DNA from: Odoribacter sp. | Lineage (GTDB): Bacteria > Bacteroidota > Bacteroidia > Bacteroidales > Prolixibacteraceae | DNA length: 64,000 nucleotides | Direction: 5' to 3' | Assembly: GCA_013824715.1 (NCBI GenBank) | Contig: PNOH01000003.1 | Coordinates: 116,121 to 180,120 of the forward strand | In this document: positions 1 to 64,000 of the stretch, piece by piece | How the letters are laid out: each line of letters opens with the position of its first letter | Position numbering within the stretch: position 1 is the first letter of the stretch | Translations under genes and position numbers: made by a program | Notes under the pieces: model-generated | Databases searched by the model: none | What the model saw: only the letters and a program-made list of their open reading frames with translations | What the model was told of the DNA's origin: nothing

Positions 1-682
1 TAACCGCGACCAGTTCAGGCAGGCCAACCTGAGCATTCGCCAAACCAAAGTGGCCGATTACCAGTTGATGATTGTTAGTCCGTTCAAGACTAAAACTGAA
101 GCCATCAGCTATTTCACCAAGGCAATTACCACACGCAAGCTCTACCGCAGCCTGGATACCCTGAGTTACCGGAATTTCATCATTACCGACCCCAACCTGA
201 AAAAGCTTACAGAAAGTAAACGCATTGGCGAGTACCTGAACTTTTTCAAAACCAGATACATTGAAGCAAATACAGATGCCAATCCCAATCAATCGCAACC
301 TGAATATAGCGGACCATACCAAACCAATTTGGGCGGAAAGCAGTCGTTTGTTCTGATCATCCCGAAAGAAGAAGTCAATGCAGATTATCTGCCCGAAGCC
401 ATCCGGCAGTTTAATCAGCAGAATTATCCTCAGCAATCGCTTATTGTTTCATCAACCATGCTCGACGATTTCAGGGTTATGCTGAAGGTTGAAGGATTGG
501 CCGACGCAAAATCGGGTTTAACGTATCTGCGCGCCATTTCCAGTGAGCAAAAGGTTTACGGGCCGATTCAAAATGTAAACTACCGCAATTTTATCATTAC
601 TCCTGAAAACGAAACGATTTTCGTGAAGAGCAAGAATATTCTGACTTACATGGAATTCTATAAACAATTCTATCTGAAATAA
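1..682 (+). CDS. C-terminal part of a TPR-type T9SS accessory protein (PorW/SprE-like), partial
   Basis: The frame is open to the left edge, so the N-terminus lies outside the window; an internal GTG at 50 is not the real start. What remains contains a duplicated module of about 100 residues. Both copies contain YRNFIIT followed by a K-I/N-x-x-Y-x-x-F motif and an aromatic-rich end (FFKTRYI and FYKQFYL). I recall this kind of paired C-terminal module from long TPR lipoproteins of the SprE/PorW type that link T9SS components to the envelope, but no TPR unit is visible in the part present. It ends 4 bases before porX, so the two are probably co-transcribed, and PorX is a T9SS regulator, which supports the assignment. 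The family name is inference; the duplication and the partial state are seen directly. Confidence 0.55.
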   Translation, partial: NRDQFRQANLSIRQTKVADYQLMIVSPFKTKTEAISYFTKAITTRKLYRSLDTLSYRNFIITDPNLKKLTESKRIGEYLNFFKTRYIEANTDANPNQSQPEYSGPYQTNLGGKQSFVLIIPKEEVNADYLPEAIRQFNQQNYPQQSLIVSSTMLDDFRVMLKVEGLADAKSGLTYLRAISSEQKVYGPIQNVNYRNFIITPENETIFVKSKNILTYMEFYKQFYLK

Positions 683-686
683 TAAA

Positions 687-2246
687 ATGATGAAGAAAAC
701 AAAAATACTTTGGACCGACGACGAAATAGATTTATTGCGCGCCCACATCATTTTCCTTCAGGAAAAAGGATTTGAGGTGATAACAGCCAACAATGGAACT
801 GATGCCATTGATCTGGTCAGGAATGATTTTTTCGACATCATTTTTCTGGATGAAAATATGCCCGGATTGAGTGGTTTGCAAACATTAAACGAGATAAAAA
901 CGATTGATCCGAACGTTCCTGTTGTCATGATCACCAAAAGTGAAGAAGAGGATATTATGGACGAAGCTATTGGTTCGAAAATGGCTGATTATCTGATTAA
1001 GCCGGTCAATCCACATCAAATTTTGCTGACCATCAAAAAAAATGTCGATCAGCGGCGGTTGGTGACCCAGCGAACTACATCGGCCTACCAGAGCGAGTTT
1101 GGAAAAATCGGAATGCAAATCAGCGACAAGCTTTCGTTCAACGAATGGGTGGAAGTCTATAAAAAACTGGTTTTTTGGGAACTGGAACTGAGTGGCTCCG
1201 AAGATTCTGCCATGGATGAGGTGCTTAAAATGCAGAAATCAGAAGCTAATAACTCGTTTGCCCGTTACATCCGTAATTCGTATCAGTCGTGGTTCGGAAA
1301 GAATCCCGTTGACAGACCTTTACTATCGCCCGATATATTCAGGAAAAAAATATTCCCTCAGGTTGATCAAGGCAACAAGGTTTTTGTGTTGGTGATCGAC
1401 AATTTAAGGTACGACCAGTACCGGGTTTTGGCCACCGTGCTGAATAATTATTTCCACATTGAGGAAGAAAGCCTTTATTGCAGCATTTTACCAACTGCAA
1501 CTATGTATGCGCGTAATGCCATGTTTGCTGGTTTAATGCCCACCGAAATTGAACGATTGTACCCTGAATATTGGGACGATGACGATAACGAAGGACATAA
1601 AAACCGATTTGAGAAGGATCTGCTCCAGAAACAATTGACCCGTCTTGGCAAAAATTACAAGCTTTTTTTTGAAAAGATAACCAATGTTAAAGGTGATAAA
1701 AAAATGAGCGATTACCTGGGCAGCATCCTTCAGAGCGACCTTTCGGTCATGGTTTTCAATTTTGTGGATATGATTTCGCACGCCCGTACCGAAATGGATA
1801 TGATTAAAGAACTCGCAAGTGACGAATCGGCATACCGGTCGCTTACCCTGAGCTGGTTTAACCATTCATCGCTGCTCGATTTACTTAAATTACTGGCCGA
1901 AAACAAAGTGAAGGTTGTGCTGACTACCGATCACGGCAGCATCAGGGTTGACAATGCCCTCAAAGTAATTGGCGACCGCGAAACCAATACCAACCTGCGT
2001 TACAAGCTTGGGCGCAACCTCAATTACAAATCGAAGGCCATTTACGACATCAAAAACCCGGCTTTGATCTACCTGCCGTCACGGAATGTGAGCACTACCT
2101 ATATTTTTGCTACCAATACCGATTTTTTCGCCTATCCGAACAACTACAACCATTTTGCCCAATATTACCGCAATACGTTTCAGCATGGTGGTATTTCGCT
2201 CGAAGAAATGATTATTCCGGTAATAACGATGATGCCGAAAGGATAA
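687..2246 (+). CDS. porX: PorX-type response regulator with PglZ phosphatase-fold domain
   Basis: About 519 residues. The N-terminal receiver domain (about 1-120) has the acidic pair D11/D12, the phosphoacceptor D55 in FLDENMPG, T83 and K105. A helical linker follows, then a PglZ/alkaline-phosphatase-fold domain (about 215-519) with the metal-site features VIDNLRYD (D237), LPTATMYAR (T271), FVDMISH, TTDHGS and a late FQHGG. PorX regulates and binds T9SS components in Porphyromonas and Flavobacterium and hydrolyses cyclic and linear oligonucleotides there. All catalytic landmarks are present, so it should be active. The start is the first of two adjacent ATGs; starting at the second would drop one residue. 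The stop codon directly abuts the stop of the convergent ABC gene, leaving no room for a terminator. The T9SS core operon lies 3 kb downstream on the other strand. Confidence 0.92.
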   Translation: MMKKTKILWTDDEIDLLRAHIIFLQEKGFEVITANNGTDAIDLVRNDFFDIIFLDENMPGLSGLQTLNEIKTIDPNVPVVMITKSEEEDIMDEAIGSKMADYLIKPVNPHQILLTIKKNVDQRRLVTQRTTSAYQSEFGKIGMQISDKLSFNEWVEVYKKLVFWELELSGSEDSAMDEVLKMQKSEANNSFARYIRNSYQSWFGKNPVDRPLLSPDIFRKKIFPQVDQGNKVFVLVIDNLRYDQYRVLATVLNNYFHIEEESLYCSILPTATMYARNAMFAGLMPTEIERLYPEYWDDDDNEGHKNRFEKDLLQKQLTRLGKNYKLFFEKITNVKGDKKMSDYLGSILQSDLSVMVFNFVDMISHARTEMDMIKELASDESAYRSLTLSWFNHSSLLDLLKLLAENKVKVVLTTDHGSIRVDNALKVIGDRETNTNLRYKLGRNLNYKSKAIYDIKNPALIYLPSRNVSTTYIFATNTDFFAYPNNYNHFAQYYRNTFQHGGISLEEMIIPVITMMPKG

Positions 2247-3011
2247 TTATTTTCCCTCAATTTTATCATCCCTGATCCGCTGATACTGTTTATTGGCAAA
2301 TACGAACTCCTGAAGTTTTTGATTTTCGGTGTGCAGAATGTCTTTCCGGTTGCCTTCCCAGCACATTTCCCCGTCAGAAATGAAGAGGATATTATCGCCG
2401 ATTTCCATTACCGAATTCATATCATGGGTATTTATGATCGTGGTGATTTGAAGGTCAACCGTAATGGAATGAATGAGTTCGTCAATTACCAACGATGTTT
2501 CTGGGTCAAGGCCTGAGTTTGGTTCGTCACAAAACAGGTATTTGGGGTTCATCACGATCGCACGGGCAATAGCCACCCGTTTTTTCATTCCTCCTGAAAT
2601 TTCGGAAGGAGATAACTTATTAGCATCCGAAATATTGACCCGTTCAAGGCAAAAATCCACTTGTTTTTGTTTTTCTGCCTGAGTAAGTTCAGTGAACATA
2701 TCCAGTGGAAACCGGACATTTTCTTCTACAGTTAAGGAATCGAAGAGTGCCCCGCCCTGGAAAACCATACCCATTTCCTGCCTTAGTTTTTTGCGAAGCT
2801 TTTGACTCATAGTTGTAAAATCACGATTGTCATAAAGGATTTGTCCTTGGTCCACCTCATGCAATCCAACGATCGATTTTAGCAACACCGTTTTACCCGA
2901 TCCGCTTCGTCCGATGATCAGGTTGGTTTCCCCTTTACTGAACACTTTTGAGATATTCTTCAGGACCTCTTTTTGCTCAAACGACTTGTATATGTTTTTA
3001 ATTTCAATCAT
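2247..3011 (-). CDS. mlaF: ABC transporter ATPase, MlaF-like
   Basis: 254 residues with Walker A GRSGSGKT (about 34-41), Q-loop VFQGGALFDSLTV, signature SGGMKKRVAIARAI, Walker B YLFCDEP and the switch histidine in NTHDM. The SGGMxxR form of the signature and the GALFDSLTV segment are typical of the MlaF/Mkl branch, which powers phospholipid or sterol movement across the envelope together with an MlaE permease. The permease gene lies immediately upstream and its stop codon abuts this ATG exactly, so translation is probably coupled. No mlaD-type substrate-binding gene is next to the pair here. The exact substrate cannot be read from the sequence. Confidence 0.88.
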   Translation of the reverse strand: MIEIKNIYKSFEQKEVLKNISKVFSKGETNLIIGRSGSGKTVLLKSIVGLHEVDQGQILYDNRDFTTMSQKLRKKLRQEMGMVFQGGALFDSLTVEENVRFPLDMFTELTQAEKQKQVDFCLERVNISDANKLSPSEISGGMKKRVAIARAIVMNPKYLFCDEPNSGLDPETSLVIDELIHSITVDLQITTIINTHDMNSVMEIGDNILFISDGEMCWEGNRKDILHTENQKLQEFVFANKQYQRIRDDKIEGK

Positions 3012-3749
3012 TTACAAAAGCAATTGCGTTAAAATTAAATCCCAGACAAGAATCATGATGTTGGTGTTTACCACTGCCCTTGTACTGGCCGAACCCACAT
3101 CGAAAGCTCCACCTTCGACGGTGTAGCCAAAAAATGCTGAAACAGAAGCAATGAGAAATCCAAATACAAGGCACTTCATCAGCGAGAACGTAACATAATA
3201 GGGATTAAACAAATATTGAACGCCGTTAAGGTAATCGGTAACCGTAACAGCGCCAACTGCCGGACCAACAATCATTCCCCCAATCAATCCGAAGAAAACG
3301 CTTAAAATGTATAATAACGGGAACATCAATACGACTGCAATTATTTTAGGCAGAATAAGGTACCCGGCAGAGTTGACGCCCATAATCTCTAGCGAATCAA
3401 TTTGTTCGGTAACCTTCATACTGCCAATTTCAGAAGTGATGTTCGAACCGATTTTGCCAGCCATGATCAGAGCAAGAATGGTTGACGAAAACTCCAGAAT
3501 TAAGGTGTCCCTGTTTCCTAGTCCAATCAGATAGGTAGGCAACAATGGATTCGTCATGTTGTAAGCTACCTGCAAAGTGATGATACCTCCCATAAAAATG
3601 GATATCACAGCAACTATACCAACCGAATTAACTCCAAGGTTTTCAATCTCATTAAAGGTTTGCTTCACATATAGGCTGTGCCTTTCTGGTTTACTGAAAA
3701 CCCTGAGAAGCAGGGCAAAATATTTTCCTGTTTGATTAAAAATGTTCAT
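3012..3749 (-). CDS. mlaE: MlaE-family permease of a lipid ABC transporter
   Basis: 245 residues, with about five hydrophobic segments after an amphipathic N-terminus. The features are those of MlaE: an early GVNSVGIV segment, then GSMKVTEQIDSLEIMGV on the cytoplasmic side, the usual coupling motif (E-Q-I-D-x-L/A-x-x-M-G). It is the membrane partner of the adjacent ATPase, and together they form the core of a Mla-type retrograde lipid transporter in the inner membrane. It is the first gene of the pair; the 191 bases to the divergent manC must hold both promoters, but I could not identify a convincing TAnnTTTG element for either. Confidence 0.87.
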   Translation of the reverse strand: MNIFNQTGKYFALLLRVFSKPERHSLYVKQTFNEIENLGVNSVGIVAVISIFMGGIITLQVAYNMTNPLLPTYLIGLGNRDTLILEFSSTILALIMAGKIGSNITSEIGSMKVTEQIDSLEIMGVNSAGYLILPKIIAVVLMFPLLYILSVFFGLIGGMIVGPAVGAVTVTDYLNGVQYLFNPYYVTFSLMKCLVFGFLIASVSAFFGYTVEGGAFDVGSASTRAVVNTNIMILVWDLILTQLLL

Positions 3750-3940
3750 TCGTGTTCTTGTATTACCGCTTAATGTGCCTAAAGGTACAAATAATACAAA
3801 AACAGGAATTTTTTCGAGGGTTTTAATTTTAAACTTATTATCTTGATAAAGGATTTGGAGAACTGGATTGACTGTTCTTTATAGCTGTCCGGAACCTGCA
3901 TAAATGTGAATAATGGTCTCACCATAAAATAGTTAAAAAA

Positions 3941-5029
3941 ATGAATAATACATATTGTGTAATCATGGCTGGGGGTATTGGTAGCCGGTTCTGGCCCTTA
4001 AGCAAGACAACCAGGCCTAAGCAATTTCTGGATATTCTGGGAACTGGCCGTACTTTTCTTCAAAAAACTTTCGATCGGTATAGAAAGATTTGTCCGGACG
4101 AAAACTTTTTTGTGGTTACCAGCGTCGATTATAAAGATCTTGTCATGAATCAATTGCCCGAATTGGAGGAGAGTCAGATACTACTTGAACCTTTACGTAG
4201 GAATACTGCACCTTGCATGGCCTATGCCAGTTATAAAATTCTAACCATCAATCCCGATGCAAACATCATTGTAGCTCCATCCGATCACCACATCCAGCAG
4301 GAAGATGCATTCATTGATGTGATTAAAAAGGGGCTCGATTTTGTGAGCAATAACGATGCGTTGCTTACCCTGGGGATCACTCCAAACCGCCCTGAAACTG
4401 GTTATGGGTACATTCAGATCGAAAACAGCGATCCAACCGGTAAGTTCGAAAATCTGCATAAGGTGAAAACATTTACTGAAAAACCTGATCTGCATTTAGC
4501 GAAAATCTTTTTACAGAGCGGAGAGTTCTTCTGGAATTCAGGAATCTTTATCTCTTCGCTTAAAGTTATTTTGAAAGCGCTTGATACGCACCTTAGTTCA
4601 GTATCCGAATTGTTCAAAAAAGGCTATAAACTATACGGTACTGCCGATGAAGTTCCTTTCATGAATAAAACTTATTCTGAATGTCAAAACATTTCAATTG
4701 ACTATGGAATCATGGAGAAAGCCAGCAATGTATATGTCTTATGTTCGGATTTTGGCTGGAGTGATTTAGGTACCTGGAGCTCGCTGTACGAAAACTCAAA
4801 CAAGGATATCCAGGGCAATATCGTTTCAGGCACAAATGTTATGCTATACGGAACTAAAAACTGTATTGTTAATATGCCCGGCGAAAAATTAGTGGTACTT
4901 CAAGGTTTAGATGGATACATTGTGGTTGAATCGGAAGGTACTTTTATGGTTTGCAGAAAGGAAGACGAACAACAAATCAGGCAATTTGTGAACGACGTCA
5001 GGTTGAATAAGGGCGATTATTACATTTAG
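3941..5029 (+). CDS. manC: Mannose-1-phosphate guanylyltransferase
   Basis: 362 residues. The nucleotidyltransferase signature AGGIGSRFWPLS is at about 10-21, followed by RPKQFLDIL, the pattern of GTP:mannose-1-phosphate guanylyltransferases. Later PSDHHI, EKP and WNSGIF motifs are also in place. The protein lacks the C-terminal isomerase domain of bifunctional ManC/AlgA proteins, as is usual for the short form of about 350-360 residues. It makes GDP-mannose for glycans. It is monocistronic: mlaE diverges upstream, and the T9SS operon converges with only 9 bases between the two stop codons. Confidence 0.93.
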   Translation: MNNTYCVIMAGGIGSRFWPLSKTTRPKQFLDILGTGRTFLQKTFDRYRKICPDENFFVVTSVDYKDLVMNQLPELEESQILLEPLRRNTAPCMAYASYKILTINPDANIIVAPSDHHIQQEDAFIDVIKKGLDFVSNNDALLTLGITPNRPETGYGYIQIENSDPTGKFENLHKVKTFTEKPDLHLAKIFLQSGEFFWNSGIFISSLKVILKALDTHLSSVSELFKKGYKLYGTADEVPFMNKTYSECQNISIDYGIMEKASNVYVLCSDFGWSDLGTWSSLYENSNKDIQGNIVSGTNVMLYGTKNCIVNMPGEKLVVLQGLDGYIVVESEGTFMVCRKEDEQQIRQFVNDVRLNKGDYYI

Positions 5030-5038
5030 GAAGAGTAC

Positions 5039-6391
5039 CTATTCGTAGTAAATGGGTTTAAATGTACTTCGCACACACCTGAATCCGATATACGATTTAG
5101 CTGAATCCTGATACTCATAGCTTCGGGTCGAAACCTGAATGAAATAGGCAATGTCTTTCCACGATCCGCCACGAATTACTTTGCGTTTCAAGGCTGGCTG
5201 ATCGTCGGGTTTTGCATTATACTGAAAGTCGGGACTGAAATCGCTTATAATTTCGTAGCCCGATTCATCGTAAGCATTGGTCGTCCATTCCGCTACGTTA
5301 CCTGCCATATCATAAAGCCCGTAAGAGTTGGGGAGGTAATTGGCTACCTTTTGTGTCGCTATACTGGTTTGGCTGTCGGCCACATAGTTGCCTCTCAAAG
5401 GTTTAAAGTTTGCCAGATAGCTGCCTTCTTCATTCCGGGTATAATAACTTCCCCACGGATAAAGTGTCATTTGATGTCCTCCACGGGCGGCATATTCCCA
5501 CTCAACTTCGGAAGGTAAACGATAATCCATAACTCCCGGATTTTTTATCATTGCCTGAAAATCATTCATCTGCCTGGTACGCCAGTTACAGAATGCTTTT
5601 GCCTGTTCCCAGGTAACTCCAACAACAGGGTAATTGTCGTAGGCAACATGCGAGAAATATTTTTTGGTTAAAGGTTCGTTGTACGAAAAAGTATAGTCGC
5701 GAATCCAAACCAGTGTATCGGGGTAAACCGGAGTCGCTTCGCGCATGATGAACGATGACCTGTTTTGTATGGGGGCCTCCTGGCCCGAAGCATCAGTCAC
5801 ATTACCATCGTATTTTTGAGTCAGATAATTATAACTGTTTGCCCTTTTTGCAGCTTGCCGGTAATCAATCCAGTAGTATTCAAAAATGAGTTTCCGGGTA
5901 TCAATTTCTTTCCCGTTGAAGAACCGCTCAGCCTCGGGTAAATACATTTCTTCTAAAGTTGATTGATAATCTGAGTTCTTCCAATTAATAGGTTCCTGCC
6001 AATTCAGATGGGGGTTTTCCATAATAGTCCCTCTTTTACCTTCGGAAATCAGAAATTCGGGGACTGTTTCGGATAAAAGCTGACGGGCGATAGAATCCCG
6101 GACCCAGTAAACAAACTGCCTGTATTCATTATTGGTGATCTCGGTGTCGTCAATCCAGAAAGATGGCACCGATATTGTTTTTGTCTTTGTATCGGTATGA
6201 TCAACTTCCTGTTCCGAGGGCCCAATGTTCATACTACCCTGTTTGATGAAATTCATCCCATAAGGTATGGGTTCAAAATAGGGTTTTCTGTTTTGGGCGC
6301 TTGTAAGCTGGCTTGTCCAGTCCTTGTTACAGGATCCGAAAAGCACAACAACAAGCAAACCTATGAGGAGGGATTTATACATTTCATACAT
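5039..6391 (-). CDS. Second GldK-like lipoprotein (formylglycine-generating-enzyme fold) at the end of the T9SS operon
   Basis: About 450 residues. It starts with a lipoprotein signal ending LFGSC, so it is probably anchored in the outer membrane. The rest is one FGE-sulfatase (SUMF1-like) domain with TEITNNEYRQFVYWVRDS, LPSEVEWEYAARGG and a C-terminal IGFRCVRS. It is closely similar over its whole length to the GldK at 9890-11227 (shared blocks include NAKPDDxPAxKRKVIRGGSWKDI), so the two are paralogues. The start used is the ATG overlapping the gldN stop (TAATG); a second ATG lies 9 bases further in, and a TTG 12 bases upstream would add four residues with no reason to prefer it. The FGE fold in GldK proteins is structural: GldK forms periplasmic rings with GldN. 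Whether this copy replaces or joins GldK is unknown. Confidence 0.85.
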   Translation of the reverse strand: MYEMYKSLLIGLLVVVLFGSCNKDWTSQLTSAQNRKPYFEPIPYGMNFIKQGSMNIGPSEQEVDHTDTKTKTISVPSFWIDDTEITNNEYRQFVYWVRDSIARQLLSETVPEFLISEGKRGTIMENPHLNWQEPINWKNSDYQSTLEEMYLPEAERFFNGKEIDTRKLIFEYYWIDYRQAAKRANSYNYLTQKYDGNVTDASGQEAPIQNRSSFIMREATPVYPDTLVWIRDYTFSYNEPLTKKYFSHVAYDNYPVVGVTWEQAKAFCNWRTRQMNDFQAMIKNPGVMDYRLPSEVEWEYAARGGHQMTLYPWGSYYTRNEEGSYLANFKPLRGNYVADSQTSIATQKVANYLPNSYGLYDMAGNVAEWTTNAYDESGYEIISDFSPDFQYNAKPDDQPALKRKVIRGGSWKDIAYFIQVSTRSYEYQDSAKSYIGFRCVRSTFKPIYYE

Positions 6392-7248
6392 TAATATTCC
6401 CAAAGGTTTTGCTCGTAATCGAAAATAGAATTTTCAATTCTTTTACTTTCGAGCATGGCATCCTTACTACTTAAATATTGGCTGATAGCACGGTTGTTAT
6501 AGATATTTTCTTCTTTTACGATGTAAGAATTGAATTTTCTTTTCAGGAAAATATCGTCAAATGAAGCGTTTCTTGCAGTATTCTGAGGATTGAAAACTTC
6601 ATTGGAAGCCATGATATCGCGGGCTTCAGGATAATATATCCAGAATAGCTGGGTACGCTGAACATTTTCCTGGTTGGTATCGCCTTCGCGATAATATTCC
6701 CGAATCGGACAAATTCCAATCACATGCACATTCATGGTTGAAGTTTGTTTGTCGAAAAACCATTCTTCCTTCACCATGATTTGTTTAATTTCTTCTGTGC
6801 GAATTTCGCCTGTTACAACTTTATCTTTCAATTCGCCTGTGTCAACATCTCTGACTTTTTGAGTACGGGTGGTTGCACCAAACGACTCTTTAACTTGTTC
6901 AAAGGTCATAGGGATTTTGAACTCATCGTCCTCTTTGGCATCATAAGCAGTTAATTTCCCGTTTTTGATTCCTTCAATGAAAAGGTTCACCAGATTAAAT
7001 CTTCCTTCAATACTAATATTTGTCGGAAAATAAAGGGGCTGGTTCATTTTCTCGCGAAGGTCTATGATGCGCCAGACTTTTTTTCGCCACATTACATCGG
7101 CCTCTCTGATAAATGGCAGCGAAGTTGGCTTACGGTCCGAAAGGTCGGTACGTTTATACGCGCCATCAATGATCTGTGCTTTTGCTTCCTGTTTGATTGC
7201 TACAACCAAAAGAGCTATAACTCCTAAAAAAACGAATATTTTTTTCAT
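6391..7248 (-). CDS. gldN: T9SS ring component GldN/PorN
   Basis: 285 residues with a cleavable signal peptide (MKKIFVFLGVIALLVVAIK, cut near AKA). The sequence matches GldN: DGAYKRTDLSDRKPTSLPFIREADVMWRK-type opening, W-RIIDLREKMN, and GICPIREYY. It is periplasmic and pairs with GldK in the ring under the outer membrane. It starts 2 bases after the gldM stop, and its own stop overlaps the start of the second GldK-like gene, so the whole run appears to be translated from one messenger. Length is in the usual range. Confidence 0.93.
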   Translation of the reverse strand: MKKIFVFLGVIALLVVAIKQEAKAQIIDGAYKRTDLSDRKPTSLPFIREADVMWRKKVWRIIDLREKMNQPLYFPTNISIEGRFNLVNLFIEGIKNGKLTAYDAKEDDEFKIPMTFEQVKESFGATTRTQKVRDVDTGELKDKVVTGEIRTEEIKQIMVKEEWFFDKQTSTMNVHVIGICPIREYYREGDTNQENVQRTQLFWIYYPEARDIMASNEVFNPQNTARNASFDDIFLKRKFNSYIVKEENIYNNRAISQYLSSKDAMLESKRIENSIFDYEQNLWEY

Positions 7249-7250
7249 GA

Positions 7251-8870
7251 CTATCTTATTTTAAAACTTATTGGGGCTAATGGACGGCCTGGCTGGCCAT
7301 CATCTCCTTTTGCCATAATGTTATCAATATAAACTAAGCTTCCAGTTCCTAATTTGCTGAACTGATCTTTCTGTTCTGTTGTAAACTTATTATTTGTTGA
7401 TTTGTAAAGCTTTACATATCCTCCTGCTCCGGTTAGATTAACATCGAACTGAGTGACTTTAAATTTTAAATCAAAATCAAAATCTTTTAGTTCAGCAAAA
7501 ACTCCGTCTTCGGCAAGAAAATCTTCTTTTCTGATTGTACCGCCATTCAATCCGCCAATGGTGGCAAGCGGAGGAGGAACTTCTTTAACCCTGAATGGCA
7601 TAGAACCCATCAAACGAGTTTCTCCATTCATCTTTGCATTAACGGTTATTGTAGTATTTTTACCCAAACCATCCACTTTGGCAGGGTAAACTGTAAAATC
7701 ATTTCCGCTTTTTTCAATACGGCCATTTGAAAAAGTTACTTCAAGGGTTTCTGATGCCACACCAGGTACCGAGACACTAATCGGATTGGCTATACCCAAA
7801 TAAAGTATATTCATTTTGGTAGGTGAAATCGTGGCACTTGGATGGCCAACCTGATATTCGCCTTTGAAAGGATAGCTGATAAAGTTCCCTTCCGGATTTT
7901 TATACTTAATTAATCCATCCCATTTAAAAGTACCAGCCTTCGATGCAGCTACTTTGTATATTCCCATCCCATCGCGCATAGTCAACTTGGTGTTGCCTAC
8001 ATAAATTTCAGGCAATTGGGTTGTATCTTCAGCAGCTAAAAAAATCTCAGCTTCAAATTGGTCACCTTCAAGAACATAGGTTGATTTAGCTAAAATCCGG
8101 GCACCAAGTCGGTTAAATTTAAACGATGCCGCATCAATCTGGCTAAATAAGGTTGAGATGATATTTGTTTCAGCATTCTGGATATCAATCTGCATTTTCG
8201 ATAACAGGGTTAACACAGCAATGAGCGGTTTATTTTCAAAGTGCAGAATTTCCCAGGTCTTTTTTACTCCGCCTTCTTTCAGGCTTACCGGAGGATCTGA
8301 GGTATCTAACTGCTTAATGATGCTTTCCCTGAGAGCTGAACCTTCATCCAGATTAGAAATTAAAAAATCACGGTATTCGTTGATACTGTTTTTTAAATCC
8401 TCCCCTTTTTTCTGTGTGATCATTATTTCTGAAGGAGCATTGAGATCATCTTCTCTCCTGATTACTATCGTATCTCCTTTACTGGTAATAAGAAATGGTA
8501 GTTCAGGCGAAAAAACATAATCTATGTCTTTACTTTTTAATGGTATTCCGCCCGATCGCAATACAAGCTCTTCTTTCAGATCTATTATTTTGATGGTCAG
8601 ATCGCTAGTTTTTTTTCTGACCTGATCGGCTTTATCTTTCCATTCTTTAACTTTGGTCGGATTTAGAATATAAGCAGCATCAAATGAACTGTATATTTGT
8701 TCGTTTTTACGGCTAACATTATTCAGCGTCTGGATTAAACTGGCATCAACAATACGAAATGATTCAAGCACTTCGGCTGCCACGTTTAGCGCTAATAAAG
8801 CTATCAGCACCAGATACATCATATTGATCATTTTTTGCCTCGGGGTTTCCGGGCAATTCTTAGTCCCCAT
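7251..8870 (-). CDS. gldM: T9SS motor component GldM/PorM
   Basis: 539 residues. It begins GTKNCPETPRQKMINMMYLVLIALLALN, a short cytoplasmic tail followed by one transmembrane helix that in this family enters the GldL pore, then a long periplasmic part of stacked helical and beta domains (about 40-539). GldM dimers pass proton-driven rotation from GldL to the GldKN ring. Length is close to the family norm of 515-540. The start ATG lies 18 bases after the gldL stop. Confidence 0.94.
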   Translation of the reverse strand: MGTKNCPETPRQKMINMMYLVLIALLALNVAAEVLESFRIVDASLIQTLNNVSRKNEQIYSSFDAAYILNPTKVKEWKDKADQVRKKTSDLTIKIIDLKEELVLRSGGIPLKSKDIDYVFSPELPFLITSKGDTIVIRREDDLNAPSEIMITQKKGEDLKNSINEYRDFLISNLDEGSALRESIIKQLDTSDPPVSLKEGGVKKTWEILHFENKPLIAVLTLLSKMQIDIQNAETNIISTLFSQIDAASFKFNRLGARILAKSTYVLEGDQFEAEIFLAAEDTTQLPEIYVGNTKLTMRDGMGIYKVAASKAGTFKWDGLIKYKNPEGNFISYPFKGEYQVGHPSATISPTKMNILYLGIANPISVSVPGVASETLEVTFSNGRIEKSGNDFTVYPAKVDGLGKNTTITVNAKMNGETRLMGSMPFRVKEVPPPLATIGGLNGGTIRKEDFLAEDGVFAELKDFDFDLKFKVTQFDVNLTGAGGYVKLYKSTNNKFTTEQKDQFSKLGTGSLVYIDNIMAKGDDGQPGRPLAPISFKIR

Positions 8871-8888
8871 AGTCTTCGCCCTGTTTAA

Positions 8889-9866
8889 TTACTTCTTTTT
8901 ATAATTCATGGCACCAAGCATATTCCCGTAAATTGAATTAAGTGAGTCCAGGTTTGAATTCAATTTTTCGGCATTTTCCTTATATTTCTTCATTTCCTGT
9001 ACTGATGATGCAATAATTTGGTTCATCTGATTCAGATCTTCGAAGAATTTAGCAGATGCCTGAATTTGTTCGCTGGTACCTTTCAGGTGTTTTTCGTAAG
9101 TACCATTAAGCGATTCGATATTTTTGTTGAGTTTTTGGAAGGTTTCGCCATAACTGGATGTGTTTGTATCCAAATCTCTGAATCCTTTTTCTATTGTGCC
9201 TGTAAGTTTCTGATAAGATTCAACAAGTTTGGATCCCGATTCATCAATCTGTTTGGTGAATTTTGTGCTTGATTCATTAAGTTTGGCAAGCATTCCGGAA
9301 CCTGTTTCGGATATCTGTTGGGCAGTTGAGCTGTATGTTTCAACCAGTTTGCCTACCGAGTTATTTAATGAGGTGTTAGCCTGAGCATTTGATTCTGAAA
9401 ATGCAATCATTGATTCAGAGGCTGAATTGATATTTCTTACATAGATATCGGTAGCAAGGGTTGCTGCTGAAATATCACTGATTCCTGAGGCTGTATTCGA
9501 AAGGTCAGTAAGACTTTTTCCTATTTTAGAAAGAAGCTCAGGAGTAATATCTGTACTACTTAGCATAGTATCAAAACTACTTTTATTACCAGACTGAATT
9601 TCTTCAACAGGTTCAATTAATTCATAATCATCCTGAAGTTCAGGATAAACCTTAGCCCAATCGGGTTGCTCCATGGGAGGTTCAAAAGCAGATATGAAGA
9701 ATATAAATGCCTCGGTCAATAAACCAACAACCAACAAGGGTCCGGAATAATCCCAATGCTGTAACTTAAATAATGCCCCAACGAGTACAACTGATGCTCC
9801 CCATCCGTACACATACCCCATCAGTACTTTCCACCTTTTTGATTTAAGAATTTCACCAATATTCAT
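8889..9866 (-). CDS. gldL: T9SS motor component GldL/PorL
   Basis: 325 residues. Two transmembrane helices lie at about 13-35 and 43-63, with the membrane glutamate E52 in GLLTEAFIFF and the charged K34/H37 region that are needed for proton flow in this family. A conserved SAFEPP follows. The remaining 250 residues are a Ser/Thr/Asn-rich, heptad-patterned cytoplasmic tail (about 95-320), which predicts a coiled coil and is unusually regular (repeated SxxKLVExY/SSxKFTKQ-like blocks). With GldM it forms the inner-membrane rotary motor of T9SS and gliding. Confidence 0.94.
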   Translation of the reverse strand: MNIGEILKSKRWKVLMGYVYGWGASVVLVGALFKLQHWDYSGPLLVVGLLTEAFIFFISAFEPPMEQPDWAKVYPELQDDYELIEPVEEIQSGNKSSFDTMLSSTDITPELLSKIGKSLTDLSNTASGISDISAATLATDIYVRNINSASESMIAFSESNAQANTSLNNSVGKLVETYSSTAQQISETGSGMLAKLNESSTKFTKQIDESGSKLVESYQKLTGTIEKGFRDLDTNTSSYGETFQKLNKNIESLNGTYEKHLKGTSEQIQASAKFFEDLNQMNQIIASSVQEMKKYKENAEKLNSNLDSLNSIYGNMLGAMNYKKK

Positions 9867-9889
9867 GTGATCAAAATTTAATTGGGTAA

Positions 9890-11227
9890 TTAAAACTCAT
9901 TGCCAAAAGAAGAACGAACACATCGGAATCCGATATATGATTTTGTCGTGTCCTGATATTCATAACTTCGTGTAGAGACCTGAAGAAATGCAGAAATATC
10001 TTTCCATGAACCACCGCGGATAACTTTACGTTTCATTGCAGGAGTATCATCGGGTTTAGCATTGTATTCGAAATTCGGATTAAAATCGTTGATATACTGA
10101 TATGCTGATTCATCATAGGCCGTAGTTGTCCATTCTGCTACGTTACCCGACATATCATACAAACCAAAATCATTGGGATCGTAACTACCGACTTTCATGG
10201 TGGCCATACCGCCATCTTCAACATAGTTCCCTCTTAAAGGCTTGAAATTGGCCATGAATACCCCATCCTGTTCACGGGTGTAATATCCGCCCCAGGGAAA
10301 CATGGATAATTGACGGTCGCCACGCGCGGCATATTCCCATTCGACTTCGTTTGGCAACCGATAGTCTTGTAAGGTGGCTTCTTTTCTTGCTGACAGGAAA
10401 TCGTTGTGAAGTTTTGTTCTCCAATGGCAGAATGCTTTTGCCTGACCCCAGGAAATCCCTACAACGGGATAGTCATCAAATCCCGGATGCCAGAAATAGC
10501 GTGTCGCCCATGGCTCGTTGTATGAGAATGTAAAATCTCTTATCCAACATAAGGTGTCCGGATAAATATTGGTCTGATTACTAAAAATGAAAGAAGAGCG
10601 GTTTTCAACGGCTTTTTCTTCACCATTCAGGTCAATTACGTTTCCACTATAACTTTGAGTTTGGTAATTGTACATGTTTACACGGCGAGCGGCCTGTTTC
10701 AGATCTATCCAATGATACTCGTAGGATAATTTACGGGCATCAATTTCTTTCTTTTTGAAAAAACGTTCGTTTTCAGGAATATACATTGGTTCAAGAGCTT
10801 CAATGTAATCCGGATTGTCCCATTCCAGTTTTTCGTCCCAATTGATCCTGGGTGGATCAACCGGATTTCCTTTCCGGTCTTCACTTATCATGAATTCAGG
10901 AAATTGTTCTGACAAAAGGGTACGGGCAATAGAGTCTCTGACCCATTGGGTAAATTGCCGGTACTCATTATTTGTAATTTCGGTATCATCCATCCAGAAT
11001 GCATCTACCGATACTGTTTTAGATGGTGTATTGGATGAGGTAACATCCTGATCATTTGGCCCAAGGTTGAATGATCCCCGGTGAACAAAGGTCATTCCAT
11101 AAGGAGTTGGTTCAAACCATTTTCCTCTTCCTTTCACGCCTGTAAGTTCGCCATTGCCTGACTTGTTACAACTCGTAAGCGTAACAACGGCCAAAATTAC
11201 TAACCCAATAGAAAAATGTTTTTTCAT
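9890..11227 (-). CDS. gldK: T9SS lipoprotein GldK/PorK
   Basis: 445 residues from the ATG at 11227, which gives a standard lipoprotein signal (MKKHFSIGLVILAVVTLTSC). The frame continues upstream to 11353, but that would run into porP and bury the signal. It has a single FGE/SUMF1-like domain with TEITNNEYRQF, LPNEVEWEYAARG and IGFRCVRS. It forms the outer-membrane-attached periplasmic ring of T9SS with GldN. It has the standard position between porP and gldL, so it is the canonical copy and the gene at 5039-6391 the extra one. Confidence 0.93.
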   Translation of the reverse strand: MKKHFSIGLVILAVVTLTSCNKSGNGELTGVKGRGKWFEPTPYGMTFVHRGSFNLGPNDQDVTSSNTPSKTVSVDAFWMDDTEITNNEYRQFTQWVRDSIARTLLSEQFPEFMISEDRKGNPVDPPRINWDEKLEWDNPDYIEALEPMYIPENERFFKKKEIDARKLSYEYHWIDLKQAARRVNMYNYQTQSYSGNVIDLNGEEKAVENRSSFIFSNQTNIYPDTLCWIRDFTFSYNEPWATRYFWHPGFDDYPVVGISWGQAKAFCHWRTKLHNDFLSARKEATLQDYRLPNEVEWEYAARGDRQLSMFPWGGYYTREQDGVFMANFKPLRGNYVEDGGMATMKVGSYDPNDFGLYDMSGNVAEWTTTAYDESAYQYINDFNPNFEYNAKPDDTPAMKRKVIRGGSWKDISAFLQVSTRSYEYQDTTKSYIGFRCVRSSFGNEF

Positions 11228-11261
11228 AGTAAAGCTCTGTATGTTGCTTCTGATATTATCA

Positions 11262-12203
11262 TTATAAGTATCTGATACTTTTGTATTTCTTAATCCTGTT
11301 TTTCCCCAGATCCAAACTGTAACTAAGGTAAAGTTCGTGAGAACCGCCTCCATACCCAGCTAAAGCTGAGGTCATCAGATCGTAGGCATAGCCTATTTTT
11401 AATCCATTGTTCATTTCAAAACCTACCAGAACACAAATTGCATCGTTGATCCTGTAGTTTAATCCGGCGGAAAAACGCTTCTTATAGACCAGGTCAACTG
11501 TAAAATCTGCCTGATAGGCTACCATATCAGTTTTAAAATAAACTGAGGGGTGCAATTCGAATAACGGATCGGACAGCGTGATATTGTACCCTGCTGTCAG
11601 ATAATAATGCCTTGCTAAAAAAGAACGTGCCTGATCGGCGAGTATTAATGATGCCTGGTTCAAATGTGTAACCGATGCACCAAAATAATAATTTCTTGAT
11701 CTCAAAAATAATCCTAATCCTACATCAAATGCCAGTTGACTTGCTTCTCCCTGTGGAATTCCCGGTTCATTAATGGTCCCATGAACATCACTTTCAGGAA
11801 TATACCAGTCACCATTTACCGACATATTATAAAAACCTAAGCTGGTGCCAATACCTAACTCTCCAATTCTTGTCTTGGTTCGGTAAGCATAATCAAAGCT
11901 GACTGAAATATTTTTTGAAAATCCCAGCTCGTCGCTAATAACATTAAAGCCAACCCCACTATTCAACCCTAATATGTTCGTTGCTGCACCTACGCTAAAT
12001 ACCAATGTTTTGGGCGATCCTTTGACTCCATCCCATTGATAACGGTTTAGTATAATGCCATTTATCAGCCCATCATTTCCTGCGTATCCCGGATTTACAG
12101 TTAATTGTATTAACCGGTTAAAACTGAACTGCGGATCTTGTTGGGCAATTGCTGCTAAGTTAGCTATTATATATAAAAATAAAAAGCAAAATATTTTTTT
12201 CAT
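11262..12203 (-). CDS. porP: PorP/SprF-family outer membrane protein
   Basis: 313 residues. A signal peptide ends near AIAQQ, followed by QDPQFSFNRLIQLTVNPGYAG, the typical PorP/SprF opening (Q-DPQ-S-Y/F-x-x-x-x-x-NPAYAG). The rest is alternating beta-barrel-like sequence ending YSLDLGKNR. PorP is the first gene of the T9SS core operon in Porphyromonas and binds the ring or effector-associated proteins in the outer membrane. 34 bases separate it from gldK. The 112 bases upstream must carry the operon promoter; no perfect -7 element was found. Confidence 0.9.
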   Translation of the reverse strand: MKKIFCFLFLYIIANLAAIAQQDPQFSFNRLIQLTVNPGYAGNDGLINGIILNRYQWDGVKGSPKTLVFSVGAATNILGLNSGVGFNVISDELGFSKNISVSFDYAYRTKTRIGELGIGTSLGFYNMSVNGDWYIPESDVHGTINEPGIPQGEASQLAFDVGLGLFLRSRNYYFGASVTHLNQASLILADQARSFLARHYYLTAGYNITLSDPLFELHPSVYFKTDMVAYQADFTVDLVYKKRFSAGLNYRINDAICVLVGFEMNNGLKIGYAYDLMTSALAGYGGGSHELYLSYSLDLGKNRIKKYKSIRYL

Positions 12204-12315
12204 AAAAGCGCTGTTGCGACCTGAATTCGCCCACTATAGAGCAGTAAAATAATGAAAAATTGTTTACTGTACCAAACAAGCATTAATCTATAAAGTGAAA
12301 GAACGCAGTATTACT

Positions 12316-13479
12316 TCATTTATTTTGTCTTTTGTGCATTTTACGGATGTTTTTCCACCATCGATCTGGAATATCGCCGTGCGAAGCGTTTTTGTAATCG
12401 TCTTCGTCACAGGGAATTAGATAAATATCGTTTTTTCTGTTTTCAAAATCCGAAATTTCCATCCACCACCGACCGCTAATCCTGCTCTGGAAAAACACTA
12501 ATGTCATACTAATATTTGACATATCAACCATAAATTGATTAAAATCTTCTGAATCTTCAGTAGGATCTTCAGGTTTACGATTGAAGAATCCATCTAAAAA
12601 ATGCCACACAATTTGTGCCATCAGGTTGGTCGAATTCGAAGAAGTGTCATTTTCAGGAATAAGGTTGAAAAAACCCGCAAGGTTCAATTCATCGCTGGTC
12701 CCGGCATACCGTGCTATCTGGCAGGCTTCTTCGGAGTATAATCCATTGGGCGAACACATGGATTGACCCGTTGCATCGAGATAACGGACAGCACTCATAT
12801 CGAAACTAAAAACGTGTGCATTGCGTAGGATTGGCTCTACGGAGGTCAGGTTATACCTGATCTGGCCAAGCCTTTTTACATCCCAATGAAAATTGTTGTA
12901 CAGATCAACATCTGTTGCATCAACAAAATAGTTTTGATAGGCGAGGGCAGTATAGGAATAAAGATTTTTTTGTTTTTCGAAAATAAGGTTCAGGTAATTT
13001 TCTGAATTTATGGTTTTTATCCCTTTTTTAAAATCAAATTTCGGATCTACCGTTACCATATTGAACGGCCGGCCTTCAAAGGCTTTGGTCATTCCAAATG
13101 TTAAGTCCTGACTGCCTCCTAAAATAATTAAAGTTTGTTTGTTCTCCAGAATGTGTTCACAAATGTCGCGCAGTGCAAAATAGGAATCGTTGGCGGTATG
13201 CCCGAGTTTAAGGTTTCCTAAATCCAGAATCTTAAATCGCGGGCCTATACGGTTTAAATTATAGAGGTGTTTTCTTATTTCATCAGGAGCTTTCCCTGAA
13301 CCAGGTATCCCGGCATTTCGGTCTTCCTGAACCCCGATAATAAGGAGATCAGCCTTCTCCGGATTAAGTTTTTCCTTATTCTTTTGCAGTAATGCGCCTA
13401 ATGTATGTTTTTTATTGGCCCAATCGGCACATTCAAACATTTCGAAATCAACCGGATCAAAATAATGTAACAGGTCCAT
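12316..13479 (-). CDS. Ureohydrolase (arginase/formimidoylglutamase)-fold protein with degenerate metal site
   Basis: 387 residues from the ATG at 13479; the frame is open to a TTG at 13530, but that lies inside the topA terminator hairpin. The arginase fold is recognisable (IIGVQEDRNAGIPGSGKAPDEIRKHLY, ILGGSQDLTF, VDPKFDF, FSFDMSAVRYLDATGQ). However, the manganese-binding motifs have changed: GGDHS is GGSQD (121-125), DAHxD is DPKFD (145-149), and SxDxD is SFDMS (225-229). About half the six metal ligands are therefore missing, and ordinary arginase or formimidoylglutamase activity is unlikely. Similar proteins are often annotated formimidoylglutamase in Bacteroidota, and I would not carry that function over. 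It lies downstream of topA behind a terminator. Confidence 0.75.
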   Translation of the reverse strand: MDLLHYFDPVDFEMFECADWANKKHTLGALLQKNKEKLNPEKADLLIIGVQEDRNAGIPGSGKAPDEIRKHLYNLNRIGPRFKILDLGNLKLGHTANDSYFALRDICEHILENKQTLIILGGSQDLTFGMTKAFEGRPFNMVTVDPKFDFKKGIKTINSENYLNLIFEKQKNLYSYTALAYQNYFVDATDVDLYNNFHWDVKRLGQIRYNLTSVEPILRNAHVFSFDMSAVRYLDATGQSMCSPNGLYSEEACQIARYAGTSDELNLAGFFNLIPENDTSSNSTNLMAQIVWHFLDGFFNRKPEDPTEDSEDFNQFMVDMSNISMTLVFFQSRISGRWWMEISDFENRKNDIYLIPCDEDDYKNASHGDIPDRWWKNIRKMHKRQNK

Positions 13480-13514
13480 TCGCAGATTTTTATCGGGAGT
13501 TGAAAATACGTTTT

Positions 13515-13550
13515 TAAATAAAAAGGGCAAACAAAAATATGTTCACCCTT
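13515..13550 (-). terminator. Intrinsic terminator of topA
   Basis: The arms 13523-13533 and 13540-13550 pair over 11 positions, including two G-U wobbles on the minus strand, with a 6-base loop. On the minus strand the hairpin is followed by TTTATTT. It lies 6 bases after the topA stop and before the start of the next gene. Confidence 0.75.
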
Positions 13551-13555
13551 AATAT

Positions 13556-15880
13556 TTATTTTTTTCTTGATTTCTTTGGCGCTGGCTCCTTTTCGATTAA
13601 TTTCAGGCAATCCTCCAGGGTCAGTTTCGATGCGTCCGTATTTTTTGGAATTTTATAGTTGTTCTTTTTGAAAGATATATAAGGCCCCCACCTTCCGTTC
13701 AGAAGTTTGATTTCCTGATTTTCCGGAAATACTTTAATGACCGCATTCAAATCTTTCTCCCGTTTCGATTCAATCAGTACAATGGCGCGGTCAAAATCGA
13801 TGGAGTATGGATCGTCCACATTTTTTTCCAGAGAAATAAATTTGCTGTCATGCCTGATGTATGGGCCAAACCGACCTATGGCAACAGTTACCGGTTTGCC
13901 TTCAAAATCGCCCAGGTTGCGGGGCAGCTTGAAAAGCTCCATGGCTTCCTCTATCGTTATCGTCTCCAAATGCTGACCTGGCCGAAGACTTGCAAACTGT
14001 GGTTTTTCTCCTTCCTCGGTAGCTTCGCCAAGCTGGGCCAGTGGGCCGAACCTTCCGATTTTTACCGATAATTCTTTTCCTGAATTTGGATCAATCCCCA
14101 GAACCCGGACACCATTGGTACGTTCAGCGTCATTAAGGGCGCTTTCAACTTTGGTGTGAAATGGTTCATAAAAACTCCGGATCATATCATTCCAAACGAG
14201 TTCCCCATCAGCAATTTCGTCAAACTCTTTCTCTACCAGGGCTGTAAAATTATAGTCCATAATCAGGTCGAAGTACCTCATCAGGAAATCGGTCACAACC
14301 ATGCCTATATCAGTCGGGAAGAGCTTCGATTTTTCGGTTCCGGTCTGTTCTTGTTTAGTTTCTTCTGAGATTTTCTGACCTGTAAGCGCCAAATCAATAA
14401 ACTCACGGTCAATTCCCGGGCGGTCTTCTTTCACTACATAACCCCTGTTTTGCACCGTTGTAATAATTGGCGCATAAGTTGATGGCCTTCCAATACCAAG
14501 TTCTTCAAGCTTTTTAACCAGACTGGCTTCTGTATATCGGGGTGGTTTTTGGGAAAATCGTTCGGTTGCCTGAATTTTATCCCATCGCAAAATTTGTTTA
14601 ACCTTTAAAGGTGGAAGTAATCCTTTTTGTCCTCCGTTCTGCTCTTCATCATCATCCGATTCGATATATACACGCAGGAATCCATCAAAAATAAGAACCT
14701 CACCGATTGCTATAAATTTTTCCTGACCATTTGAAATGTTGATCGTCACGGTAGTTTTCTCTAATTCAGCATCGCTCATTTGTGAAGCAATCGTACGTTT
14801 CCAAATCAGATCATATAACCTTTTTTCCTGATTGGTCCCCGAAATTTCTTCATGATCGAGGTAAGCCGGACGAATAGCCTCGTGAGCTTCCTGTGCCCCT
14901 TTGGATTTGGTTTTATACTGTCGGACCTGGTGATATTTTTCGCCCAGTGAATGGATTATTTTTTGTTTGGCCGCGTTTATGGCTAATCCTGAAAGGTTAA
15001 CCGAGTCGGTACGCATGTAGGTAATTTTCCCCGATTCGTAAAGCTTCTGGGCAACGCTCATGGTTTGGCTTACCGAAAATCCTAATTTGCGACTGGCTTC
15101 CTGTTGTAAAGTTGAAGTTATAAATGGCGGTGCAGGCGATCTTCTTGCCGGTTTTTTTACCACATCGCCAATCTGAAATTCAGCGCTTTTACATTTTTCA
15201 AGAAATGCGCAGGCCTCATCCCTGGTATCAAAGCGGCGGTTCAGTTCGGCTTTCAGCTCGGTAATTTTCCCGTCTTTTTCAGGAACAAGAAAACTGGCGA
15301 TAACCCGAAAAGAAGAAGTGGTTGTAAAGTTGATGATTTCACGCTCCCTTTCAACAATGAGCCTGACCGCCACCGATTGCACCCTTCCGGCAGAAAGTGA
15401 AGGTTTTACTTTTTTCCAAAGCACGGGCGAAACTTCAAATCCAACAATGCGGTCAAGAACCCGGCGTGCCTGTTGTGCATTGACTAGATTAATATCGAGT
15501 GGACGTGGATTTTGCACAGCCTGCAAAATAGCGTCTTTGGTTATTTCATGAAATACAATTCGTTTGGTCTTTTTAGGATCCAAGCCTAATGTTTCCATCA
15601 AATGCCATGAAATAGCTTCCCCCTCACGGTCTTCGTCGGACGCGAGCCAGATAATGTTCGATTCTTTAGCGAGTTTCTTCAGTTCGGCAACTAATTTCTT
15701 TTTGTCGGCTGAAATTTCGTATTTGGGCGTAAAATTATTTTGAATGTCAATTCCAAAATCTTTTTTCTCGAGATCCCTGATGTGCCCCATGCTTGAGGTT
15801 ACAAAAAAATCTTTCCCTAAAAATTTCTCAATCGTTTTTGCTTTTGCAGGTGACTCAACAATGACCAGATTTTCGTGCAT
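13556..15880 (-). CDS. topA: DNA topoisomerase I
   Basis: 774 residues. An N-terminal TOPRIM domain (VIVESPAKAKTIEKFLG; SDEDREGEAISWHL) is followed by the type IA core with the catalytic tyrosine in GKITYMRTDSVN and GRPSTYAPII. Two or three C-terminal topoisomerase-C repeats without cysteines follow (FGPYIRHDSKF, WGPYISFKKNNY), and a basic tail ends PAPKKSRKK. It relaxes negative supercoils. Length and order are normal. A perfect intrinsic terminator follows. Confidence 0.96.
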   Translation of the reverse strand: MHENLVIVESPAKAKTIEKFLGKDFFVTSSMGHIRDLEKKDFGIDIQNNFTPKYEISADKKKLVAELKKLAKESNIIWLASDEDREGEAISWHLMETLGLDPKKTKRIVFHEITKDAILQAVQNPRPLDINLVNAQQARRVLDRIVGFEVSPVLWKKVKPSLSAGRVQSVAVRLIVEREREIINFTTTSSFRVIASFLVPEKDGKITELKAELNRRFDTRDEACAFLEKCKSAEFQIGDVVKKPARRSPAPPFITSTLQQEASRKLGFSVSQTMSVAQKLYESGKITYMRTDSVNLSGLAINAAKQKIIHSLGEKYHQVRQYKTKSKGAQEAHEAIRPAYLDHEEISGTNQEKRLYDLIWKRTIASQMSDAELEKTTVTINISNGQEKFIAIGEVLIFDGFLRVYIESDDDEEQNGGQKGLLPPLKVKQILRWDKIQATERFSQKPPRYTEASLVKKLEELGIGRPSTYAPIITTVQNRGYVVKEDRPGIDREFIDLALTGQKISEETKQEQTGTEKSKLFPTDIGMVVTDFLMRYFDLIMDYNFTALVEKEFDEIADGELVWNDMIRSFYEPFHTKVESALNDAERTNGVRVLGIDPNSGKELSVKIGRFGPLAQLGEATEEGEKPQFASLRPGQHLETITIEEAMELFKLPRNLGDFEGKPVTVAIGRFGPYIRHDSKFISLEKNVDDPYSIDFDRAIVLIESKREKDLNAVIKVFPENQEIKLLNGRWGPYISFKKNNYKIPKNTDASKLTLEDCLKLIEKEPAPKKSRKK

Positions 15881-16026
15881 ATACCAGGTTTGATTTATTG
15901 TACTGTATTTTTAAATTTTGTGCAAATTAAAGAAAAGGAAACGCTAAGTTCAAAATATAATGCAATTAATTTAAAACCATTGAATCTCACTTAGGTTTCC
16001 GGCAAATGAAATTTGGCGGGTTTCAT

Positions 16027-16034
16027 TATCTTTG
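16027..16034 (+). promoter_or_regulatory. -7 promoter element (TATCTTTG) for the penicillin-binding protein gene
   Basis: Perfect match to the Bacteroidota -7 consensus TAnnTTTG, 25 bases before the start codon at 16059. No well-spaced -33 TTG was found, so the call rests on the -7 box and its position. Confidence 0.45.
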
Positions 16035-16058
16035 TCAGCTCAAAAACAATATTTCTGA

Positions 16059-18407
16059 ATGAACAAAGATATTTCAGTTTATAAAAAATACATCCGGATT
16101 TTCTGGGTTGTGTATGCATCTGGCGTTTTGGCCATATTGCTGATGTTTTTAATGATCGCGCAGGGTTGGCTTGGTTTTATGCCATCGTTTGAAGATCTCG
16201 AAAATCCTGAAAACTTGCTTGCTTCTGAAGTTGTTTCGGCTGACGGCGTAGTGCTGGGAAAATATTTTTATAAAGAAAACCGCAGTTTTGTCAGTTACGA
16301 GGAATTTAGTCCCGCACTTCGAAATGCATTGATCGCTACCGAAGACGTTCGTTTTTTTAAACATTCAGGAATTGATATCAGAGGTTTGGTCCGGGTTGTG
16401 AAAGGTATTATGACTGCCGACACTAATTCAGGAGGAGGAAGTACGATTAGCCAGCAACTTGCAAAAATGCTTTTCCCCCGCGATAATCTGGACAATAAAC
16501 TGCAACTCATTTTCAGGAAATTTAAAGAATGGGTAATCGCAATAAAACTGGAAAAAAGTTATACCAAGGAAGAAATCCTGACGATGTACCTGAACAAATA
16601 CGACTTTCTGAATTTAGCTGTCGGTATTAAGACCGCGGCCAAAGTGTATTTTAATACTACTCCCGACTCACTTCGCCTTGAGCAGGCTGCCATGCTGGTT
16701 GGAATGGCCAAAAACTCATCCCTTTATAATCCTGTAAGAAGGCCGGAATTAACCCTATCACGCCGGAATGTAGTATTATCCCAGATGGAGAAATATGGTT
16801 ATATCTCGAAATCGGAATACGAGTCTGCCAAAGCCCTCCCGCTAAGTTTGGATTACCAGAAAGTAGATTTCAAAACCGGACCTGCTCCCTATTTTCGTGA
16901 ATATTTGCGCCAGGCCATGAATGCGAAGAAGCCTGTAAAGTCAGATTACCGGGCCTGGCAATTACAGAAGTATCGCGAAGATTCGGTTGAGTGGCAAACA
17001 AATCCACTTTATGGCTGGTGCAGCAAAAACAAAAAAAGCGACGGGACTTCCTATAATTTATACCGCGACGGAATCCGGATAATTACAACTCTTGATTCGC
17101 GCATGCAGCGCTATGCTGAGGAGGCATTGAACTATCATTTGAAAAACAATTTACAGCCTTCGTTTAAAAAGCATTTGCGTAGTTTAAAGAACAAACCTTT
17201 CTCGAATGGACTTTCAACGGATGCAGTTGAAGGCATATTAGACCAGGCAATCAAACAGACTGAACGCTACCGCCTGGCTAAACTGAGCGGCAAATCGTGG
17301 GAGGAAATAAAGCGGATATTCAATCATCCGGTTGAAATGTCTGTTTTTTCATACAAAGGCGAGCGGGATACCATCCTTTCCCCACTCGACTCCATGAAAT
17401 ATTACTACAGTATTTTCAGGTCTTCGTTTATGTCTATGGAAATTAAGACCGGTCACGTAAAAGCCTATGTGGGAGGACCGGATTATACTCATTTCATGTA
17501 CGATATGGTAAAGGGAGGAAAACGGCAGGTAGGATCAACCGTAAAGCCATTTTTATATACGCTGGCCATGCAGAACGGAATGGCGCCATGCAGTAAGGTG
17601 CCCAACGTAAAGCAACAGTTTATTTTACCCGATGGAAACATCTGGGAAGCCAAAAATTCATCTCCGACCAAATTTGATGATAAAATGGTAACCCTGAAAT
17701 GGGGGCTGGCGCATTCTGTCAATCAGGTTTCGGCCTGGGTAATGAAGCAGTTTAATCCGCAGTCGGTAGCCGATATCATGAAGAAAATGGGTGTTTATAG
17801 TCCGATTGATCCGGTGCCTTCCATGTTTTTGGGAACCTCTGATGTTACACTTTATGAAATGGTTGGCGCCTACGGAACCTTTGCCAATAAGGGCGTTTTT
17901 ACCCAGCCTATTTTTGTAACCCGGATCGAAGACCGGCATGGAAACATCATTTCTACATTCAGATCAGAAAAACACGATGCTATTGATGAACAGACTGCTT
18001 ACCTGATGATTGACCTGATGCGTGGTGTTGTTGACGCCGGATCGGGTGGGCGCTTGCGCTGGAGTCCTGAATATGGTGGGTTTAAAGGTCCGATTGCGGC
18101 AAAAACCGGAACAACCCAAAATCATTCTGATGGTTGGTTTATTGGAGTTACCCCACAATTGGTGAACGGATCATGGACCGGGGCTGAATTGAGAAGTATC
18201 CATTTTGAAGATTTACAATCGGGACAGGGAGCCAGAATGGCCCTACCGATATGGGGCTATTATATGCGGAAAGTTTATGCCGACCGTAGCTTGCCTTATC
18301 GTGATGAAATTGAATTTGAACGCCCTGTTAATTTTACTGTCAATATCAATTGTGACGATCCGGAGAGTATTGAGCAGAGCCTTGATAATTCGGAAGATTT
18401 CTTTTAA
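16059..18407 (+). CDS. Class A penicillin-binding protein (PBP1A-like)
   Basis: 782 residues. A short cytoplasmic tail and one transmembrane helix (about 12-35) lead into a GT51 transglycosylase domain (ATEDVRFFKHSGID, GGGSTISQQLAKMLFPR, KEEILTMYLNKYDFLNLAVGI). A transpeptidase domain follows, with the serine motif in GSTVKPFLY, SVNQ, and KTGTT. It polymerises and cross-links peptidoglycan at the inner membrane. All catalytic motifs are intact. It is transcribed alone, divergent from topA and convergent to tatA. Confidence 0.94.
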   Translation: MNKDISVYKKYIRIFWVVYASGVLAILLMFLMIAQGWLGFMPSFEDLENPENLLASEVVSADGVVLGKYFYKENRSFVSYEEFSPALRNALIATEDVRFFKHSGIDIRGLVRVVKGIMTADTNSGGGSTISQQLAKMLFPRDNLDNKLQLIFRKFKEWVIAIKLEKSYTKEEILTMYLNKYDFLNLAVGIKTAAKVYFNTTPDSLRLEQAAMLVGMAKNSSLYNPVRRPELTLSRRNVVLSQMEKYGYISKSEYESAKALPLSLDYQKVDFKTGPAPYFREYLRQAMNAKKPVKSDYRAWQLQKYREDSVEWQTNPLYGWCSKNKKSDGTSYNLYRDGIRIITTLDSRMQRYAEEALNYHLKNNLQPSFKKHLRSLKNKPFSNGLSTDAVEGILDQAIKQTERYRLAKLSGKSWEEIKRIFNHPVEMSVFSYKGERDTILSPLDSMKYYYSIFRSSFMSMEIKTGHVKAYVGGPDYTHFMYDMVKGGKRQVGSTVKPFLYTLAMQNGMAPCSKVPNVKQQFILPDGNIWEAKNSSPTKFDDKMVTLKWGLAHSVNQVSAWVMKQFNPQSVADIMKKMGVYSPIDPVPSMFLGTSDVTLYEMVGAYGTFANKGVFTQPIFVTRIEDRHGNIISTFRSEKHDAIDEQTAYLMIDLMRGVVDAGSGGRLRWSPEYGGFKGPIAAKTGTTQNHSDGWFIGVTPQLVNGSWTGAELRSIHFEDLQSGQGARMALPIWGYYMRKVYADRSLPYRDEIEFERPVNFTVNINCDDPESIEQSLDNSEDFF

Positions 18408-18424
18408 ATGATTTACTATTTTTT

Positions 18425-18479
18425 CATTTACTATTTACTATTTATTTCGCTTTTCTCAATAGATAGTAAATAGTAAATG
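18425..18479. repeat. Perfect 17-bp inverted repeat between convergent genes
   Basis: The 17-base arms 18425-18441 and 18463-18479 are perfectly complementary, with a 21-base loop. Each arm is itself built from the word TTTACTAT repeated. It lies between the stop codons of the penicillin-binding protein and tatA, where a bidirectional terminator is expected. Another TTACTATT word sits just before it. Confidence 0.7.
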
Positions 18480-18500
18480 GTCTAATAGTAACTTTTTTTG

Positions 18501-18698
18501 TTATTTTTCGATTTTATCAGCCTCTTTTTTAGGTTCCTCGTCTTCAGCTTTTGAAGCATTCTTGAATTCCTTAATTCCTTTCCCTAACCCTTTCATTAAT
18601 TCAGGAATTTTAGTTCCGCCGAACATCAGTACAACGACAACCAATACAACGATGAGTTCCTGAGGACCAATTATTCCAGCGATAATTAATAAGTTCAT
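18501..18698 (-). CDS. tatA: Sec-independent translocase subunit TatA/E
   Basis: 65 residues. The N-terminal membrane helix ([20 protein letters not shown]) is followed by the FGGTKIPEL hinge and an amphipathic helix ([14 protein letters not shown]), then a charged tail, the classic TatA layout. TatA forms the channel-like part of the twin-arginine export system. tatC is not in the window. At least two proteins here carry twin-arginine signals (49408-50265, 50364-51698). It is probably the last gene of the M23-dxr-rseP run, 56 bases after rseP. Confidence 0.92.
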
Positions 18699-18754
18699 AC
18701 TATTTAAGTTTAAATGGTTTTTGCAAAAGTAACAAAAATTATAACTTCAGATAT

Positions 18755-20083
18755 TTATTTGAAGAGTTTAAAGATATCATTTCCATTGGCAAAAATTACC
18801 AGGGAAAGCAGAAGTACCATACCAGTAATCTGGGCATATTCCAGAAATTTATCGCCAGGTTTACGTCCGGTAATCATTTCGAAAAGCAGAAAAATTACAT
18901 GTCCGCCATCAAGCGCAGGTATTGGCAATAGGTTCATCACCCCCAGAATGATGGAAAGAAACGCAGTCATACTCCAGAATGAATACCAGTTCCATGCCCC
19001 GGGGAAAATATTCCCGATGGCAATAAAACCACCCAGAGATTCATAAGCTTTTGTTTTGGGCGAAAAAATAAGCTTAAATTGTTTGAGGTAGTCGTTTATT
19101 TCGTTTATACCACGAGAAATTCCGGCAGGAATTGATTCAAGCAGGCCGTATCGAATGGTTTTAAATTCGAAAATTTTCTCCAAATCCTGTTCAAGCTGAA
19201 TTCCAAGCATTCCTGTTTGTGGAATAACCAATGAGAAATTCATCTCCTGATTGTCGCGTAGTACATTTAAAGTGACCTGTTTGCCCAGGCTATCTCTTAG
19301 TGCTGCTTTAAACTGGTCGTTAAATTCGTATTTCAGGTTGTTCATACCGATAATCTGGTCGCCAGCTATCAAACCGGCATCTTTGGCCGGAGAATCCTTG
19401 CCAAACCTGGCAATTCTATAATCGAACGGAATCCTGAATGATAATACCCCCCTACTTTTGATCAGAAGCGCCAGATCGTCGTCAGATATTTCAACATCAA
19501 CTTTTTGCCCGTTACGTTCAACCTGAATGGCCGAAGCGTAATCCAGAATTACTGTTGGAATAATTTTAAGAAAGTTTTCCACTTTCTCGTTCGCGACAGC
19601 CAAAATCTTATCTCCATTCTGTAAACCTATCTGGCGGCCAACAGAATCAACCTCAATGCCATATTTTACATTTGCAGTTGGCAGATATTGTTCTCCCCAG
19701 GCATACAGAATTCCAATGTAAATAATAAAGGCCAGAATGAAATTCATTAAAACACCACCAGTCATGATCAACAGGCGCTGCCATGTTTTTTTTGAACGGA
19801 ATTCGTAAGGTTGGGGAGGTAATTTCATGGCTTCTTTGTCCATTGACTCATCAATCATGCCCGAAATCTTAACATAGCCACCTAATGGCAGCCAGCCAAC
19901 TCCATATTCGGTATCACCTTTTTTTACTTTAAACAGCGAAAACCAGGGATCAAAAAACAAGTAAAATTTCTCAACTCTTGTTTTAAACATGCGGGCAAAC
20001 AGGAAATGTCCGAATTCGTGTATAATAACCAGAAGAGATAAACTCAGTATAAGTTGTGCAGCTTTTATCAATACTATTTCCAT
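18755..20083 (-). CDS. rseP: Site-2 intramembrane metalloprotease RseP
   Basis: 442 residues. The zinc motif HEFGH lies in the first membrane helix (about 22-26), and the second active-site segment is NLLPIPALDGGH near residue 390. Two PDZ-like regions lie between (about 120-300). In other bacteria it cleaves anti-sigma factors and signal-peptide remnants in the membrane. It sits 17 bases downstream of dxr, a common pairing. The active site is intact. Confidence 0.93.
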   Translation of the reverse strand: MEIVLIKAAQLILSLSLLVIIHEFGHFLFARMFKTRVEKFYLFFDPWFSLFKVKKGDTEYGVGWLPLGGYVKISGMIDESMDKEAMKLPPQPYEFRSKKTWQRLLIMTGGVLMNFILAFIIYIGILYAWGEQYLPTANVKYGIEVDSVGRQIGLQNGDKILAVANEKVENFLKIIPTVILDYASAIQVERNGQKVDVEISDDDLALLIKSRGVLSFRIPFDYRIARFGKDSPAKDAGLIAGDQIIGMNNLKYEFNDQFKAALRDSLGKQVTLNVLRDNQEMNFSLVIPQTGMLGIQLEQDLEKIFEFKTIRYGLLESIPAGISRGINEINDYLKQFKLIFSPKTKAYESLGGFIAIGNIFPGAWNWYSFWSMTAFLSIILGVMNLLPIPALDGGHVIFLLFEMITGRKPGDKFLEYAQITGMVLLLSLVIFANGNDIFKLFK

Positions 20084-20100
20084 CGGTTCTTTTTCTGTTT

Positions 20101-21273
20101 TTAATTCTTATGTATCAACCAATTTTTAACAATGGAGGATGTTATAATTCTAACTTCCTTATCTGTTTGGACATAGTCTTCCAGATTTGGATTTTTTGTA
20201 AATGATGCTTTCTCCATCGCCAGTTCAATTATTTCGGGCATTTGGAGAAAACTGATTTTTTCGGTCAGGAAAGCCTGCACTACCACTTCGTTTGCTGCAT
20301 TCAAAATACAAGGCATGTTTCCTCCCTGATTGAGAGCTTCGAAAGCGAGTGCAAGGTTACGAAAATTTTTTGTATTTGGCTGTTCGAATGTAAGCATTGG
20401 GTAATCTAAAAAGCTGAAGCGCGGGAAGGCCGAAGAAAGCCGTTCAGGAAAATTAAGTGCATACTGAATCGGCAATTTCATGTCGGGAAGCCCCATTTGA
20501 GCTTTCATTGACCCATCGCAGAATTGTACAATGGAATGAATAATGCTCTGCGGATGAACAATTACCTCTATTTGTTCAGGTTTCAGCCCAAACAGCCATT
20601 TCGCCTCAATCACTTCAAACCCTTTATTCATTAAGGTTGCCGAGTCAATTGTAATCTTTGGTCCCATGTCCCAGTTTGGATGTTTCAGCGCATCGGCCCT
20701 GGTTACCTGCGCCAATTGCTCAATGGTGTAGCCCCTGAATGGGCCGCCTGAAGCTGTGAGGTATATTTTTTCGATTTCATTGTTGAATTCGCCAACCAAA
20801 CATTGAAAGATTGCTGAATGTTCCGAATCAACCGGATAAATATTAACCCGGTTTTCGATAGCCAGCCGGTTAATGATTTCACCGGCGACTACCATCGTTT
20901 CCTTGTTTGCAAGGGCAATGTGCTTGCCAGCTTTTATCGCGTTACAAGTCGGAATTAATCCTGAATATCCTACCATGGCGGTTACCACAATATCAATGGT
21001 ACTCATCTGCACTACCTGCTGAAGCGCTTCACGGCCTGCGTAAACTTTTACGGGCTCATCTTTCAGGGCATCTTTCAACTGATCGTAATGACAGGAGTTG
21101 GAAATGACCACCACATTCGGGCGAAACCGTTTTGCCTGTTCGATCAGTAACCCGATGTTGTTGTTGGCTGTCAGCGCTTCAACTTCAAAATGTTCCGGAT
21201 TTTGGGAAATGACTTCAAGCGTTTGAGTTCCAATTGAGCCGGTTGATCCAAGTATGGCGATTCTTTTTCTCAT
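20101..21273 (-). CDS. dxr: 1-deoxy-D-xylulose 5-phosphate reductoisomerase
   Basis: 390 residues. It has the NADPH-binding GSTGSIGTQTLEVI at the N-terminus, ANKETMVVAG, PVDSEHSAIFQCL with the metal-binding D and E, LTASGGPFRG, HPNWDMGPKITIDSATLMNKG and NAANEVVV. It catalyses the committed step of the MEP isoprenoid pathway, which also feeds the menaquinone side chain made further along this window. It lies 8 bases after the M23 peptidase gene. Confidence 0.96.
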   Translation of the reverse strand: MRKRIAILGSTGSIGTQTLEVISQNPEHFEVEALTANNNIGLLIEQAKRFRPNVVVISNSCHYDQLKDALKDEPVKVYAGREALQQVVQMSTIDIVVTAMVGYSGLIPTCNAIKAGKHIALANKETMVVAGEIINRLAIENRVNIYPVDSEHSAIFQCLVGEFNNEIEKIYLTASGGPFRGYTIEQLAQVTRADALKHPNWDMGPKITIDSATLMNKGFEVIEAKWLFGLKPEQIEVIVHPQSIIHSIVQFCDGSMKAQMGLPDMKLPIQYALNFPERLSSAFPRFSFLDYPMLTFEQPNTKNFRNLALAFEALNQGGNMPCILNAANEVVVQAFLTEKISFLQMPEIIELAMEKASFTKNPNLEDYVQTDKEVRIITSSIVKNWLIHKN

Positions 21274-21281
21274 AAATAAGC

Positions 21282-22145
21282 TTAAAAATCAATGTATGTT
21301 TCAGGATCGAGAGCAGTTCCGTTGTGCCAAAGTTCAAAATGAAGGTGCGGGCCGGTTGTAAGTTCCCCGCTATTCCCCATAATGGCTATTACATCGCCCG
21401 ATTTCACTTTGTCGCCAAGTGTTTTAAATAATTCGGCATTGTGCTTATAAACTGAAATAATATTGTTTTCGTGCTGAATAAAGATGGAGTAACCGGTATC
21501 CATGGTCCAGCCTGCAAAAATGACGGTTCCGTCAAGTACATTTGATATTCGGGCATTTTGTTTTCCAACAATATCAACGGCCAGATGATCGGTTTTGGGA
21601 TTGAATTTATTGGTGATCAATCCATGCAAAGGAGTAAAAAAGTGAATATTGGCGATACTTGGCAAACGTCTGGGGTTTTGCTGAATCGAGAGGTATGATT
21701 TTTCTTCAAGTAACTTATCCCTGAAAATTGAATCAGCATTGAATTTGTCGAATTTTGCCTCAGCTACTTTCAACGCTGTGTCGGAACCGGATGATTCTTC
21801 AGCCGGAGTTTCGCCCTGAAATAAGGTCTTGATCTTTAGAAAATAATTGTCACGGGTTTTGATTTCATTTTCCAGGGAATCTACCAGCATATAATTCCAG
21901 AGGATCTGTTGGCGCACTCTGGCGCTCGGATATCCCGGAATATTTTCACGCAAGGGAGTATAGGCAATAATAACAGTAGTTAAAAGTATCAGCAAAATGG
22001 CTCCCAAACTACCAAGTGTCAGTACTTTGATGGGAGTAAGTTTGATGCTCCAGACCGTTTGGATCGTCGAATCATTATAAATGATCAGCCGATAGTGGTC
22101 TTTCAGCATTTGAAATATTTTTTTTCGCAGCTCCTTTCTGTTCAT
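21282..22145 (-). CDS. Membrane-anchored M23 (LytM-type) peptidase
   Basis: 287 residues. The cytoplasmic N-terminus (MNRKELRKKIFQML) is followed by one transmembrane helix (about 37-62), a periplasmic helical linker and a C-terminal M23 domain with HLAVD in place of the usual HxGxD and the second motif GPHLHFELW. The zinc residues (H, D, H) are all present. It probably cuts peptide cross-links or activates another hydrolase during wall growth. It is first of the run ending in tatA. Confidence 0.88.
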   Translation of the reverse strand: MNRKELRKKIFQMLKDHYRLIIYNDSTIQTVWSIKLTPIKVLTLGSLGAILLILLTTVIIAYTPLRENIPGYPSARVRQQILWNYMLVDSLENEIKTRDNYFLKIKTLFQGETPAEESSGSDTALKVAEAKFDKFNADSIFRDKLLEEKSYLSIQQNPRRLPSIANIHFFTPLHGLITNKFNPKTDHLAVDIVGKQNARISNVLDGTVIFAGWTMDTGYSIFIQHENNIISVYKHNAELFKTLGDKVKSGDVIAIMGNSGELTTGPHLHFELWHNGTALDPETYIDF

Positions 22146-22164
22146 TGCCCAGTTTTTCGAATCA

Positions 22165-22172
22165 CAAAATTA
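22165..22172 (-). promoter_or_regulatory. Possible -7 promoter element for the M23-dxr-rseP run
   Basis: Minus-strand TAATTTTG fits TAnnTTTG, about 20 bases before the M23 peptidase start codon. A TTG lies about 23 bases upstream, slightly more than the usual 19-21 spacing, so this is tentative. Confidence 0.35.
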
Positions 22173-22289
22173 AGAGAATTTGGAGAATACTGCGCCAATG
22201 GCAAGTTTATTAATACTTTTTAACGATGCCAATACAAGATAAGTCTTAAAATAGTTGAATACAAATTAGGAAAGTCTTAAAGTATGGCC

Positions 22290-22297
22290 TATATTTG
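22290..22297 (+). promoter_or_regulatory. -7 promoter element (TATATTTG) of the initiator tRNA gene
   Basis: Perfect TAnnTTTG, about 73 bases before the mature tRNA 5' end. No plus-strand gene lies between, so this is the most likely tRNA promoter. Confidence 0.55.
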
Positions 22298-22369
22298 CAG
22301 CCGCTAAGCAGAAAATATTTTGTGGGGCAAAGTTCTAAAACGAAGAAGGTACAATACCAAAAAATACAT

Positions 22370-22442
22370 TGCGGGGTGGAGCAGTTGGTAGCTCGTTGGG
22401 CTCATAACCCAAAGGCCGTCAGTTCGAGTCTGGCCCCCGCTA
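22370..22442 (+). tRNA. Initiator tRNA-fMet (CAT anticodon)
   Basis: A full cloverleaf can be drawn. The acceptor pairs at 2-7:66-71 are GCGGGG/CCCCGC, the D-stem is GAGC/GCTC, the anticodon stem is TTGGG/CCCAA around CTCATAA, and the T-stem is GTCAG/CTGGC around TTCGAGT. Three features mark it as initiator rather than elongator: positions 1 and 72 (T and T) do not pair, the anticodon stem has three consecutive G:C pairs, and the 11:24 pair is A:T. CCA is not encoded. The 3' end is the integration target of the elements that follow. Confidence 0.95.
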
Positions 22443-22443
22443 C
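22428..22443 (+). repeat. attL: tRNA 3'-end copy of the integration core
   Basis: The 16-base GTCTGGCCCCCGCTAC is repeated exactly at 33489-33504, and its last 13 bases again at 32458-32470. Here it is part of the tRNA T-stem and acceptor stem. These direct repeats mark the ends of two integrated elements. Confidence 0.85.
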
Positions 22444-22456
22444 TTTTTAAATTTCA

Positions 22457-22498
22457 AAAGCCTGTAAGTTAACAACTTACAGGCTTTGTTGTTTTTAA
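22457..22498 (+). terminator. tRNA terminator supplied by element A
   Basis: A perfect 14-bp stem (22457-22470 with 22474-22487) has a 3-base loop and is followed by a GTTGTTTTTAATT tract. It lies 15 bases after the tRNA and inside the element, so it replaces the host terminator that was displaced to 33510. Confidence 0.85.
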
Positions 22499-22544
22499 TT
22501 GGAAACATATTGGAAATATCTTCACTTTTCACTCAAATCCTTTT

Positions 22545-22883
22545 TTACTTTTTGTTGATCACCTTTTGCGGGTTTTTCGTTGGACGTGCGTTCTGTCTCT
22601 GAAAAATCAGACTCAATTGAGCAATGGATTCCGGTGTAAGCATGGCTGCAAAATTCTCTTTACTGTATGGAAAAGTTTTATTTTCTATACTACAGCCTTC
22701 CAAAATTCCGGAATAGAGTAAGGAAATAAATGTTCCGGGCTTCATTTTTTCAAATTCCTCAAACTGGCCAAAGGCCATCCCTTCAGACTCCATACAAGAG
22801 CATAAAGCATTCCAGTTGAATTCAACGCGATATTGCGTTCGACCAACTTGTATGGAGTCATATTTTCTTCGCCAGATGCTCAT
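22545..22883 (-). CDS. Small phage tail-assembly-chaperone-like protein (downstream copy)
   Basis: 112 residues. It opens with IQVGRTQYRVEFNWNAL and continues with a helical region containing PGTFISLLYSGILEGCS and ESIAQLSLIF. The layout (short beta start, then a phi-N-x-x-phi and an LLYxGILEGC-type helix) resembles small tail-tube assembly chaperones. The gene at 24680-24994 has the same layout, so the two may be relatives on either side of the tape measure gene. The ATG overlaps the tape measure stop (TAATG), suggesting coupled translation. The function is inferred from position and layout only. Confidence 0.5.
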   Translation of the reverse strand: MSIWRRKYDSIQVGRTQYRVEFNWNALCSCMESEGMAFGQFEEFEKMKPGTFISLLYSGILEGCSIENKTFPYSKENFAAMLTPESIAQLSLIFQRQNARPTKNPQKVINKK

Positions 22884-24676
22884 TATGTTGAAATTTTTTT
22901 GATGGTTGATTCTTTCTCAATTACAGCAACCAAATCCCGCCCCTGTTGGCGGAACGTTCCTGTGATATTTATTGTCATTGGCGCTAATCTGTATGAGTTG
23001 ACCCCGGCACTACTTACCCCAATAGATGAGTTATTTCCACTGCCCGCGCTGGAAAATGTGCCGCCGCCTCCAGAAGCTGCACTTGCAACGGAAGTTTTAA
23101 AAGCTGTACCTATTGCAACAAGAGCAATACCAGCTGCAATGGCAGCAATGGCAGCCCCAGGAGTGGCAATCCCGGCTTTAAACATTAAAGACATTGCTAA
23201 AAATGCGGTCCCGGCGCCAATAGTAGCTTTTCCTATCGTTAGAAGCAGATCGCCAAAGGCAGATCCCAAAATTTCACCAATGCCTTTAGCCCCGTCTGCA
23301 CCAGCTAAAAGTAACCCCAGATTTTCACCGAAAGAAACAGCAAGATTATTCATGGCGGCTTCAATTGCTCCACCAATATCGATGCTTGTTGTTTTAAGAT
23401 CACCTAAAATTGATTTTACTTTATTGGCTGAAGCTTCTAGTTTATCAGTTTCGAGTCCTTCAGATAAAACCTTCGACCACTTCTCGTTTCCCTTTTCATC
23501 TGTTATTAACTTCCATTCAGTTTTTATTGAATTATCAACCGGCTTCAATGCTGTTAATCCTTTCGAATCAGCTTTTTCCTGTTCGATTTTTTTAATAATA
23601 GCTTCGTCAACCTTATTATTGTTTTCCTCAATTGATTTGGTAAGAGTGTTATATTCCCTTGTCATTCCACGAATTGTCGCTAATCCAGCTGCATCGATTT
23701 GATTAAGCTTCGCACGGGATTCGGCCAGGGCACGGGTTTCATCATCCATTTTGTTACCCATTTCATATTGCTTTTTTTGAATCTGTACCCGTTCTTTTTG
23801 GAGTGCAAATTCATCTGCTGTCATCTGTTTTTGTATGGAAATAGCTTCAGATAAAGCAGCTAGACGTTCCTTTTCTGATAATTCAAGGTCTTTAGCTTTC
23901 AGTCTTAATTCCTCAATACTTTGGCTGCGTTTGCCCTGTATTTCTATCAGGGCTATTTCTTTATCTTCAAGGGCTTGCAGGGCTTTGGTATTATCCCAGG
24001 CTTGTTTTGATTCTTTGGCAATTTCAGAACCTAAACCCGAAACCGATTTTTTCAAAGCTTCCCAGCCAGCGCCGAATTTTCCAGTGAATATTAAAAACAA
24101 TCCTTCACCAAATACAGACAACCGATCTATCAGCACATTGAAAATAGCCTTGAACGAAGCCATCACCTTCTCAACGCCTTCTGCTCCACGTTCGGTCTTT
24201 GTAAAATATGAAACTAACGAACCAAGTGCAACGATTAATAATCCAATACCAGTTGATGCTATTGCCAATTTCAGAACTTTCCATGCTGCTGAATGTTTCA
24301 ACGTAGCACTGGCGGCGGCCGTTTGTGCGGTTGCCGCCGCGGTAGTGGCTGTGGCTTCAGCTGCTGTTGCTGCGGTTAATCCTTCACTTGCAGTGGTTGC
24401 TGTTAGTTTTGCTTTACCTAAGTTGCTCACATCCTCAGTTGCTTTGAAAGCTCCTTTGAAACCTTCCCATAAAAACGTAAATGCTTTCTGAAATGCTTTC
24501 ATTTTTTCGCTGACTGCATCCAGGTTAATCCCAAACACAGCGGCAAATGAGGACAAAGAACTTTTTGCCTCATTTGAGAAGTTATCAACGGCGGCTTTAC
24601 CGCTTTCCATGTCTTTACGGAAATTCTTTGTTTCCGCTCCGAACCGAACCTTTAGATTTGTTGTTGTGTCGCCCAT
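22883..24676 (-). CDS. Phage tail tape measure-like protein
   Basis: 597 residues. It begins with the typical tape-measure opening (TTNLKVRFGAETKNFRKDMESGKAAVDNF), then a long Ala/Thr-rich helical stretch (about 90-130), a hydrophobic segment (about 137-160), a Lys/Glu-rich coiled coil (about 240-390) and a glycine/alanine-rich hydrophobic region (about 450-540). In phages such proteins set tail length and are threaded through the tail tube. It is short for the family. No tail tube, baseplate or fibre genes follow before the tRNA, so the cluster is truncated or specialised. Confidence 0.75.
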   Translation of the reverse strand: MGDTTTNLKVRFGAETKNFRKDMESGKAAVDNFSNEAKSSLSSFAAVFGINLDAVSEKMKAFQKAFTFLWEGFKGAFKATEDVSNLGKAKLTATTASEGLTAATAAEATATTAAATAQTAAASATLKHSAAWKVLKLAIASTGIGLLIVALGSLVSYFTKTERGAEGVEKVMASFKAIFNVLIDRLSVFGEGLFLIFTGKFGAGWEALKKSVSGLGSEIAKESKQAWDNTKALQALEDKEIALIEIQGKRSQSIEELRLKAKDLELSEKERLAALSEAISIQKQMTADEFALQKERVQIQKKQYEMGNKMDDETRALAESRAKLNQIDAAGLATIRGMTREYNTLTKSIEENNNKVDEAIIKKIEQEKADSKGLTALKPVDNSIKTEWKLITDEKGNEKWSKVLSEGLETDKLEASANKVKSILGDLKTTSIDIGGAIEAAMNNLAVSFGENLGLLLAGADGAKGIGEILGSAFGDLLLTIGKATIGAGTAFLAMSLMFKAGIATPGAAIAAIAAGIALVAIGTAFKTSVASAASGGGGTFSSAGSGNNSSIGVSSAGVNSYRLAPMTINITGTFRQQGRDLVAVIEKESTIKKIST

Positions 24677-24679
24677 GAT

Positions 24680-24994
24680 TTAATTCCCTTCAACTTTAGG
24701 TAACTTCATCATATTCACACTTATAGACTCTATAAGCAAAGAGAGCGTGTCGGTATCCAGTTGGCCTATTCGGTAAACATCAAAAGGACATTCAATTTTC
24801 TTTATACGGCAATATTCCTCACAACCCAGAAAAACCAGATCAAGTATATGCCTTAACGACATATGGCTCAACCGGGTGAAATCTTCAACGGTAAGGCCGT
24901 GCCGGTCGCTAAATTTGGCCATTGTGTTCATATTATAGACTGGAGTATAAGTTACCCCGTCAATTACTACTGAAATTTGTTTATTCTTTTCCAT
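24680..24994 (-). CDS. Small phage tail-assembly-chaperone-like protein (upstream copy)
   Basis: 104 residues, immediately upstream of the tape measure gene, the normal place for a tail assembly chaperone. It opens with ISVVIDGVTYTPVYNMNTMAKF, followed by helical LRHILDLVFLGCEEYC and SLLIESIS. It shares its layout with the 112-residue protein on the other side of the tape measure gene. No programmed frameshift site was evident. The assignment is from position and layout; confidence is moderate. Confidence 0.5.
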   Translation of the reverse strand: MEKNKQISVVIDGVTYTPVYNMNTMAKFSDRHGLTVEDFTRLSHMSLRHILDLVFLGCEEYCRIKKIECPFDVYRIGQLDTDTLSLLIESISVNMMKLPKVEGN

Positions 24995-25018
24995 GATGAT
25001 AAATGTTAAATTAATTAA

Positions 25019-25354
25019 TCATTCAAATACTTTTTCGGCTGTGATTTCCATAAATCGCCGATGTTGATCTGGTGTTATTGATGTGATATTGTACTCTGAA
25101 GAATCCCACAAAATACGGAAAGTGGTGTTCACCCCAGAATCGTAATGTCCCGCAATGGATAGAGTGCCGGGCAGATTCATTCTTTCGCCCTCTTTTTTCT
25201 CAGAATTTCCCCGCTGGGTAATACTTACCAACGCTTTACGGTAGTCGGTCCATGTTTCTTTAACCTGACCTTTTGAAGATTTATCGCGATGCGGTTGACG
25301 AAACATGATGAGTTCATTAAAATCGCTTAAACTAATTTCATTTTTCTTTGCCAT
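25019..25354 (-). CDS. Phage head-tail joining/adaptor-like protein
   Basis: 111 residues from the ATG at 25354; a TTG two codons upstream is less likely. It has the short beta-rich pattern of head-tail adaptors (gp16-type stoppers): ELIMFRQPHRDKSSKGQVKETW, an R-x-N-x-P-G-T segment and a C-terminal YNITSITPDQHRRFMEITAEKV. The last element (S-I-T/R-x-P-D-x-x-x-R-F-M-E-I) is characteristic of that family. In phages it closes the head after packaging. Its presence without portal, capsid or terminase genes shows the module is incomplete. Confidence 0.6.
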   Translation of the reverse strand: MAKKNEISLSDFNELIMFRQPHRDKSSKGQVKETWTDYRKALVSITQRGNSEKKEGERMNLPGTLSIAGHYDSGVNTTFRILWDSSEYNITSITPDQHRRFMEITAEKVFE

Positions 25355-25743
25355 ACTCAAAATATTATTGTTTTATACACTAATAATAAACCTGATTTAA
25401 TTCCTTAATTTTGCATGCGTTTACAGATAGTTAGGGTAGTGGTCTCACGTATATTTGATGTAGAGATTTTACCCCCCCCTACCCCCCATAAGATTCTAAC
25501 CACATGAAAAATATTTTTATTACTACTTATTGATTGCTATCTCTCTGACTTATACCCTATACCTTGAATTTTGACACGTGTATAAAGTTTTTAGGCTAGT
25601 AGTCGAGCTTACATTTTACACTTTAACCGCCCTTATCTTTAACCATTTTTAAGGTATAATTTTTCATTTTTTACTCTTTTGTTTAAATGTTTGTGTATTT
25701 ACAGCATACACAAACCATTAAATAGATTATTATTCTTTTTTAG
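25355..25743. other. Non-coding gap between tail module and recombinase
   Basis: No convincing gene on either strand. It holds a run of eight C, TA, then six C (25472-25487), which reads as a G-rich tract on the strand transcribed into the tail genes. There is a plus-strand TATATTTG (25450-25457) that would fit a -7 promoter box but has no gene to serve, and a 10-7-10 palindrome near the recombinase stop. Otherwise it is AT-rich. Confidence 0.6.
25689..25715. repeat. 10-bp palindrome with 7-base spacer beside the recombinase gene
   Basis: GTTTGTGTAT, spacer ttacagc, ATACACAAAC: perfect 10-base arms around a 7-base centre. It lies 28 bases beyond the stop codon of the tyrosine recombinase. 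No T-tract follows on either strand, so it is a poor terminator. The geometry matches a tyrosine-recombinase core site (two inverted arms around a 6-8 base crossover region). Confidence 0.5.
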
Positions 25744-26712
25744 TCAATTCAGGCTGGTTTTTGTCTGTTTTTCGAGTGCAACATCTATTGCGCTTACAGC
25801 CGGGTTCTGATAGAACGATTCAGCCTCAAATGCACTTAAATATATTTGTGTTGTGTCTGTGGAAGAGTGGCCTAACATTTTTTGAACTTCATAAATTGAA
25901 GCTCCGGCACGCAAAGCCATAACTGCACTTGTATGTCTCAAAGAATGTCCAGTAAACTTAGGATCATCAATCCCAATAGTGCGCAAAGATTTTTTTATAA
26001 GACTTGATATATAGTCGATATTAAGCCGCTCGTTAGTGTTGTATTTCGAATGATTTATGAGTACCGGCGAATCTGGGTTCTTCGCGTTATCACAAAGCAA
26101 TATATATTCATAAAGTGGATCGGTTGCCTTATCCGAAATTCCAATTATCTGATCTTTGAACTGGTGACCTTTACGCATGATTTTCATACTCCAGTGAGCA
26201 CCTTCACATATCAAATCCCCAACATTCAAACGGTGTAATTCGCACCGGCGCACACCTGTACGAAGCATGAAGTTTACAATACACCAGTCGCGCATTTCGG
26301 AAATTGTGTCTTTTGGCATTGCTTTTAAAAGCTCAATAACCTGGTCGGTTGATAATATACCTTTTTGAAAGCCTTTGTACTTTTTAGGACTATGAACACC
26401 TGAAGCAATATTTACAAATTCACCTTGATATACTTCCCTGTAAATCCGGTTTGTAGCAAGCCATCCGTAAAACATACGAACAGCACACAAATAACCATCA
26501 ATAGTAGTGCTGGTCATTTCTTTAGCTAAGAGGTAGGCCTTATAGTTAATTACGTCTGCTTTGCGCGGTTCGCGTACATTAACCTTTTTTATTCCCAAAT
26601 AAAGAAACCATTGATCTAGCTTTTTTTCGTAATTGTATCGGGTTTGAGGCTTAACATCAAGGTCGGACAGATATTGAGAAACAAGTTGATTAATGCTTTT
26701 ATCGGTTTGCAT
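25744..26712 (-). CDS. Second tyrosine recombinase (XerC/D-like)
   Basis: 322 residues. An N-terminal SAM-like DNA-binding domain (about 5-95, SINQLVSQYLSDL...) is followed by a catalytic domain with all landmarks: R in MLRTGVRRCELHRL, HSLRHTSAVMAL (H-x-x-R), LGHSSTDTTQIYL (H and the tyrosine nucleophile). It is shorter than the element integrase at 30855-32300 and of a different type. One base separates its start from the stop of the pseudo-RimK gene, so the two are one transcriptional and probably translational unit. A XerH-like role in resolving or inverting a site (perhaps the palindrome at 25689) is inference. Confidence 0.88.
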   Translation of the reverse strand: MQTDKSINQLVSQYLSDLDVKPQTRYNYEKKLDQWFLYLGIKKVNVREPRKADVINYKAYLLAKEMTSTTIDGYLCAVRMFYGWLATNRIYREVYQGEFVNIASGVHSPKKYKGFQKGILSTDQVIELLKAMPKDTISEMRDWCIVNFMLRTGVRRCELHRLNVGDLICEGAHWSMKIMRKGHQFKDQIIGISDKATDPLYEYILLCDNAKNPDSPVLINHSKYNTNERLNIDYISSLIKKSLRTIGIDDPKFTGHSLRHTSAVMALRAGASIYEVQKMLGHSSTDTTQIYLSAFEAESFYQNPAVSAIDVALEKQTKTSLN

Positions 26713-26713
26713 T

Positions 26714-27955
26714 TTACAGTTTCATTAAATTTAGGGCTCGCAGTTCGTCAATTGTATTTCGGATAAGTTCTGAAATTTCCATGTTTTCAGACATATTTAC
26801 TGAGGTTCGGCGACCTGTTAAGCTTTCACGATTCGTTATAAGAATTCTTTTCGCAGCGTTATGTAGGTTCTTAATTGATTCGGATAGTATTTCAGATCGT
26901 AACTGAGTCAAATTCTCAGAAGCTCCAATTTTTCTAACCTGATCAACTTCCCATTTCGGATTTTTGCGCCGTTGCTTAATTGTTTCAATAACATGTTTAA
27001 TGAGTGCAGCGGAAATATTTTCACCGGTGGCATTTTCGGCGGCTTCAATATCCGGCTTTCCTGAAATTGAAATAATTGTTGATCCAAGGCCATTCATGTC
27101 ACGGACAAGTGTAATTTCAGCAAAATCTAAGTACAGCAATCGGGCGGCACGACCTACAACCCGTTTTTCATGTGAATCAAGTTCTATCGGCGCTGTTATC
27201 CCATCGAGTGAGTTTTTATTCTTGTAATCAAATGGAACGGTTACAGAATAAGCGATTATTTCAGACTTAGGAGTATACCCATCGAAAACAATTGCTTTTA
27301 TGTATTCAGTCTTTTCATGTGCAGTACGAATGAACGGACTGAGTATAATTTCAGATTCTAAATCGTTCACTGACTTCAAAAGACAAACCGCTGATTCGTC
27401 ATTTTCAATTAAAACATCAGCATATTTTTTGCCGCGTTTTGTAACTGTACATTTCAGCGGATAGCCTCCGGCCAAGTCAATCGTTTGTCTCAAATCAGCC
27501 GGACCATTTATCAGTAATTTGCTAGAAATTGGCATATCTTTTTCCGTCCGGTCTTTTATTATCAGTTGAGATGCTTTAAATTCATTCAGGCAGTTTTCAA
27601 GAGCATACGCTGAAGCGGGTGAATAAATATTTTGAAGTTGGAATTGCCTCACTACGTTAAGTCCATAATGTCCGGCGCGGTCAGAGTCCAGGATCGGAAT
27701 AATAGCATCAAACTGAGGGATAAGATCCCTTAACTGATTGGCGGTGATTTCTTCGCCTTCAGAAGCAAATCGTTTGTAAGCTTTCAGGGTAATATCATTT
27801 CGTTGGATTTTCAGTATAATATCCAATGGATTGATAACCGTTGCGCTAATTTCTGTTTCAGCTCCTGCGGCTTCGTTTGCTTTTGCAATTTCTTCGAGCA
27901 GCCTCTCCTCATTAAAAATAGACAGAATGAGAATGTTGATTTTGTCTTTTGCCAC
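26714..27955 (-). CDS. RimK-like ATP-grasp-fold protein with degenerate active site
   Basis: 413 residues. Residues 1-328 align along their whole length with the ribosomal S6 modification enzyme RimK: FDAIIPILDSDRAGHYGLNVVRQF (RimK FDAVIPRIG...YGTAALRQF), TIDLAGGYPL (LIDMVGGAPL), KRVVGRAARLLYLDFAEITLV ([21 protein letters not shown]), ATGENIS (TTGIDIA). The catalytic positions are lost: the ATP lysine after GGYPL is T170, the glycine-rich EGTQGIG is KRGKKYA, and the metal-binding MEVNASPG is ISISGKPD (E to S296, N to S298). About 85 extra helical residues, rich in charge, form the C-terminus. It is probably a binding protein derived from RimK, not a ligase. The recognition is by recalled sequence, not a search. 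Confidence 0.72.
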   Translation of the reverse strand: MAKDKINILILSIFNEERLLEEIAKANEAAGAETEISATVINPLDIILKIQRNDITLKAYKRFASEGEEITANQLRDLIPQFDAIIPILDSDRAGHYGLNVVRQFQLQNIYSPASAYALENCLNEFKASQLIIKDRTEKDMPISSKLLINGPADLRQTIDLAGGYPLKCTVTKRGKKYADVLIENDESAVCLLKSVNDLESEIILSPFIRTAHEKTEYIKAIVFDGYTPKSEIIAYSVTVPFDYKNKNSLDGITAPIELDSHEKRVVGRAARLLYLDFAEITLVRDMNGLGSTIISISGKPDIEAAENATGENISAALIKHVIETIKQRRKNPKWEVDQVRKIGASENLTQLRSEILSESIKNLHNAAKRILITNRESLTGRRTSVNMSENMEISELIRNTIDELRALNLMKL

Positions 27956-27972
27956 AACTTTAAATTTATATG

Positions 27973-28110
27973 TTAAAAATTAAACTTTCCATTTTTGATT
28001 CCTTCAAACTTGATCGTTATCCCAGTCAGTTTTGTTTGTATGCCCGGAAATTTGGTTTTGATACCTTGAAATTTTAAAGGCTTGGGCGGCTTTATTCTTT
28101 TAGCATTCAC
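27973..28110 (-). CDS. 45-residue micro-protein made of four heptad repeats
   Basis: GTG start at 28110, overlapping the end of the DUF6291 gene by 11 bases; the stop lies 17 bases before the pseudo-RimK start. After a basic leader (VNAKRIKPPKPLK) come four consecutive 7-residue units at 14-41: FQGIKTK, FPGIQTK, LTGITIK, FEGIKNG, then KFNF. The unit is (F/L)-x-G-I-x-(T/N/I)-(K/G). The DNA of the four units differs at many third positions while the pattern is kept, which argues for a translated and selected peptide. There is one acidic residue against many lysines. The function is unknown. It lies between the genes of a compact operon. Confidence 0.5.
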   Translation of the reverse strand: MNAKRIKPPKPLKFQGIKTKFPGIQTKLTGITIKFEGIKNGKFNF

Positions 28111-28855
28111 CGGCTAGTATTTTTTTTCGTAAAATATCGGCAGCCGACGACTTGAACGGTGATTGTTCGTCGTGGCTTTGCTTCGTAGTTGAAAGTAGTT
28201 TTGCAGTCCAGTTTTCCTGATTCCAGCCTCCGTCGAGATAACGGTTTTCGATGTGTCCTAAAAAGTTAGGGAAGGCATGTTTGGCAGTGGTCGATTTTTC
28301 TTTGTATGCTTTGTATGCTTCAAACTGCTCGGTAAACATTTCAATTTTTCCGTCAGTTTTTAGCAGGTTCAGGAAAGTAGCAATCTGTTGTAATTTGTCG
28401 GGGTTGCGCATTTCGGTAAAACCAAAATATTCAAGAATTGAAAAATGAAGTTCTGAATCTGAAAACATACAAATACTTTTTTCATTTTCATTTTCAGATA
28501 CATTAACATTAACATCATCAGATTCATTTTCATTAAGGTTACCAAAAATCCCAGTGGGTTTTTTAAAAATATCTGGGTTATTAATTAACCCGCTGGGTTT
28601 TTTGGGTTCTTTTGGCCGTCCTCCTTTTAATCCATTTGTTTGGTTTCTCTCAATAATGTTTTGATATTTTTCTGAATCCCTTTTAAAGTGAGCTTTTATG
28701 AAGTTAAACGCCATTTGAACAACTGGTGGAAGTTCGCGGACTTTAGAACCTGTTTGATATTGGAAAATAGCATCTAAAAGCATTCCCTTTTCTCCATCTG
28801 AAAGACCCTGGACAGGAGGATAAAATGAATTATATACAATGAAACTATCTTTCAT
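28100..28855 (-). CDS. DUF6291-domain protein of phage/element type
   Basis: 251 residues. The N-terminal 90 residues (DSFIVYNSFYPPVQGLSDGEKGMLLDAIF, then VQMAFNFIKAHFKRDSEKYQNIIERNQTNGLKGGRPKEPKKP) are the DUF6291 pattern common in Bacteroidota prophages and integrative elements. A low-complexity Asn/Glu/Val-rich stretch follows (about 105-130), and a C-terminal helical part resembles replication-accessory proteins (FTEQFEAYKAYKEKS...FPNFLGHIENRYLDGGWNQENW). A replication role is plausible by analogy but not shown. It lies 6 bases after the preceding small gene. Confidence 0.75.
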   Translation of the reverse strand: MKDSFIVYNSFYPPVQGLSDGEKGMLLDAIFQYQTGSKVRELPPVVQMAFNFIKAHFKRDSEKYQNIIERNQTNGLKGGRPKEPKKPSGLINNPDIFKKPTGIFGNLNENESDDVNVNVSENENEKSICMFSDSELHFSILEYFGFTEMRNPDKLQQIATFLNLLKTDGKIEMFTEQFEAYKAYKEKSTTAKHAFPNFLGHIENRYLDGGWNQENWTAKLLSTTKQSHDEQSPFKSSAADILRKKILAGEC

Positions 28856-28861
28856 AAGTTG

Positions 28862-29056
28862 TTAATATTCTAGTTGACACTTAGTATTAAGTCGTTCGGC
28901 CTTTAGCTTTATCTCTGAAAATTTCCCCTGGTCAATTATTGAAATTGCGGTAGTTTCATCGGCACTTTTTTTACTAAAATTTGTAGCACTTTCCATACTA
29001 TATGTATTTAGTATGCAGTCGAAAAGAAGTAAGTAAATAGGGATTTTTTGCGACAT
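28862..29056 (-). CDS. Small hypothetical protein in the element early operon
   Basis: 64 residues, unrecognised. It starts with a short hydrophobic stretch (IPIYLLLFDCIL) followed by a polar region (KKSADETTAISIIDQGKFSEIKLKAERLN). It fits exactly between the HTH gene (2-base gap) and the DUF6291 gene (6-base gap) on the same strand, which supports it being real despite its size. Confidence 0.45.
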   Translation of the reverse strand: MSQKIPIYLLLFDCILNTYSMESATNFSKKSADETTAISIIDQGKFSEIKLKAERLNTKCQLEY

Positions 29057-29058
29057 GG

Positions 29059-29385
29059 CTAAGCCCTCCGTTTAAGATTAATTACATTAAAGGATAATAA
29101 ATCAGATTTCCGGAAGTAGATTTTATTGCTGATCCGAATGTATGGCAGCAAGCCGCGTTTTTTCCACTGGTGTATTGAAACTAAACTTTTTTTAAAAAAG
29201 GCAGCGGTTTCTTTAAGGGTGAGAAGCTCATCATCATTTTGAGAATGTTGATTCTCAATTGTGCCGGTAAGTTTCTGAATAATGTTTGTTTCGATTTCTT
29301 TTCCGAACTGCAAAAGGGCATCGGCTGAAATGACTAATTGAACATTTTGCCCGGCTAAATTCTGAATGCTGAAAGGTTGCCCCAT
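29059..29385 (-). CDS. Excisionase-like helix-turn-helix protein (second of two)
   Basis: 108 residues. The C-terminal half (about 50-100) is a MerR-like/HTH_17 DNA-binding domain: LLTLKETAAFFKKSLVSIHQWKKRGLLPYIRISNKIYFRKSDLL. The N-terminal half is helical and may dimerise. Such proteins act as excisionases or as regulators of integrase direction in Bacteroidota elements. It follows the first HTH gene with 1 base between stop and start. Confidence 0.75.
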   Translation of the reverse strand: MGQPFSIQNLAGQNVQLVISADALLQFGKEIETNIIQKLTGTIENQHSQNDDELLTLKETAAFFKKSLVSIHQWKKRGLLPYIRISNKIYFRKSDLLSFNVINLKRRA

Positions 29386-29386
29386 G

Positions 29387-29674
29387 TTATTTACCTCCCT
29401 CGTTTAGTTCTTTCAATGCCTGATCAACCTCACTCCAACGAAATAAAATCCTTCCACCTATGCGATAGGCTTTAATTTCTTGATTTTTAATAAGGCGGTC
29501 GAGCGTTCCGATTGTAATGTGAAGGGCTTCGGACACTTCGTGGCGGGTGGCATATTGAGGCCGTGCGATCTTTAATTTCTTTTGAAATTCGCCGATCAAG
29601 TTTTGATTTATCTCTCGGATTTCTGAAAGAAAATCTTTTTTGTTTAATGTTATTTCAAGATGTTCCATAAGCAT
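29387..29674 (-). CDS. Excisionase-like helix-turn-helix protein (first of two)
   Basis: 95 residues. The winged-helix HTH_17 domain is in the C-terminal half (ATRHEVSEALHITIGTLDRLIKNQEIKAYRIGGRILFRWSEVDQAL, about 45-90), the form used by Xis-type proteins of conjugative transposons. A Met two codons in (29668) is an alternative start. It is the first gene after the 260-base regulatory gap, hence likely the first gene of the rightmost-to-left early operon. Confidence 0.78.
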   Translation of the reverse strand: MLMEHLEITLNKKDFLSEIREINQNLIGEFQKKLKIARPQYATRHEVSEALHITIGTLDRLIKNQEIKAYRIGGRILFRWSEVDQALKELNEGGK

Positions 29675-29876
29675 TTATAGTCTTTTATAATGTTTATTTC
29701 ACAAGAATAAAAAACTAAAATGCAGATTGACACCAAAAAAAGTGTATTTATTTTATAATAATTAATTTGATCATAAAAGCGTGTACGAATGAAGTTTAGA
29801 AAATTTTAAAATTTGAACAATATTGGATTGTGTTCGAAATAATTAAATGCTTTTTAAGTTCTGTTAAGGATGTGCA

Positions 29877-29920
29877 ATCCAATAAAAAATAAAAAACGGC
29901 TCAATTTTTAAGTTGAGCCG
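29877..29920 (-). terminator. Intrinsic terminator after the integrase operon of element A
   Basis: On the minus strand the arms CGGCTCAA and TTGAGCCG (29897-29920) with an 8-base loop are followed by TTTTTTATTTTTTATT. It lies 17 bases beyond the stop of the 95-residue gene, ending the integrase transcript. The remaining bases up to 29675 are AT-rich and must contain the promoter of the HTH operon. Confidence 0.8.
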
Positions 29921-29937
29921 TTGAAATTTTCAAGTTG

Positions 29938-30225
29938 TTAATTAGTACTCCCAATCGTTAATTTATATAAGTGCTCGAATAATTTTGAAAAGTTGGCACA
30001 TGATAATCTGTTTTGAATTTCAACTGCAAATTCTAATTTGGCTGGACTTCTATTTAAAAAGGAATCAATGTCTGAAATCGTATCGAGAACACTAAATCTT
30101 TCATAATCAAATTTAAAGTCGGCTAAATAATTTCTAAATTCATTCATTTCAGTGTGAAAAATTCCAGCCTCAAGAAAAGGGTAAACAGATAATGTCTGTT
30201 CAATTGTCTCTGTAAAGTTTTTCAT
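29938..30225 (-). CDS. Hypothetical protein of element A
   Basis: 95 residues, unrecognised. Predominantly helical with many aromatic residues (EAGIFHTEMNEFRNYLADFKFDYERF, then DSFLNRSPAKLEFAVEIQNRL and a C-terminal FEHLYKLTIGS). No signal or membrane segment. It is last in the integrase operon, 5 bases after the previous gene and just before the terminator. Confidence 0.6.
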   Translation of the reverse strand: MKNFTETIEQTLSVYPFLEAGIFHTEMNEFRNYLADFKFDYERFSVLDTISDIDSFLNRSPAKLEFAVEIQNRLSCANFSKLFEHLYKLTIGSTN

Positions 30226-30230
30226 CAGAC

Positions 30231-30488
30231 TTACCTTACCACAGTTAAATAATTTGGTTTGAATCTATCTGAGCGAAAAGCCTCGGAGTGAACTTGGGAT
30301 AGACAAACACTACATTCTTTTTTACCAAAATATGGAGTTGTTCCATCTAATATCAATAACTCCACACCACATTTACACCTCGTAATTTCTTTGATTGTGT
30401 AAACTTTGTTCTTTTCTATTCCGTAAGGATAGTGAGTTAAAGTGCCATTCGCATCTTTACAAACAACTTTTTGACAACTTTTAAACAT
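30231..30488 (-). CDS. Small cysteine-rich (zinc-ribbon-like) phage-type protein
   Basis: 85 residues with VCKDANG, a KNKVYTIKEITRCKCGVELLILDG core and KECSVCL, giving two C-x-C or C-x-x-C pairs that could bind zinc, and a C-terminal RFKPNYL. Small proteins of this plan (KVVC...VYTIxEI...C...L.LxG...RFxP) are common in Bacteroidota phages and elements; their function is not known to me. It is in the integrase operon. Confidence 0.62.
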   Translation of the reverse strand: MFKSCQKVVCKDANGTLTHYPYGIEKNKVYTIKEITRCKCGVELLILDGTTPYFGKKECSVCLSQVHSEAFRSDRFKPNYLTVVR

Positions 30489-30551
30489 AATTTGGATTTT
30501 TATAAAACTTGTTTTAGAAATTGAGTTTCAGCATCGGTTTTTAAAGGTGCG

Positions 30552-30842
30552 TCACTCATGGCTTTGATTTTTATAAAAATCAAGATTTTTGATATTGTTT
30601 CTTTGCTCACAAATGAATGAAATTGTACAGGCTAATGAATTAGCCTTAATTGCATTATTCTCAAGTGAATCTTCCAGACGGTCATTCAATAACGTCGTTA
30701 TGGAATCACTCAAATCTTTTATAAACAAGTCGTCTCCAGTACATAACATTCTGGTTTGATTAATGATTTTCTGTTCAACATCTTTAATTTCGGCTAAGTT
30801 TTCAGGCTTCATTTCGATTGTTTTTGCTGTTGATGTGTTCAT
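30552..30842 (-). CDS. Hypothetical helical protein downstream of the integrase
   Basis: 96 residues, unrecognised. Almost entirely polar helix (KPENLAEIKDVEQKIINQTRML, LSDSITTLLNDRLEDSLENNAIKANSLACTISFICEQRNN). It starts 12 bases after the integrase stop on the same strand. It could be a small regulator, but nothing in the sequence says so. Confidence 0.55.
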   Translation of the reverse strand: MNTSTAKTIEMKPENLAEIKDVEQKIINQTRMLCTGDDLFIKDLSDSITTLLNDRLEDSLENNAIKANSLACTISFICEQRNNIKNLDFYKNQSHE

Positions 30843-30854
30843 TTTGTTTGAATT

Positions 30855-32300
30855 TTAAGGTTTATAACTTTGAGTTTGTTGCATTGCTGTTTTATAGGCT
30901 TCTCTATCCTTGAAAATATATTTTTGAAGTACTTCAAGCTTTGTGTGTCCGGTAATCTGCATAACGATCGGAAGCGGTAAATGCTCGTAATTCAGAAGGA
31001 TTGATACACATGTCCGGCGGGCAGAATGACTTGATAAAAACTTATGCTTTGGGGCTTCCCTTGTTACTTCGCGGTTACCCAGCGGGCGGATTGATTTAAC
31101 AGGCGAATTGATTTCGGCATCTTCAGCAGCCAGTTTGATATAATCATTGAATTTTTGTTGAGAAATTTCAGGAAGCTTAAAATTGTATTTCTTCAAAATA
31201 TCAAGCGCTGGGGCCGCAAACCCCACAAAGTATATTTTAATGTCTTTTTTTGTTTTGAACGAGCGAAATTTCCAGCAGTCTCCAGAAACATCTGAAGGGT
31301 TAAAAGCTTCAACGTCACTCCATCGCTGTCCGGTGAAGGCGGCAAAACAAAACAGGTCGCGTACATGATCGAGCCGCTCGTCGTTGGAAAAATCATGGGT
31401 GTAAAGTGCTTTTAACTCATCGGGGTTAAGTGCCACAACGTCAATATCAGTGTTCCGGCTGATCCTGAAATCAGCAGGAAGCATGATCGAATGTTTGATA
31501 CGCTTTTGACTCCAGCCTACAAAAGTCCGGATAGTTGCAATGTATTTTTCAATCGTATCGTTAAGTAATCCGATTTGCTGACCATCTGGCCGGTTTTTTT
31601 GTCTTCCTCTGGCCGGTTGTGTGCGAAGATGTCGCAAATACTTATCGAGAAAATTAAGGTCAAGATCGGCGAAATTCAAGCCATATTTATAATGCTTATT
31701 TGAGAATTCGGTCAATGATTTTTTAACCGTCTCGTATTTTTGAATAGTTCGATGTGTCTGTGTGGTTTTTTTATCTTCAATAAATTCATTAAAAATTGCA
31801 AAGAATCTATTTTCTGATTTGCCTGGAATTGGAAGATCATTTGACATTGCTTTCGTTAGTCGATCGAAAAACTCTGCAAAGCTTAAACCGGGGCTTTCGG
31901 CTATTATACGGGAATATTGTTTCAAGGCCGTTTCCTTCATTTGTTTCAATCGCTCATTAATTTCCAAATGTCCAATCATGGTCCGCTTTACTTGCTGTTT
32001 GCCAAAATCCCAATGGATTGGATAAATCGCGTATTCTGTTTTGATTTTAACCATGTGGGTACGGTCGATAATCAGGAACAAATAAATTCGGGTTTCCTTC
32101 TTATTCAGATATGGAATAAGGTCTTTTTCTTGCTTTGTACCAGCTTTAATTTCAATCTTTCGTGCTTTAATTTCATCCTGAATCAGTTTATTTTCTTCCT
32201 TTGCAAGTGACAAATCTGGGTTTTCTGATTTTCTGTAAGGATTTTGAAGGGAAAGCGAAAGACCAGCCATTTGTATTACCTTTAAAATGTGATGTTTCAA
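30855..32300 (-). CDS. Integrase of element A (tyrosine recombinase, Bacteroidota type)
   Basis: 481 residues. An arm-binding/SAM-like N-terminal half (about 50-290) starts with the IKAGTKQEKDLIPYL/ETRIYLFLIIDR region. The catalytic half has FAAFTGQRWSDVEAF (R), FLSSHSARRTCVSILL (H-x-x-R), ITGHTKLEVLQKYIF (H and the tyrosine). This is the long form typical of Bacteroidota integrative elements. It lies 157 bases from the right-hand attachment copy, the usual position for an integrase, so it probably directed insertion into the tRNA-fMet gene. The catalytic residues are intact. Confidence 0.92.
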   Translation of the reverse strand: MKHHILKVIQMAGLSLSLQNPYRKSENPDLSLAKEENKLIQDEIKARKIEIKAGTKQEKDLIPYLNKKETRIYLFLIIDRTHMVKIKTEYAIYPIHWDFGKQQVKRTMIGHLEINERLKQMKETALKQYSRIIAESPGLSFAEFFDRLTKAMSNDLPIPGKSENRFFAIFNEFIEDKKTTQTHRTIQKYETVKKSLTEFSNKHYKYGLNFADLDLNFLDKYLRHLRTQPARGRQKNRPDGQQIGLLNDTIEKYIATIRTFVGWSQKRIKHSIMLPADFRISRNTDIDVVALNPDELKALYTHDFSNDERLDHVRDLFCFAAFTGQRWSDVEAFNPSDVSGDCWKFRSFKTKKDIKIYFVGFAAPALDILKKYNFKLPEISQQKFNDYIKLAAEDAEINSPVKSIRPLGNREVTREAPKHKFLSSHSARRTCVSILLNYEHLPLPIVMQITGHTKLEVLQKYIFKDREAYKTAMQQTQSYKP

Positions 32301-32457
32301 AGATAATAAATTGGAAACAAATTGGAAGCAAATTCTTTAATTATCTTTATTTATCTTTATTCAACTTAATAGACAATGCCTTAAATCCCTTTATTTATAA
32401 GCATTTAAGTAGAATATGCAACAAATAAAATTAACAAAGTTATGATATTGCGAAGCG

Positions 32458-32470
32458 TGGCCCCCGCTAC
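32458..32470 (+). repeat. Middle attachment copy between elements A and B
   Basis: TGGCCCCCGCTAC, 13 bases identical to the tRNA 3' end; the three bases before it (gcg) differ from the tRNA (GTC). It marks the right end of element A and the left end of element B, and it sets the minimum crossover identity for element A. Confidence 0.8.
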
Positions 32471-32472
32471 AG

Positions 32473-32516
32473 AAGCTTTAAATATCTAAATATTAGACAT
32501 TTAAAGCTTTTTTATT
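32473..32516 (+). terminator. tRNA terminator supplied by element B
   Basis: An 11-bp perfect stem (32473-32483 with 32499-32509) continues after one mismatch with 5 more pairs, and is followed by TTTTTATTTT. It has the same position relative to the att copy as the hairpins at 22457 and 33510, but an unrelated sequence. Confidence 0.8.
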
Positions 32517-32675
32517 TTAATAAGTGCGTCATGGCTGCGCTATTACTGCGTCAAGAATCCAATTCTTTTAGAAAATACCAATAGGCTAAGTGCTTGATTA
32601 TTAGACGCTAAAATCTGTGGTTGATTATTGACATATTTGTCACCAATTTTGAGTATCTTGTTAAGAAAATTATTT

Positions 32676-33335
32676 ATGGAATATTTTCTTAATTTTTATA
32701 CTGGCTTTGCTGCACTACTGGGGCTAATATATAGTAGTCCTTGGGGAAGAAAGTATTTTGTCAAAAAGAGTTTTCTAAAGAAGCATATAAAGAAAATGGA
32801 TTTTGCTGTCTTGGCAATTTCAATAATTGTAATAGTACTTGGAGTTGTTGATAATTATAATAAAGAAGAATATCAAGGTGTAAATATTGTACCAACTTAT
32901 AGTATCGTTCCAGGAGGCGCATCTCAAGAGTATTCAGTTGTTGTCACGAATAATTGTCCCTACCCTGTATTTAATTTAACAGTTTTTGCCCGAGTAAAAG
33001 AAGGTAATCTTAATATGGAGAATTGCCAGCTTGTACCTGAAAAAACGCCTGAAAAAGGAAATTCAGACATACCAATAATATTTTTGGGGTTGTCTGGACC
33101 AAGATTTCAATCTCTTATGATTAAGGAAATTGAGGCTAGATCCTCCTATAAAATAATAATGAAAATTCGAGCAGATAAACTGAAAGGTATTTCGAAAATT
33201 GGTTATGATGTCACTTACCATAAGGAACCATTTCCTATAATTTCTTTTCCAATTAAGCCAAACAAGGATGGTAAATATGAATTACCGAAAACCTTTAAAT
33301 TACCTGATGGTTTTGAAAAAATCATACCAAAATGA
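32676..33335 (+). CDS. Hypothetical membrane protein, only gene of element B
   Basis: 219 residues from the ATG at 32676; a TTG at 32628 would add 16 residues. There are two hydrophobic segments (about 5-20 and 44-62) separated by a basic loop (GRKYFVKKSFLKKHIKKMD), then a soluble beta-rich domain of about 150 residues (GGASQEYSVVVTNNCPYPVFNLTVFARVKEGN...). That domain looks like an immunoglobulin-like or CARDB-like fold. No family was recognised. It is the only plus-strand gene in the whole inserted region and is AT-rich. As lone cargo of a small element, a phage-exclusion or defence role is conceivable, but nothing shows it. Confidence 0.7.
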   Translation: MEYFLNFYTGFAALLGLIYSSPWGRKYFVKKSFLKKHIKKMDFAVLAISIIVIVLGVVDNYNKEEYQGVNIVPTYSIVPGGASQEYSVVVTNNCPYPVFNLTVFARVKEGNLNMENCQLVPEKTPEKGNSDIPIIFLGLSGPRFQSLMIKEIEARSSYKIIMKIRADKLKGISKIGYDVTYHKEPFPIISFPIKPNKDGKYELPKTFKLPDGFEKIIPK

Positions 33336-33488
33336 TAAATGAAACTTAATATTCTCAAAAATGGAATATGTTGTGTTTAATTCTACTGCGCAACAATTGC
33401 GCCGGTTCTGCGCCCAAAGTGGTTCAAAAACGCCCATTACGAACTATTTAAATATTTTATAATGAGTATAGTAAAAAATGATTGGAAG

Positions 33489-33504
33489 GTCTGGCCCCCG
33501 CTAC
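33489..33504 (+). repeat. attR: right copy of the tRNA 3' end
   Basis: GTCTGGCCCCCGCTAC, identical to 22428-22443. Host sequence resumes after it, with a terminator hairpin that must originally have served the tRNA gene. Confidence 0.85.
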
Positions 33505-33509
33505 TCAGG

Positions 33510-33540
33510 AAGCTCTGGCATTTATGCCCGAGCTTTTTTT
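33510..33540 (+). terminator. Original host terminator of the tRNA-fMet gene, displaced 11 kb
   Basis: Stem AAGCTCTGGCA with TGCCCGAGCTT (10 of 11 paired, 4-base loop), then seven T. It begins 6 bases after the attR core. Confidence 0.8.
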
Positions 33541-33547
33541 ATGCATT

Positions 33548-34495
33548 CTATTTCGGAGATATCATGCTGAATCTTTTCTGAATCAATTCCATATACATCA
33601 CCTTGAAATCGTCGCTTAGAAAACTGATGTCAATGAATTCCATCCATTTATCCTTTGCCCGCTCCATCTTCTTAAAGATGTTCTCTTGTTGTTTTGTGTC
33701 CAATTTTAAGGTGTTAAAGGCGGCAACAAAATCATTGTGGTGTATTTTCTTTTTTTTGCTATTGAGCGTTAATGCCAGATCTTCATCATCGGCTGGATTG
33801 ACAAGAGTTGTGGCTACCATATCATAAGCAGGAGAAAGAATCGTCCCTGTACCGGGTTTTCGGATCAGTGAGAAATTCTTTAGATGCATATCGGCATTTC
33901 CTGTCAGAAAGGAAAAAAGTACCTGCTCAAAGAAATTCACCACATCTAATCCCGGATTGGTTGAATATTTCAAAATGGTTTTGGCTATTTGTTCGTATGA
34001 CCCGTGATACTTATCTTCCGTTAATTTTTCAGTTAACTGGCACATGTCTTCCATGTGAATCTTTACGCTTTTGTTGCGGTCAATTCGTTTCGTTATATAA
34101 GCCAGTTTACCTGACTTCAACCGAATTAAACTATGAGGTACCACTTCAATTTTAGCAATACTTGCCAAATGCATGGTAAGGTCTTCCACTTCCGGAAGAT
34201 GAGCATATTGTTGGGTAGGAGGCTTTAAGATATAACCGCCCCATAATCCTACAATAGTAAAACGTTTGGGTTCATTCTTATTTTGACCCGGGGAAACATC
34301 CAACGAAATCTTCGGCTGAACTCCGGTGACCGACACCTGACTTCGGATAATCTGTAAAGCCAGATCTTTCATTTGGGTTTCAGTATAGGGCAATTCCGGT
34401 GGTGTAGGATGGCCAAAGATTTTCTTACTACAGGCAGCATGAAAATCCACTTCATTATTAGCTAAAAGCTGATAGCAATACAAACATCTACTCAT
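33548..34495 (-). CDS. hipT: HipT-like Ser/Thr kinase toxin of a tripartite HipBST system
   Basis: 315 residues. A short N-terminal C-x-x-C...H-x-x-x-C motif (MSRCLYCYQLL...FHAACSKK) may bind zinc. The HipA-type kinase core has the phosphate loop SVTGVQPKISL, catalytic FLTGNADMHLKNFSLI and metal-binding LSPAYDMVAT. The serine/threonine just before GVQPK (S-V-T) is at the place of the regulatory autophosphorylation motif of HipT. The separate HipA N-terminal subdomain is encoded by the upstream gene, as in HipBST. Relatives phosphorylate aminoacyl-tRNA synthetases and stop translation. Start and the previous stop overlap (ATGA). The catalytic residues are intact, so it is likely functional. 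Confidence 0.85.
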   Translation of the reverse strand: MSRCLYCYQLLANNEVDFHAACSKKIFGHPTPPELPYTETQMKDLALQIIRSQVSVTGVQPKISLDVSPGQNKNEPKRFTIVGLWGGYILKPPTQQYAHLPEVEDLTMHLASIAKIEVVPHSLIRLKSGKLAYITKRIDRNKSVKIHMEDMCQLTEKLTEDKYHGSYEQIAKTILKYSTNPGLDVVNFFEQVLFSFLTGNADMHLKNFSLIRKPGTGTILSPAYDMVATTLVNPADDEDLALTLNSKKKKIHHNDFVAAFNTLKLDTKQQENIFKKMERAKDKWMEFIDISFLSDDFKVMYMELIQKRFSMISPK

Positions 34496-34824
34496 AACTG
34501 ATCCTCCTCTTTCGCAGGATGAACACTAACCGCACCGATACAATCCTTACAACAGGCCAGCAACAACCCCATCCGGTCGCGCGGATTCAGTTTCCAGTTC
34601 CTTTGAGCAATATCGAGCAACCAACCTTCGGGAATCAGGCCATCAAAAAATGGAAACAACATTTTACTGTTAAAGATTTTTTCCTGTAATGGAAATGTCA
34701 GACTGACAGGCTCTACATCGGACATATTCAGATAACTTGTATCATAAATAAAATGATACCCGTTTTCGTCCTGAGAAAGCCAACCGGCAAGTCTATCATG
34801 CATTCTTATTTCAGCCCTTCTCAT
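34492..34824 (-). CDS. hipS: HipS-like protein (free HipA N-terminal subdomain)
   Basis: 110 residues corresponding only to the N-subdomain 1 of HipA: MRRAEIRMHDRLAGWL, then EPVSLTFPL and FPFFDGLIPEGWLLDIAQRNWKL. In the HipBST arrangement this separate piece is the antitoxin that masks the kinase. It overlaps hipB by 14 bases and hipT by 4, so the three are translated as a chain. Both overlaps and its own start show it is a designed split, not a frameshifted HipA. Confidence 0.82.
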   Translation of the reverse strand: MRRAEIRMHDRLAGWLSQDENGYHFIYDTSYLNMSDVEPVSLTFPLQEKIFNSKMLFPFFDGLIPEGWLLDIAQRNWKLNPRDRMGLLLACCKDCIGAVSVHPAKEEDQL

Positions 34825-35032
34825 CTGGCAATAAATTACGGTTCATTGGAATAGCTCCAACCTGATAGCCAAAAAGTTGTAAAACCTTATTCACTTTATC
34901 AAGTCGCATAGTATCCTTACCCTGTTCGAGATCGCGAACAAACCGAAGACCTACACCTGCTTTTTCTGCCAACTCAGGTTGAGTAAGCTTTGCAGCATTC
35001 CTTTTTTCTTTTACAAATTCACTTAGTAGCAT
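34811..35032 (-). CDS. hipB: HipB-like helix-turn-helix regulator
   Basis: 73 residues, Xre/Cro-type helix-turn-helix (VKEKRNAAKLTQPELAEKAGVGLRFVRDLEQGK, about 8-42) with a short C-terminal strand (LFGYQVGAIPMN) typical of HipB dimers. It is the first gene of the hipBST chain. Three palindromic operators lie directly upstream (35036-35136) and presumably bind this protein to autoregulate the operon. Confidence 0.87.
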   Translation of the reverse strand: MLLSEFVKEKRNAAKLTQPELAEKAGVGLRFVRDLEQGKDTMRLDKVNKVLQLFGYQVGAIPMNRNLLPDEKG

Positions 35033-35035
35033 GTA

Positions 35036-35055
35036 TTATACCTTTACGGGTATAA
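35036..35055. promoter_or_regulatory. hipB operator 1
   Basis: TTATACCT-ttac-GGGTATAA: 8-base arms with one mismatch, 4 bases upstream of the hipB start codon. Centre at about 35045. Confidence 0.75.
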
Positions 35056-35076
35056 ATATAGAGAATATTTTTGACA

Positions 35077-35096
35077 TTATACCCTTATGGGTATAA
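35077..35096. promoter_or_regulatory. hipB operator 2
   Basis: TTATACCC-ttat-GGGTATAA: perfect 8-base arms. The centre is 41 bases from operator 1, close to four helical turns. Confidence 0.8.
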
Positions 35097-35116
35097 ATAC
35101 TGCGAATTTTGTTACG

Positions 35117-35136
35117 ATATACCTGATCGGGTATTA
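35117..35136. promoter_or_regulatory. hipB operator 3
   Basis: ATATACCT-gatc-GGGTATTA: same TACCY-N4-GGGTA core as the other two. The centre is 40 bases from operator 2. It overlaps the stop codon of the upstream kinase remnant. Confidence 0.72.
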
Positions 35137-35595
35137 ATTTGTGCCTGTTTTGCCGGGTAATGTGAAACGGAAAACGGTTCCTTTTCCCAATTCAGACTCG
35201 AGCCAGATTTTTCCTCCCATTAATTCAACAAGGTTTCTGGTAATTGCCAAACCAAGGCCATTTCCACCAAATTTTCGGGTTGTTGAAGACTCTACCTGCC
35301 TGAAGCGTTCAAATATTTTTTCCTGATATTCAACCGGAATTCCTATTCCAGTGTCTTTGACATAGAATTCAACCAGATTTCCTTTCGGTTGGTAACCAAT
35401 TTCAATGCTACCAGTCGAAGTAAACTTGATCGCATTGCTAATCAGGTTGTTGAAAATTTGTTTGAGCCTGTCAGTATCTGCAAAGATTACTGTTTCACCG
35501 TCATGTTCAGGAAAAGAGTTTAATGTTTCGTGTTTTTGCCTCAAGTCCTTCAGCTCTTCCAGAAGTTGCTCCCTGGTTTTATCCTGCTCCATCAT
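35134..35595 (-). CDS. Histidine kinase remnant: ATPase domain only
   Basis: 153 residues. The first 25 (EQDKTREQLLEELKDLRQKHETLN) look like the start of a PAS-type Bacteroidota sensor kinase. The sequence then jumps straight into an intact HATPase_c domain with N box (NNLISNAIKFT), G1 (DTGIGIP), F (FERFRQ) and G2 (GNGLGLAI). The sensor, PAS and phosphoacceptor-histidine domains are missing, so it cannot autophosphorylate in the usual way. An in-frame internal deletion of a longer kinase is the simplest explanation. It is upstream of hipBST on the same strand. A -7 box is present upstream, so it may still be expressed. Confidence 0.75.
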   Translation of the reverse strand: MMEQDKTREQLLEELKDLRQKHETLNSFPEHDGETVIFADTDRLKQIFNNLISNAIKFTSTGSIEIGYQPKGNLVEFYVKDTGIGIPVEYQEKIFERFRQVESSTTRKFGGNGLGLAITRNLVELMGGKIWLESELGKGTVFRFTLPGKTGTN

Positions 35596-35647
35596 GGTGT
35601 ATTGTTTTCAATATGGTATGTCTGATCGGGTCACAGTTCGACCGCTG

Positions 35648-35655
35648 CAAAAGTA
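35648..35655 (-). promoter_or_regulatory. -7 promoter element (TACTTTTG) for the kinase remnant
   Basis: Minus-strand TAnnTTTG, 53 bases before the ATG at 35595. No clear -33 TTG was found. Confidence 0.4.
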
Positions 35656-35708
35656 TAATTATTCTTTAAAAATAAATAAAACCCTTTCTGACGGGGCAAC
35701 CATATTTT

Positions 35709-36329
35709 TCAACGTATATTACCCACCGAATTCTTTGCCGTGTCGTGTTTCGTATATGCTGCAACCACCTTATAGGTTCCTTTTTCAACTATAAGACCAA
35801 AGACAAGATGCACTTTTGCTGCGTCTTTTGATACGGCATCCAGGTTAAGGGTCAATTCATATTCTCCATCCGATAAACTGGAAGGCATTTTTAATTCGTT
35901 TCCTGCATCGCGGACTTGCCAGATCACTTTTCCACCTCCAACACTTGAAACTGCAGCCGATATGATTGCCCCACCGGGCAAGGCTCCTCCAGGCAATGAA
36001 GCTCCCTGAGCCAGCGCCCCACCTGCTGCATGCAGGCCGGCATTCACTTTTAATGTTTCGGAACTGCTTAACAGCGAAACTTTGTTCCCTGCTGAGTTTA
36101 CGCTAAAAGCCTGATTATTAGGAAACAAAACAACACAATTTCCATCTACAAAACCTGACTGTACTTTTTCACCAAATGTGGCTCCCTGTGTCTGTTTGGG
36201 AACTGTTACGTTCATCGAAATCCGGTTAGGCATGCCACCATTGATGTTATTAACCGACTTCTCGGTTTGGCCAAAAGAAAAAACAACTGTACTTATTAAT
36301 AAAGCGAGGATAATCGGAGTTCGTTTCAT
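35709..36329 (-). CDS. Hypothetical exported protein
   Basis: 206 residues, unrecognised. A clear signal peptide (MKRTPIILALLISTVVFSFGQ) is followed by a glycine/alanine-rich low-complexity stretch (HAAGGALAQGASLPGGALPGGAIISAAVSS, about 101-131) between two beta-rich parts. The C-terminal part (DGEYELTLNLDAVSKDAAKVHLVFGLIVEKGTYKVVAAYTK) suggests a small beta-sandwich. It starts 2 bases after the DUF4395 gene, so the two are co-transcribed. Confidence 0.75.
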   Translation of the reverse strand: MKRTPIILALLISTVVFSFGQTEKSVNNINGGMPNRISMNVTVPKQTQGATFGEKVQSGFVDGNCVVLFPNNQAFSVNSAGNKVSLLSSSETLKVNAGLHAAGGALAQGASLPGGALPGGAIISAAVSSVGGGKVIWQVRDAGNELKMPSSLSDGEYELTLNLDAVSKDAAKVHLVFGLIVEKGTYKVVAAYTKHDTAKNSVGNIR

Positions 36330-36331
36330 GG

Positions 36332-36772
36332 TTATTTCTTATAAAATGGAAGAACAAGGTAATTATAAATCATACATCCGACACAGATTGCAAACAAAAA
36401 TTCAAGGGTGGCAAAAAAGATTAAAATACCGGCAACAATCAATGACGCCAAACTCAGTTTAAAGACGAACAGTATGGTGATTACGGCAGTCATTAAAAAC
36501 CCCAAACGGGCGGCAAAAACTTTAGGGGCTTTGTCAATAAGCTTAAGTGGTAAGTTGAGAGCATTACTCAAATAGTGACTTGCGAAACTGATCGGACTGA
36601 ATTTTATTTCGGTGAAAGCCCTGATGAAGAAGTCGGCCATTAAAAAAACCAACAACAATACCCAATTCAGAACAAAAGCCAAAACAATAGTACAGATAGC
36701 GAACATGGCATTAAATCTGGTTACCTGTTCATTAATCCTCTGATCCGAAATGGGGCAAATTAAATTTTTCAT
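36332..36772 (-). CDS. DUF4395 membrane protein
   Basis: 146 residues from the ATG at 36772; the frame is open 11 codons further but lacks a good start there. The N-terminal CPISDQRINEQVTRFNA with its leading cysteine is the DUF4395 signature. Three or four membrane helices follow (about 17-47, 80-105, 108-135). Function unknown; in other genomes relatives often sit beside thioredoxin-like proteins. Confidence 0.78.
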   Translation of the reverse strand: MKNLICPISDQRINEQVTRFNAMFAICTIVLAFVLNWVLLLVFLMADFFIRAFTEIKFSPISFASHYLSNALNLPLKLIDKAPKVFAARLGFLMTAVITILFVFKLSLASLIVAGILIFFATLEFLFAICVGCMIYNYLVLPFYKK

Positions 36773-37039
36773 GAATAAAGTTCTTTGATTTTTTAAAAAC
36801 AACAATCGAATCCAGATTTTGATTCAGGATCAATAAAATAAAAGACAAAAATGTATTTAAATATTGAATTAATTAGTAAGCCGTAATAATATTCTTGAGT
36901 TTTAACGATTTGTTATAATGGCAAGGATACCTTTTTTCAACCAACCGATGGCAGATGAGTTAATCCAGTTCAAATCTTCAAGATAAAATTGGCTGCTTCG
37001 TTGCATTTTCCTAATTTCACGCTTTTAATTTTTAATCGG

Positions 37040-37474
37040 ATGATTCCAATACTTTCCATTAACACTCCTTTGGCAATAATCAACCAGTACGCCCAAAATA
37101 CTTTGGTTGATCGTCTCGGAATCTGTTTTACATCTTTGGGCGAAGGTTGGGTCGAAGCCAGTATGCCTGTTGACGAACGTACATACCGTCCCGGAGGTTT
37201 TTTACACGGCGGGGCCAATCTTGCTTTGGCCGAAACCCTTGCCGGATTAGGTTCTATGTTGACCGTTGATATTCTGGAATTTGACATTCTGGGGATTCAG
37301 GTGAGCGCTAACCATACCGGAAGTGTAACTGAAGGAACAGTTTATGCCAGGGCCGAAATTGTGCATCAGGGCAACCAAACCCATGTTTGGAATGTTGAAA
37401 TTAAGAATGAAACCGGAAAACTGATTTCTACTGCACGAGTAACCAACCTGATTGTAAAACGGAATGGAAAATAA
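37040..37474 (+). CDS. menI: Hotdog-fold thioesterase, probably DHNA-CoA thioesterase (MenI-like)
   Basis: 144 residues from the ATG at 37040; a TTG upstream at 36989 is less likely. The PaaI/YdiI-type hotdog motif is YRPGGFLHGGANLALAETLAGLGS (the G-x-x-x-HGG and E are catalytic), with the C-terminal VWNVEIKNETGKLISTARVT typical of the family. First gene of the men operon, overlapping menF by 11 bases, so hydrolysis of dihydroxynaphthoyl-CoA is the likely role. The menI assignment comes from context; YdiI relatives accept several substrates. Confidence 0.83.
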   Translation: MIPILSINTPLAIINQYAQNTLVDRLGICFTSLGEGWVEASMPVDERTYRPGGFLHGGANLALAETLAGLGSMLTVDILEFDILGIQVSANHTGSVTEGTVYARAEIVHQGNQTHVWNVEIKNETGKLISTARVTNLIVKRNGK

Positions 37475-38570
37475 TTCAACGGCTCAGGCTGTTCTTGACC
37501 AGTTAATTGAAAAACAAATTGCCTTTGCCTGCTGGTTTTACCCACAGGAATCACAAATGGGACTTATTGTCGGAAATGCTTCTGATGTCCTGTTTTTCGA
37601 TGGGTTTGATCAGCTCAACGGCGAAGCTGGTTTTGTTTTTGCACCTTACCAAATCACAGAAAAGAGCCCTGTGATTTTGCTCAAACCAAAAGTTTATTTT
37701 GAAGATTTTAAATCTGAAAATGAGTTGGACATCAAAAGTTTTGAACCTTTCGACCAGAAAGTTGAAGATGAAATTTGTTCCCCCCAATCGAAGGATGATT
37801 ACCTGAAACTAATTGAGGAAACTCTTGTTTCAATTCGCGATGGAGCGCTTTCGAAAGTCATCATCGCGCGACAGATTCCGATAAAAAAAACATGCGCTTC
37901 GCTGGGTGGCACATTTTTACAGTTGCATGACCAAACCCCGAATGCACTTACTTTTCTGGTAAACTTGCCGGTTGCCGGAACCTGGATGGGAGCAACACCG
38001 GAAGTTTTGATCAAATCGGAAGGAAAGTATTTCGAAACTGTTTCCCTGGCCGGAACACAGGTTCGAAAGTTGGTTGCCGATGAATATTTCTGGAGTACAA
38101 AAGATATCGAAGAACAGGCATTTGTTTCAAGATACATGCTCGATGTGTTTTTTAATTTTGATATTCACCAATATAAAACCAGTGGTCCGGAAACGATGGA
38201 GAGCGGGAAAGTTGCTCACCTGAAAACTTCATTTTTTTTTCCTGCTGAAAAAATTGCAGATTGTCTGGGCAGTTTCATTGCCGATTTGCACCCAACCCCA
38301 GCAGTTTGCGGATTACCAAAGGATATGGCCGCAGAGTTTATCCTGAAAAACGAGGTTTTCGAACGAAAATATTATACCGGCTATTTAGGCCCCTGGCGTT
38401 TGAACCAGCAAGTCGCACTTTTTGTAAATTTACGATCTATGGAAATTACTTCTGAAGAATACATTTTGTATGCAGGAAGTGGCATTACTTCGCACTCAAT
38501 ACCTGAAAAAGAATGGGACGAAACCAACCAAAAGGCAAAAACCTTGCTTTCGGTGATTAACCCTGAATAA
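37464..38570 (+). CDS. menF: Isochorismate synthase
   Basis: 368 residues of the chorismate-utilising fold: SKVIIARQIPIK, WMGATPEVLIKSEG, SLAGTQ, LHPTPAVCGLPKD and ERKYYTGYLGPW contain the expected magnesium and substrate residues. It turns chorismate into isochorismate, the first step towards menaquinone. Its ATG is inside the end of menI, and menD follows after 5 bases. Confidence 0.93.
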   Translation: MENNSTAQAVLDQLIEKQIAFACWFYPQESQMGLIVGNASDVLFFDGFDQLNGEAGFVFAPYQITEKSPVILLKPKVYFEDFKSENELDIKSFEPFDQKVEDEICSPQSKDDYLKLIEETLVSIRDGALSKVIIARQIPIKKTCASLGGTFLQLHDQTPNALTFLVNLPVAGTWMGATPEVLIKSEGKYFETVSLAGTQVRKLVADEYFWSTKDIEEQAFVSRYMLDVFFNFDIHQYKTSGPETMESGKVAHLKTSFFFPAEKIADCLGSFIADLHPTPAVCGLPKDMAAEFILKNEVFERKYYTGYLGPWRLNQQVALFVNLRSMEITSEEYILYAGSGITSHSIPEKEWDETNQKAKTLLSVINPE

Positions 38571-38575
38571 ATGAA

Positions 38576-40270
38576 ATGATAAGCGATAAAAAACATATCC
38601 AACAACTTGCGGCTTTGTTCCTGAAAAAAGGAATTACCGACATCGTAATTTCGCCCGGAAGCCGCAATGCACCAATGATCAATACCTTTACAGGGATTCC
38701 AGGATTTCATTGCCTGAACATTGTTGATGAACGCAGTGCGGCCTATTTTGCGATCGGACTTGCACTGGCTAAACAATGTTCGGTAGCCATAGTTTGCACA
38801 TCAGGAACCGCCTCGCTGAATTATACACCAGCCGTTGCCGAAGCTTTTTACCAGAATATTCCATTGATCATTCTAACAGCCGACCGGCCCGATTATTGGA
38901 TTGATCAGGCTGAAAGCCAGTGTATCCGTCAGGAAGGAATCTATAAGAATTTTACCAAAAAAGGAGTAAGTTTGCCTTTGGGCGAATCGGAAAAGGAACT
39001 TTGGTTTGCTGCCCGGCAAATTAACGAATGCCTGAACCTGGCCGTTTCTGACACTCCTGCCCCGGTACACATTAACATTCCGCTCGAAGAACCTTTACAC
39101 CAACTGGTTCAGGAAGATTTGCCGGAAGTGAAAGAAATTAAACAGGCAGAAATTCAAACTCAAATTACTGAAAATGAACTTTGCCAACTGTTGGAAACAA
39201 TCGATCAATCTCAAAAAATTTTGATTTTGGCCGGGCAACTTAATCCCAATCCCGGACTGGAAAATGTGTTGGCCGGATTTGTAGCCAAAACCGGGGCAGT
39301 GGTTTTGCACGAGCAATTGTCGAATCTTTCCGATCCCCGGTTTTGTGGAAACATTGACATGTTGATGGCTTCCATTCATGAAGATTCAATAGTTTTTCAA
39401 CCCGATTTGCTGATCACTTTTGGCGGTCAGTTCGTTTCGAAGCCGCTCAAACAGTTTCTGCGGAAAAACAAACCGGCACAGCACTGGCACCTGAGTTTGA
39501 GCGGTGAACATGTTGATACTTATAAGGCATTGACAAAAGTGATCAAAACCGATGCAACTGACTTTTTCATTGCTCTTTCGGAACGGGTGCAACTCATCAA
39601 CCATGACTTTTTGAAACGATGGAAAAGTAAAGAAATAAGGGTAAATCAGCTTCGCGACGAATTTGTTAAGAGTATTGAATTTAGCGATCTGAAAGCCTTT
39701 GGGCTTATCGGACAAAAAATACCGGTCAACACCATTGTTCATTTGGGCAACAGTTCGCCTGTGCGGTATGCATTGATCCATAACAGGGTCGAAAACGCGA
39801 TGTATTTCAGCAATCGCGGCGCTGCCGGAATTGATGGTTGTTTGTCGACTGCTGTAGGTTTTGCCAGCGAATCGGATAAATTGAATACGATCATTCTTGG
39901 CGATCTGTCGTTCTTTTACGATTCGAATGCCCTGTGGAACAAATACATTGGTGCAAACCTGCGGATTATCGTGATCAACAATGGCGGCGGAAACATTTTC
40001 GGAATGATCAAAGGGCCATCCGATTCGCCTGCGTACAACGAACATTTTTTTGCCGCAAATACCCACAAAGCCGAAGTTCTGGCCAAAGCTTTTGGACTGG
40101 ATTATTTCTCAGCCAAAAACGAAGCTGAACTGGAGTTGGCCTTGAATGAGTTTTATTCGCCTGAACAACAACAAGCCGCGTTATTGGAGGTTTTTACGGA
40201 TGCGGAGGTGAATGTGAGGGTGTTTCGGGAGTTGTTTAAAGAAGTAAAAGTAAAAAATGATGGACTCTGA
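38576..40270 (+). CDS. menD: SEPHCHC synthase MenD
   Basis: 564 residues of a thiamine-diphosphate enzyme: VISPGSRNAPMIN, the activating glutamate in VDERSAAYFAIG, TSGTASLNYTPAVAEAFYQ, RGAAGIDGCLSTAVG and the ThDP motif GDLSFFYDSNALW...NNGGGNIFGM. It joins isochorismate and 2-oxoglutarate. The C-terminus (FKEVKVKNDGL) runs past the start of the following accessory gene by 14 bases, and the last few residues may have been created by the insertion of that gene. Confidence 0.95.
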   Translation: MISDKKHIQQLAALFLKKGITDIVISPGSRNAPMINTFTGIPGFHCLNIVDERSAAYFAIGLALAKQCSVAIVCTSGTASLNYTPAVAEAFYQNIPLIILTADRPDYWIDQAESQCIRQEGIYKNFTKKGVSLPLGESEKELWFAARQINECLNLAVSDTPAPVHINIPLEEPLHQLVQEDLPEVKEIKQAEIQTQITENELCQLLETIDQSQKILILAGQLNPNPGLENVLAGFVAKTGAVVLHEQLSNLSDPRFCGNIDMLMASIHEDSIVFQPDLLITFGGQFVSKPLKQFLRKNKPAQHWHLSLSGEHVDTYKALTKVIKTDATDFFIALSERVQLINHDFLKRWKSKEIRVNQLRDEFVKSIEFSDLKAFGLIGQKIPVNTIVHLGNSSPVRYALIHNRVENAMYFSNRGAAGIDGCLSTAVGFASESDKLNTIILGDLSFFYDSNALWNKYIGANLRIIVINNGGGNIFGMIKGPSDSPAYNEHFFAANTHKAEVLAKAFGLDYFSAKNEAELELALNEFYSPEQQQAALLEVFTDAEVNVRVFRELFKEVKVKNDGL

Positions 40271-41924
40271 TGAGTTGAAAAGCAAACTAACCCAACTTCT
40301 GGCACTTAAAAGTGAGACTGAAATTGTGGAATTCAAAGAGGCAAACAACAACTTTGATTTTGCTAAACTTGGCAAATATTTTTCTGCTTTAAGTAACGAA
40401 GCAAATTTGATGGGTAAAGATTGTGCCTGGTTGGTATTTGGAGTAGAAGACAAATCTCACAAAATAGTAGGCACAAAATATCGTGAAAAAAGAACCGATT
40501 TAGACAAACTAAAACGAGAAATTGCTGATAGGACTTCCAACAGAATTACATTTCAGGAAATCTACGAATTGAAAATGCCAGAGGGTAGAGTTGTTTTATT
40601 TCAAATTCCACCAGCGCCCAAAGGATTGCCCATTTCGTTTGATGGCCATTTCTATGGTCGTGATGGGGAAAGTCTTGTTCCACTTAATTTAGAAGAAATA
40701 GAACGAATCAGGAATCAAAATAATCCAGACGATTGGAGTGCAGTCATCTTGCCCGAAGCCACTATTTATGATTTGGATAGAAAAGCAATAGCTTATGCAA
40801 AAGATAGATTTCTAGTGAAATTTCCTGAATTTAAAGAAGATATAGCAGAATGGGATGAAATTACTTTCTTAAATAAAGCTAAAATTACCATAAAAGGAAA
40901 AATTACCCGAGCTACAATAATACTTCTAGGTAGAAGCGAATCAGAACTTTTGCTGGCACCAAATATCGCCAAAATAAGATGGGTACTTAAAACAGTTCAA
41001 AATGAAGAGAAGGATTATGATATTTTTCCTCCACCATTTTTACTGGCAATTGATAAGGTTTATGAAAAAATAAGAAATCTAAAGTATCGTTATTTGCCTA
41101 AAGGAACATTATTTCCCAACGAAGTATTGCGTTATGAACCATTCAATATTCGTGAGGCAATAAATAATTGTGTGGCACATAACGACTACAGCAAGGCGGG
41201 GTACATTAACGTAATCGAATTTGAAGACGACCGCTTGGTTTTCTCTAACAACGGAACGTTTATTCCTGGAAGTGTTGAAAAAGTGATTATGCAGGATGCC
41301 CCTGAAGAATTCTATCGCAATCGCTTTTTGGCTAATGCGATGTTCCAATTAGGTCTAGTTGACACTAGGGGCGGTGGAATAAAGAAAATGTTTTCGAATC
41401 AGATTAAACGTTTTTTTCCATTGCCTGATTATGATTTTGAAGGAATAAAAACCCGAATGACGCTTACCGGGAAAATATTAGATCAGGAATTTGTTGATAT
41501 TCTGTCGAACCATCCAGATTTGAAAATTCGTGATATCATTCTTTTAGATCAGGTTCAAAAGAAAAAAGATATTAACGAGGAAGAACTTAAACATTTAAAG
41601 AGACTAGGTTTTGTAGAAGGCAGAAAACCCAATTTTTTTCTTTCTCATTCACTTATAACCCCAATCAATGATGAAATTTTAAAGGTCGAATATATTCGGA
41701 ATAAAGGTTTTGATGATGAATATTATAAAAATATGATTCTTGAATACCTGAAAAAGTGGAATAATGCCTCTCGAAAACAAATAGACAACTTACTTTGGGA
41801 GAAGCTTCCGGATATTCTTGACAAAAAAAGCAAGTTTAACAAGATAACGAATCTGCTTCAAGGTTTGAAAAAGAGTGGAAAAATTGTTCTTGGAAATTCA
41901 AAAAAATGGAACATAAATTTATGA
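40257..41924 (+). CDS. AlbA_2/Schlafen-type putative DNA-binding ATPase-fold protein inserted in the men operon
   Basis: 555 residues. The N-terminal AlbA_2 domain (about 15-130) has SETEIVEFKEA...LGKYFSALSNEANL and WLVFGVEDKSHKIVGT. The middle has an HATPase-like segment (REAINNCVAHNDYSKAGYINVIEFEDDRLVFSNNG, ~300-340, then DTRGGGIKKMF). The C-terminal part (about 430-555) looks like winged helices. Such proteins are often labelled RecG-like regulators and are frequent accessory genes, sometimes linked to defence or toxin loci. It starts inside menD and ends on a 10-bp tandem repeat. It has no known role in menaquinone synthesis. Codon use looks more AT-rich than the flanking men genes. Confidence 0.82.
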   Translation: MMDSDELKSKLTQLLALKSETEIVEFKEANNNFDFAKLGKYFSALSNEANLMGKDCAWLVFGVEDKSHKIVGTKYREKRTDLDKLKREIADRTSNRITFQEIYELKMPEGRVVLFQIPPAPKGLPISFDGHFYGRDGESLVPLNLEEIERIRNQNNPDDWSAVILPEATIYDLDRKAIAYAKDRFLVKFPEFKEDIAEWDEITFLNKAKITIKGKITRATIILLGRSESELLLAPNIAKIRWVLKTVQNEEKDYDIFPPPFLLAIDKVYEKIRNLKYRYLPKGTLFPNEVLRYEPFNIREAINNCVAHNDYSKAGYINVIEFEDDRLVFSNNGTFIPGSVEKVIMQDAPEEFYRNRFLANAMFQLGLVDTRGGGIKKMFSNQIKRFFPLPDYDFEGIKTRMTLTGKILDQEFVDILSNHPDLKIRDIILLDQVQKKKDINEEELKHLKRLGFVEGRKPNFFLSHSLITPINDEILKVEYIRNKGFDDEYYKNMILEYLKKWNNASRKQIDNLLWEKLPDILDKKSKFNKITNLLQGLKKSGKIVLGNSKKWNINL

Positions 41925-41970
41925 GAACTTTTGAGAACTTTTGAGAACTTATGAGAACTTACAAGAACTT
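41921..41970 (+). repeat. Five tandem 10-bp repeats (WTGAGAACTT) at the end of the AlbA_2 gene
   Basis: ATGAGAACTT, TTGAGAACTT, TTGAGAACTT, ATGAGAACTT, ACAAGAACTT, back to back without spacers. The gene's TGA stop is in the first unit. Period of exactly 10 bases, about one helical turn. menB starts 32 bases further on. Confidence 0.9.
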
Positions 41971-42001
41971 ACCATTTAAGTATAAGAAATTCAATTAATT
42001 A

Positions 42002-42835
42002 ATGAATGTCATGAGCACAACAAGACAATGGCAAACCATCCGCGAATACGAAGATATTTTCTTCGATTATTTCGACGGAATCGGAAAAATCACCATTAAC
42101 CGCGAGCGTTATCGCAACGCATTCCGGCCAACAACAGTAAACGAAATTTCGGATGCACTGAAGATTTGCCGGGAAGATCAGCGAATCAACGTGGTAGTTC
42201 TGACCGGCGCCGGAGATAAAGCATTCTGTGCCGGTGGCGATCAAACCGTGAAGGGCAAAGGTGGTTACATGGATAAAGATGGTATTCCACGCCTCAATAT
42301 TCTTGAGGTTCAGAAGCAAATCCGCTCGATGCCAAAACCGGTCATTGCCATGGTGAACGGCTATGCCATTGGTGGCGGACACGTTTTGCATGTAGTTTGC
42401 GACATCAGCATTGCCAGTGAAAACGCCATCTTCGGACAAACCGGGCCAAAAGTAGGGAGTTTCGATGCCGGATTGGGTTCTTCGTATCTGGCCAGTATCG
42501 TTGGTCAGAAAAAAGCCCGCGAAATCTGGTTCTTATGCCGGCAGTACTCGGCTGCCGAAGCTTTGGAAATGGGATTGGTGAACAAAGTTGTGCCGTTCGA
42601 TCAGTTGGAAGACGAAGTGGTTGCCTGGGCCCAGCAAATGCAGGAACACAGTCCGCTGGCTTTGCGAATGCTGAAACTCGGATTGAACGCCGATCTCGAT
42701 GGGCAGATTGGAATTCAGGAATTTGCAGGAAATGCAACCTTACTTTATTACCTCACCGAAGAAGCCCAGGAAGGTAAAAAAGCTTTCCTCGAAAAACGCA
42801 AACCTGATTTCAAAAAGTATCCTAAATTCCCTTAA
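42002..42835 (+). CDS. menB: 1,4-dihydroxy-2-naphthoyl-CoA synthase
   Basis: 277 residues of the crotonase fold: [59 protein letters not shown] and a C-terminal [16 protein letters not shown], all diagnostic of MenB rather than other enoyl-CoA hydratases. It closes the naphthoate ring. An ATG three codons into the frame is an alternative start. Confidence 0.95.
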
Positions 42836-42862
42836 TGTCAATCTGTTAATAATGTAACACTT

Positions 42863-42900
42863 TTGTTACTAACAAAGTTGTTACTAACAAAGTTGTTACT
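42863..42900 (+). repeat. Tandem palindromic repeats upstream of the AAA ATPase gene
   Basis: TTGTTACTAACAAAG twice (42863-42877, 42878-42892) plus a third partial TTGTTACT. Each unit contains the near-palindrome TTGTTA-C-TAACAA. The array covers the -33 region of the promoter below, where an operator is expected. Confidence 0.85.
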
Positions 42901-42908
42901 TATATTTG
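42878..42908 (+). promoter_or_regulatory. Internal promoter before the AAA ATPase gene
   Basis: -7 box TATATTTG (42901-42908) with a TTG at 42878-42880, 20 bases upstream, the normal Bacteroidota -33/-7 spacing. The start codon follows 15 bases later. The promoter would also drive menA. Confidence 0.7.
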
Positions 42909-42923
42909 TAGAAAATATTCAAC

Positions 42924-44060
42924 ATGGAAACACCTTTCGTATTTGGGAAATTGGCTGTTGAAAGAAATTTTACGAACAGAGAAAAGGAAAGGCAACGATT
43001 GACCGGGAATTTTTCAGGTCTTGTTAATACAGTTCTTATTTCACCTCGTCGCTGGGGAAAATCGTCTTTGGTGCAAAAATCTGCAATTGAGGCCATGTCG
43101 GTTGATGAAAATCTGCACTTTTGCTTTCTCGATGCTTTTAATATTCGGACAGAAGAACAGTTTTACCTGGCGCTGGCAAGTGAAGTTTTAAAGATTTCCG
43201 CATCAAAGATGGAGGTGCTTACTGAAAATGCGAAACGCTTTATGGGGGCATTTCTTCCTAAACTTTCTTTCAATCCAGAAAATCAGGATGAATTATCGCT
43301 AAGTCTCGACTGGAAAGAAGTAAAAAAACATCCTGATGCAATTCTGGATATGGCAGAAAAAATTGCCGCAGAAAAAGGATGGAAACTGGTTATTTGTATC
43401 GATGAATTTCAGAACATTGCAACATTCGAGAACCAGTTGGCATTTCAGAAAAAACTAAGGTCGCACTGGCAAAAGCACCAGCATGTTGCATACTGCTTGT
43501 ACGGAAGCAAGCGGCACATGCTGATGGATGTATTTACCAGTCCATCCATGCCATTTTATAAATTTGGAGATATCCTTTTTCTTGAAAAGATCGCCATGGA
43601 TAGTTGGGTTCCATTTTTATGCAGTCGGTTTGATGATACACAGAAATACCTCAGCGAAAGTGATGCGGCATTAATTGCCACTTTGGCCGAATGTCATCCG
43701 TATTACGTGCAGCAACTGGCACAGCAAAGCTGGTTTCGAACAGCAACCGCTTGTTCCGAAGAAATTATCCGTGAAGCGCACGAAGGAGTGGTATCTCAAC
43801 TGAGTTTGCTTTTTCAATCCAAAACCGAAGAACTGTCCACGCCGCAAGTCAACTTTTTAAAAGCATTGCTCGATGGGATCGAAAAATTTAGCTCGAAAAA
43901 CATCATCGATGATTACAGGCTAGGATCGTCGGCCAATGTGGCCAGAATAAAAAAAGCCCTTGAAAATAAGGAGATTATTGATATTCTGGCAGGAAATATT
44001 CTGGTGCTCGATCCGATGTACAAAAACTGGCTGGCAACCCGGTATTTCATTAAAAAATAA
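42924..44060 (+). CDS. AAA+ (ATPase_2/STAND-like) ATPase inserted between menB and menA
   Basis: 378 residues. It opens FVFGKLAVERNFTNREKERQRL, then Walker A SPRRWGKSSLV (about 38-48), Walker B LVICIDEFQNI (about 152-162), a sensor-like YGSKRH and a C-terminal winged-helix region (about 300-378). This is the Bacteroidota version of the archaeal-type ATPase family; many are solitary, with unknown roles, and some have the look of stress or toxin-linked regulators. It has its own promoter and operator-like repeats, and it ends 8 bases before menA, so menA may be expressed with it. It has no known role in menaquinone synthesis. Confidence 0.85.
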   Translation: METPFVFGKLAVERNFTNREKERQRLTGNFSGLVNTVLISPRRWGKSSLVQKSAIEAMSVDENLHFCFLDAFNIRTEEQFYLALASEVLKISASKMEVLTENAKRFMGAFLPKLSFNPENQDELSLSLDWKEVKKHPDAILDMAEKIAAEKGWKLVICIDEFQNIATFENQLAFQKKLRSHWQKHQHVAYCLYGSKRHMLMDVFTSPSMPFYKFGDILFLEKIAMDSWVPFLCSRFDDTQKYLSESDAALIATLAECHPYYVQQLAQQSWFRTATACSEEIIREAHEGVVSQLSLLFQSKTEELSTPQVNFLKALLDGIEKFSSKNIIDDYRLGSSANVARIKKALENKEIIDILAGNILVLDPMYKNWLATRYFIKK

Positions 44061-44068
44061 ACACAAAA

Positions 44069-44974
44069 ATGGCATCACTTAAAAGTTGGATCAAAGCGGC
44101 ACGTTTGCGGACATTGCCATTGGCAATTTCTGGTATTTTGATGGGTGCTGCACTTTCCATTATGGATGACGGTTTTAATCCAATAGTAACCATTCTGGCT
44201 ATTGTAACTGCCTTGTTTATCCAGATTTTTTCAAATTTCGCCAACGACTACGGCGATTCGCAAAAGGGGACAGATAATCAGCACCGTGTCGGGCCAAAAC
44301 GTACGGTACAAAGCGGCGAAATTAGCCCGAAACAAATGAAAAACGGGATGATTGTTTTAATTATCCTTAGTCTGGGGAGTGGAATATGGCTGGTTACCGA
44401 AGGTACAAAAGGACTACAACTGACTACTTTTCTTCTATTTCTGGCTTTTGGAATTGTGGCGCTGATTGCTGCATTCCGTTATACTGCCGGCAGTAATCCG
44501 TATGGATATGCCGGATTTGGCGACCTGGCTGTTTTCCTGTTCTTTGGAATTTTACCAGTGGCAGGCACTTATTTTCTAAACATCCATCAACTTAATCCTG
44601 AAATATTTCTTCCGGCAACCAGTATCGGACTTTTCAGTACCGGAGTCCTGAACCTGAACAATATGCGCGACATTGAGAACGACCGCAATTCAGGAAAAAA
44701 TACGGTGGTGGTACGAATGGGTAGTACCAATGCGAAAATCTATCACTCGGTGCTGATTTTAATAGGGATTCTGGCGGCTGTTATTTTTACTGCACTAAAT
44801 TCAAGGTCAACGTTTCAATGGTTATTTCTGCTGTCGTTCCCGTTGTTTATTGGCGATCTGATACAGATTAATAAAGTTACCAGGCCCCGAAACTTCGATC
44901 CCTTCCTGAAAAAATTATCGCTGGCAACGCTGCTTTTTACTGTTTTGTTCGGGCTGGGAATTATTCTGATTTAA
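44069..44974 (+). CDS. menA: 1,4-dihydroxy-2-naphthoate polyprenyltransferase
   Basis: 301 residues, UbiA-type, with about eight or nine membrane helices. The first aspartate-rich motif is NFANDYGDSQKG (about 55-66) and the second is NNMRDIENDRNSGKNT (about 190-205); both bind magnesium-prenyl diphosphate. RAVGPKRTVQSGEIS-like sequence (HRVGPKRTVQSGEIS here) lies between. It attaches the isoprenoid tail to make demethylmenaquinone in the inner membrane. It is the last men gene here; menC, menE and menH are not in the window. Confidence 0.95.
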   Translation: MASLKSWIKAARLRTLPLAISGILMGAALSIMDDGFNPIVTILAIVTALFIQIFSNFANDYGDSQKGTDNQHRVGPKRTVQSGEISPKQMKNGMIVLIILSLGSGIWLVTEGTKGLQLTTFLLFLAFGIVALIAAFRYTAGSNPYGYAGFGDLAVFLFFGILPVAGTYFLNIHQLNPEIFLPATSIGLFSTGVLNLNNMRDIENDRNSGKNTVVVRMGSTNAKIYHSVLILIGILAAVIFTALNSRSTFQWLFLLSFPLFIGDLIQINKVTRPRNFDPFLKKLSLATLLFTVLFGLGIILI

Positions 44975-45065
44975 GATTAACGATCAGAGATTCGCGATTA
45001 ACGAATGTGCTTCTGGTTGAATTGCAAATCTCAAATCGTTGATCGTTAATCATCAATCGTTAATC
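44975..45065. repeat. Intergenic inverted-repeat element built from GATTAACGA words
   Basis: GATTAACGA occurs at 44975 and 44996 and its complement TCGTTAATC at 45043 and 45057. The arms 44975-44986 and 45040-45051 pair perfectly over 12 bases, with a further GAGATT/AATCTC pair inside. It fills the space between the convergent menA and upp genes. Confidence 0.75.
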
Positions 45066-45066
45066 A

Positions 45067-45729
45067 TCAGTGCGAATCAATTTTAGCTCCGAAAGCCAGA
45101 TCGCCGGCATCGCCGAGTCCCGGAACAATGTATGACAGGTGGGTCATATCCGGATCAACTGCACCAATCCATAAGGTAACATTTTCAGCAGTGATGTGTT
45201 TGGCGACATATTCCACTCCCTGGGTACTTGCAATAACCACTACCAGATGAACTTGTTTTGGTGTTCCTTTTTCCAATAAGGCACGATAACCAATTTCCAT
45301 GGATGCACCTGAAGCAAGCATGGGATCTGAAAGAATCACCACTTTTCCATCAAGCGAAGGTGAGGCCAGATATTCGAACTCGATATGAAATTCGCCGGCT
45401 GCATCGTATTTCCGGTAAGCTGAAATAAATGCATTCTCTGCGTGATCGAAAACGTTGAGCAAGCCTTGCTGAAGCGGTAATCCGGCACGTAAAATAGTTG
45501 CTAAAACCGGGTGCTGAACAAGGGTGGCAACTTTCGCAATTCCAAGTGGAGTTTTTATTTCAGTTGTTTCGTAATCCATCACTTTGCTTATTTCGTAAGC
45601 AAAAATCTCGCCTAAACGCTGAAGGTTTTTTCGGAAACGCATCGGATCTTTCTGAATGACTTCGCAGCGGATTTCTGAAATGAACTGATTGAATACGGAG
45701 TTCGAACCCCCAATGATATTTACCTTCAT
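45067..45729 (-). CDS. upp: Uracil phosphoribosyltransferase
   Basis: 220 residues from the ATG at 45729; the open frame continues upstream without a sensible start. It has the ILRAGLPLQQGLL and LSDPMLASGAS (PRPP loop) motifs and the GDAGDLAFG C-terminus of Upp. Bacteroidota Upp proteins are often this diverged at the N-terminus. It salvages uracil to UMP. It is transcribed towards menA, with a repeat element between. Confidence 0.87.
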   Translation of the reverse strand: MKVNIIGGSNSVFNQFISEIRCEVIQKDPMRFRKNLQRLGEIFAYEISKVMDYETTEIKTPLGIAKVATLVQHPVLATILRAGLPLQQGLLNVFDHAENAFISAYRKYDAAGEFHIEFEYLASPSLDGKVVILSDPMLASGASMEIGYRALLEKGTPKQVHLVVVIASTQGVEYVAKHITAENVTLWIGAVDPDMTHLSYIVPGLGDAGDLAFGAKIDSH

Positions 45730-45820
45730 GATTTTAATCGTTTCGGCGAAAGTAATTAAAATTCGCAAACCATAAGAATGCTTTTTAATATGCAAATCAG
45801 TGCTTGATAAGTTTTCAGGT

Positions 45821-46753
45821 TTACCTTTTAAATATTTGCAATAGTTTTGGCAGTTTGTTTTGATGAATGGAGTAATAGGTTTCAGGTTTGGCGCCGAAAC
45901 CGGCATAAAATCTTGCAATGCCCGCCAGGTTTGATCCTTCAAAATCGAGAATCTTGTTTTTACCTGCTTTATCGCTTATAAATTTATCAATCAATAAAAA
46001 CATGGCACTTTGATCAATCCCCTGTGCATTGGATGATGCGGCCAGAAAAATGTATTTCTGATGTGTATTCAGGAAAAAGGCTGAAGCTATCAAATTATTG
46101 GTGGCATCCCATGCCCCGTATATTTCACCCAGATGATTGATTAAAGCATAACTAATTACCTTTTGCAGGGCTATATAATGCTTAAGTTTAACGACAGTTG
46201 AATGATCTTTGAGATTTTGTTGAGTAAACAGCCGGAAAAATTTAATGTCAAATACTTGTGATATAAAGACTTTGTTTCGGATAGCTTTTTGAATATTCCT
46301 GCGGGTGTTTGAATTGTAAGAATTCCGTATATTTTCGAGTCCAGACTCAAGGTGCAACTGATAAGTGGCATTTGGCTCAAGGATGAAACTATTGGTTGTT
46401 GGCCTGTTGGCTAAATTAAGCTTCATGTCGGTAAGCCTGAATTGCCTGGGAATTGAATTTAAAAACTGGTTGACGATCTCAGGTTCAGTTTGAAAAGCCG
46501 AAAAAACACCCAACTGCTGGGTGAAAAATGGTTGGTAAATATACCTGATCCCATATTTTCGGTTATTGGGCAAGGGCATCACGTACAAATAGTCGCCCCA
46601 AATCAGTGCATCCCAATGCTGACAGATTCGATCGAGATACCAACTGCTTGCATAAGCAATACCGGAAGTTGAATGGTCAATGCACCGGTCCCATTTTGTA
46701 CGGTCAATATCTTTGTTTTTTATAAACTTAATTTCAGGATTACTCATTTTCAT
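45821..46753 (-). CDS. Putative acyl/aminoacyl transferase of the GNAT/FemAB type
   Basis: About 310 residues from the ATG at 46753; a second ATG is two codons in. The open frame upstream is antisense space inside the previous gene. The pattern is WDRCIDHSTSGIAYASSWYLDRIC at the start, then a FemAB-like second half: YNSNTRRNIQKAIRN, GAWDATNNLIASAFFL, ILDFEGSNLAGIARFYAGFGAKPETYYSI. The DFEGS...FYxGFGAKP block is typical of FemAB/GNAT proteins that decorate cell-surface glycans or peptidoglycan. It overlaps the preceding deacetylase-like gene by 14 bases, so the pair are likely to act on the same product. Confidence 0.75.
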   Translation of the reverse strand: MKMSNPEIKFIKNKDIDRTKWDRCIDHSTSGIAYASSWYLDRICQHWDALIWGDYLYVMPLPNNRKYGIRYIYQPFFTQQLGVFSAFQTEPEIVNQFLNSIPRQFRLTDMKLNLANRPTTNSFILEPNATYQLHLESGLENIRNSYNSNTRRNIQKAIRNKVFISQVFDIKFFRLFTQQNLKDHSTVVKLKHYIALQKVISYALINHLGEIYGAWDATNNLIASAFFLNTHQKYIFLAASSNAQGIDQSAMFLLIDKFISDKAGKNKILDFEGSNLAGIARFYAGFGAKPETYYSIHQNKLPKLLQIFKR

Positions 46754-48077
46754 ACTTTGTACCAGTTTCCAGAATTTGTTCAAAAACTTTTCGCCATCCG
46801 AGCCATTGGCCCGAATCTTTGAGCGATTCGTTATGCCAGAGACTGATAAACGTTCCATCAACTTTTTTTACTTCGAGCATCAATTTTTCGATTTGCTGTT
46901 CTGCCTTTTCAGAATCCAGGTGCATGTAATTTTTCAGGGTCACATCCATAACCTGAAACGGATGAATCATCAATTCAGTACTTCGGTTACGGCTCAGATC
47001 AAAAAAGGGGAATGGAGTACAAGTGCCGGCCCTGAATCCGGCTATACGTGCAAATCCCATGGTGAAATCTTCGGTGATACCCATTTTTTGAAGGTTTTGA
47101 TAAGTTTTTGGGAATTGAAGTTTCAGGTAATGCTGGCGACTTCGGGTTATTGGCCTTTGAATAATGTCTTCCAGCCTTTCCTTTTCTTTTTCAAACATCC
47201 AGGGTTTGTGATTGGATGCATACGACGGATGAATGCCCACTTCACAAACCGATGAAATACTGGCTATTAATTCCCTGAATGGTTTCTTTTTGTGAGAAAT
47301 ATTTTTGTCGTACTGGTTCCGGTCGCCGATCAGGAAAAAGAAATGGATATGGTTCAGAAGTCCTTTGTATGTTTCAAGAATGTATTTGTACGTATCATAC
47401 GGATCTTTCCTGATACCCAGAAATACAATTAATCGCTGTTTCAGTTCGTCTGCCCTGCCATGAAAGATAGCTTTCAGAACCGCCCCGAACGAAACGATCG
47501 GTTTTTTATTTTTGAACGCCCAGGCATTGTCGATGTCGATGGTTGTCAGAAACTGAAAATTACGTTTCCTGACCTTAATTTCCGGAAACTGATCTGTGAT
47601 TTTTTCAGAAATCCAGTATGCTATCTGATCAACAATAGGTTTTTCATGTAACCCTAACTTGTACAAAATATTTTCGGAATCGGTAAATCGTTCGTGCTCA
47701 TCGGTTCCTACTGAAAGATATTCTTCGTACCGGGTAATCAGATAAAAAATGCAGGCAAACGGGTCGAAGGGGAGGAAAGAGTCGTCAGAAGAAGGGAAAA
47801 ACAGCCGGAATTGCAGGTATTCAACTTCGGTAATTTCTTGCTTTGAAATGGTTTTTTCGAATAAAAGTGAATGGGCTTTCAGGAATAATCCGGAAGAAAG
47901 ACTGGCTGGCGAATAATTAATTTTAGGTAGGTTTGATTGAAGGAATTCGTTCGGGTTGGAAGTAAAACCAGGCTCAACGCCAAGGATAGTATTAAAAATG
48001 AATTCAAAGGTATATTCAACCCGGGGAGTAATTTCGGGGACAAAAATCAGGAGTTTAGTATGTTGCGTTTTTTCCAC
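46740..48077 (-). CDS. Polysaccharide deacetylase-like protein with DUF7033-type N-terminus
   Basis: 445 residues with a GTG start at 48077; an in-frame stop lies just upstream and no ATG is available. The N-terminal 150 residues (KLLIFVPEITPRVEYTFEFIFNTIL..., then FACIFYLITRYEEYL) are the region found before NodB-like deacetylase domains in Bacteroidota. The C-terminal part has the deacetylase landmarks in modified form: FLTTIDIDNAWAF (the metal-binding D-D), VGIHPSYASN, RQHYLKLQFPKTYQ, GFRAGTCTPFPFFD and SLWHNESL. It probably removes acetyl groups from a surface glycan. It is upstream of, and overlapping, the FemAB-like gene. Confidence 0.8.
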   Translation of the reverse strand: MEKTQHTKLLIFVPEITPRVEYTFEFIFNTILGVEPGFTSNPNEFLQSNLPKINYSPASLSSGLFLKAHSLLFEKTISKQEITEVEYLQFRLFFPSSDDSFLPFDPFACIFYLITRYEEYLSVGTDEHERFTDSENILYKLGLHEKPIVDQIAYWISEKITDQFPEIKVRKRNFQFLTTIDIDNAWAFKNKKPIVSFGAVLKAIFHGRADELKQRLIVFLGIRKDPYDTYKYILETYKGLLNHIHFFFLIGDRNQYDKNISHKKKPFRELIASISSVCEVGIHPSYASNHKPWMFEKEKERLEDIIQRPITRSRQHYLKLQFPKTYQNLQKMGITEDFTMGFARIAGFRAGTCTPFPFFDLSRNRSTELMIHPFQVMDVTLKNYMHLDSEKAEQQIEKLMLEVKKVDGTFISLWHNESLKDSGQWLGWRKVFEQILETGTKYENE

Positions 48078-48342
48078 AGAATGGAGTCCAAAGTTTCACA
48101 AGAAATATGTCATCTACAAATATTATTCTGCTGGTAATTAGCTTGAAAGTATCGTTAAATTGGATTTGTGAAAATTTTGTTGAAAGGAGAATTTTAGCCG
48201 TATGTTCAATTATTTCGTCTTTGAGCAATCCGACAGTGTAAAAATCAAAATATTTTGAACCATTAATAATAAGTTGTCCAATCTTACTTTGAGTGTTTAA
48301 AATTGCGCTAAAAACAATATTTGAATCAACAACAATCTTCAT
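48055..48342 (-). pseudogene. Truncated PIN-domain (VapC-like) toxin
   Basis: 95 residues from the ATG at 48342, which overlaps the antitoxin stop (ATGA). The first half is a normal PIN domain (MKIVVDSNIVFSAIL with the first aspartate, then LKDEIIEH). After FVDDIFL the sequence breaks off to KLWTPFCGKNATY, and the usual D-x-x-D or vALAl segment with the other acidic residues is absent. The frame ends inside the start of the deacetylase gene. A deletion joining the PIN gene to the deacetylase leader would explain this; nuclease activity should be lost. Confidence 0.6.
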
Positions 48343-48545
48343 TTTAATCCGCGACGGGCTTTTACTTTTGTCCAAATTGATTTGTTTACTTCTTTTGAAA
48401 GCTCATCAACATCAGTTTGTTTAGCTTTTGATTTGGCTGTCAATTCCTTATATTGTAAAAAATCAAGCATATTTTGAAGTTCGCTCAAATCTACATAGGC
48501 AGGAAGTCGAACTAAAATCTCATCTTTTGTTCTTTCAAGTATCAT
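48339..48545 (-). CDS. Small antitoxin partner of the PIN remnant
   Basis: 68 residues: MILERTKDEILVRLPAYVDLSELQNMLDFLQYKELTAKS and a basic tail. A short beta strand followed by a helix pair is the pattern of small DNA-binding antitoxins beside Bacteroidota PIN toxins. Stop and toxin start overlap by 4 bases. Confidence 0.62.
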   Translation of the reverse strand: MILERTKDEILVRLPAYVDLSELQNMLDFLQYKELTAKSKAKQTDVDELSKEVNKSIWTKVKARRGLK

Positions 48546-48583
48546 AGTTTTCTTTTTCCCAAATATACCAAATTTTCCTGATA

Positions 48584-49273
48584 TCAGATCAGCCCTTCAT
48601 CGGCGAAGCTAAAGTACGAACCATTTCCGATAATCAGGTGGTCGAGCACCGGAATGTCCATATGTTTTCCGGCTTCCTGAATTTTTTTTGTGATATCCTT
48701 GTCGGCTTCGCTTGGAATCAGGTTGCCCGAAGGGTGATTGTGGCATAAGATAATAGAACAGGCCAGCTTGTCGAGCGCCATTTTCAGGATAATGCGCACA
48801 TCAATGATGGTCCCTGACAGTCCACCCTGACTCACCATCATTTTTTCTATAAGAAGGTTGTTCCGGTTGAGCAGCAGCACCCAAAATTCTTCGTGCGGAA
48901 GGTCGCTTAGCAAGGGTTTGAAGATACTGGCAGCATCAGCGCTGGTTATCACTTTGGGCTTTTCGTCGGGCTCCGATTCTTTTCTCCGACGGCCTAGTTC
49001 AAGCGCCGACATAATGGTAATGGCTTTTACTTCGCCAATTCCTTTGAATTTCCTTAGGTCGCTAATGGTTTTTTTGCCCAGTTCGTTGAGGTTATTGTTT
49101 ACCGAAGCTAAAATCCGGCGCGATACTTCAACTGCAGATTCGTCCAGGTTGCCGGAACCAATCAAAATGGCGATTAATTCAGCCTCAGACAACGAGCGGA
49201 TTCCTTTGGTTTGCATTTTCTCGCGCGGCCGGTCTTCAACTGCCCATTCTTTTATACTTAGTTTTTTGTACAT
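48584..49273 (-). CDS. radC: RadC-family (JAB1/MPN-type) DNA-repair-like protein
   Basis: 229 residues from the ATG at 49273; a TTG at 49294 would add seven residues. An N-terminal helix-hairpin-helix region (LSEAELIAILIGSGN...LRKFKGIGEVKAITIMSALELGRR) is followed by the MPN+ metal site: EEFWVLLLN (E), LCHNHPSGNLIPSEAD (H-x-H...S...D). All metal ligands are present. The biochemical role is unclear; chromosomal copies like this are conserved. Confidence 0.92.
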   Translation of the reverse strand: MYKKLSIKEWAVEDRPREKMQTKGIRSLSEAELIAILIGSGNLDESAVEVSRRILASVNNNLNELGKKTISDLRKFKGIGEVKAITIMSALELGRRRKESEPDEKPKVITSADAASIFKPLLSDLPHEEFWVLLLNRNNLLIEKMMVSQGGLSGTIIDVRIILKMALDKLACSIILCHNHPSGNLIPSEADKDITKKIQEAGKHMDIPVLDHLIIGNGSYFSFADEGLI

Positions 49274-49360
49274 GTGAGGGAAAGTTATGCTCAACTAAGT
49301 TATGAAACTGCAATGAATTGACCAAAATTTATTTTCTGAATGATTCAAAAATCAAGTGAT

Positions 49361-49387
49361 GACGGGGTGACTCGCAGTCACCCCGTC
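49361..49387 (-). terminator. Strong hairpin terminator after the TIM-barrel gene
   Basis: A perfect 12-bp GC-rich stem with a 3-base loop (arms 49361-49372 and 49376-49387), followed on the minus strand by an ATCACTTGATTTTTG tract. It lies 20 bases after the stop of the 49408-50265 gene. Confidence 0.7.
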
Positions 49388-49407
49388 AGTAGGAGTAGCC
49401 CAAGGAT

Positions 49408-50265
49408 TTAAAACCTCAAATTCCTCAGATATTCAGCGCTTCCGCGCAAACATTCGATGCCGTTCGTTTCACCATCTCTTTCAACTATGTAGTGGCGCAC
49501 TCCCTGGTCCCAGGCTTCGCGAAACACAGGGCGGAAATCAATAATTCCCGAACCTGGGCAGGCAAACGATTTTTCAGGAGTCGAATCCATGTCTTTCACA
49601 TGCAGGATTTCGTATCGTCCGGGGTATTTCTTCAGGCACTCCACCGGATCGCCACCGCCTTTACGGACCCAGTAAATGTCGAGTTCAGTTTTCACGTTTG
49701 TCGGATCAGTATTTTTCATCAGGATGTCGAACGGAAGTCCTTCCGGAGTTTCTTTTTCGAATTCCCAGTTGTGGTTATGCCAGCAAAATTTGATTCCGCC
49801 TTTCCGGCATGCTTCGCCCAATTTGTTAAGGTTGTCGGCAGCGGTTTTGGCTTCATCGGAGGTAATGTTTTTGGCATCGGTGAGCCACGGCCAGTAGCAA
49901 ACCCAGTATTTTTTGCCCATTTCGAGCGCTTCGGCAATTTTCTTTTCGGAGTCTTTCAGCATGTCGGCCATCGAAGAACCACCGGCAAAAACATTGATGC
50001 CAAGTAATTTGCAGACAGCTTTATATTCAGCAAGCGAATTGCCTAAAAAGTTGCCGGTTTCCATTTCAGAGTAGCCCTGTTTGGCCAGTTTTTCCAAAGT
50101 GCCTTTCCAGTCTTCTTTCATAAAATTGCTAACAATTCCGGAAATGAATCCGATTTTATCAAGCCTGTCTGCTTTCTTTTCGATAGCCCATGCCGGAAAT
50201 CCGGTAGCGAATCCTGCTGTTGCAAGGCCAATGGTTGTTAAAAATTGTCGTCTGTTGGTGTTCAT
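49408..50265 (-). CDS. Exported sugar-phosphate isomerase/epimerase-like TIM barrel (Tat signal)
   Basis: 285 residues from the ATG at 50265. The N-terminus MNTNRRQFLTTIGLATAGFATG is a twin-arginine signal. The rest is an AP-endonuclease-2/xylose-isomerase-like TIM barrel with metal-site residues in FCWHNHNWEF, TELDIYWV, EILHVKDMD and IVERDGE. Relatives act as sugar 2-epimerases, isomerases or 3-keto-glycoside hydrolases. It follows the Gfo/Idh/MocA gene with 98 bases between, so the two probably serve one periplasmic sugar-oxidation route. The frame upstream of 50265 is not expected to be translated. Confidence 0.85.
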   Translation of the reverse strand: MNTNRRQFLTTIGLATAGFATGFPAWAIEKKADRLDKIGFISGIVSNFMKEDWKGTLEKLAKQGYSEMETGNFLGNSLAEYKAVCKLLGINVFAGGSSMADMLKDSEKKIAEALEMGKKYWVCYWPWLTDAKNITSDEAKTAADNLNKLGEACRKGGIKFCWHNHNWEFEKETPEGLPFDILMKNTDPTNVKTELDIYWVRKGGGDPVECLKKYPGRYEILHVKDMDSTPEKSFACPGSGIIDFRPVFREAWDQGVRHYIVERDGETNGIECLRGSAEYLRNLRF

Positions 50266-50317
50266 ATTATAATAGTTTATAGTGTTCAGTCGCAGTTTGC
50301 AGAATGTTGTGAGATAC

Positions 50318-50357
50318 GGGTTACGAGTTACAAGTTGCAACCTGTAACTCGCAACCC
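50318..50357. repeat. Intergenic hairpin of repeated GTTACGA/GTTACAA words
   Basis: 15-base arms 50318-50332 and 50343-50357 match at 14 positions around a 10-base centre that is itself palindromic (GTTGCAAC). It lies between two co-directional genes, so it may shape the transcript or cut expression of the second gene. Confidence 0.65.
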
Positions 50358-50363
50358 GCAACC

Positions 50364-51698
50364 CTACACCTTCGGCAGCGCCCAGGGTTTGCGGTATTCA
50401 GGAATGATGTACCGGTTGGCTTTTTCAGAGTTAGTGAATTTGCCTTTGGCTTCGTCCCAGAGTAAAAGGTTTTCGCCCGAGCGAACGGCAATGTTGGCGC
50501 AGTGGGCTGCAACGGCAACCGCACGTCCGATTTCAGGAGTACAAGCTGGTTTTTGCCGCGATTTGATGCAATCAATAAAGTTTTGGGCATGTTCCTGATG
50601 GTTTTCCCTGCCCTTATCAAATTCTTCAGCCTCTGTTTTTCCTTTTTTCTCCTTGTCGTCCCACTGTGGAATCACCCGGTAGCCGCCACGATCGCAAACA
50701 ATAGTTCCCAAATCGCCGATAAATTCAATCCCATAATTTTTATTCCAGGGACCGTTTTGTATTCCAGCCGTGTGTTGCCACGTTACCTGATAATTGCCCA
50801 TTTCCCAGATGACCGACATGGTATCGTAAGTTTCGTGGTTGTGATCCGGAAACGCGATATTAGCTCCCGAAGCCAGAATTTTTTGTGGTGGAACAACAAT
50901 GTCTTTGGCCCAAAATGCCATATCAATCAGATGAACGCCCCAGTCAGTAACCAATCCACCGCCATAATTCCAGAACATGCGCCACGAACCATGAAACCGT
51001 GTAGGATTGAAACTACGCGATGGTGCCGGGCCTAACCACATTTCAAAGTCAACTCCGGCGGGCACAGCAGTATCAGATGTTTTTGGCTGTCCGATTCCGT
51101 AATTGAAATTGCCCCAGATGTTGGTTTTGCGCAACTGGCCGATCCTCCCGGATTTGATCATCTGGTTGATTTTGTTCCAGTGCGCCCCGCTCCGTTGTTG
51201 TTGCCCCACCTGAACCACGCGGTTGTAACGGTTGGCCGCTTTTACCATCAGGCTACATTCTTCGATGCTGTTGGCCATGGGTTTTTCGACATAAACATCC
51301 AGTCCGGCTTCGCAGGCATTCACCATAGGCAGGCAGTGCCAGTGGTCGGGAGTCCCGATTACAACGGCATGCAAATCTTTGTTTTCAAGTAATTTCCTGA
51401 AATCGCCGTACAATTTGGGTTTTTGATTGTAGGTTTTCTCGATTTCGGCGGCCTTTTCGTTCAGGACATTCTGATCGATGTCGCAAAGACCGATGCAATT
51501 CACTCCCGGAATATTAAGGTGGTTTTTCAAATCGCCAAATCCCATGCTTCGGCATCCGATAAGAGCGATATTGATCTGGTCGCTGGGGGCAACCATCTTT
51601 TGAGCAGCCTGAAGTCCGCCAGGAAAACTGCTGACAATTCCCAATCCCGCAGTTGCTGCAACTGAGTTTCGGATAAAAGATCTTCTGTTTGTGGTCAT
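50364..51698 (-). CDS. Exported Gfo/Idh/MocA-family oxidoreductase (Tat signal)
   Basis: 444 residues. Twin-arginine signal MTTNRRSFIRNSVAATAGLG, then the Rossmann domain (INIALIGCRSMG, GLCDID, VVIGTPDHWHCLPM, VEKPMANS) and the C-terminal dimer domain with WRMFWNYGGGLVTDWGVHLIDMA carrying the catalytic histidine region. Oxidoreductases of this type with Tat signals carry bound NAD(P) and act on sugars in the periplasm, for example 3-keto-glycoside formation. The adjacent TIM-barrel protein fits such a pathway. The substrate is not readable. Confidence 0.9.
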   Translation of the reverse strand: MTTNRRSFIRNSVAATAGLGIVSSFPGGLQAAQKMVAPSDQINIALIGCRSMGFGDLKNHLNIPGVNCIGLCDIDQNVLNEKAAEIEKTYNQKPKLYGDFRKLLENKDLHAVVIGTPDHWHCLPMVNACEAGLDVYVEKPMANSIEECSLMVKAANRYNRVVQVGQQQRSGAHWNKINQMIKSGRIGQLRKTNIWGNFNYGIGQPKTSDTAVPAGVDFEMWLGPAPSRSFNPTRFHGSWRMFWNYGGGLVTDWGVHLIDMAFWAKDIVVPPQKILASGANIAFPDHNHETYDTMSVIWEMGNYQVTWQHTAGIQNGPWNKNYGIEFIGDLGTIVCDRGGYRVIPQWDDKEKKGKTEAEEFDKGRENHQEHAQNFIDCIKSRQKPACTPEIGRAVAVAAHCANIAVRSGENLLLWDEAKGKFTNSEKANRYIIPEYRKPWALPKV

Positions 51699-51861
51699 TT
51701 GTATTAAGTTAATTGGTTAATAATTTCAATCTTAAATATACAGGTTATGTTCGGATACTTCGTTATTTTTATTATTTTTAAAGAAAATACAAGTACCTTT
51801 CATTTGAAAGAGTGGTCATTTTTTTCTAATGGGAATGCATTTACTAAATTCCTAATTTACA

Positions 51862-53856
51862 ATGCTTAAACCACAAAATATGCTTAATCAATCACAAATA
51901 TCAGCACTCATTCAACAAGGGTGCAATTCATCTGATTGGTCAAATGTAATTCTAGCTGAACAGTGTGAACCTGACAGATTCCGAAATGTAATTTTTATCG
52001 GAAATGTTTCAGTCGGAAACAATAACGGAACTATACAGAGTGATGGAATCGACTTGCCTTGCGGTATCTATAATGCGATTATCTCCAATTGTACAATAGG
52101 AAATGGTGTCCGCATCGCAAATATTGGTTCCGTAGTTGCCAACTGCATTATTGGAGACGAAGTACTTATTGAGAACGTGGCATCTCTTGTGGGCGAAACA
52201 AATTCTTCGTGTGGAAATGGCGTTGAACTCGATGTGGTGAATGAAGGCGGCGGGCGCGGTACAATGCTGATCAACCAGATGACGTCTCAAACAGCTTACC
52301 TTCAGGCTTTGGTAAGGCATAATGCCGCTTTTACAAAAAACTTGTCCGCACTTATTGAAAGGCAGGCAAAAGTTAATTGTTCGGGGATGAGCATTGGTGA
52401 GAATGCCCGGATTATTCATTGTGGCGCAATAAAAAATGTAAACATCGGGCCTTTTGCAACTATCCACGGTTCACAAAATCTTGAGAATGGTACCATTTTA
52501 AGCTGTCCGAAGCATCCAACTGAAGTAGGCGAAGCAGTCTTAGCTAAATCCTTTATTATTTCTGAAGGGGCAAAAATAGATAGCGGGGCAATTCTCGACA
52601 AAGTATTTATTGGACAGGCTGTAAAATTAGGGAAACAGTTTTCTGCCGAAAATTCGATGTTTTTTGCCAATTGCGAAGGATTTCATGGTGAAGCGGTGTC
52701 GCTGTTTGCCGGCCCTTATACCGTGACCCACCATAAATCAACCTTACTGATTGCCGGTTTATTTTCCTTTTTTAATGCCGGCAGCGGATCGAACCAAAGC
52801 AACCACATGTATAAACTTGGGCCGGTGCATCAGGGCGTTTTCGAACGCGGATGCAAAACCGGTTCGTTTTCGTATGTTCTGTTGGAAAGTCATATTGGCG
52901 CATTCAGCGTGGTTATCGGGAAACATTTCACCAATATAAATGCCCCAAACCTTCCATTTTCATATATTCATGAGGAAGACGGAGCATCGAAAGTTATTCC
53001 CGGAATGAATTTATTTTCGGTGGGAACCGTCAGGGATGGGGAGAAATGGCCCAAACGTGATAATCGAAAATCCCTGATCAAGAAGGACCTGATTATTTTT
53101 GATGTTTTTTCGCCTTACACGGTAGAAAAAATGCTGCTGGGCAGAAATGAATTATTGGCCTTAAGCGATTCCACGCCAAAAGAAAAAGCCTATGTAAATT
53201 ATGGGGGATTGCAGATAAACCGGTTGTTGTTACGTAAAGGCGCGAAATATTATGCTTTGGCAATAACCAGGTATTTGAACGATAAAGTATGTTCACGAAT
53301 CTCTGAATTACTGGAACAGGAAAATAATTGGGAAAAGGCGACAGCCTCGTTTAAACCTCAATCCCAATTGCAGCGTGCTAGCGAGTGGACTGATATTTCC
53401 GGATTACTGGTCCCCCGTGAAAAGCTTGTTGAACTGGAAGAAAAGGTTGTTTCGGGTTCAATAGCCTCATTTGATGAGTTGTTAACTGAATTGCAATCCT
53501 TCTATGTCGGATACAAAAAATACGAATGGCAATATATTTATGAAACATTCAGCAAAGAATATCATATACTATTAGAGTCAATTACAAAAGAACAAGCTAT
53601 AAAATCAATTGATGAATGGCAGAAAGCAGCAAATTCGCTGCACTCCATGGTCTTTGAAGATTCCAAACGGGAATTCGGAAACTTTGCGAAGATTGGTTAC
53701 GGTATCGATAAATCAGAGGAAGAAACAGATCATGAATTTGCCTCAGTTCGTGGGTCTGCTGAGACAAATGGTGTGGTACAAAAAATTTCAAAAGAATTAA
53801 TTGAGATTCAGGAACGATGTCAACAATTCACTAACTTAGTAATAACCATTAAATAA
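51862..53856 (+). CDS. DUF4954 left-handed beta-helix protein
   Basis: 664 residues. Residues about 40-300 show hexapeptide-type left-handed beta-helix repeats (NAIISNCTIGNGVRIANIGSVVANCIIGDEV..., then ARIIHCGAIKNVNIGPFATIHG and SFIISEGAKIDSGAILDKVFIGQAVKLG), as in acyltransferases and nucleotide-sugar transferases. A second part (about 300-420) has HMYKLGPVHQGVFERGCKTGSFSY. The last 200 residues are helical. This is the DUF4954 family of Bacteroidota, of unknown function. The ACP gene follows after 12 bases, so an acyl transfer role is an attractive inference. An ATG six codons in is an alternative start. Confidence 0.82.
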   Translation: MLKPQNMLNQSQISALIQQGCNSSDWSNVILAEQCEPDRFRNVIFIGNVSVGNNNGTIQSDGIDLPCGIYNAIISNCTIGNGVRIANIGSVVANCIIGDEVLIENVASLVGETNSSCGNGVELDVVNEGGGRGTMLINQMTSQTAYLQALVRHNAAFTKNLSALIERQAKVNCSGMSIGENARIIHCGAIKNVNIGPFATIHGSQNLENGTILSCPKHPTEVGEAVLAKSFIISEGAKIDSGAILDKVFIGQAVKLGKQFSAENSMFFANCEGFHGEAVSLFAGPYTVTHHKSTLLIAGLFSFFNAGSGSNQSNHMYKLGPVHQGVFERGCKTGSFSYVLLESHIGAFSVVIGKHFTNINAPNLPFSYIHEEDGASKVIPGMNLFSVGTVRDGEKWPKRDNRKSLIKKDLIIFDVFSPYTVEKMLLGRNELLALSDSTPKEKAYVNYGGLQINRLLLRKGAKYYALAITRYLNDKVCSRISELLEQENNWEKATASFKPQSQLQRASEWTDISGLLVPREKLVELEEKVVSGSIASFDELLTELQSFYVGYKKYEWQYIYETFSKEYHILLESITKEQAIKSIDEWQKAANSLHSMVFEDSKREFGNFAKIGYGIDKSEEETDHEFASVRGSAETNGVVQKISKELIEIQERCQQFTNLVITIK

Positions 53857-53868
53857 AGGAGTAAAACT

Positions 53869-54117
53869 ATGACACGACAAGAAATCGCAGAAAGAGTTAT
53901 TAAAACCACAGCGCGGGAACTACACTTGAATATCTCGGATATCAGGGAGAGCGATAATTTTGCAATGGAATTAGGTGCCGATTCGCTTAAATCCATTGAA
54001 TTAGTTGCTGCCTTCGAAGAAGACTTTGATCTGAGCGTAAACGAAGAAGAAGCATTGCAAGTCCAGTCGGTTGGAGGCGCAATCGATTTTTTTGATTCAA
54101 TAATCAACAAAAAGTAA
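53869..54117 (+). CDS. Dedicated acyl carrier protein
   Basis: 82 residues. The phosphopantetheine site is S39 in ELGADSLKSIEL, followed by the helix-III acidic stretch EDFDLSVNEEEA. It is not next to fatty-acid genes, so it is probably a specialised ACP. A strong Shine-Dalgarno (AAAGGAG) lies 7 bases before the ATG, unusual for this phylum. It lies between the DUF4954 gene and the isopropylmalate-synthase-like gene, so its acyl group is likely to be used or made by them. Confidence 0.92.
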   Translation: MTRQEIAERVIKTTARELHLNISDIRESDNFAMELGADSLKSIELVAAFEEDFDLSVNEEEALQVQSVGGAIDFFDSIINKK

Positions 54118-54131
54118 AAGGAGATAATGCC

Positions 54132-55517
54132 ATGAGAAATTATGAACTTCAGGATGTTGAAAAACCTAATCTGGTGGAAGATATTTTTCCATATTCTCTT
54201 CCTCCGTTAATTAAATTTGAAGGTAAAATTCAGGAAACGATAGACGGGAAAATCGTTGAATTTGATCCAAACGAAGTAAAAACACGCGATATCCACCTTA
54301 CGGATACCACTTTCCGCGACGGACAACAAGCCCGCCCGCCTTACAAAAAGGAACAAATGGTCAAGCTTTATGAGATGTTGTCACGTTTGGGCGGACCAAA
54401 TGGGGTAATCCGTCAATCGGAATTTTTTCTTTATACAAAAAACGACCGCGATACCATTGACGAATGCAGAAATTTAAACCTGAAATTTCCTGAAATAACC
54501 GGTTGGATACGTGCCAACAAAGGCGATTTCCGTCTTGTAAAAGAAATGGGCCTGAAAGAAACCGGAATGCTCACTTCTTCATCCGATTATCACATCTTCC
54601 ACAAGCAAAATCAAACACGCAAACAGGCCATGGACCAATATGTGGAAGTAGTGGAAGCTGCCCTGGAAGCCGGCATCCGTCCGCGTTGCCACCTCGAAGA
54701 TGTTACCCGTGCCGACCTTCCGGGTTTTGTCTTTCCGTTTGTGCAGCGATTGGAACGGCTGACCGAAAATCAACCGGACGAACTGAAAGTGAAGATCCGT
54801 TTGTGCGACACCATGGGTTTTGGCCTGTCGTACCCAAATGCTGCCGAACCACGCTCAATCCCGAAGCTGATCTGGCGTTTGCGCAATGAATGTGGAATTA
54901 CTGCCGACCGTCTGGAATGGCATGGCCACAACGATTTTCATAAAGTCCACATCAACGGCGCCAGCGCCTGGATATATGGACTCAATGCCCTGAACGGAAC
55001 CTTGTTTGGCTTGGGCGAACGCTGTGGAAACCCTCCGCTTGAAGGCGCTATTATCGAATATGTTGCAATGAAAGAAAGTTTATGCGGAATTGATTTGTCA
55101 GTAATCACAGAATTAGCCGAATACTACGATAAAGTAATCAATTCGAGAATTGCGCCAAATTACCCGTTTGTCGGGAAAGATTTCAATACAACCCGCGCCG
55201 GGATTCATGCCGGTGGACTGCGCAAATTCGAGCAGATTTATAACATCTTCGACACAACCGCTCTTTTAAACCGTCCGCCAAGGGTTTCCATTACCGATAA
55301 GTCAGGAACCGATGGAATTGCACTTTGGGTGAACGAATTTCTTCAATTGAAAGGCGACGATCGCCTGAGTGTAATGAAAGTTGCAAAAATTCAGCGTTGG
55401 GTTATGGATCAGTATGAAATTGATGGCCGCATGTCGTCAATTACCGATGAAGAACTGGAAGAACAGGTTAAAATTCAATTGCCTGAGCAGTACGCAATAT
55501 TTAAACAAAAAAATTAA
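54132..55517 (+). CDS. Isopropylmalate/homocitrate-synthase-like (DRE-TIM) enzyme
   Basis: 461 residues. The HMGL-like barrel is intact: [16 protein letters not shown] (the catalytic R-D-G-x-Q), [37 protein letters not shown] and the metal pair in [11 protein letters not shown], then [15 protein letters not shown]. The C-terminal part (about 340-461) includes [12 protein letters not shown] and is like homocitrate-synthase subdomains; the leucine-binding regulatory domain of LeuA is absent. It condenses an acyl thioester with a 2-oxoacid in known relatives. An AAAAGGAG site lies before the ATG. The adjacent ACP suggests the acyl donor may be carrier-bound rather than CoA-bound. Confidence 0.85.
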
Positions 55518-55528
55518 ATCTTTTTGAT

Positions 55529-56338
55529 ATGAGAATATTAATTCACGAAAATTACGAACGACTGACAAAGTGGACCGCCCATTACATAGCGGCCAGGATT
55601 AATGCGGCAAACCCAACACCTTCAAATCCTTTTGTTTTGGGTTTGCCAACTGGTTCAACGCCGTTGGGTGTTTACAAAAACCTGGTTGAACTTTATAAAG
55701 CCGGAAAGATTTCATTCAAAAATGTGGTGACCTTCAATATGGATGAATACGTGGGAATCCCGAAAGACCATCCGGAGAGTTACTATTATTTTATGCATCA
55801 TCATCTTTTCAACCAAATTGATATTCCGGCAGGAAATATTAATATCCTGAACGGAAATGCACCAGATTTGGAAGCTGAATGCACCCGATATGAAGAGAAA
55901 ATAACAAGCTATGGCGGTATAAGCTTATTTCTTGGCGGCATTGGGCCTGATGGCCACATCGCTTTTAATGAACCCGGTTCTTCGCTGACTTCGCGAACCC
56001 GGATTAAAACCCTGACTTACGATACCCTGGTTGCCAACAGCAGGTTTTTTGGAAACGACATTTCTAAAGTTCCGAAAACAGCCTTAACAGTTGGGGTAGG
56101 AACGGTAATGGATGCAAAAGAAGTAGTTATTGTAATTAATGGTTACGGAAAAGCGCATGCTGTAAAAAAAGGAATTGAAGACGGGGTTAACCACATGTGG
56201 ACAATCTCAATGCTCCAATTGCACCGGCACGGGGTTATTTGCTGCGATGATGATTCAACCATGGAATTACAGGTTAAAACCGTAAAGTATTTTAAGGACA
56301 TTGAAGCAGTCGCTTTGGCAAATTTTCCGGAAGTATAG
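55529..56338 (+). CDS. nagB: Glucosamine-6-phosphate deaminase
   Basis: 269 residues with [14 protein letters not shown] (phosphate loop), [10 protein letters not shown] (catalytic D), [17 protein letters not shown] (D and H of the active site) and [15 protein letters not shown]. It converts glucosamine-6-phosphate to fructose-6-phosphate and ammonia. It follows the isopropylmalate-synthase-like gene after 11 bases, so it may share that transcript, and it converges on a second NagB-like gene across a hairpin-rich gap. Confidence 0.95.
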
Positions 56339-56365
56339 AAGAATAACTGCCCCATCCCAGCCCTT

Positions 56366-56593
56366 CTCCGCCAGTTGGCGGAAAGGGAGTTGCGGGGTCA
56401 GAAATTCTGAAAAGACGTCAAGCTAAAGGAGAAAGGGGCTAAAGCCCCAATACAATTTGAACCTTCTTGCCCGTCACATTTATGTGACGGCAAAGGATAT
56501 AGCGCTAATGATCAGTAGTGTCCTATCCTTTGCCGTTGCCTTTAGGCAACGGGCATGAGAATAGAATATATAAGGAACAGGGCTTTAGCCCTG
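56366..56593. repeat. Composite palindromic element of four hairpins (plus one flanking hairpin) between nagB genes
   Basis: After a small hairpin near 56366-56383 (CTCCGCCAG/TTGGCGGA), four stem-loops are arranged symmetrically: GGGGCTAAAGCCCC (56435-56448), a 31-base unit (56469-56499), its inverted partner (56524-56554), and CAGGGCTTTAGCCCTG (56578-56593). The two 31-base units agree in their flanks (GCCCGT...ACGGCAAAGGATA) but have different stems, CACAT/ATGTG and TGCCT/AGGCA, each self-complementary. It fills the space between two convergent stop codons. Confidence 0.8.
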
Positions 56594-56603
56594 CCAATTA
56601 CGA

Positions 56604-58931
56604 TCAGATGGCAACCCCTTCCATCGATTTTTCAAGTTCTTCGGCCTGCTGCAGGAATTGGTCAATAGTCAACTCCCTGAAATAGATCAACCCGTGGGTT
56701 GCCCTTACCAACGGCCTTTCGTGCTGATAGAAGAAGTTTTTTCCCAACAGAAGCTGAATTTGTTTCAGTTGTTCAACCCATACGCGCTGGGTCAGATGAC
56801 TGAATTTACCATCGAGCTGATAGCTGGGGAAAGAGGCGTCAACCTGGCTCAAATAACAATCAGTAAACGACGCATCGAGGATTGACAGTGAATTCAGCGA
56901 AACGGGCGCTATCACCTCTGTATCGGCCGGATGATAGCGGAACCATACATTGCGGTAACCAATCACCCTGAGTTTCGACAAATCTTCTTCCTTCTTCCAT
57001 TCCTTAACGGCGGCGGCAATGGCTTTCAATACTTTATAATGCGTGTCAGGGCCACTGCCTTCAGGGTCCATCGCCAAACTAATCACCGTGGGTTTGTATT
57101 TTCTGAATTCTTCCAGGATTGGAAGTACATCGCGATTATAATCCGGTTGTTCGGTAAAAATATCGCCCTGGTAAAATCCCAGCCGAAGATGATGGACATT
57201 GCTTACCGGGACGCCAAAATGTGCCCAAACCAATTCTTCTTCCATTTCGCGGATCATCCCTTTCAGCTTCTGGATTTCACGTGGATTTTTGCTTCCGTCA
57301 TAACTGTTACGAAGGTTATCCAGAATTCCGATAATTGCTGAAACCAATTGCTCCCGGGTTTTAACTTCCCAAATTTCAGTAACGGCGCGCACTACCCGAT
57401 GACATACGCCCCGGCGTTTTTCATATTCATTGTTGGCCGCCACATTATCGAGATAGTGGTAAATGTCTTTGTCCCATTTGAATTTATAACCTTCAACAAA
57501 GAAATCGGGAAAATTGATCATCTCAATTTTATTATCGCTGATCAGGCCAAGTGTTTCATCAAGCAAATCAATAACATACTGGTTAATCACTGCTGTGAAT
57601 CCTGAAGTCAGTACCGTAAAATGAAACTTGTTGCTTGCATCGCGTAACTGACGGCTGATACGCGGCATAATACCAAGCATGATATCGTCGTGATGGGGCC
57701 CGGTATGATAGAAAACCTGATTCGACTCGTGTTCCATTCCTTTTTTAAATTTAGCAGTAATGGAGTCTATTACCGACTGAACCGTTCCTTCATTCAGGTT
57801 AGGAATCAAACGGCAGTATTTGTCGGCCATCAAGTCTTCCAATGTGATGTGATGGCCGAATTTGTTGATCTTCGGGCATAAATCGATTATTGCGCGTTCG
57901 GTTTTTTGATGGGTCCAATCACCGGTTTGGTAATATTTATCAACGCTGTCGGTCAATTTTACAGCAGCTCCATTAGTCAGGTAAAAACGGCTGTTCGGAA
58001 GTTTGTGTAAAGAGCTTGCCGGATATTGGTTCGACGCTTCATTTTCAAGGTTATTCTTAATCACATCAGCTTTGGCTTCACCGGCGGCAAAAATAATAGC
58101 CAGTACATCAGGGTTATAAGTGATGGTTTCCAGTCCGATGGTAATGACCAGCCTGTTGCGTGACACCTCGATACCACCCAAATCACCGGCAGTAACAGCT
58201 TGAGTTTCGAAATTGGTAGCTGTAAGCCGGGTGGTTGAATAATGATCGGATCCTCGGGTATTGAAAGCAATATGGCCATCAGGACCAATGCTGGCAAGGA
58301 AAAACCCTATACCACCCTTTCCCCTGATTTTTTGTTCATATTCAGAACACCAGTCGTCGATGCTGAAAATTGATTTTTGCTGAAGCCGTTCGATGGAGGA
58401 TTTGGCATCGCGGTATCGAAGCGATAAATCTATTCTGAGATCAGGGAAAACTTCGTTGTACGATTTCCCTTCGACAAGCGGAATAACATCAGAATTAATT
58501 AACAATGTTTTGTTCATGTCGAGTCCAAACCCATTGATGTAATAGTTCTCAATGTAATTGCAAAAACTGTTGTGCTGTTTCGATGAAATAGGGTAAAATT
58601 CATCCATCTGTACAAACTGAAGTCCGCGCAGATCAGGCTTTTTAACTCCTGAAAGACCGTATGCGGTCAATAAATCCTGCCCTTTTTTATTCTCCCAGTT
58701 TTCAAGAAAAAAATGGGTGTATTTGATGAAATATTCTGAGGTTTTTCCGGTAGGAAGGCTGATTAACCCATTTGGATTTTGGGATACCCACTCCAGAAAG
58801 CGGAGTGAAGCCAGCAATCCCAGTTTCGGAAAATTTTCTACCGTAATATAGGGCATGTAAGTATTCATCCGTTCTATTCCTGCCTGCTGCAGAAAAATTT
58901 TTTCAACCTGACTGAACTGATTGGTTCCCAT
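56604..58931 (-). CDS. NagB-like deaminase fused to a PIG-L/LmbE-type deacetylase
   Basis: 775 residues. Residues about 30-330 form a NagB-like domain ([60 protein letters not shown]) that keeps the active-site D and D-x-H. Residues about 410-775 form a PIG-L deacetylase domain with the zinc motif TGPHHDDIMLG. The fusion suggests that one protein removes acetyl and amino groups from N-acetylglucosamine-6-phosphate, next to a stand-alone nagB. Fused proteins of this kind are known in Bacteroidota. Which steps it really performs is inference. Confidence 0.85.
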   Translation of the reverse strand: MGTNQFSQVEKIFLQQAGIERMNTYMPYITVENFPKLGLLASLRFLEWVSQNPNGLISLPTGKTSEYFIKYTHFFLENWENKKGQDLLTAYGLSGVKKPDLRGLQFVQMDEFYPISSKQHNSFCNYIENYYINGFGLDMNKTLLINSDVIPLVEGKSYNEVFPDLRIDLSLRYRDAKSSIERLQQKSIFSIDDWCSEYEQKIRGKGGIGFFLASIGPDGHIAFNTRGSDHYSTTRLTATNFETQAVTAGDLGGIEVSRNRLVITIGLETITYNPDVLAIIFAAGEAKADVIKNNLENEASNQYPASSLHKLPNSRFYLTNGAAVKLTDSVDKYYQTGDWTHQKTERAIIDLCPKINKFGHHITLEDLMADKYCRLIPNLNEGTVQSVIDSITAKFKKGMEHESNQVFYHTGPHHDDIMLGIMPRISRQLRDASNKFHFTVLTSGFTAVINQYVIDLLDETLGLISDNKIEMINFPDFFVEGYKFKWDKDIYHYLDNVAANNEYEKRRGVCHRVVRAVTEIWEVKTREQLVSAIIGILDNLRNSYDGSKNPREIQKLKGMIREMEEELVWAHFGVPVSNVHHLRLGFYQGDIFTEQPDYNRDVLPILEEFRKYKPTVISLAMDPEGSGPDTHYKVLKAIAAAVKEWKKEEDLSKLRVIGYRNVWFRYHPADTEVIAPVSLNSLSILDASFTDCYLSQVDASFPSYQLDGKFSHLTQRVWVEQLKQIQLLLGKNFFYQHERPLVRATHGLIYFRELTIDQFLQQAEELEKSMEGVAI

Positions 58932-59575
58932 TTTTATTCGTTTTGATAGTTAAAATTACACCTCCTGAAATTAATTTTCGAAGTGAAATTAATTTTCAAA
59001 AATAGTTATTTATGCTGAAATAAGAAGGGAAGGGCAAGAAGTTGATTCCAATAAACTTTATGAAGATTTTATAAAAAATGAAAAGCGGTGGAAGCCACCG
59101 CTTTTCACTAAACAAACAACTAAAATTACCTTACGAACTTTGCTTTTCACCAAAAACCAATCAACCCAAAAAAGTTCAAAAAATTAGAATAGATAGCAAA
59201 GTCAATGTGGATTACGCTTTGTCGTGCATCATTGTTTCATTAATCTGGATGAATTAACATTTATTAGCACAAATAATTAAAAATGGAGCAAAAATTACAG
59301 AATAAATATTTTTGTTCACGCCTGAAATGCTGATTTGACAACGCTCAGAGAAGGGCAGGAAATTTTTTTAGATCAACATAACCAATTTGTTTGGATTAAA
59401 TAAAAGAAAATCACTATCTTGTATCAGATTATTTGCGGATAAATTTCGTGGCCGCAAAAGTTTACCTAAGGGAAGGTAATAATCTGTATTATTTGCGATT
59501 TGACTGATCTATTTTTGCTTTTTATAAGATATCGGTACTTTAATATGCTGATATTCTTAATTTCAACTGATTGTT
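58932..59575. other. Divergent intergenic region with a strong internal hairpin
   Basis: 644 bases between the starts of two divergent genes. No convincing gene was found on either strand. It is AT-rich and must hold both promoters; no perfect TAnnTTTG was assigned. The main structure is the terminator-like hairpin at 59080-59106 (minus strand), which would end a short transcript started further right, or attenuate the deaminase-fusion gene. Confidence 0.6.
59080..59106 (-). terminator. Terminator-like hairpin in the leader of the NagB-deacetylase gene
   Basis: A perfect 12-bp stem (59080-59091 with 59095-59106) and 3-base loop are followed on the minus strand by ATTTTTTAT. It lies 149 bases before the start codon at 58931 with no gene ending at it, so it is either an attenuator or the end of a small RNA. 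Confidence 0.6.
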
Positions 59576-62500
59576 ATGGAAAAGGGAAGCCCAACTTATG
59601 AGGAATTGGGGAAACGAGTATTGGACTTTGAGGGTATGATTGGAGATCACAGGGGGACTGCATCAGAAAATTTTGCATTATTAAATCCTGAGGAGTATAA
59701 AAGCATTATCGAACTTTCGGTAGTTGGAATTTTAATCGGCGATAGTCAGGGGAGGATTATCAGTTGGAACAATGCATTGGAAAACCTCACAGGTATCAGG
59801 CAATCAGAGGCTTTAGGCCGTTATGTCTGGGATGTTCAGTATCAGCTTTCCTTAGATGAGGTTAAAAACCCTGAATTTTTAAGTACCCTGAAAATAAAAT
59901 TAATCCGGACTATCAATGAGTCTGCCTATTGGCAAAGACAGGTCTTTGAACAAAAAATAATAAGCAGAAATGGTACTGAAAAGACTGTGGAAGTATCATC
60001 ATTTGTTACAGCTACGCTAGATGGCAATTGGTACGTAGCAACATTCAGGGACATCAGTACGCAAAAGAATGCCGAAAAGGCTTTGGCCTTGCAAAATGAA
60101 GCCTTGTCTAAACTCAATCAGTTTTCTATCGAGTTGTCGAAGTTGTCGCTCGAAGATAGCATGGAAGCTATCATCACCAAGCGGATTAAAGAATTTACCG
60201 GCGCTATTGGGGTAATTTTTTCCGAATATAATCCTGCCAACCGCACAATGACTCCCAAGCATATAGAACTTGATGCGGGCCTGTTGGAAAAAATTGTCAG
60301 TATGCTCGATAAGCATGTCCATAAAATACATACTGTGGTAAGTGATTATATGTATCACGAGCTTACCAGTTGTACGATCAGGGTTTGTAATTCCCTTTCA
60401 GAACTGTCTTTCAGGCCTGTACCGCATTCAGTAGGGGTAGCAGTACAAGCCTTGCTAAAAGCTGAAAAATTTATCGAAGTAGCTTATCTGGTCGAAGGTA
60501 AACTGTATGGCGCATCTTTGCTTGCATTGGGCAAGCAACAGGATGATCTTCCGATGGAGGTTCTGGAGAATTTTGTTTCGTTGTCGGCTGCATCTTTGAG
60601 GCGTAAGCATGCAGAGGAAGCCTTATGCAAAAGCGAAGAAATGTTAAGGACCATTACCGAGAACGCTGCCGATATAATTATGGAGTTGGATGATCAGGGA
60701 ACGATATTATATACCAGCCGGGTTTTGCAGGGGTACAGAAAAGAAGATGTAATCGGTAAAAATTTTTGCGATTGGACAGCCACCGAATATCATTCGGTGA
60801 TGTTGCAGGCACTTCATTGTGTTTTCAAAAATGCCATACCGCAAACTTATCAGTCGCGGGCATTAGGAATTAACCGTGAAATACGCTGGTTCTCATCAAA
60901 CCTTTCACCGGTTATGGTGGGTGATGAGGTGACGAATGCCGTTCTGATCGTGAGTGACATTACTGAACAGAAACTAGCTGAAGAGGCTTTGCGCGAAAGT
61001 GAAGAGAATTACCGGGTAATAGCCCAATCCTCCATTGATGTTATTTTTATTATTGATCGGTTTGGCAAACAACTTTTCCTTAACAACAGTATTGAACGGG
61101 TACTAGGTTATAAAGTTGAAGAGGCCATTGGCCGGTCGTTTATCGAATTTTTACCTAAAGAGGGTGTGGAAGGATATCAGTCGCAACTGGAGAACATCTT
61201 TTTGCACAAACAAATCGGCAATTTTGTTACAAAAGTGTATCATAAGGATGGTTATCTGATTGATGTTGAGATTAACTTAAAACTGGTTAAGCTGAAAGGC
61301 GAAGATGTAGGGCAGGGAACTTTAAGAGACATCAGTGCAAAGAAACGCGCCGATGAAGAATTAAAGAATAGCCTTGAACGCAACCAGGCGCTATTGGGAG
61401 CCAATCCTGATTTAATGTTTGTTTTTGATTCCAATTGCAAAATTGTTGATTTTCATTCCGAATCACACGATCAACTTGTTGTAAAACCGGAACTTTTTCT
61501 GGGTAAACTGGTCGAAGAGATTTTGCCTCACGAAGTGGTTGTGATTACACGGCAAAAAGTTGCCAGCGTTCTGGAAACCGGAAATGCTGATTATTCGACT
61601 TATGAGCTGAAAATCGGAGATGAGCTGAAGTTCTTTGAATCGAGATATGTACCTTGCGGACAAAGGGAAGTACTTTCCATTGTACGCGATATTACTGAAC
61701 AAAGAAAGTCTGAAGAATCGTTGAATGTGGCGGTAGAGAGTTATATGGATATTTTCAACTCGGTTTCGGAGGCTATTTATTTACTGGATGAATCGGGAAC
61801 TTTTATTGATGTTAATAAAGGCGCCGAAAACATGTATGGATATTCGAAACAGGAGTTTGTCGGACAATCGCCAGCTACTATTGCAGCCCCCGGGAAAAAT
61901 GACCTTGATGAAATACAGAGGATAATGAATGGGGTATTCGAAACCGGATTGCCTTCCTATTTTGTCTTCTGGGCAATTCGAAAAAACGGAGAAGTTTTCC
62001 CCAAAGAAGTATTTGTAAATAAAGGTAAATATTTTGGTAAAGAGGTATTAATTGCAACTGCCCGCGATATTACCGAAAAGAATCAGGTGGAAGAACGGAT
62101 CAGGACTAAAAACGATGAACTTCAAAAACTCAATTCCGAAAAGGACAAATTCTTTTCCATTATTGCCCATGACTTAAGAAGTCCATTCACTGCTTTTTTA
62201 GGCTTTACACAGTTAATGGTACAGGACCTCCCCTCATTGAGGATAGATAATATTCAGGAGATTGCTCTCCTAATGAGAGATTCAGCCACGAATTTGCACC
62301 GATTGCTCGAAAATCTGCTTCAATGGTCGCGTTTGCAAAGGGGGATGATCGCATTTAATCCGAAACAATTCCTGTTAATGCCTAAAGTAAAAAGTTGTGT
62401 CCAGGCTGTAATGGAAATTGCAGGTAAAAAGGGAGTTGAAATAACCTTTGATATACCTGATGACCTAAAGGTTTTTGCCGATAATAATATGATTGAATCT

Positions 62501-62830
62501 GTAATCAGCAATTTAGCTTCGAATGCAGTGAAATTTACAAATAAAGGCGGAAAAGTTTTGATTTCGGCGAGGACAATGCTCGATCAGGCAGTTGATATTT
62601 CAATCAAAGATACCGGCATTGGATTAAATAATGCCATGCTCGAAAAACTCTTCAGGATAGATGAATTTACAAGCCGTACGGGTACCGATGGCGAACCTAG
62701 TACCGGTCTTGGATTGATACTCTGTAAAGATTTTGTTGACAGGCATGAGGGGAAAATATGGGCAGAAAGTATCGAAAATATGGGCAGTACCTTCCATTTT
62801 ACGCTGCCACCTGAAAAATATAATCAATAA
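59576..62830 (+). CDS. Multi-PAS sensor histidine kinase
   Basis: 1084 residues, no membrane segments, so probably cytoplasmic. Order of domains: PAS (about 45-165, EYKSIIELSVVGILIGDSQGRIISWNNALE), a GAF-like region (about 170-345), then four further PAS or PAS-like domains (about 350-480, 480-600, 605-720, 720-850). The last leads into a HisKA domain with the phosphoacceptor histidine in FFSIIAHDLRSPFTAFLGF and an HATPase_c domain (SNLASNAVKFTNKGG, DTGIGLNN, TGLGLILC). There is no receiver domain, so it must signal to a separate regulator not found next to it. Several PAS units carry the YxxxE/GYxxEE style motif. The ligand is unknown. Confidence 0.93.
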   Translation: MEKGSPTYEELGKRVLDFEGMIGDHRGTASENFALLNPEEYKSIIELSVVGILIGDSQGRIISWNNALENLTGIRQSEALGRYVWDVQYQLSLDEVKNPEFLSTLKIKLIRTINESAYWQRQVFEQKIISRNGTEKTVEVSSFVTATLDGNWYVATFRDISTQKNAEKALALQNEALSKLNQFSIELSKLSLEDSMEAIITKRIKEFTGAIGVIFSEYNPANRTMTPKHIELDAGLLEKIVSMLDKHVHKIHTVVSDYMYHELTSCTIRVCNSLSELSFRPVPHSVGVAVQALLKAEKFIEVAYLVEGKLYGASLLALGKQQDDLPMEVLENFVSLSAASLRRKHAEEALCKSEEMLRTITENAADIIMELDDQGTILYTSRVLQGYRKEDVIGKNFCDWTATEYHSVMLQALHCVFKNAIPQTYQSRALGINREIRWFSSNLSPVMVGDEVTNAVLIVSDITEQKLAEEALRESEENYRVIAQSSIDVIFIIDRFGKQLFLNNSIERVLGYKVEEAIGRSFIEFLPKEGVEGYQSQLENIFLHKQIGNFVTKVYHKDGYLIDVEINLKLVKLKGEDVGQGTLRDISAKKRADEELKNSLERNQALLGANPDLMFVFDSNCKIVDFHSESHDQLVVKPELFLGKLVEEILPHEVVVITRQKVASVLETGNADYSTYELKIGDELKFFESRYVPCGQREVLSIVRDITEQRKSEESLNVAVESYMDIFNSVSEAIYLLDESGTFIDVNKGAENMYGYSKQEFVGQSPATIAAPGKNDLDEIQRIMNGVFETGLPSYFVFWAIRKNGEVFPKEVFVNKGKYFGKEVLIATARDITEKNQVEERIRTKNDELQKLNSEKDKFFSIIAHDLRSPFTAFLGFTQLMVQDLPSLRIDNIQEIALLMRDSATNLHRLLENLLQWSRLQRGMIAFNPKQFLLMPKVKSCVQAVMEIAGKKGVEITFDIPDDLKVFADNNMIESVISNLASNAVKFTNKGGKVLISARTMLDQAVDISIKDTGIGLNNAMLEKLFRIDEFTSRTGTDGEPSTGLGLILCKDFVDRHEGKIWAESIENMGSTFHFTLPPEKYNQ

Positions 62831-62876
62831 CAGTTTACTTCTGTTTACGGTATCGTGATAATTATTTTCTCTTCTC

Positions 62877-63944
62877 CTAAAACCATTTTCTCTTCCTGAA
62901 ATAAACTAGCAACCCCATGGTGATGGCTGCCAATACCATCCAAAAATACAGGTAACCGTATTTGAAGTGTATTTCAGGAAGATTGTCGAAATTGGTTCCG
63001 TAAACACCGGCCACAAAAGTTAAGGGTATAAAGAAAGCCGAAAAGACTGTCAGTACTTTCATAATTTCGTTGGCCCTGCTGTCTAAAGTGGCGTGATAAA
63101 TCATCATTTGGTCGTTAAGCATTACCTGGTAAATCTCGATAGTTTCCGATGCCTGAACAACCAGGTCGCCCAGATCATGAAAGTATTTAAGGTTATCTTC
63201 CTTAATAAACCCTGATTCATTTTCAATCAGGTGAAGTACAATTTCCTTTACTGGCCGGATATTTTTCCGAAGAAAATTAATCTCGGTTTTATGCTTGTAA
63301 ATTTGTTGCATGAGTTGATCTTTGGGCTTGGCAATGAAAATCCGCGATTCGGTTTTTTCGATCATGTCACCCAATATTTCGATATTAATCAGGTAATTAT
63401 CAACAATTATATCCAACAATAGATAAGTGAGGTAATCGGCTCCTTTTCGGCGTACTCTTCCGGTGTTATTTCTGATCCGGTCACGGATCGGGTCAAAATG
63501 GGCGTTTTCTTTTTCCTGAAGAGTGATCAGATAATTTTCGTCCAGGATAAACGAAACCTGATCGGCATGCAGCTTATGTTTTGATTCGTCATAATCCAGA
63601 AATTTCAGGATTAAAATAATCAACTTGTCGGTTTCTGTTACCTTGGGGCGCTGTCCTGTGTTGAGCATATCTTCAAGCAACAAACCATGAATCCCGAACA
63701 TATCGCCCAGTTTCTGAATGATTTCCGGATCATGAAGTCCGTCGATGTTTACCCAGCTTACCGTATTTTTATTCAGGTAAGGCTGGCAATTATCCAGATT
63801 TTCCAGTTCTTTTTCGGTCAGTTTTTCGGCTGTGAAGTCCATTAAACGAAGCCGGGGCGCTTCCATCCGTTTCTTGCCCAGGTGAATAAGTTCACCGGGT
63901 ATTTTCCCGGTAGCCATTTTCCGGTTGTTGAGAAATCGTGCCAT
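62877..63944 (-). CDS. corA: CorA-family divalent-cation transporter with a GTN signature
   Basis: 355 residues. A large N-terminal cytoplasmic domain (about 1-285) with long helices (DNYLINIEILGDMIEKTESRIF...) is followed by two C-terminal membrane helices (about 293-315 and 325-348). The signature after helix 1 is VYGTNFDNLPE, so the usual Gly-Met-Asn is Gly-Thr-Asn here. CorA proteins form pentamers that let Mg2+ or Co2+ into the cell; variants of the signature occur in subfamilies with other cation preferences. The C-terminal basic tail (YFRKRKWF) is normal. The start is the ATG at 63944. Confidence 0.9.
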   Translation of the reverse strand: MARFLNNRKMATGKIPGELIHLGKKRMEAPRLRLMDFTAEKLTEKELENLDNCQPYLNKNTVSWVNIDGLHDPEIIQKLGDMFGIHGLLLEDMLNTGQRPKVTETDKLIILILKFLDYDESKHKLHADQVSFILDENYLITLQEKENAHFDPIRDRIRNNTGRVRRKGADYLTYLLLDIIVDNYLINIEILGDMIEKTESRIFIAKPKDQLMQQIYKHKTEINFLRKNIRPVKEIVLHLIENESGFIKEDNLKYFHDLGDLVVQASETIEIYQVMLNDQMMIYHATLDSRANEIMKVLTVFSAFFIPLTFVAGVYGTNFDNLPEIHFKYGYLYFWMVLAAITMGLLVYFRKRKWF

Positions 63945-64000
63945 TTTAGAATTTTAGAATTTGAAAACTTTTAATATAAGTACTTTTTTGAAGGCCGATG

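What the first reader, a model, noticed from the sequence alone, without database searches (positions are those of the whole stretch)
22370..33540. Tandem elements at the initiator tRNA, each bringing its own replacement terminator
Seen: three copies of the tRNA-fMet 3' end (22428-22443, 32458-32470, 33489-33504). Each is followed within 2-15 bases by a strong stem-loop and T-run on the plus strand, and the three hairpins (22457, 32473, 33510) have unrelated sequences. The simplest reading is that each element restores not only the tRNA 3' end but also a working terminator, while the original host terminator now lies 11 kb away at 33510. Carrying a tRNA terminator beside the attachment core would protect expression of an essential gene (the initiator tRNA) and could stop read-through into the element, whose genes all point towards the tRNA. 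Terminator carriage as a general trait of tRNA-targeting elements is something I do not recall as described.
Basis: partly seen in the sequence, partly recalled or inferred. Interest (0 to 1): 0.8.

Follow-up and report, generated by a model that had tools for sequence, protein, structure and literature searches.

The report
Insertion elements carrying replacement tRNA terminators
A roughly 10-kb prophage-like element sits in the end of the essential start-tRNA gene of a Bacteroidota bacterium and carries, beside its attachment site, a predicted transcription stop signal that likely replaces the host's own, which now lies 11 kb away; related elements share this layout, but it is not universal among elements that insert in tRNA genes.

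Summary
Three copies of the initiator-tRNA 3' end (13-16 nt) are each followed within 0-13 nt by a terminator-like hairpin. The outermost (33508-33537) is the genus's commonest type after this tRNA (11 of 20 other same-genus genomes); the 22457 hairpin is in none of 120 other stretches. So the element brought its hairpin and displaced the host's by 11 kb.

The hairpin lies between the crossover core and repeats that recur at the element's far end (likely integrase arm sites). Of fourteen Bacteroidota element ends, 14 carry a hairpin on the tRNA strand, 8 on the opposite strand, and 0 before the distal core (random windows: 26 of 2000). Stems of related elements covary. A Draconibacterium genome shows a second stacked pair.

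The "general trait" claim fails as written. Where the integrase gene lies next to the tRNA and reads away from it, 13 of 24 sites lack a terminator, including one at an initiator tRNA; of five E. coli K-12 elements one has it within 75 nt and a second 44 nt on. ICEKp1 is published to strip the terminator and use the tRNA promoter. Termination and protection of the tRNA are predicted, not shown.

The parts
22370..22443 (+). initiator tRNA-Met(cat) gene, 3' end restored by the element
   Evidence: ARAGORN
22431..22443 (+). attachment core copy 1 (tRNA 3' end)
22444..32470 (.). element A (10,027 bp), prophage-like, likely genes all on -
   Evidence: displaced core; ORFs; PHROGs
22457..22487 (+). 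element A terminator-like hairpin, 14-bp stem, T-rich tail to about 22497; also scores on - strand
22497..22520 (+). tandem repeat spaced 11 bp (TTGGAAACA, TTGGAAATA), likely P' arm-type integrase sites
32309..32332 (+). same repeat at the other end (AATTGGAAACA exact, second copy 1 mismatch), likely P arm-type sites
30855..32300 (-). tyrosine integrase (Phage_int_SAM_5, Phage_integrase, Arm-DNA-bind_5 just below cut-off) beside the distal core
29059..29385 (-). HTH_17 protein, weak match to excisionase family
29387..29674 (-). HTH_17 protein, weak match to excisionase family
25744..26712 (-). second tyrosine recombinase
25019..25360 (-). phage head-closure / head completion protein
24680..24994 (-). 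tail protein (weak match)
32458..32470 (+). attachment core copy 2, distal end of A and proximal end of B
32471..33504 (.). unit B (1,034 bp), no integrase, one ORF
32471..32511 (+). unit B terminator-like hairpin, scores on + strand only
32628..33335 (+). unit B ORF, no Pfam family above cut-off, no PHROG; one 34% relative in 140 family genomes
33492..33504 (+). attachment core copy 3 (16-nt identity 33489-33504)
33508..33537 (+). displaced host tRNA terminator (commonest genus type)

Best explanation
A prophage-like element occupies the 3' end of the initiator tRNA gene and carries, between its attachment core and its likely integrase arm sites, a hairpin predicted to be an intrinsic terminator, so each integration likely swaps the host's tRNA terminator for the element's own. 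Shown by sequence: the hairpin lies on the element's side of the core; the host-type hairpin is at the far end; related elements keep the order core, hairpin, repeat, with different but still paired stems. Inferred: the integrase recombines the 13-nt core; the repeats are its arm sites; RNA polymerase leaving the tRNA stops at the hairpin, which would keep tRNA transcription out of the element and the tRNA's 3' trailer short; where the element's genes converge, the same hairpin would also stop antisense transcripts from running into the tRNA. Successive elements stack at the tRNA, each bringing its own hairpin.
For: The 33508-33537 hairpin is of the type found after fMet in 11 of 20 other same-genus genomes, and none of the 20 has the 22457 hairpin, nor do 120 fetched stretches. 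14 of 14 element ends carry a tRNA-strand terminator, 0 of 14 just before the distal core; base rate 26 of 2000 windows. 9 of 14 share a word of 11 nt or more between the stretch beyond the hairpin and the stretch before the distal core, against 7 of 700 shuffles. Stem covariation in 8 of the 14: 8 of 13 pairs changed on both sides, 15 such cells against 5.4 in shuffles. Distal ends of three tRNA-Met elements in Draconibacterium share one host-type terminator. Second stacked pair in G435.
Against: No RNA data. 13 of 24 int-adjacent sites lack a terminator, so a tRNA with an occupied site can do without one. CP4-6 in E. coli has its integrase at the far end, as here, and has none within 200 nt. 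Five of the 14 ends, unit B among them, share no more than 10 nt between ends, within reach of chance. Most of the 14 ends come from one bacterial family and related integrases, so they are not independent.
Confidence: 0.75

Rival explanations
1. The hairpin is the ordinary end-of-operon terminator of the element's genes, which run towards the tRNA; it sits there by chance or for the element's own sake, and the tRNA gains nothing.
For: Element A's likely genes converge on the tRNA; the hairpin scores on the opposite strand too in 8 of 14 ends, A included.
Against: The tRNA-strand signal is present in 14 of 14, the opposite in 8 of 14, six discordant all one way, sign test 0.03. Units B, L124 and L235 begin with an ORF reading away from the tRNA and pass the threshold only on the tRNA strand. 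Not clean: L092 also reads away and passes on both; L167 and L240 converge and do not pass on the opposite strand.
Confidence: 0.2
2. The palindrome is a DNA site for a recombination protein in the P' arm, not a terminator.
For: It lies between the core and the repeats in the elements with recognisable repeats.
Against: Stem sequence varies while pairing is kept; a T-run follows on the tRNA strand; a dimer-binding site would be expected to keep its sequence.
Confidence: 0.08
3. The 22457 hairpin is host sequence or a diverged host terminator copied by earlier recombination.
For: Host terminators at fMet are diverse even within the genus; hairpin B shares its outer pairs with the host type.
Against: None of 120 other fMet stretches has it, and the repeat that recurs at the far end of A follows it directly.
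Confidence: 0.04

Closest known systems
ICEKp1, ICEclc, ICEEc1 (PMC13023037; passages incl. part of the abstract; section 20 in full)
   Same: Element in a tRNA 3' end that displaces the host's rho-independent terminator to its far end.
   Different: There the int gene lies next to the tRNA, reads the same way and is transcribed from the tRNA promoter; for ICEKp1, putting the terminator back abolished co-transcription and transfer. Stem-loops in its int leader attenuate the transcript. Here a terminator is carried and int is at the far end.
Islander-type tRNA genomic islands (PMC4383910; only the start of the abstract seen in the listing)
   Same: Regenerated tRNA at one end, displaced fragment at the other, tyrosine integrase.
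   Different: What I saw speaks of restoring the gene; a carried terminator is not mentioned there.
KplE1/CPS-53 at argW and its classes of integrase/tRNA orientation (PMC2951348; passages)
   Same: tRNA-gene integration; a framework of integrase/tRNA orientations.
   Different: int next to argW, co-directional, no terminator within 75 nt.
CP4-57 at ssrA in E. coli K-12
   Same: A strong hairpin with T-run lies 44 nt beyond ssrA on the element's side; DNA 96-98% identical to this stretch is in six Klebsiella phage records.
   Different: int adjacent and co-directional; other host and integrase.
Phage lambda tI terminator beyond attP (recalled; only a reference title seen)
   Same: A terminator in phage DNA near the attachment site.
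   Different: Its recalled role is control of int mRNA, not replacement of a tRNA terminator.

Membership tests
tRNA-targeting tyrosine-integrase island | intact tRNA at one end, displaced 3' fragment at the other | tested here: met
   (A and B)
tRNA-targeting tyrosine-integrase island | own tyrosine integrase | tested here: met
   element A; unit B has none
tRNA-targeting tyrosine-integrase island | excises as a circle | not testable with these tools
   needs reads or PCR across 32457/core/22444
complete prophage | full set of capsid, packaging and tail genes | tested here: not met
   in 13 ORFs of A scanned against PHROGs, only a head-closure protein, a weak tail match and a weak endolysin-type match to a long protein
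ICEKp1-type promoter-hijacking element | int next to the tRNA and co-directional | tested here: not met
   int at far end on - strand
ICEKp1-type promoter-hijacking element | no working tRNA terminator on the element side | tested here: not met
   by sequence only: hairpin 22457
intrinsic terminator | stem-loop followed by T-run on the tRNA strand | tested here: met
intrinsic terminator | RNA 3' ends at the T-run | not testable with these tools
   no RNA data held

The most novel reading that the evidence does not exclude
Elements that insert in tRNA genes follow one of two opposed transcriptional strategies set by what they place next to the tRNA: insulators, whose attP carries a terminator as a conserved module between core and arm sites (int at the far end), and hijackers, which strip the terminator so that the tRNA promoter drives int. 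Insulator elements repeatedly re-equip essential tRNA genes with foreign terminators, and stacked elements leave a record of terminators behind them.
Probability: 0.4. Interest if true: 0.65.

Novelty: new variant of a known kind. Interest (0 to 1): 0.5.

Why it matters
Restoring the tRNA body is the usual explanation of how elements use tRNA genes without harm; here, for one group, the repair extends to the terminator, as an inherited part of the attachment region. Set beside ICEKp1, it turns a vague question (what does a tRNA gene gain or lose on integration?) into a testable contrast between two architectures. For annotation, the hairpin just beyond a tRNA can tell which DNA is element and which is host.

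Tried and rejected
Universality of terminator carriage: rejected. A link between the direction of the first element gene and a two-way terminator: suggestive but with exceptions (L092, L167, L240), not claimed. Unit B: the only hit among 5.8 billion proteins is the window's own; one 34% relative in the family. A spaced pattern for displaced cores in ten genomes found only one genome's own tRNA. The IMG/VR scan with the integrase gave 7 loci, of which only L261 had a tRNA. E. coli leuX has a terminator, but I could not tell host from element. L090, L116 and L276 have element-like hairpins with no distal core found in what is held; L110 (G027) has a hairpin followed by a tandem repeat and may be another element. 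None of the four is among the 14.

Rows dropped before counts: tandem tRNA arrays L195, L211 and L234; the GIY-YIG cassettes (six sites plus the array at L123's fMet, where two tRNA-like copies lack a terminator), including the copy 1,106 nt on in L218; L033 and L240 are the same element (G031 = G437), counted once, L049 (integrase on the tRNA's 5' side) and the second tRNA of L315. L322 at -7.8 kcal/mol was counted as lacking a terminator, and its integrase start is 569 nt off. The scorer allows loops of at most 10, so some long-loop hairpins (L215) are missed. The all-tRNA scan ended with an error on a trailing marker line after the last sequence had been processed; it needed 14 identical nt. 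Covariation used 8 of the 14 ends; two of its rows (L235, L279) began one base early and L235 aligned poorly.
Full report
Setting. The window is G000:C3:116121-180120 of a 4.6-Mb, 85-contig assembly. The same-family genome G031 gives the same places as the record of Tangfeifania diversioriginum, which the taxonomy puts in Prolixibacteraceae, Bacteroidota; the window's family is therefore taken to be Prolixibacteraceae.

Observation. One tRNA, fMet at 22370-22443. The 13-nt core is exact at three places in the window and nowhere else in the assembly. Each copy is followed by a hairpin with a T-run: 22457-22487, 32471-32511 and 33508-33537 (the consensus scan itself lists only the first of the three).

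Which hairpin is host? One search covered 23 same-genus genomes, window included; 21 had the tRNA. In the 20 others the sequence after the tRNA is of the GCTCTGG..GCC type, with variants, in 11; of a GAAAGTCAGTG type in 5; and something else in 4. The window's outermost hairpin is the first type. The 22457 hairpin is in none of these 20 nor in any of the 120 stretches fetched later. So the host-type terminator is 11 kb away and 22457 came with the element.

Baseline and other elements. With the window that makes 121, and a terminator of -8 kcal/mol or better follows the tRNA in 111. Displaced cores over 1 kb away, GIY-YIG arrays apart, were in the window (two), L124 (9.5 kb) and L169 (6.0 kb). 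A scan of all tRNAs in 166 sequences over 3.5 kb added L123 (tRNA-Asn, 13 kb) and L167 (tRNA-Arg, 2.1 kb, HipA genes, no integrase). The genome-contig scan with the integrase gave 23 loci: L235 Draconibacterium mangrovi and L240 Tangfeifania show both ends. For L237, L238, L239 and L243 the tRNA side was sought.

Anatomy of the element end. In the 14 ends (WIN-A, WIN-B, L124, L169, L271, L273, L274, L235, L240, L279, L277, L283, L123, L167) a tRNA-strand terminator follows the core in 14 of 14, an opposite-strand one in 8 of 14, and none stands on the tRNA strand just before the distal core (0 of 14). Random 70-nt windows score 26 of 2000. Eleven of 14 share a word of at least 9 nt between the stretch after the hairpin and the stretch before the distal core, but shuffles reach 9 nt in 109 of 700; the firm figure is 11 nt or more, 9 of 14 against 7 of 700. 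Ends of different elements paired at random reach 11 nt in 9 of 182, partly because some elements share motifs. A tandem repeat 10-13 bp apart (8 of 9 nt alike or better) follows the hairpin in 9 of 14 ends, against 9 of 110 fMet sites with a terminator, which include WIN, L124 and L092. I read these repeats as arm-type integrase sites (inference). The hairpin is thus embedded in the element's attachment region. Eight hairpins align, with 8 of 13 pairs changed on both sides and 15 such cells against 5.4 in shuffles; slid controls are lower.

Stacking is repeated elsewhere. In G435 a tRNA-Met with one hairpin (L277, on another contig), a 44-nt tRNA fragment with a second (L283) and a distal core with the host type (L239) form the same series. 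The link between the two contigs rests on a 20-nt word shared by L277 and the flank of L283. The hairpin at the distal ends in D. mangrovi, D. sediminis and G435 is the same GGAGTC(A/T)GG type.

Limits of generality. I looked for tRNAs in 67 integrase loci: the 30 loci each returned (the best of many matches) and the 7; 24 had a tRNA or tmRNA. I kept 23 with the 3' end facing the start of a co-directional integrase gene and added L092: 11 of 24 have a terminator within 75 nt, 13 do not, and looking up to the integrase start adds none. One that lacks it is at an fMet gene (L308); another is at the tmRNA gene of the window's own genome (L305). Integrase at the far end: 10 of 10 have one (WIN-A, L124, L169, L271, L273, L274, L235, L240, L283, L123; integrases of L124, L169 and L123 supported by Pfam, that of L123 below the cut-off for Phage_integrase but above it for Phage_int_SAM_5). 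Fisher 0.005, but hosts and integrases are related, L274 is unproven, and the two groups come from different sets of families. In E. coli K-12, by the same 75-nt rule only leuX of five has a terminator; ssrA (end set from recall and its CCA) has a strong one 44 nt on that runs past 75 nt; argU has only a -9.4 candidate 52 nt on, inside intD; argW and thrW have nothing strong within 200 nt. thrW/CP4-6 has its integrase at the far end and still lacks one, against the simple rule.

Known work. [quoted passage not shown] a re-inserted terminator stopped co-transcription and transfer (PMC13023037; section 20; passages). Searches (58, 62 and 63 returned nothing) listed no paper that I could recognise as describing terminators carried in attP; of the papers listed I looked into PMC13023037, PMC2951348 and PMC4729917 only. 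The library holds open-licence papers, and the older literature on tRNA integration is largely outside it, so this is weak evidence of novelty.

What is shown and what is not. Shown: positions, types of hairpin, layout, covariation, counts. Inferred: terminator activity, arm sites, recombination at the core, benefit to tRNA or element. Element A is prophage-like, with a head-closure protein and weaker tail and endolysin-type matches, an integrase, a second tyrosine recombinase and two HTH proteins with weak excisionase matches. Unit B is 1,034 bp with one orphan ORF and no integrase, either a remnant or a passenger.

Noticed in passing
L104, L107, L178, L180, L218, L228 (just after tRNA-fMet): Units of about 340-380 bp made of tRNA 3' end, terminator and a small GIY-YIG nuclease ORF stand at the initiator tRNA, in up to three tandem units; five of five ORFs tested match PF01541 (the short L178 one was not tested). 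Core copies are followed by terminator-like hairpins, weak at the last copy of L218. A motif search found such ORFs after 7 of 117 fMet sites (it misses L228).
   Followed up: partly
L090, L116, L276: Element-like hairpins right after tRNA-Met genes with no displaced core found in the held sequence: possible relics of lost elements.
   Followed up: partly
G000:C50 (L305): The window's own genome has a tyrosine integrase next to the tmRNA gene with no strong terminator between them.
   Followed up: partly
L167:15514-17571: A 2-kb unit with HipA genes and no integrase sits in a tRNA-Arg 3' end with a 13-nt word shared by both ends: looks like a cassette moved by another element's integrase.
   Followed up: partly
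window 25744-27955: Second tyrosine recombinase next to a RimK-like ATP-grasp gene inside element A; the pairing is unexplained.
   Followed up: no
window 33548-34824: HipA-like gene pair (Couple_hipA and HipA_C) directly beyond the displaced host terminator.
   Followed up: no
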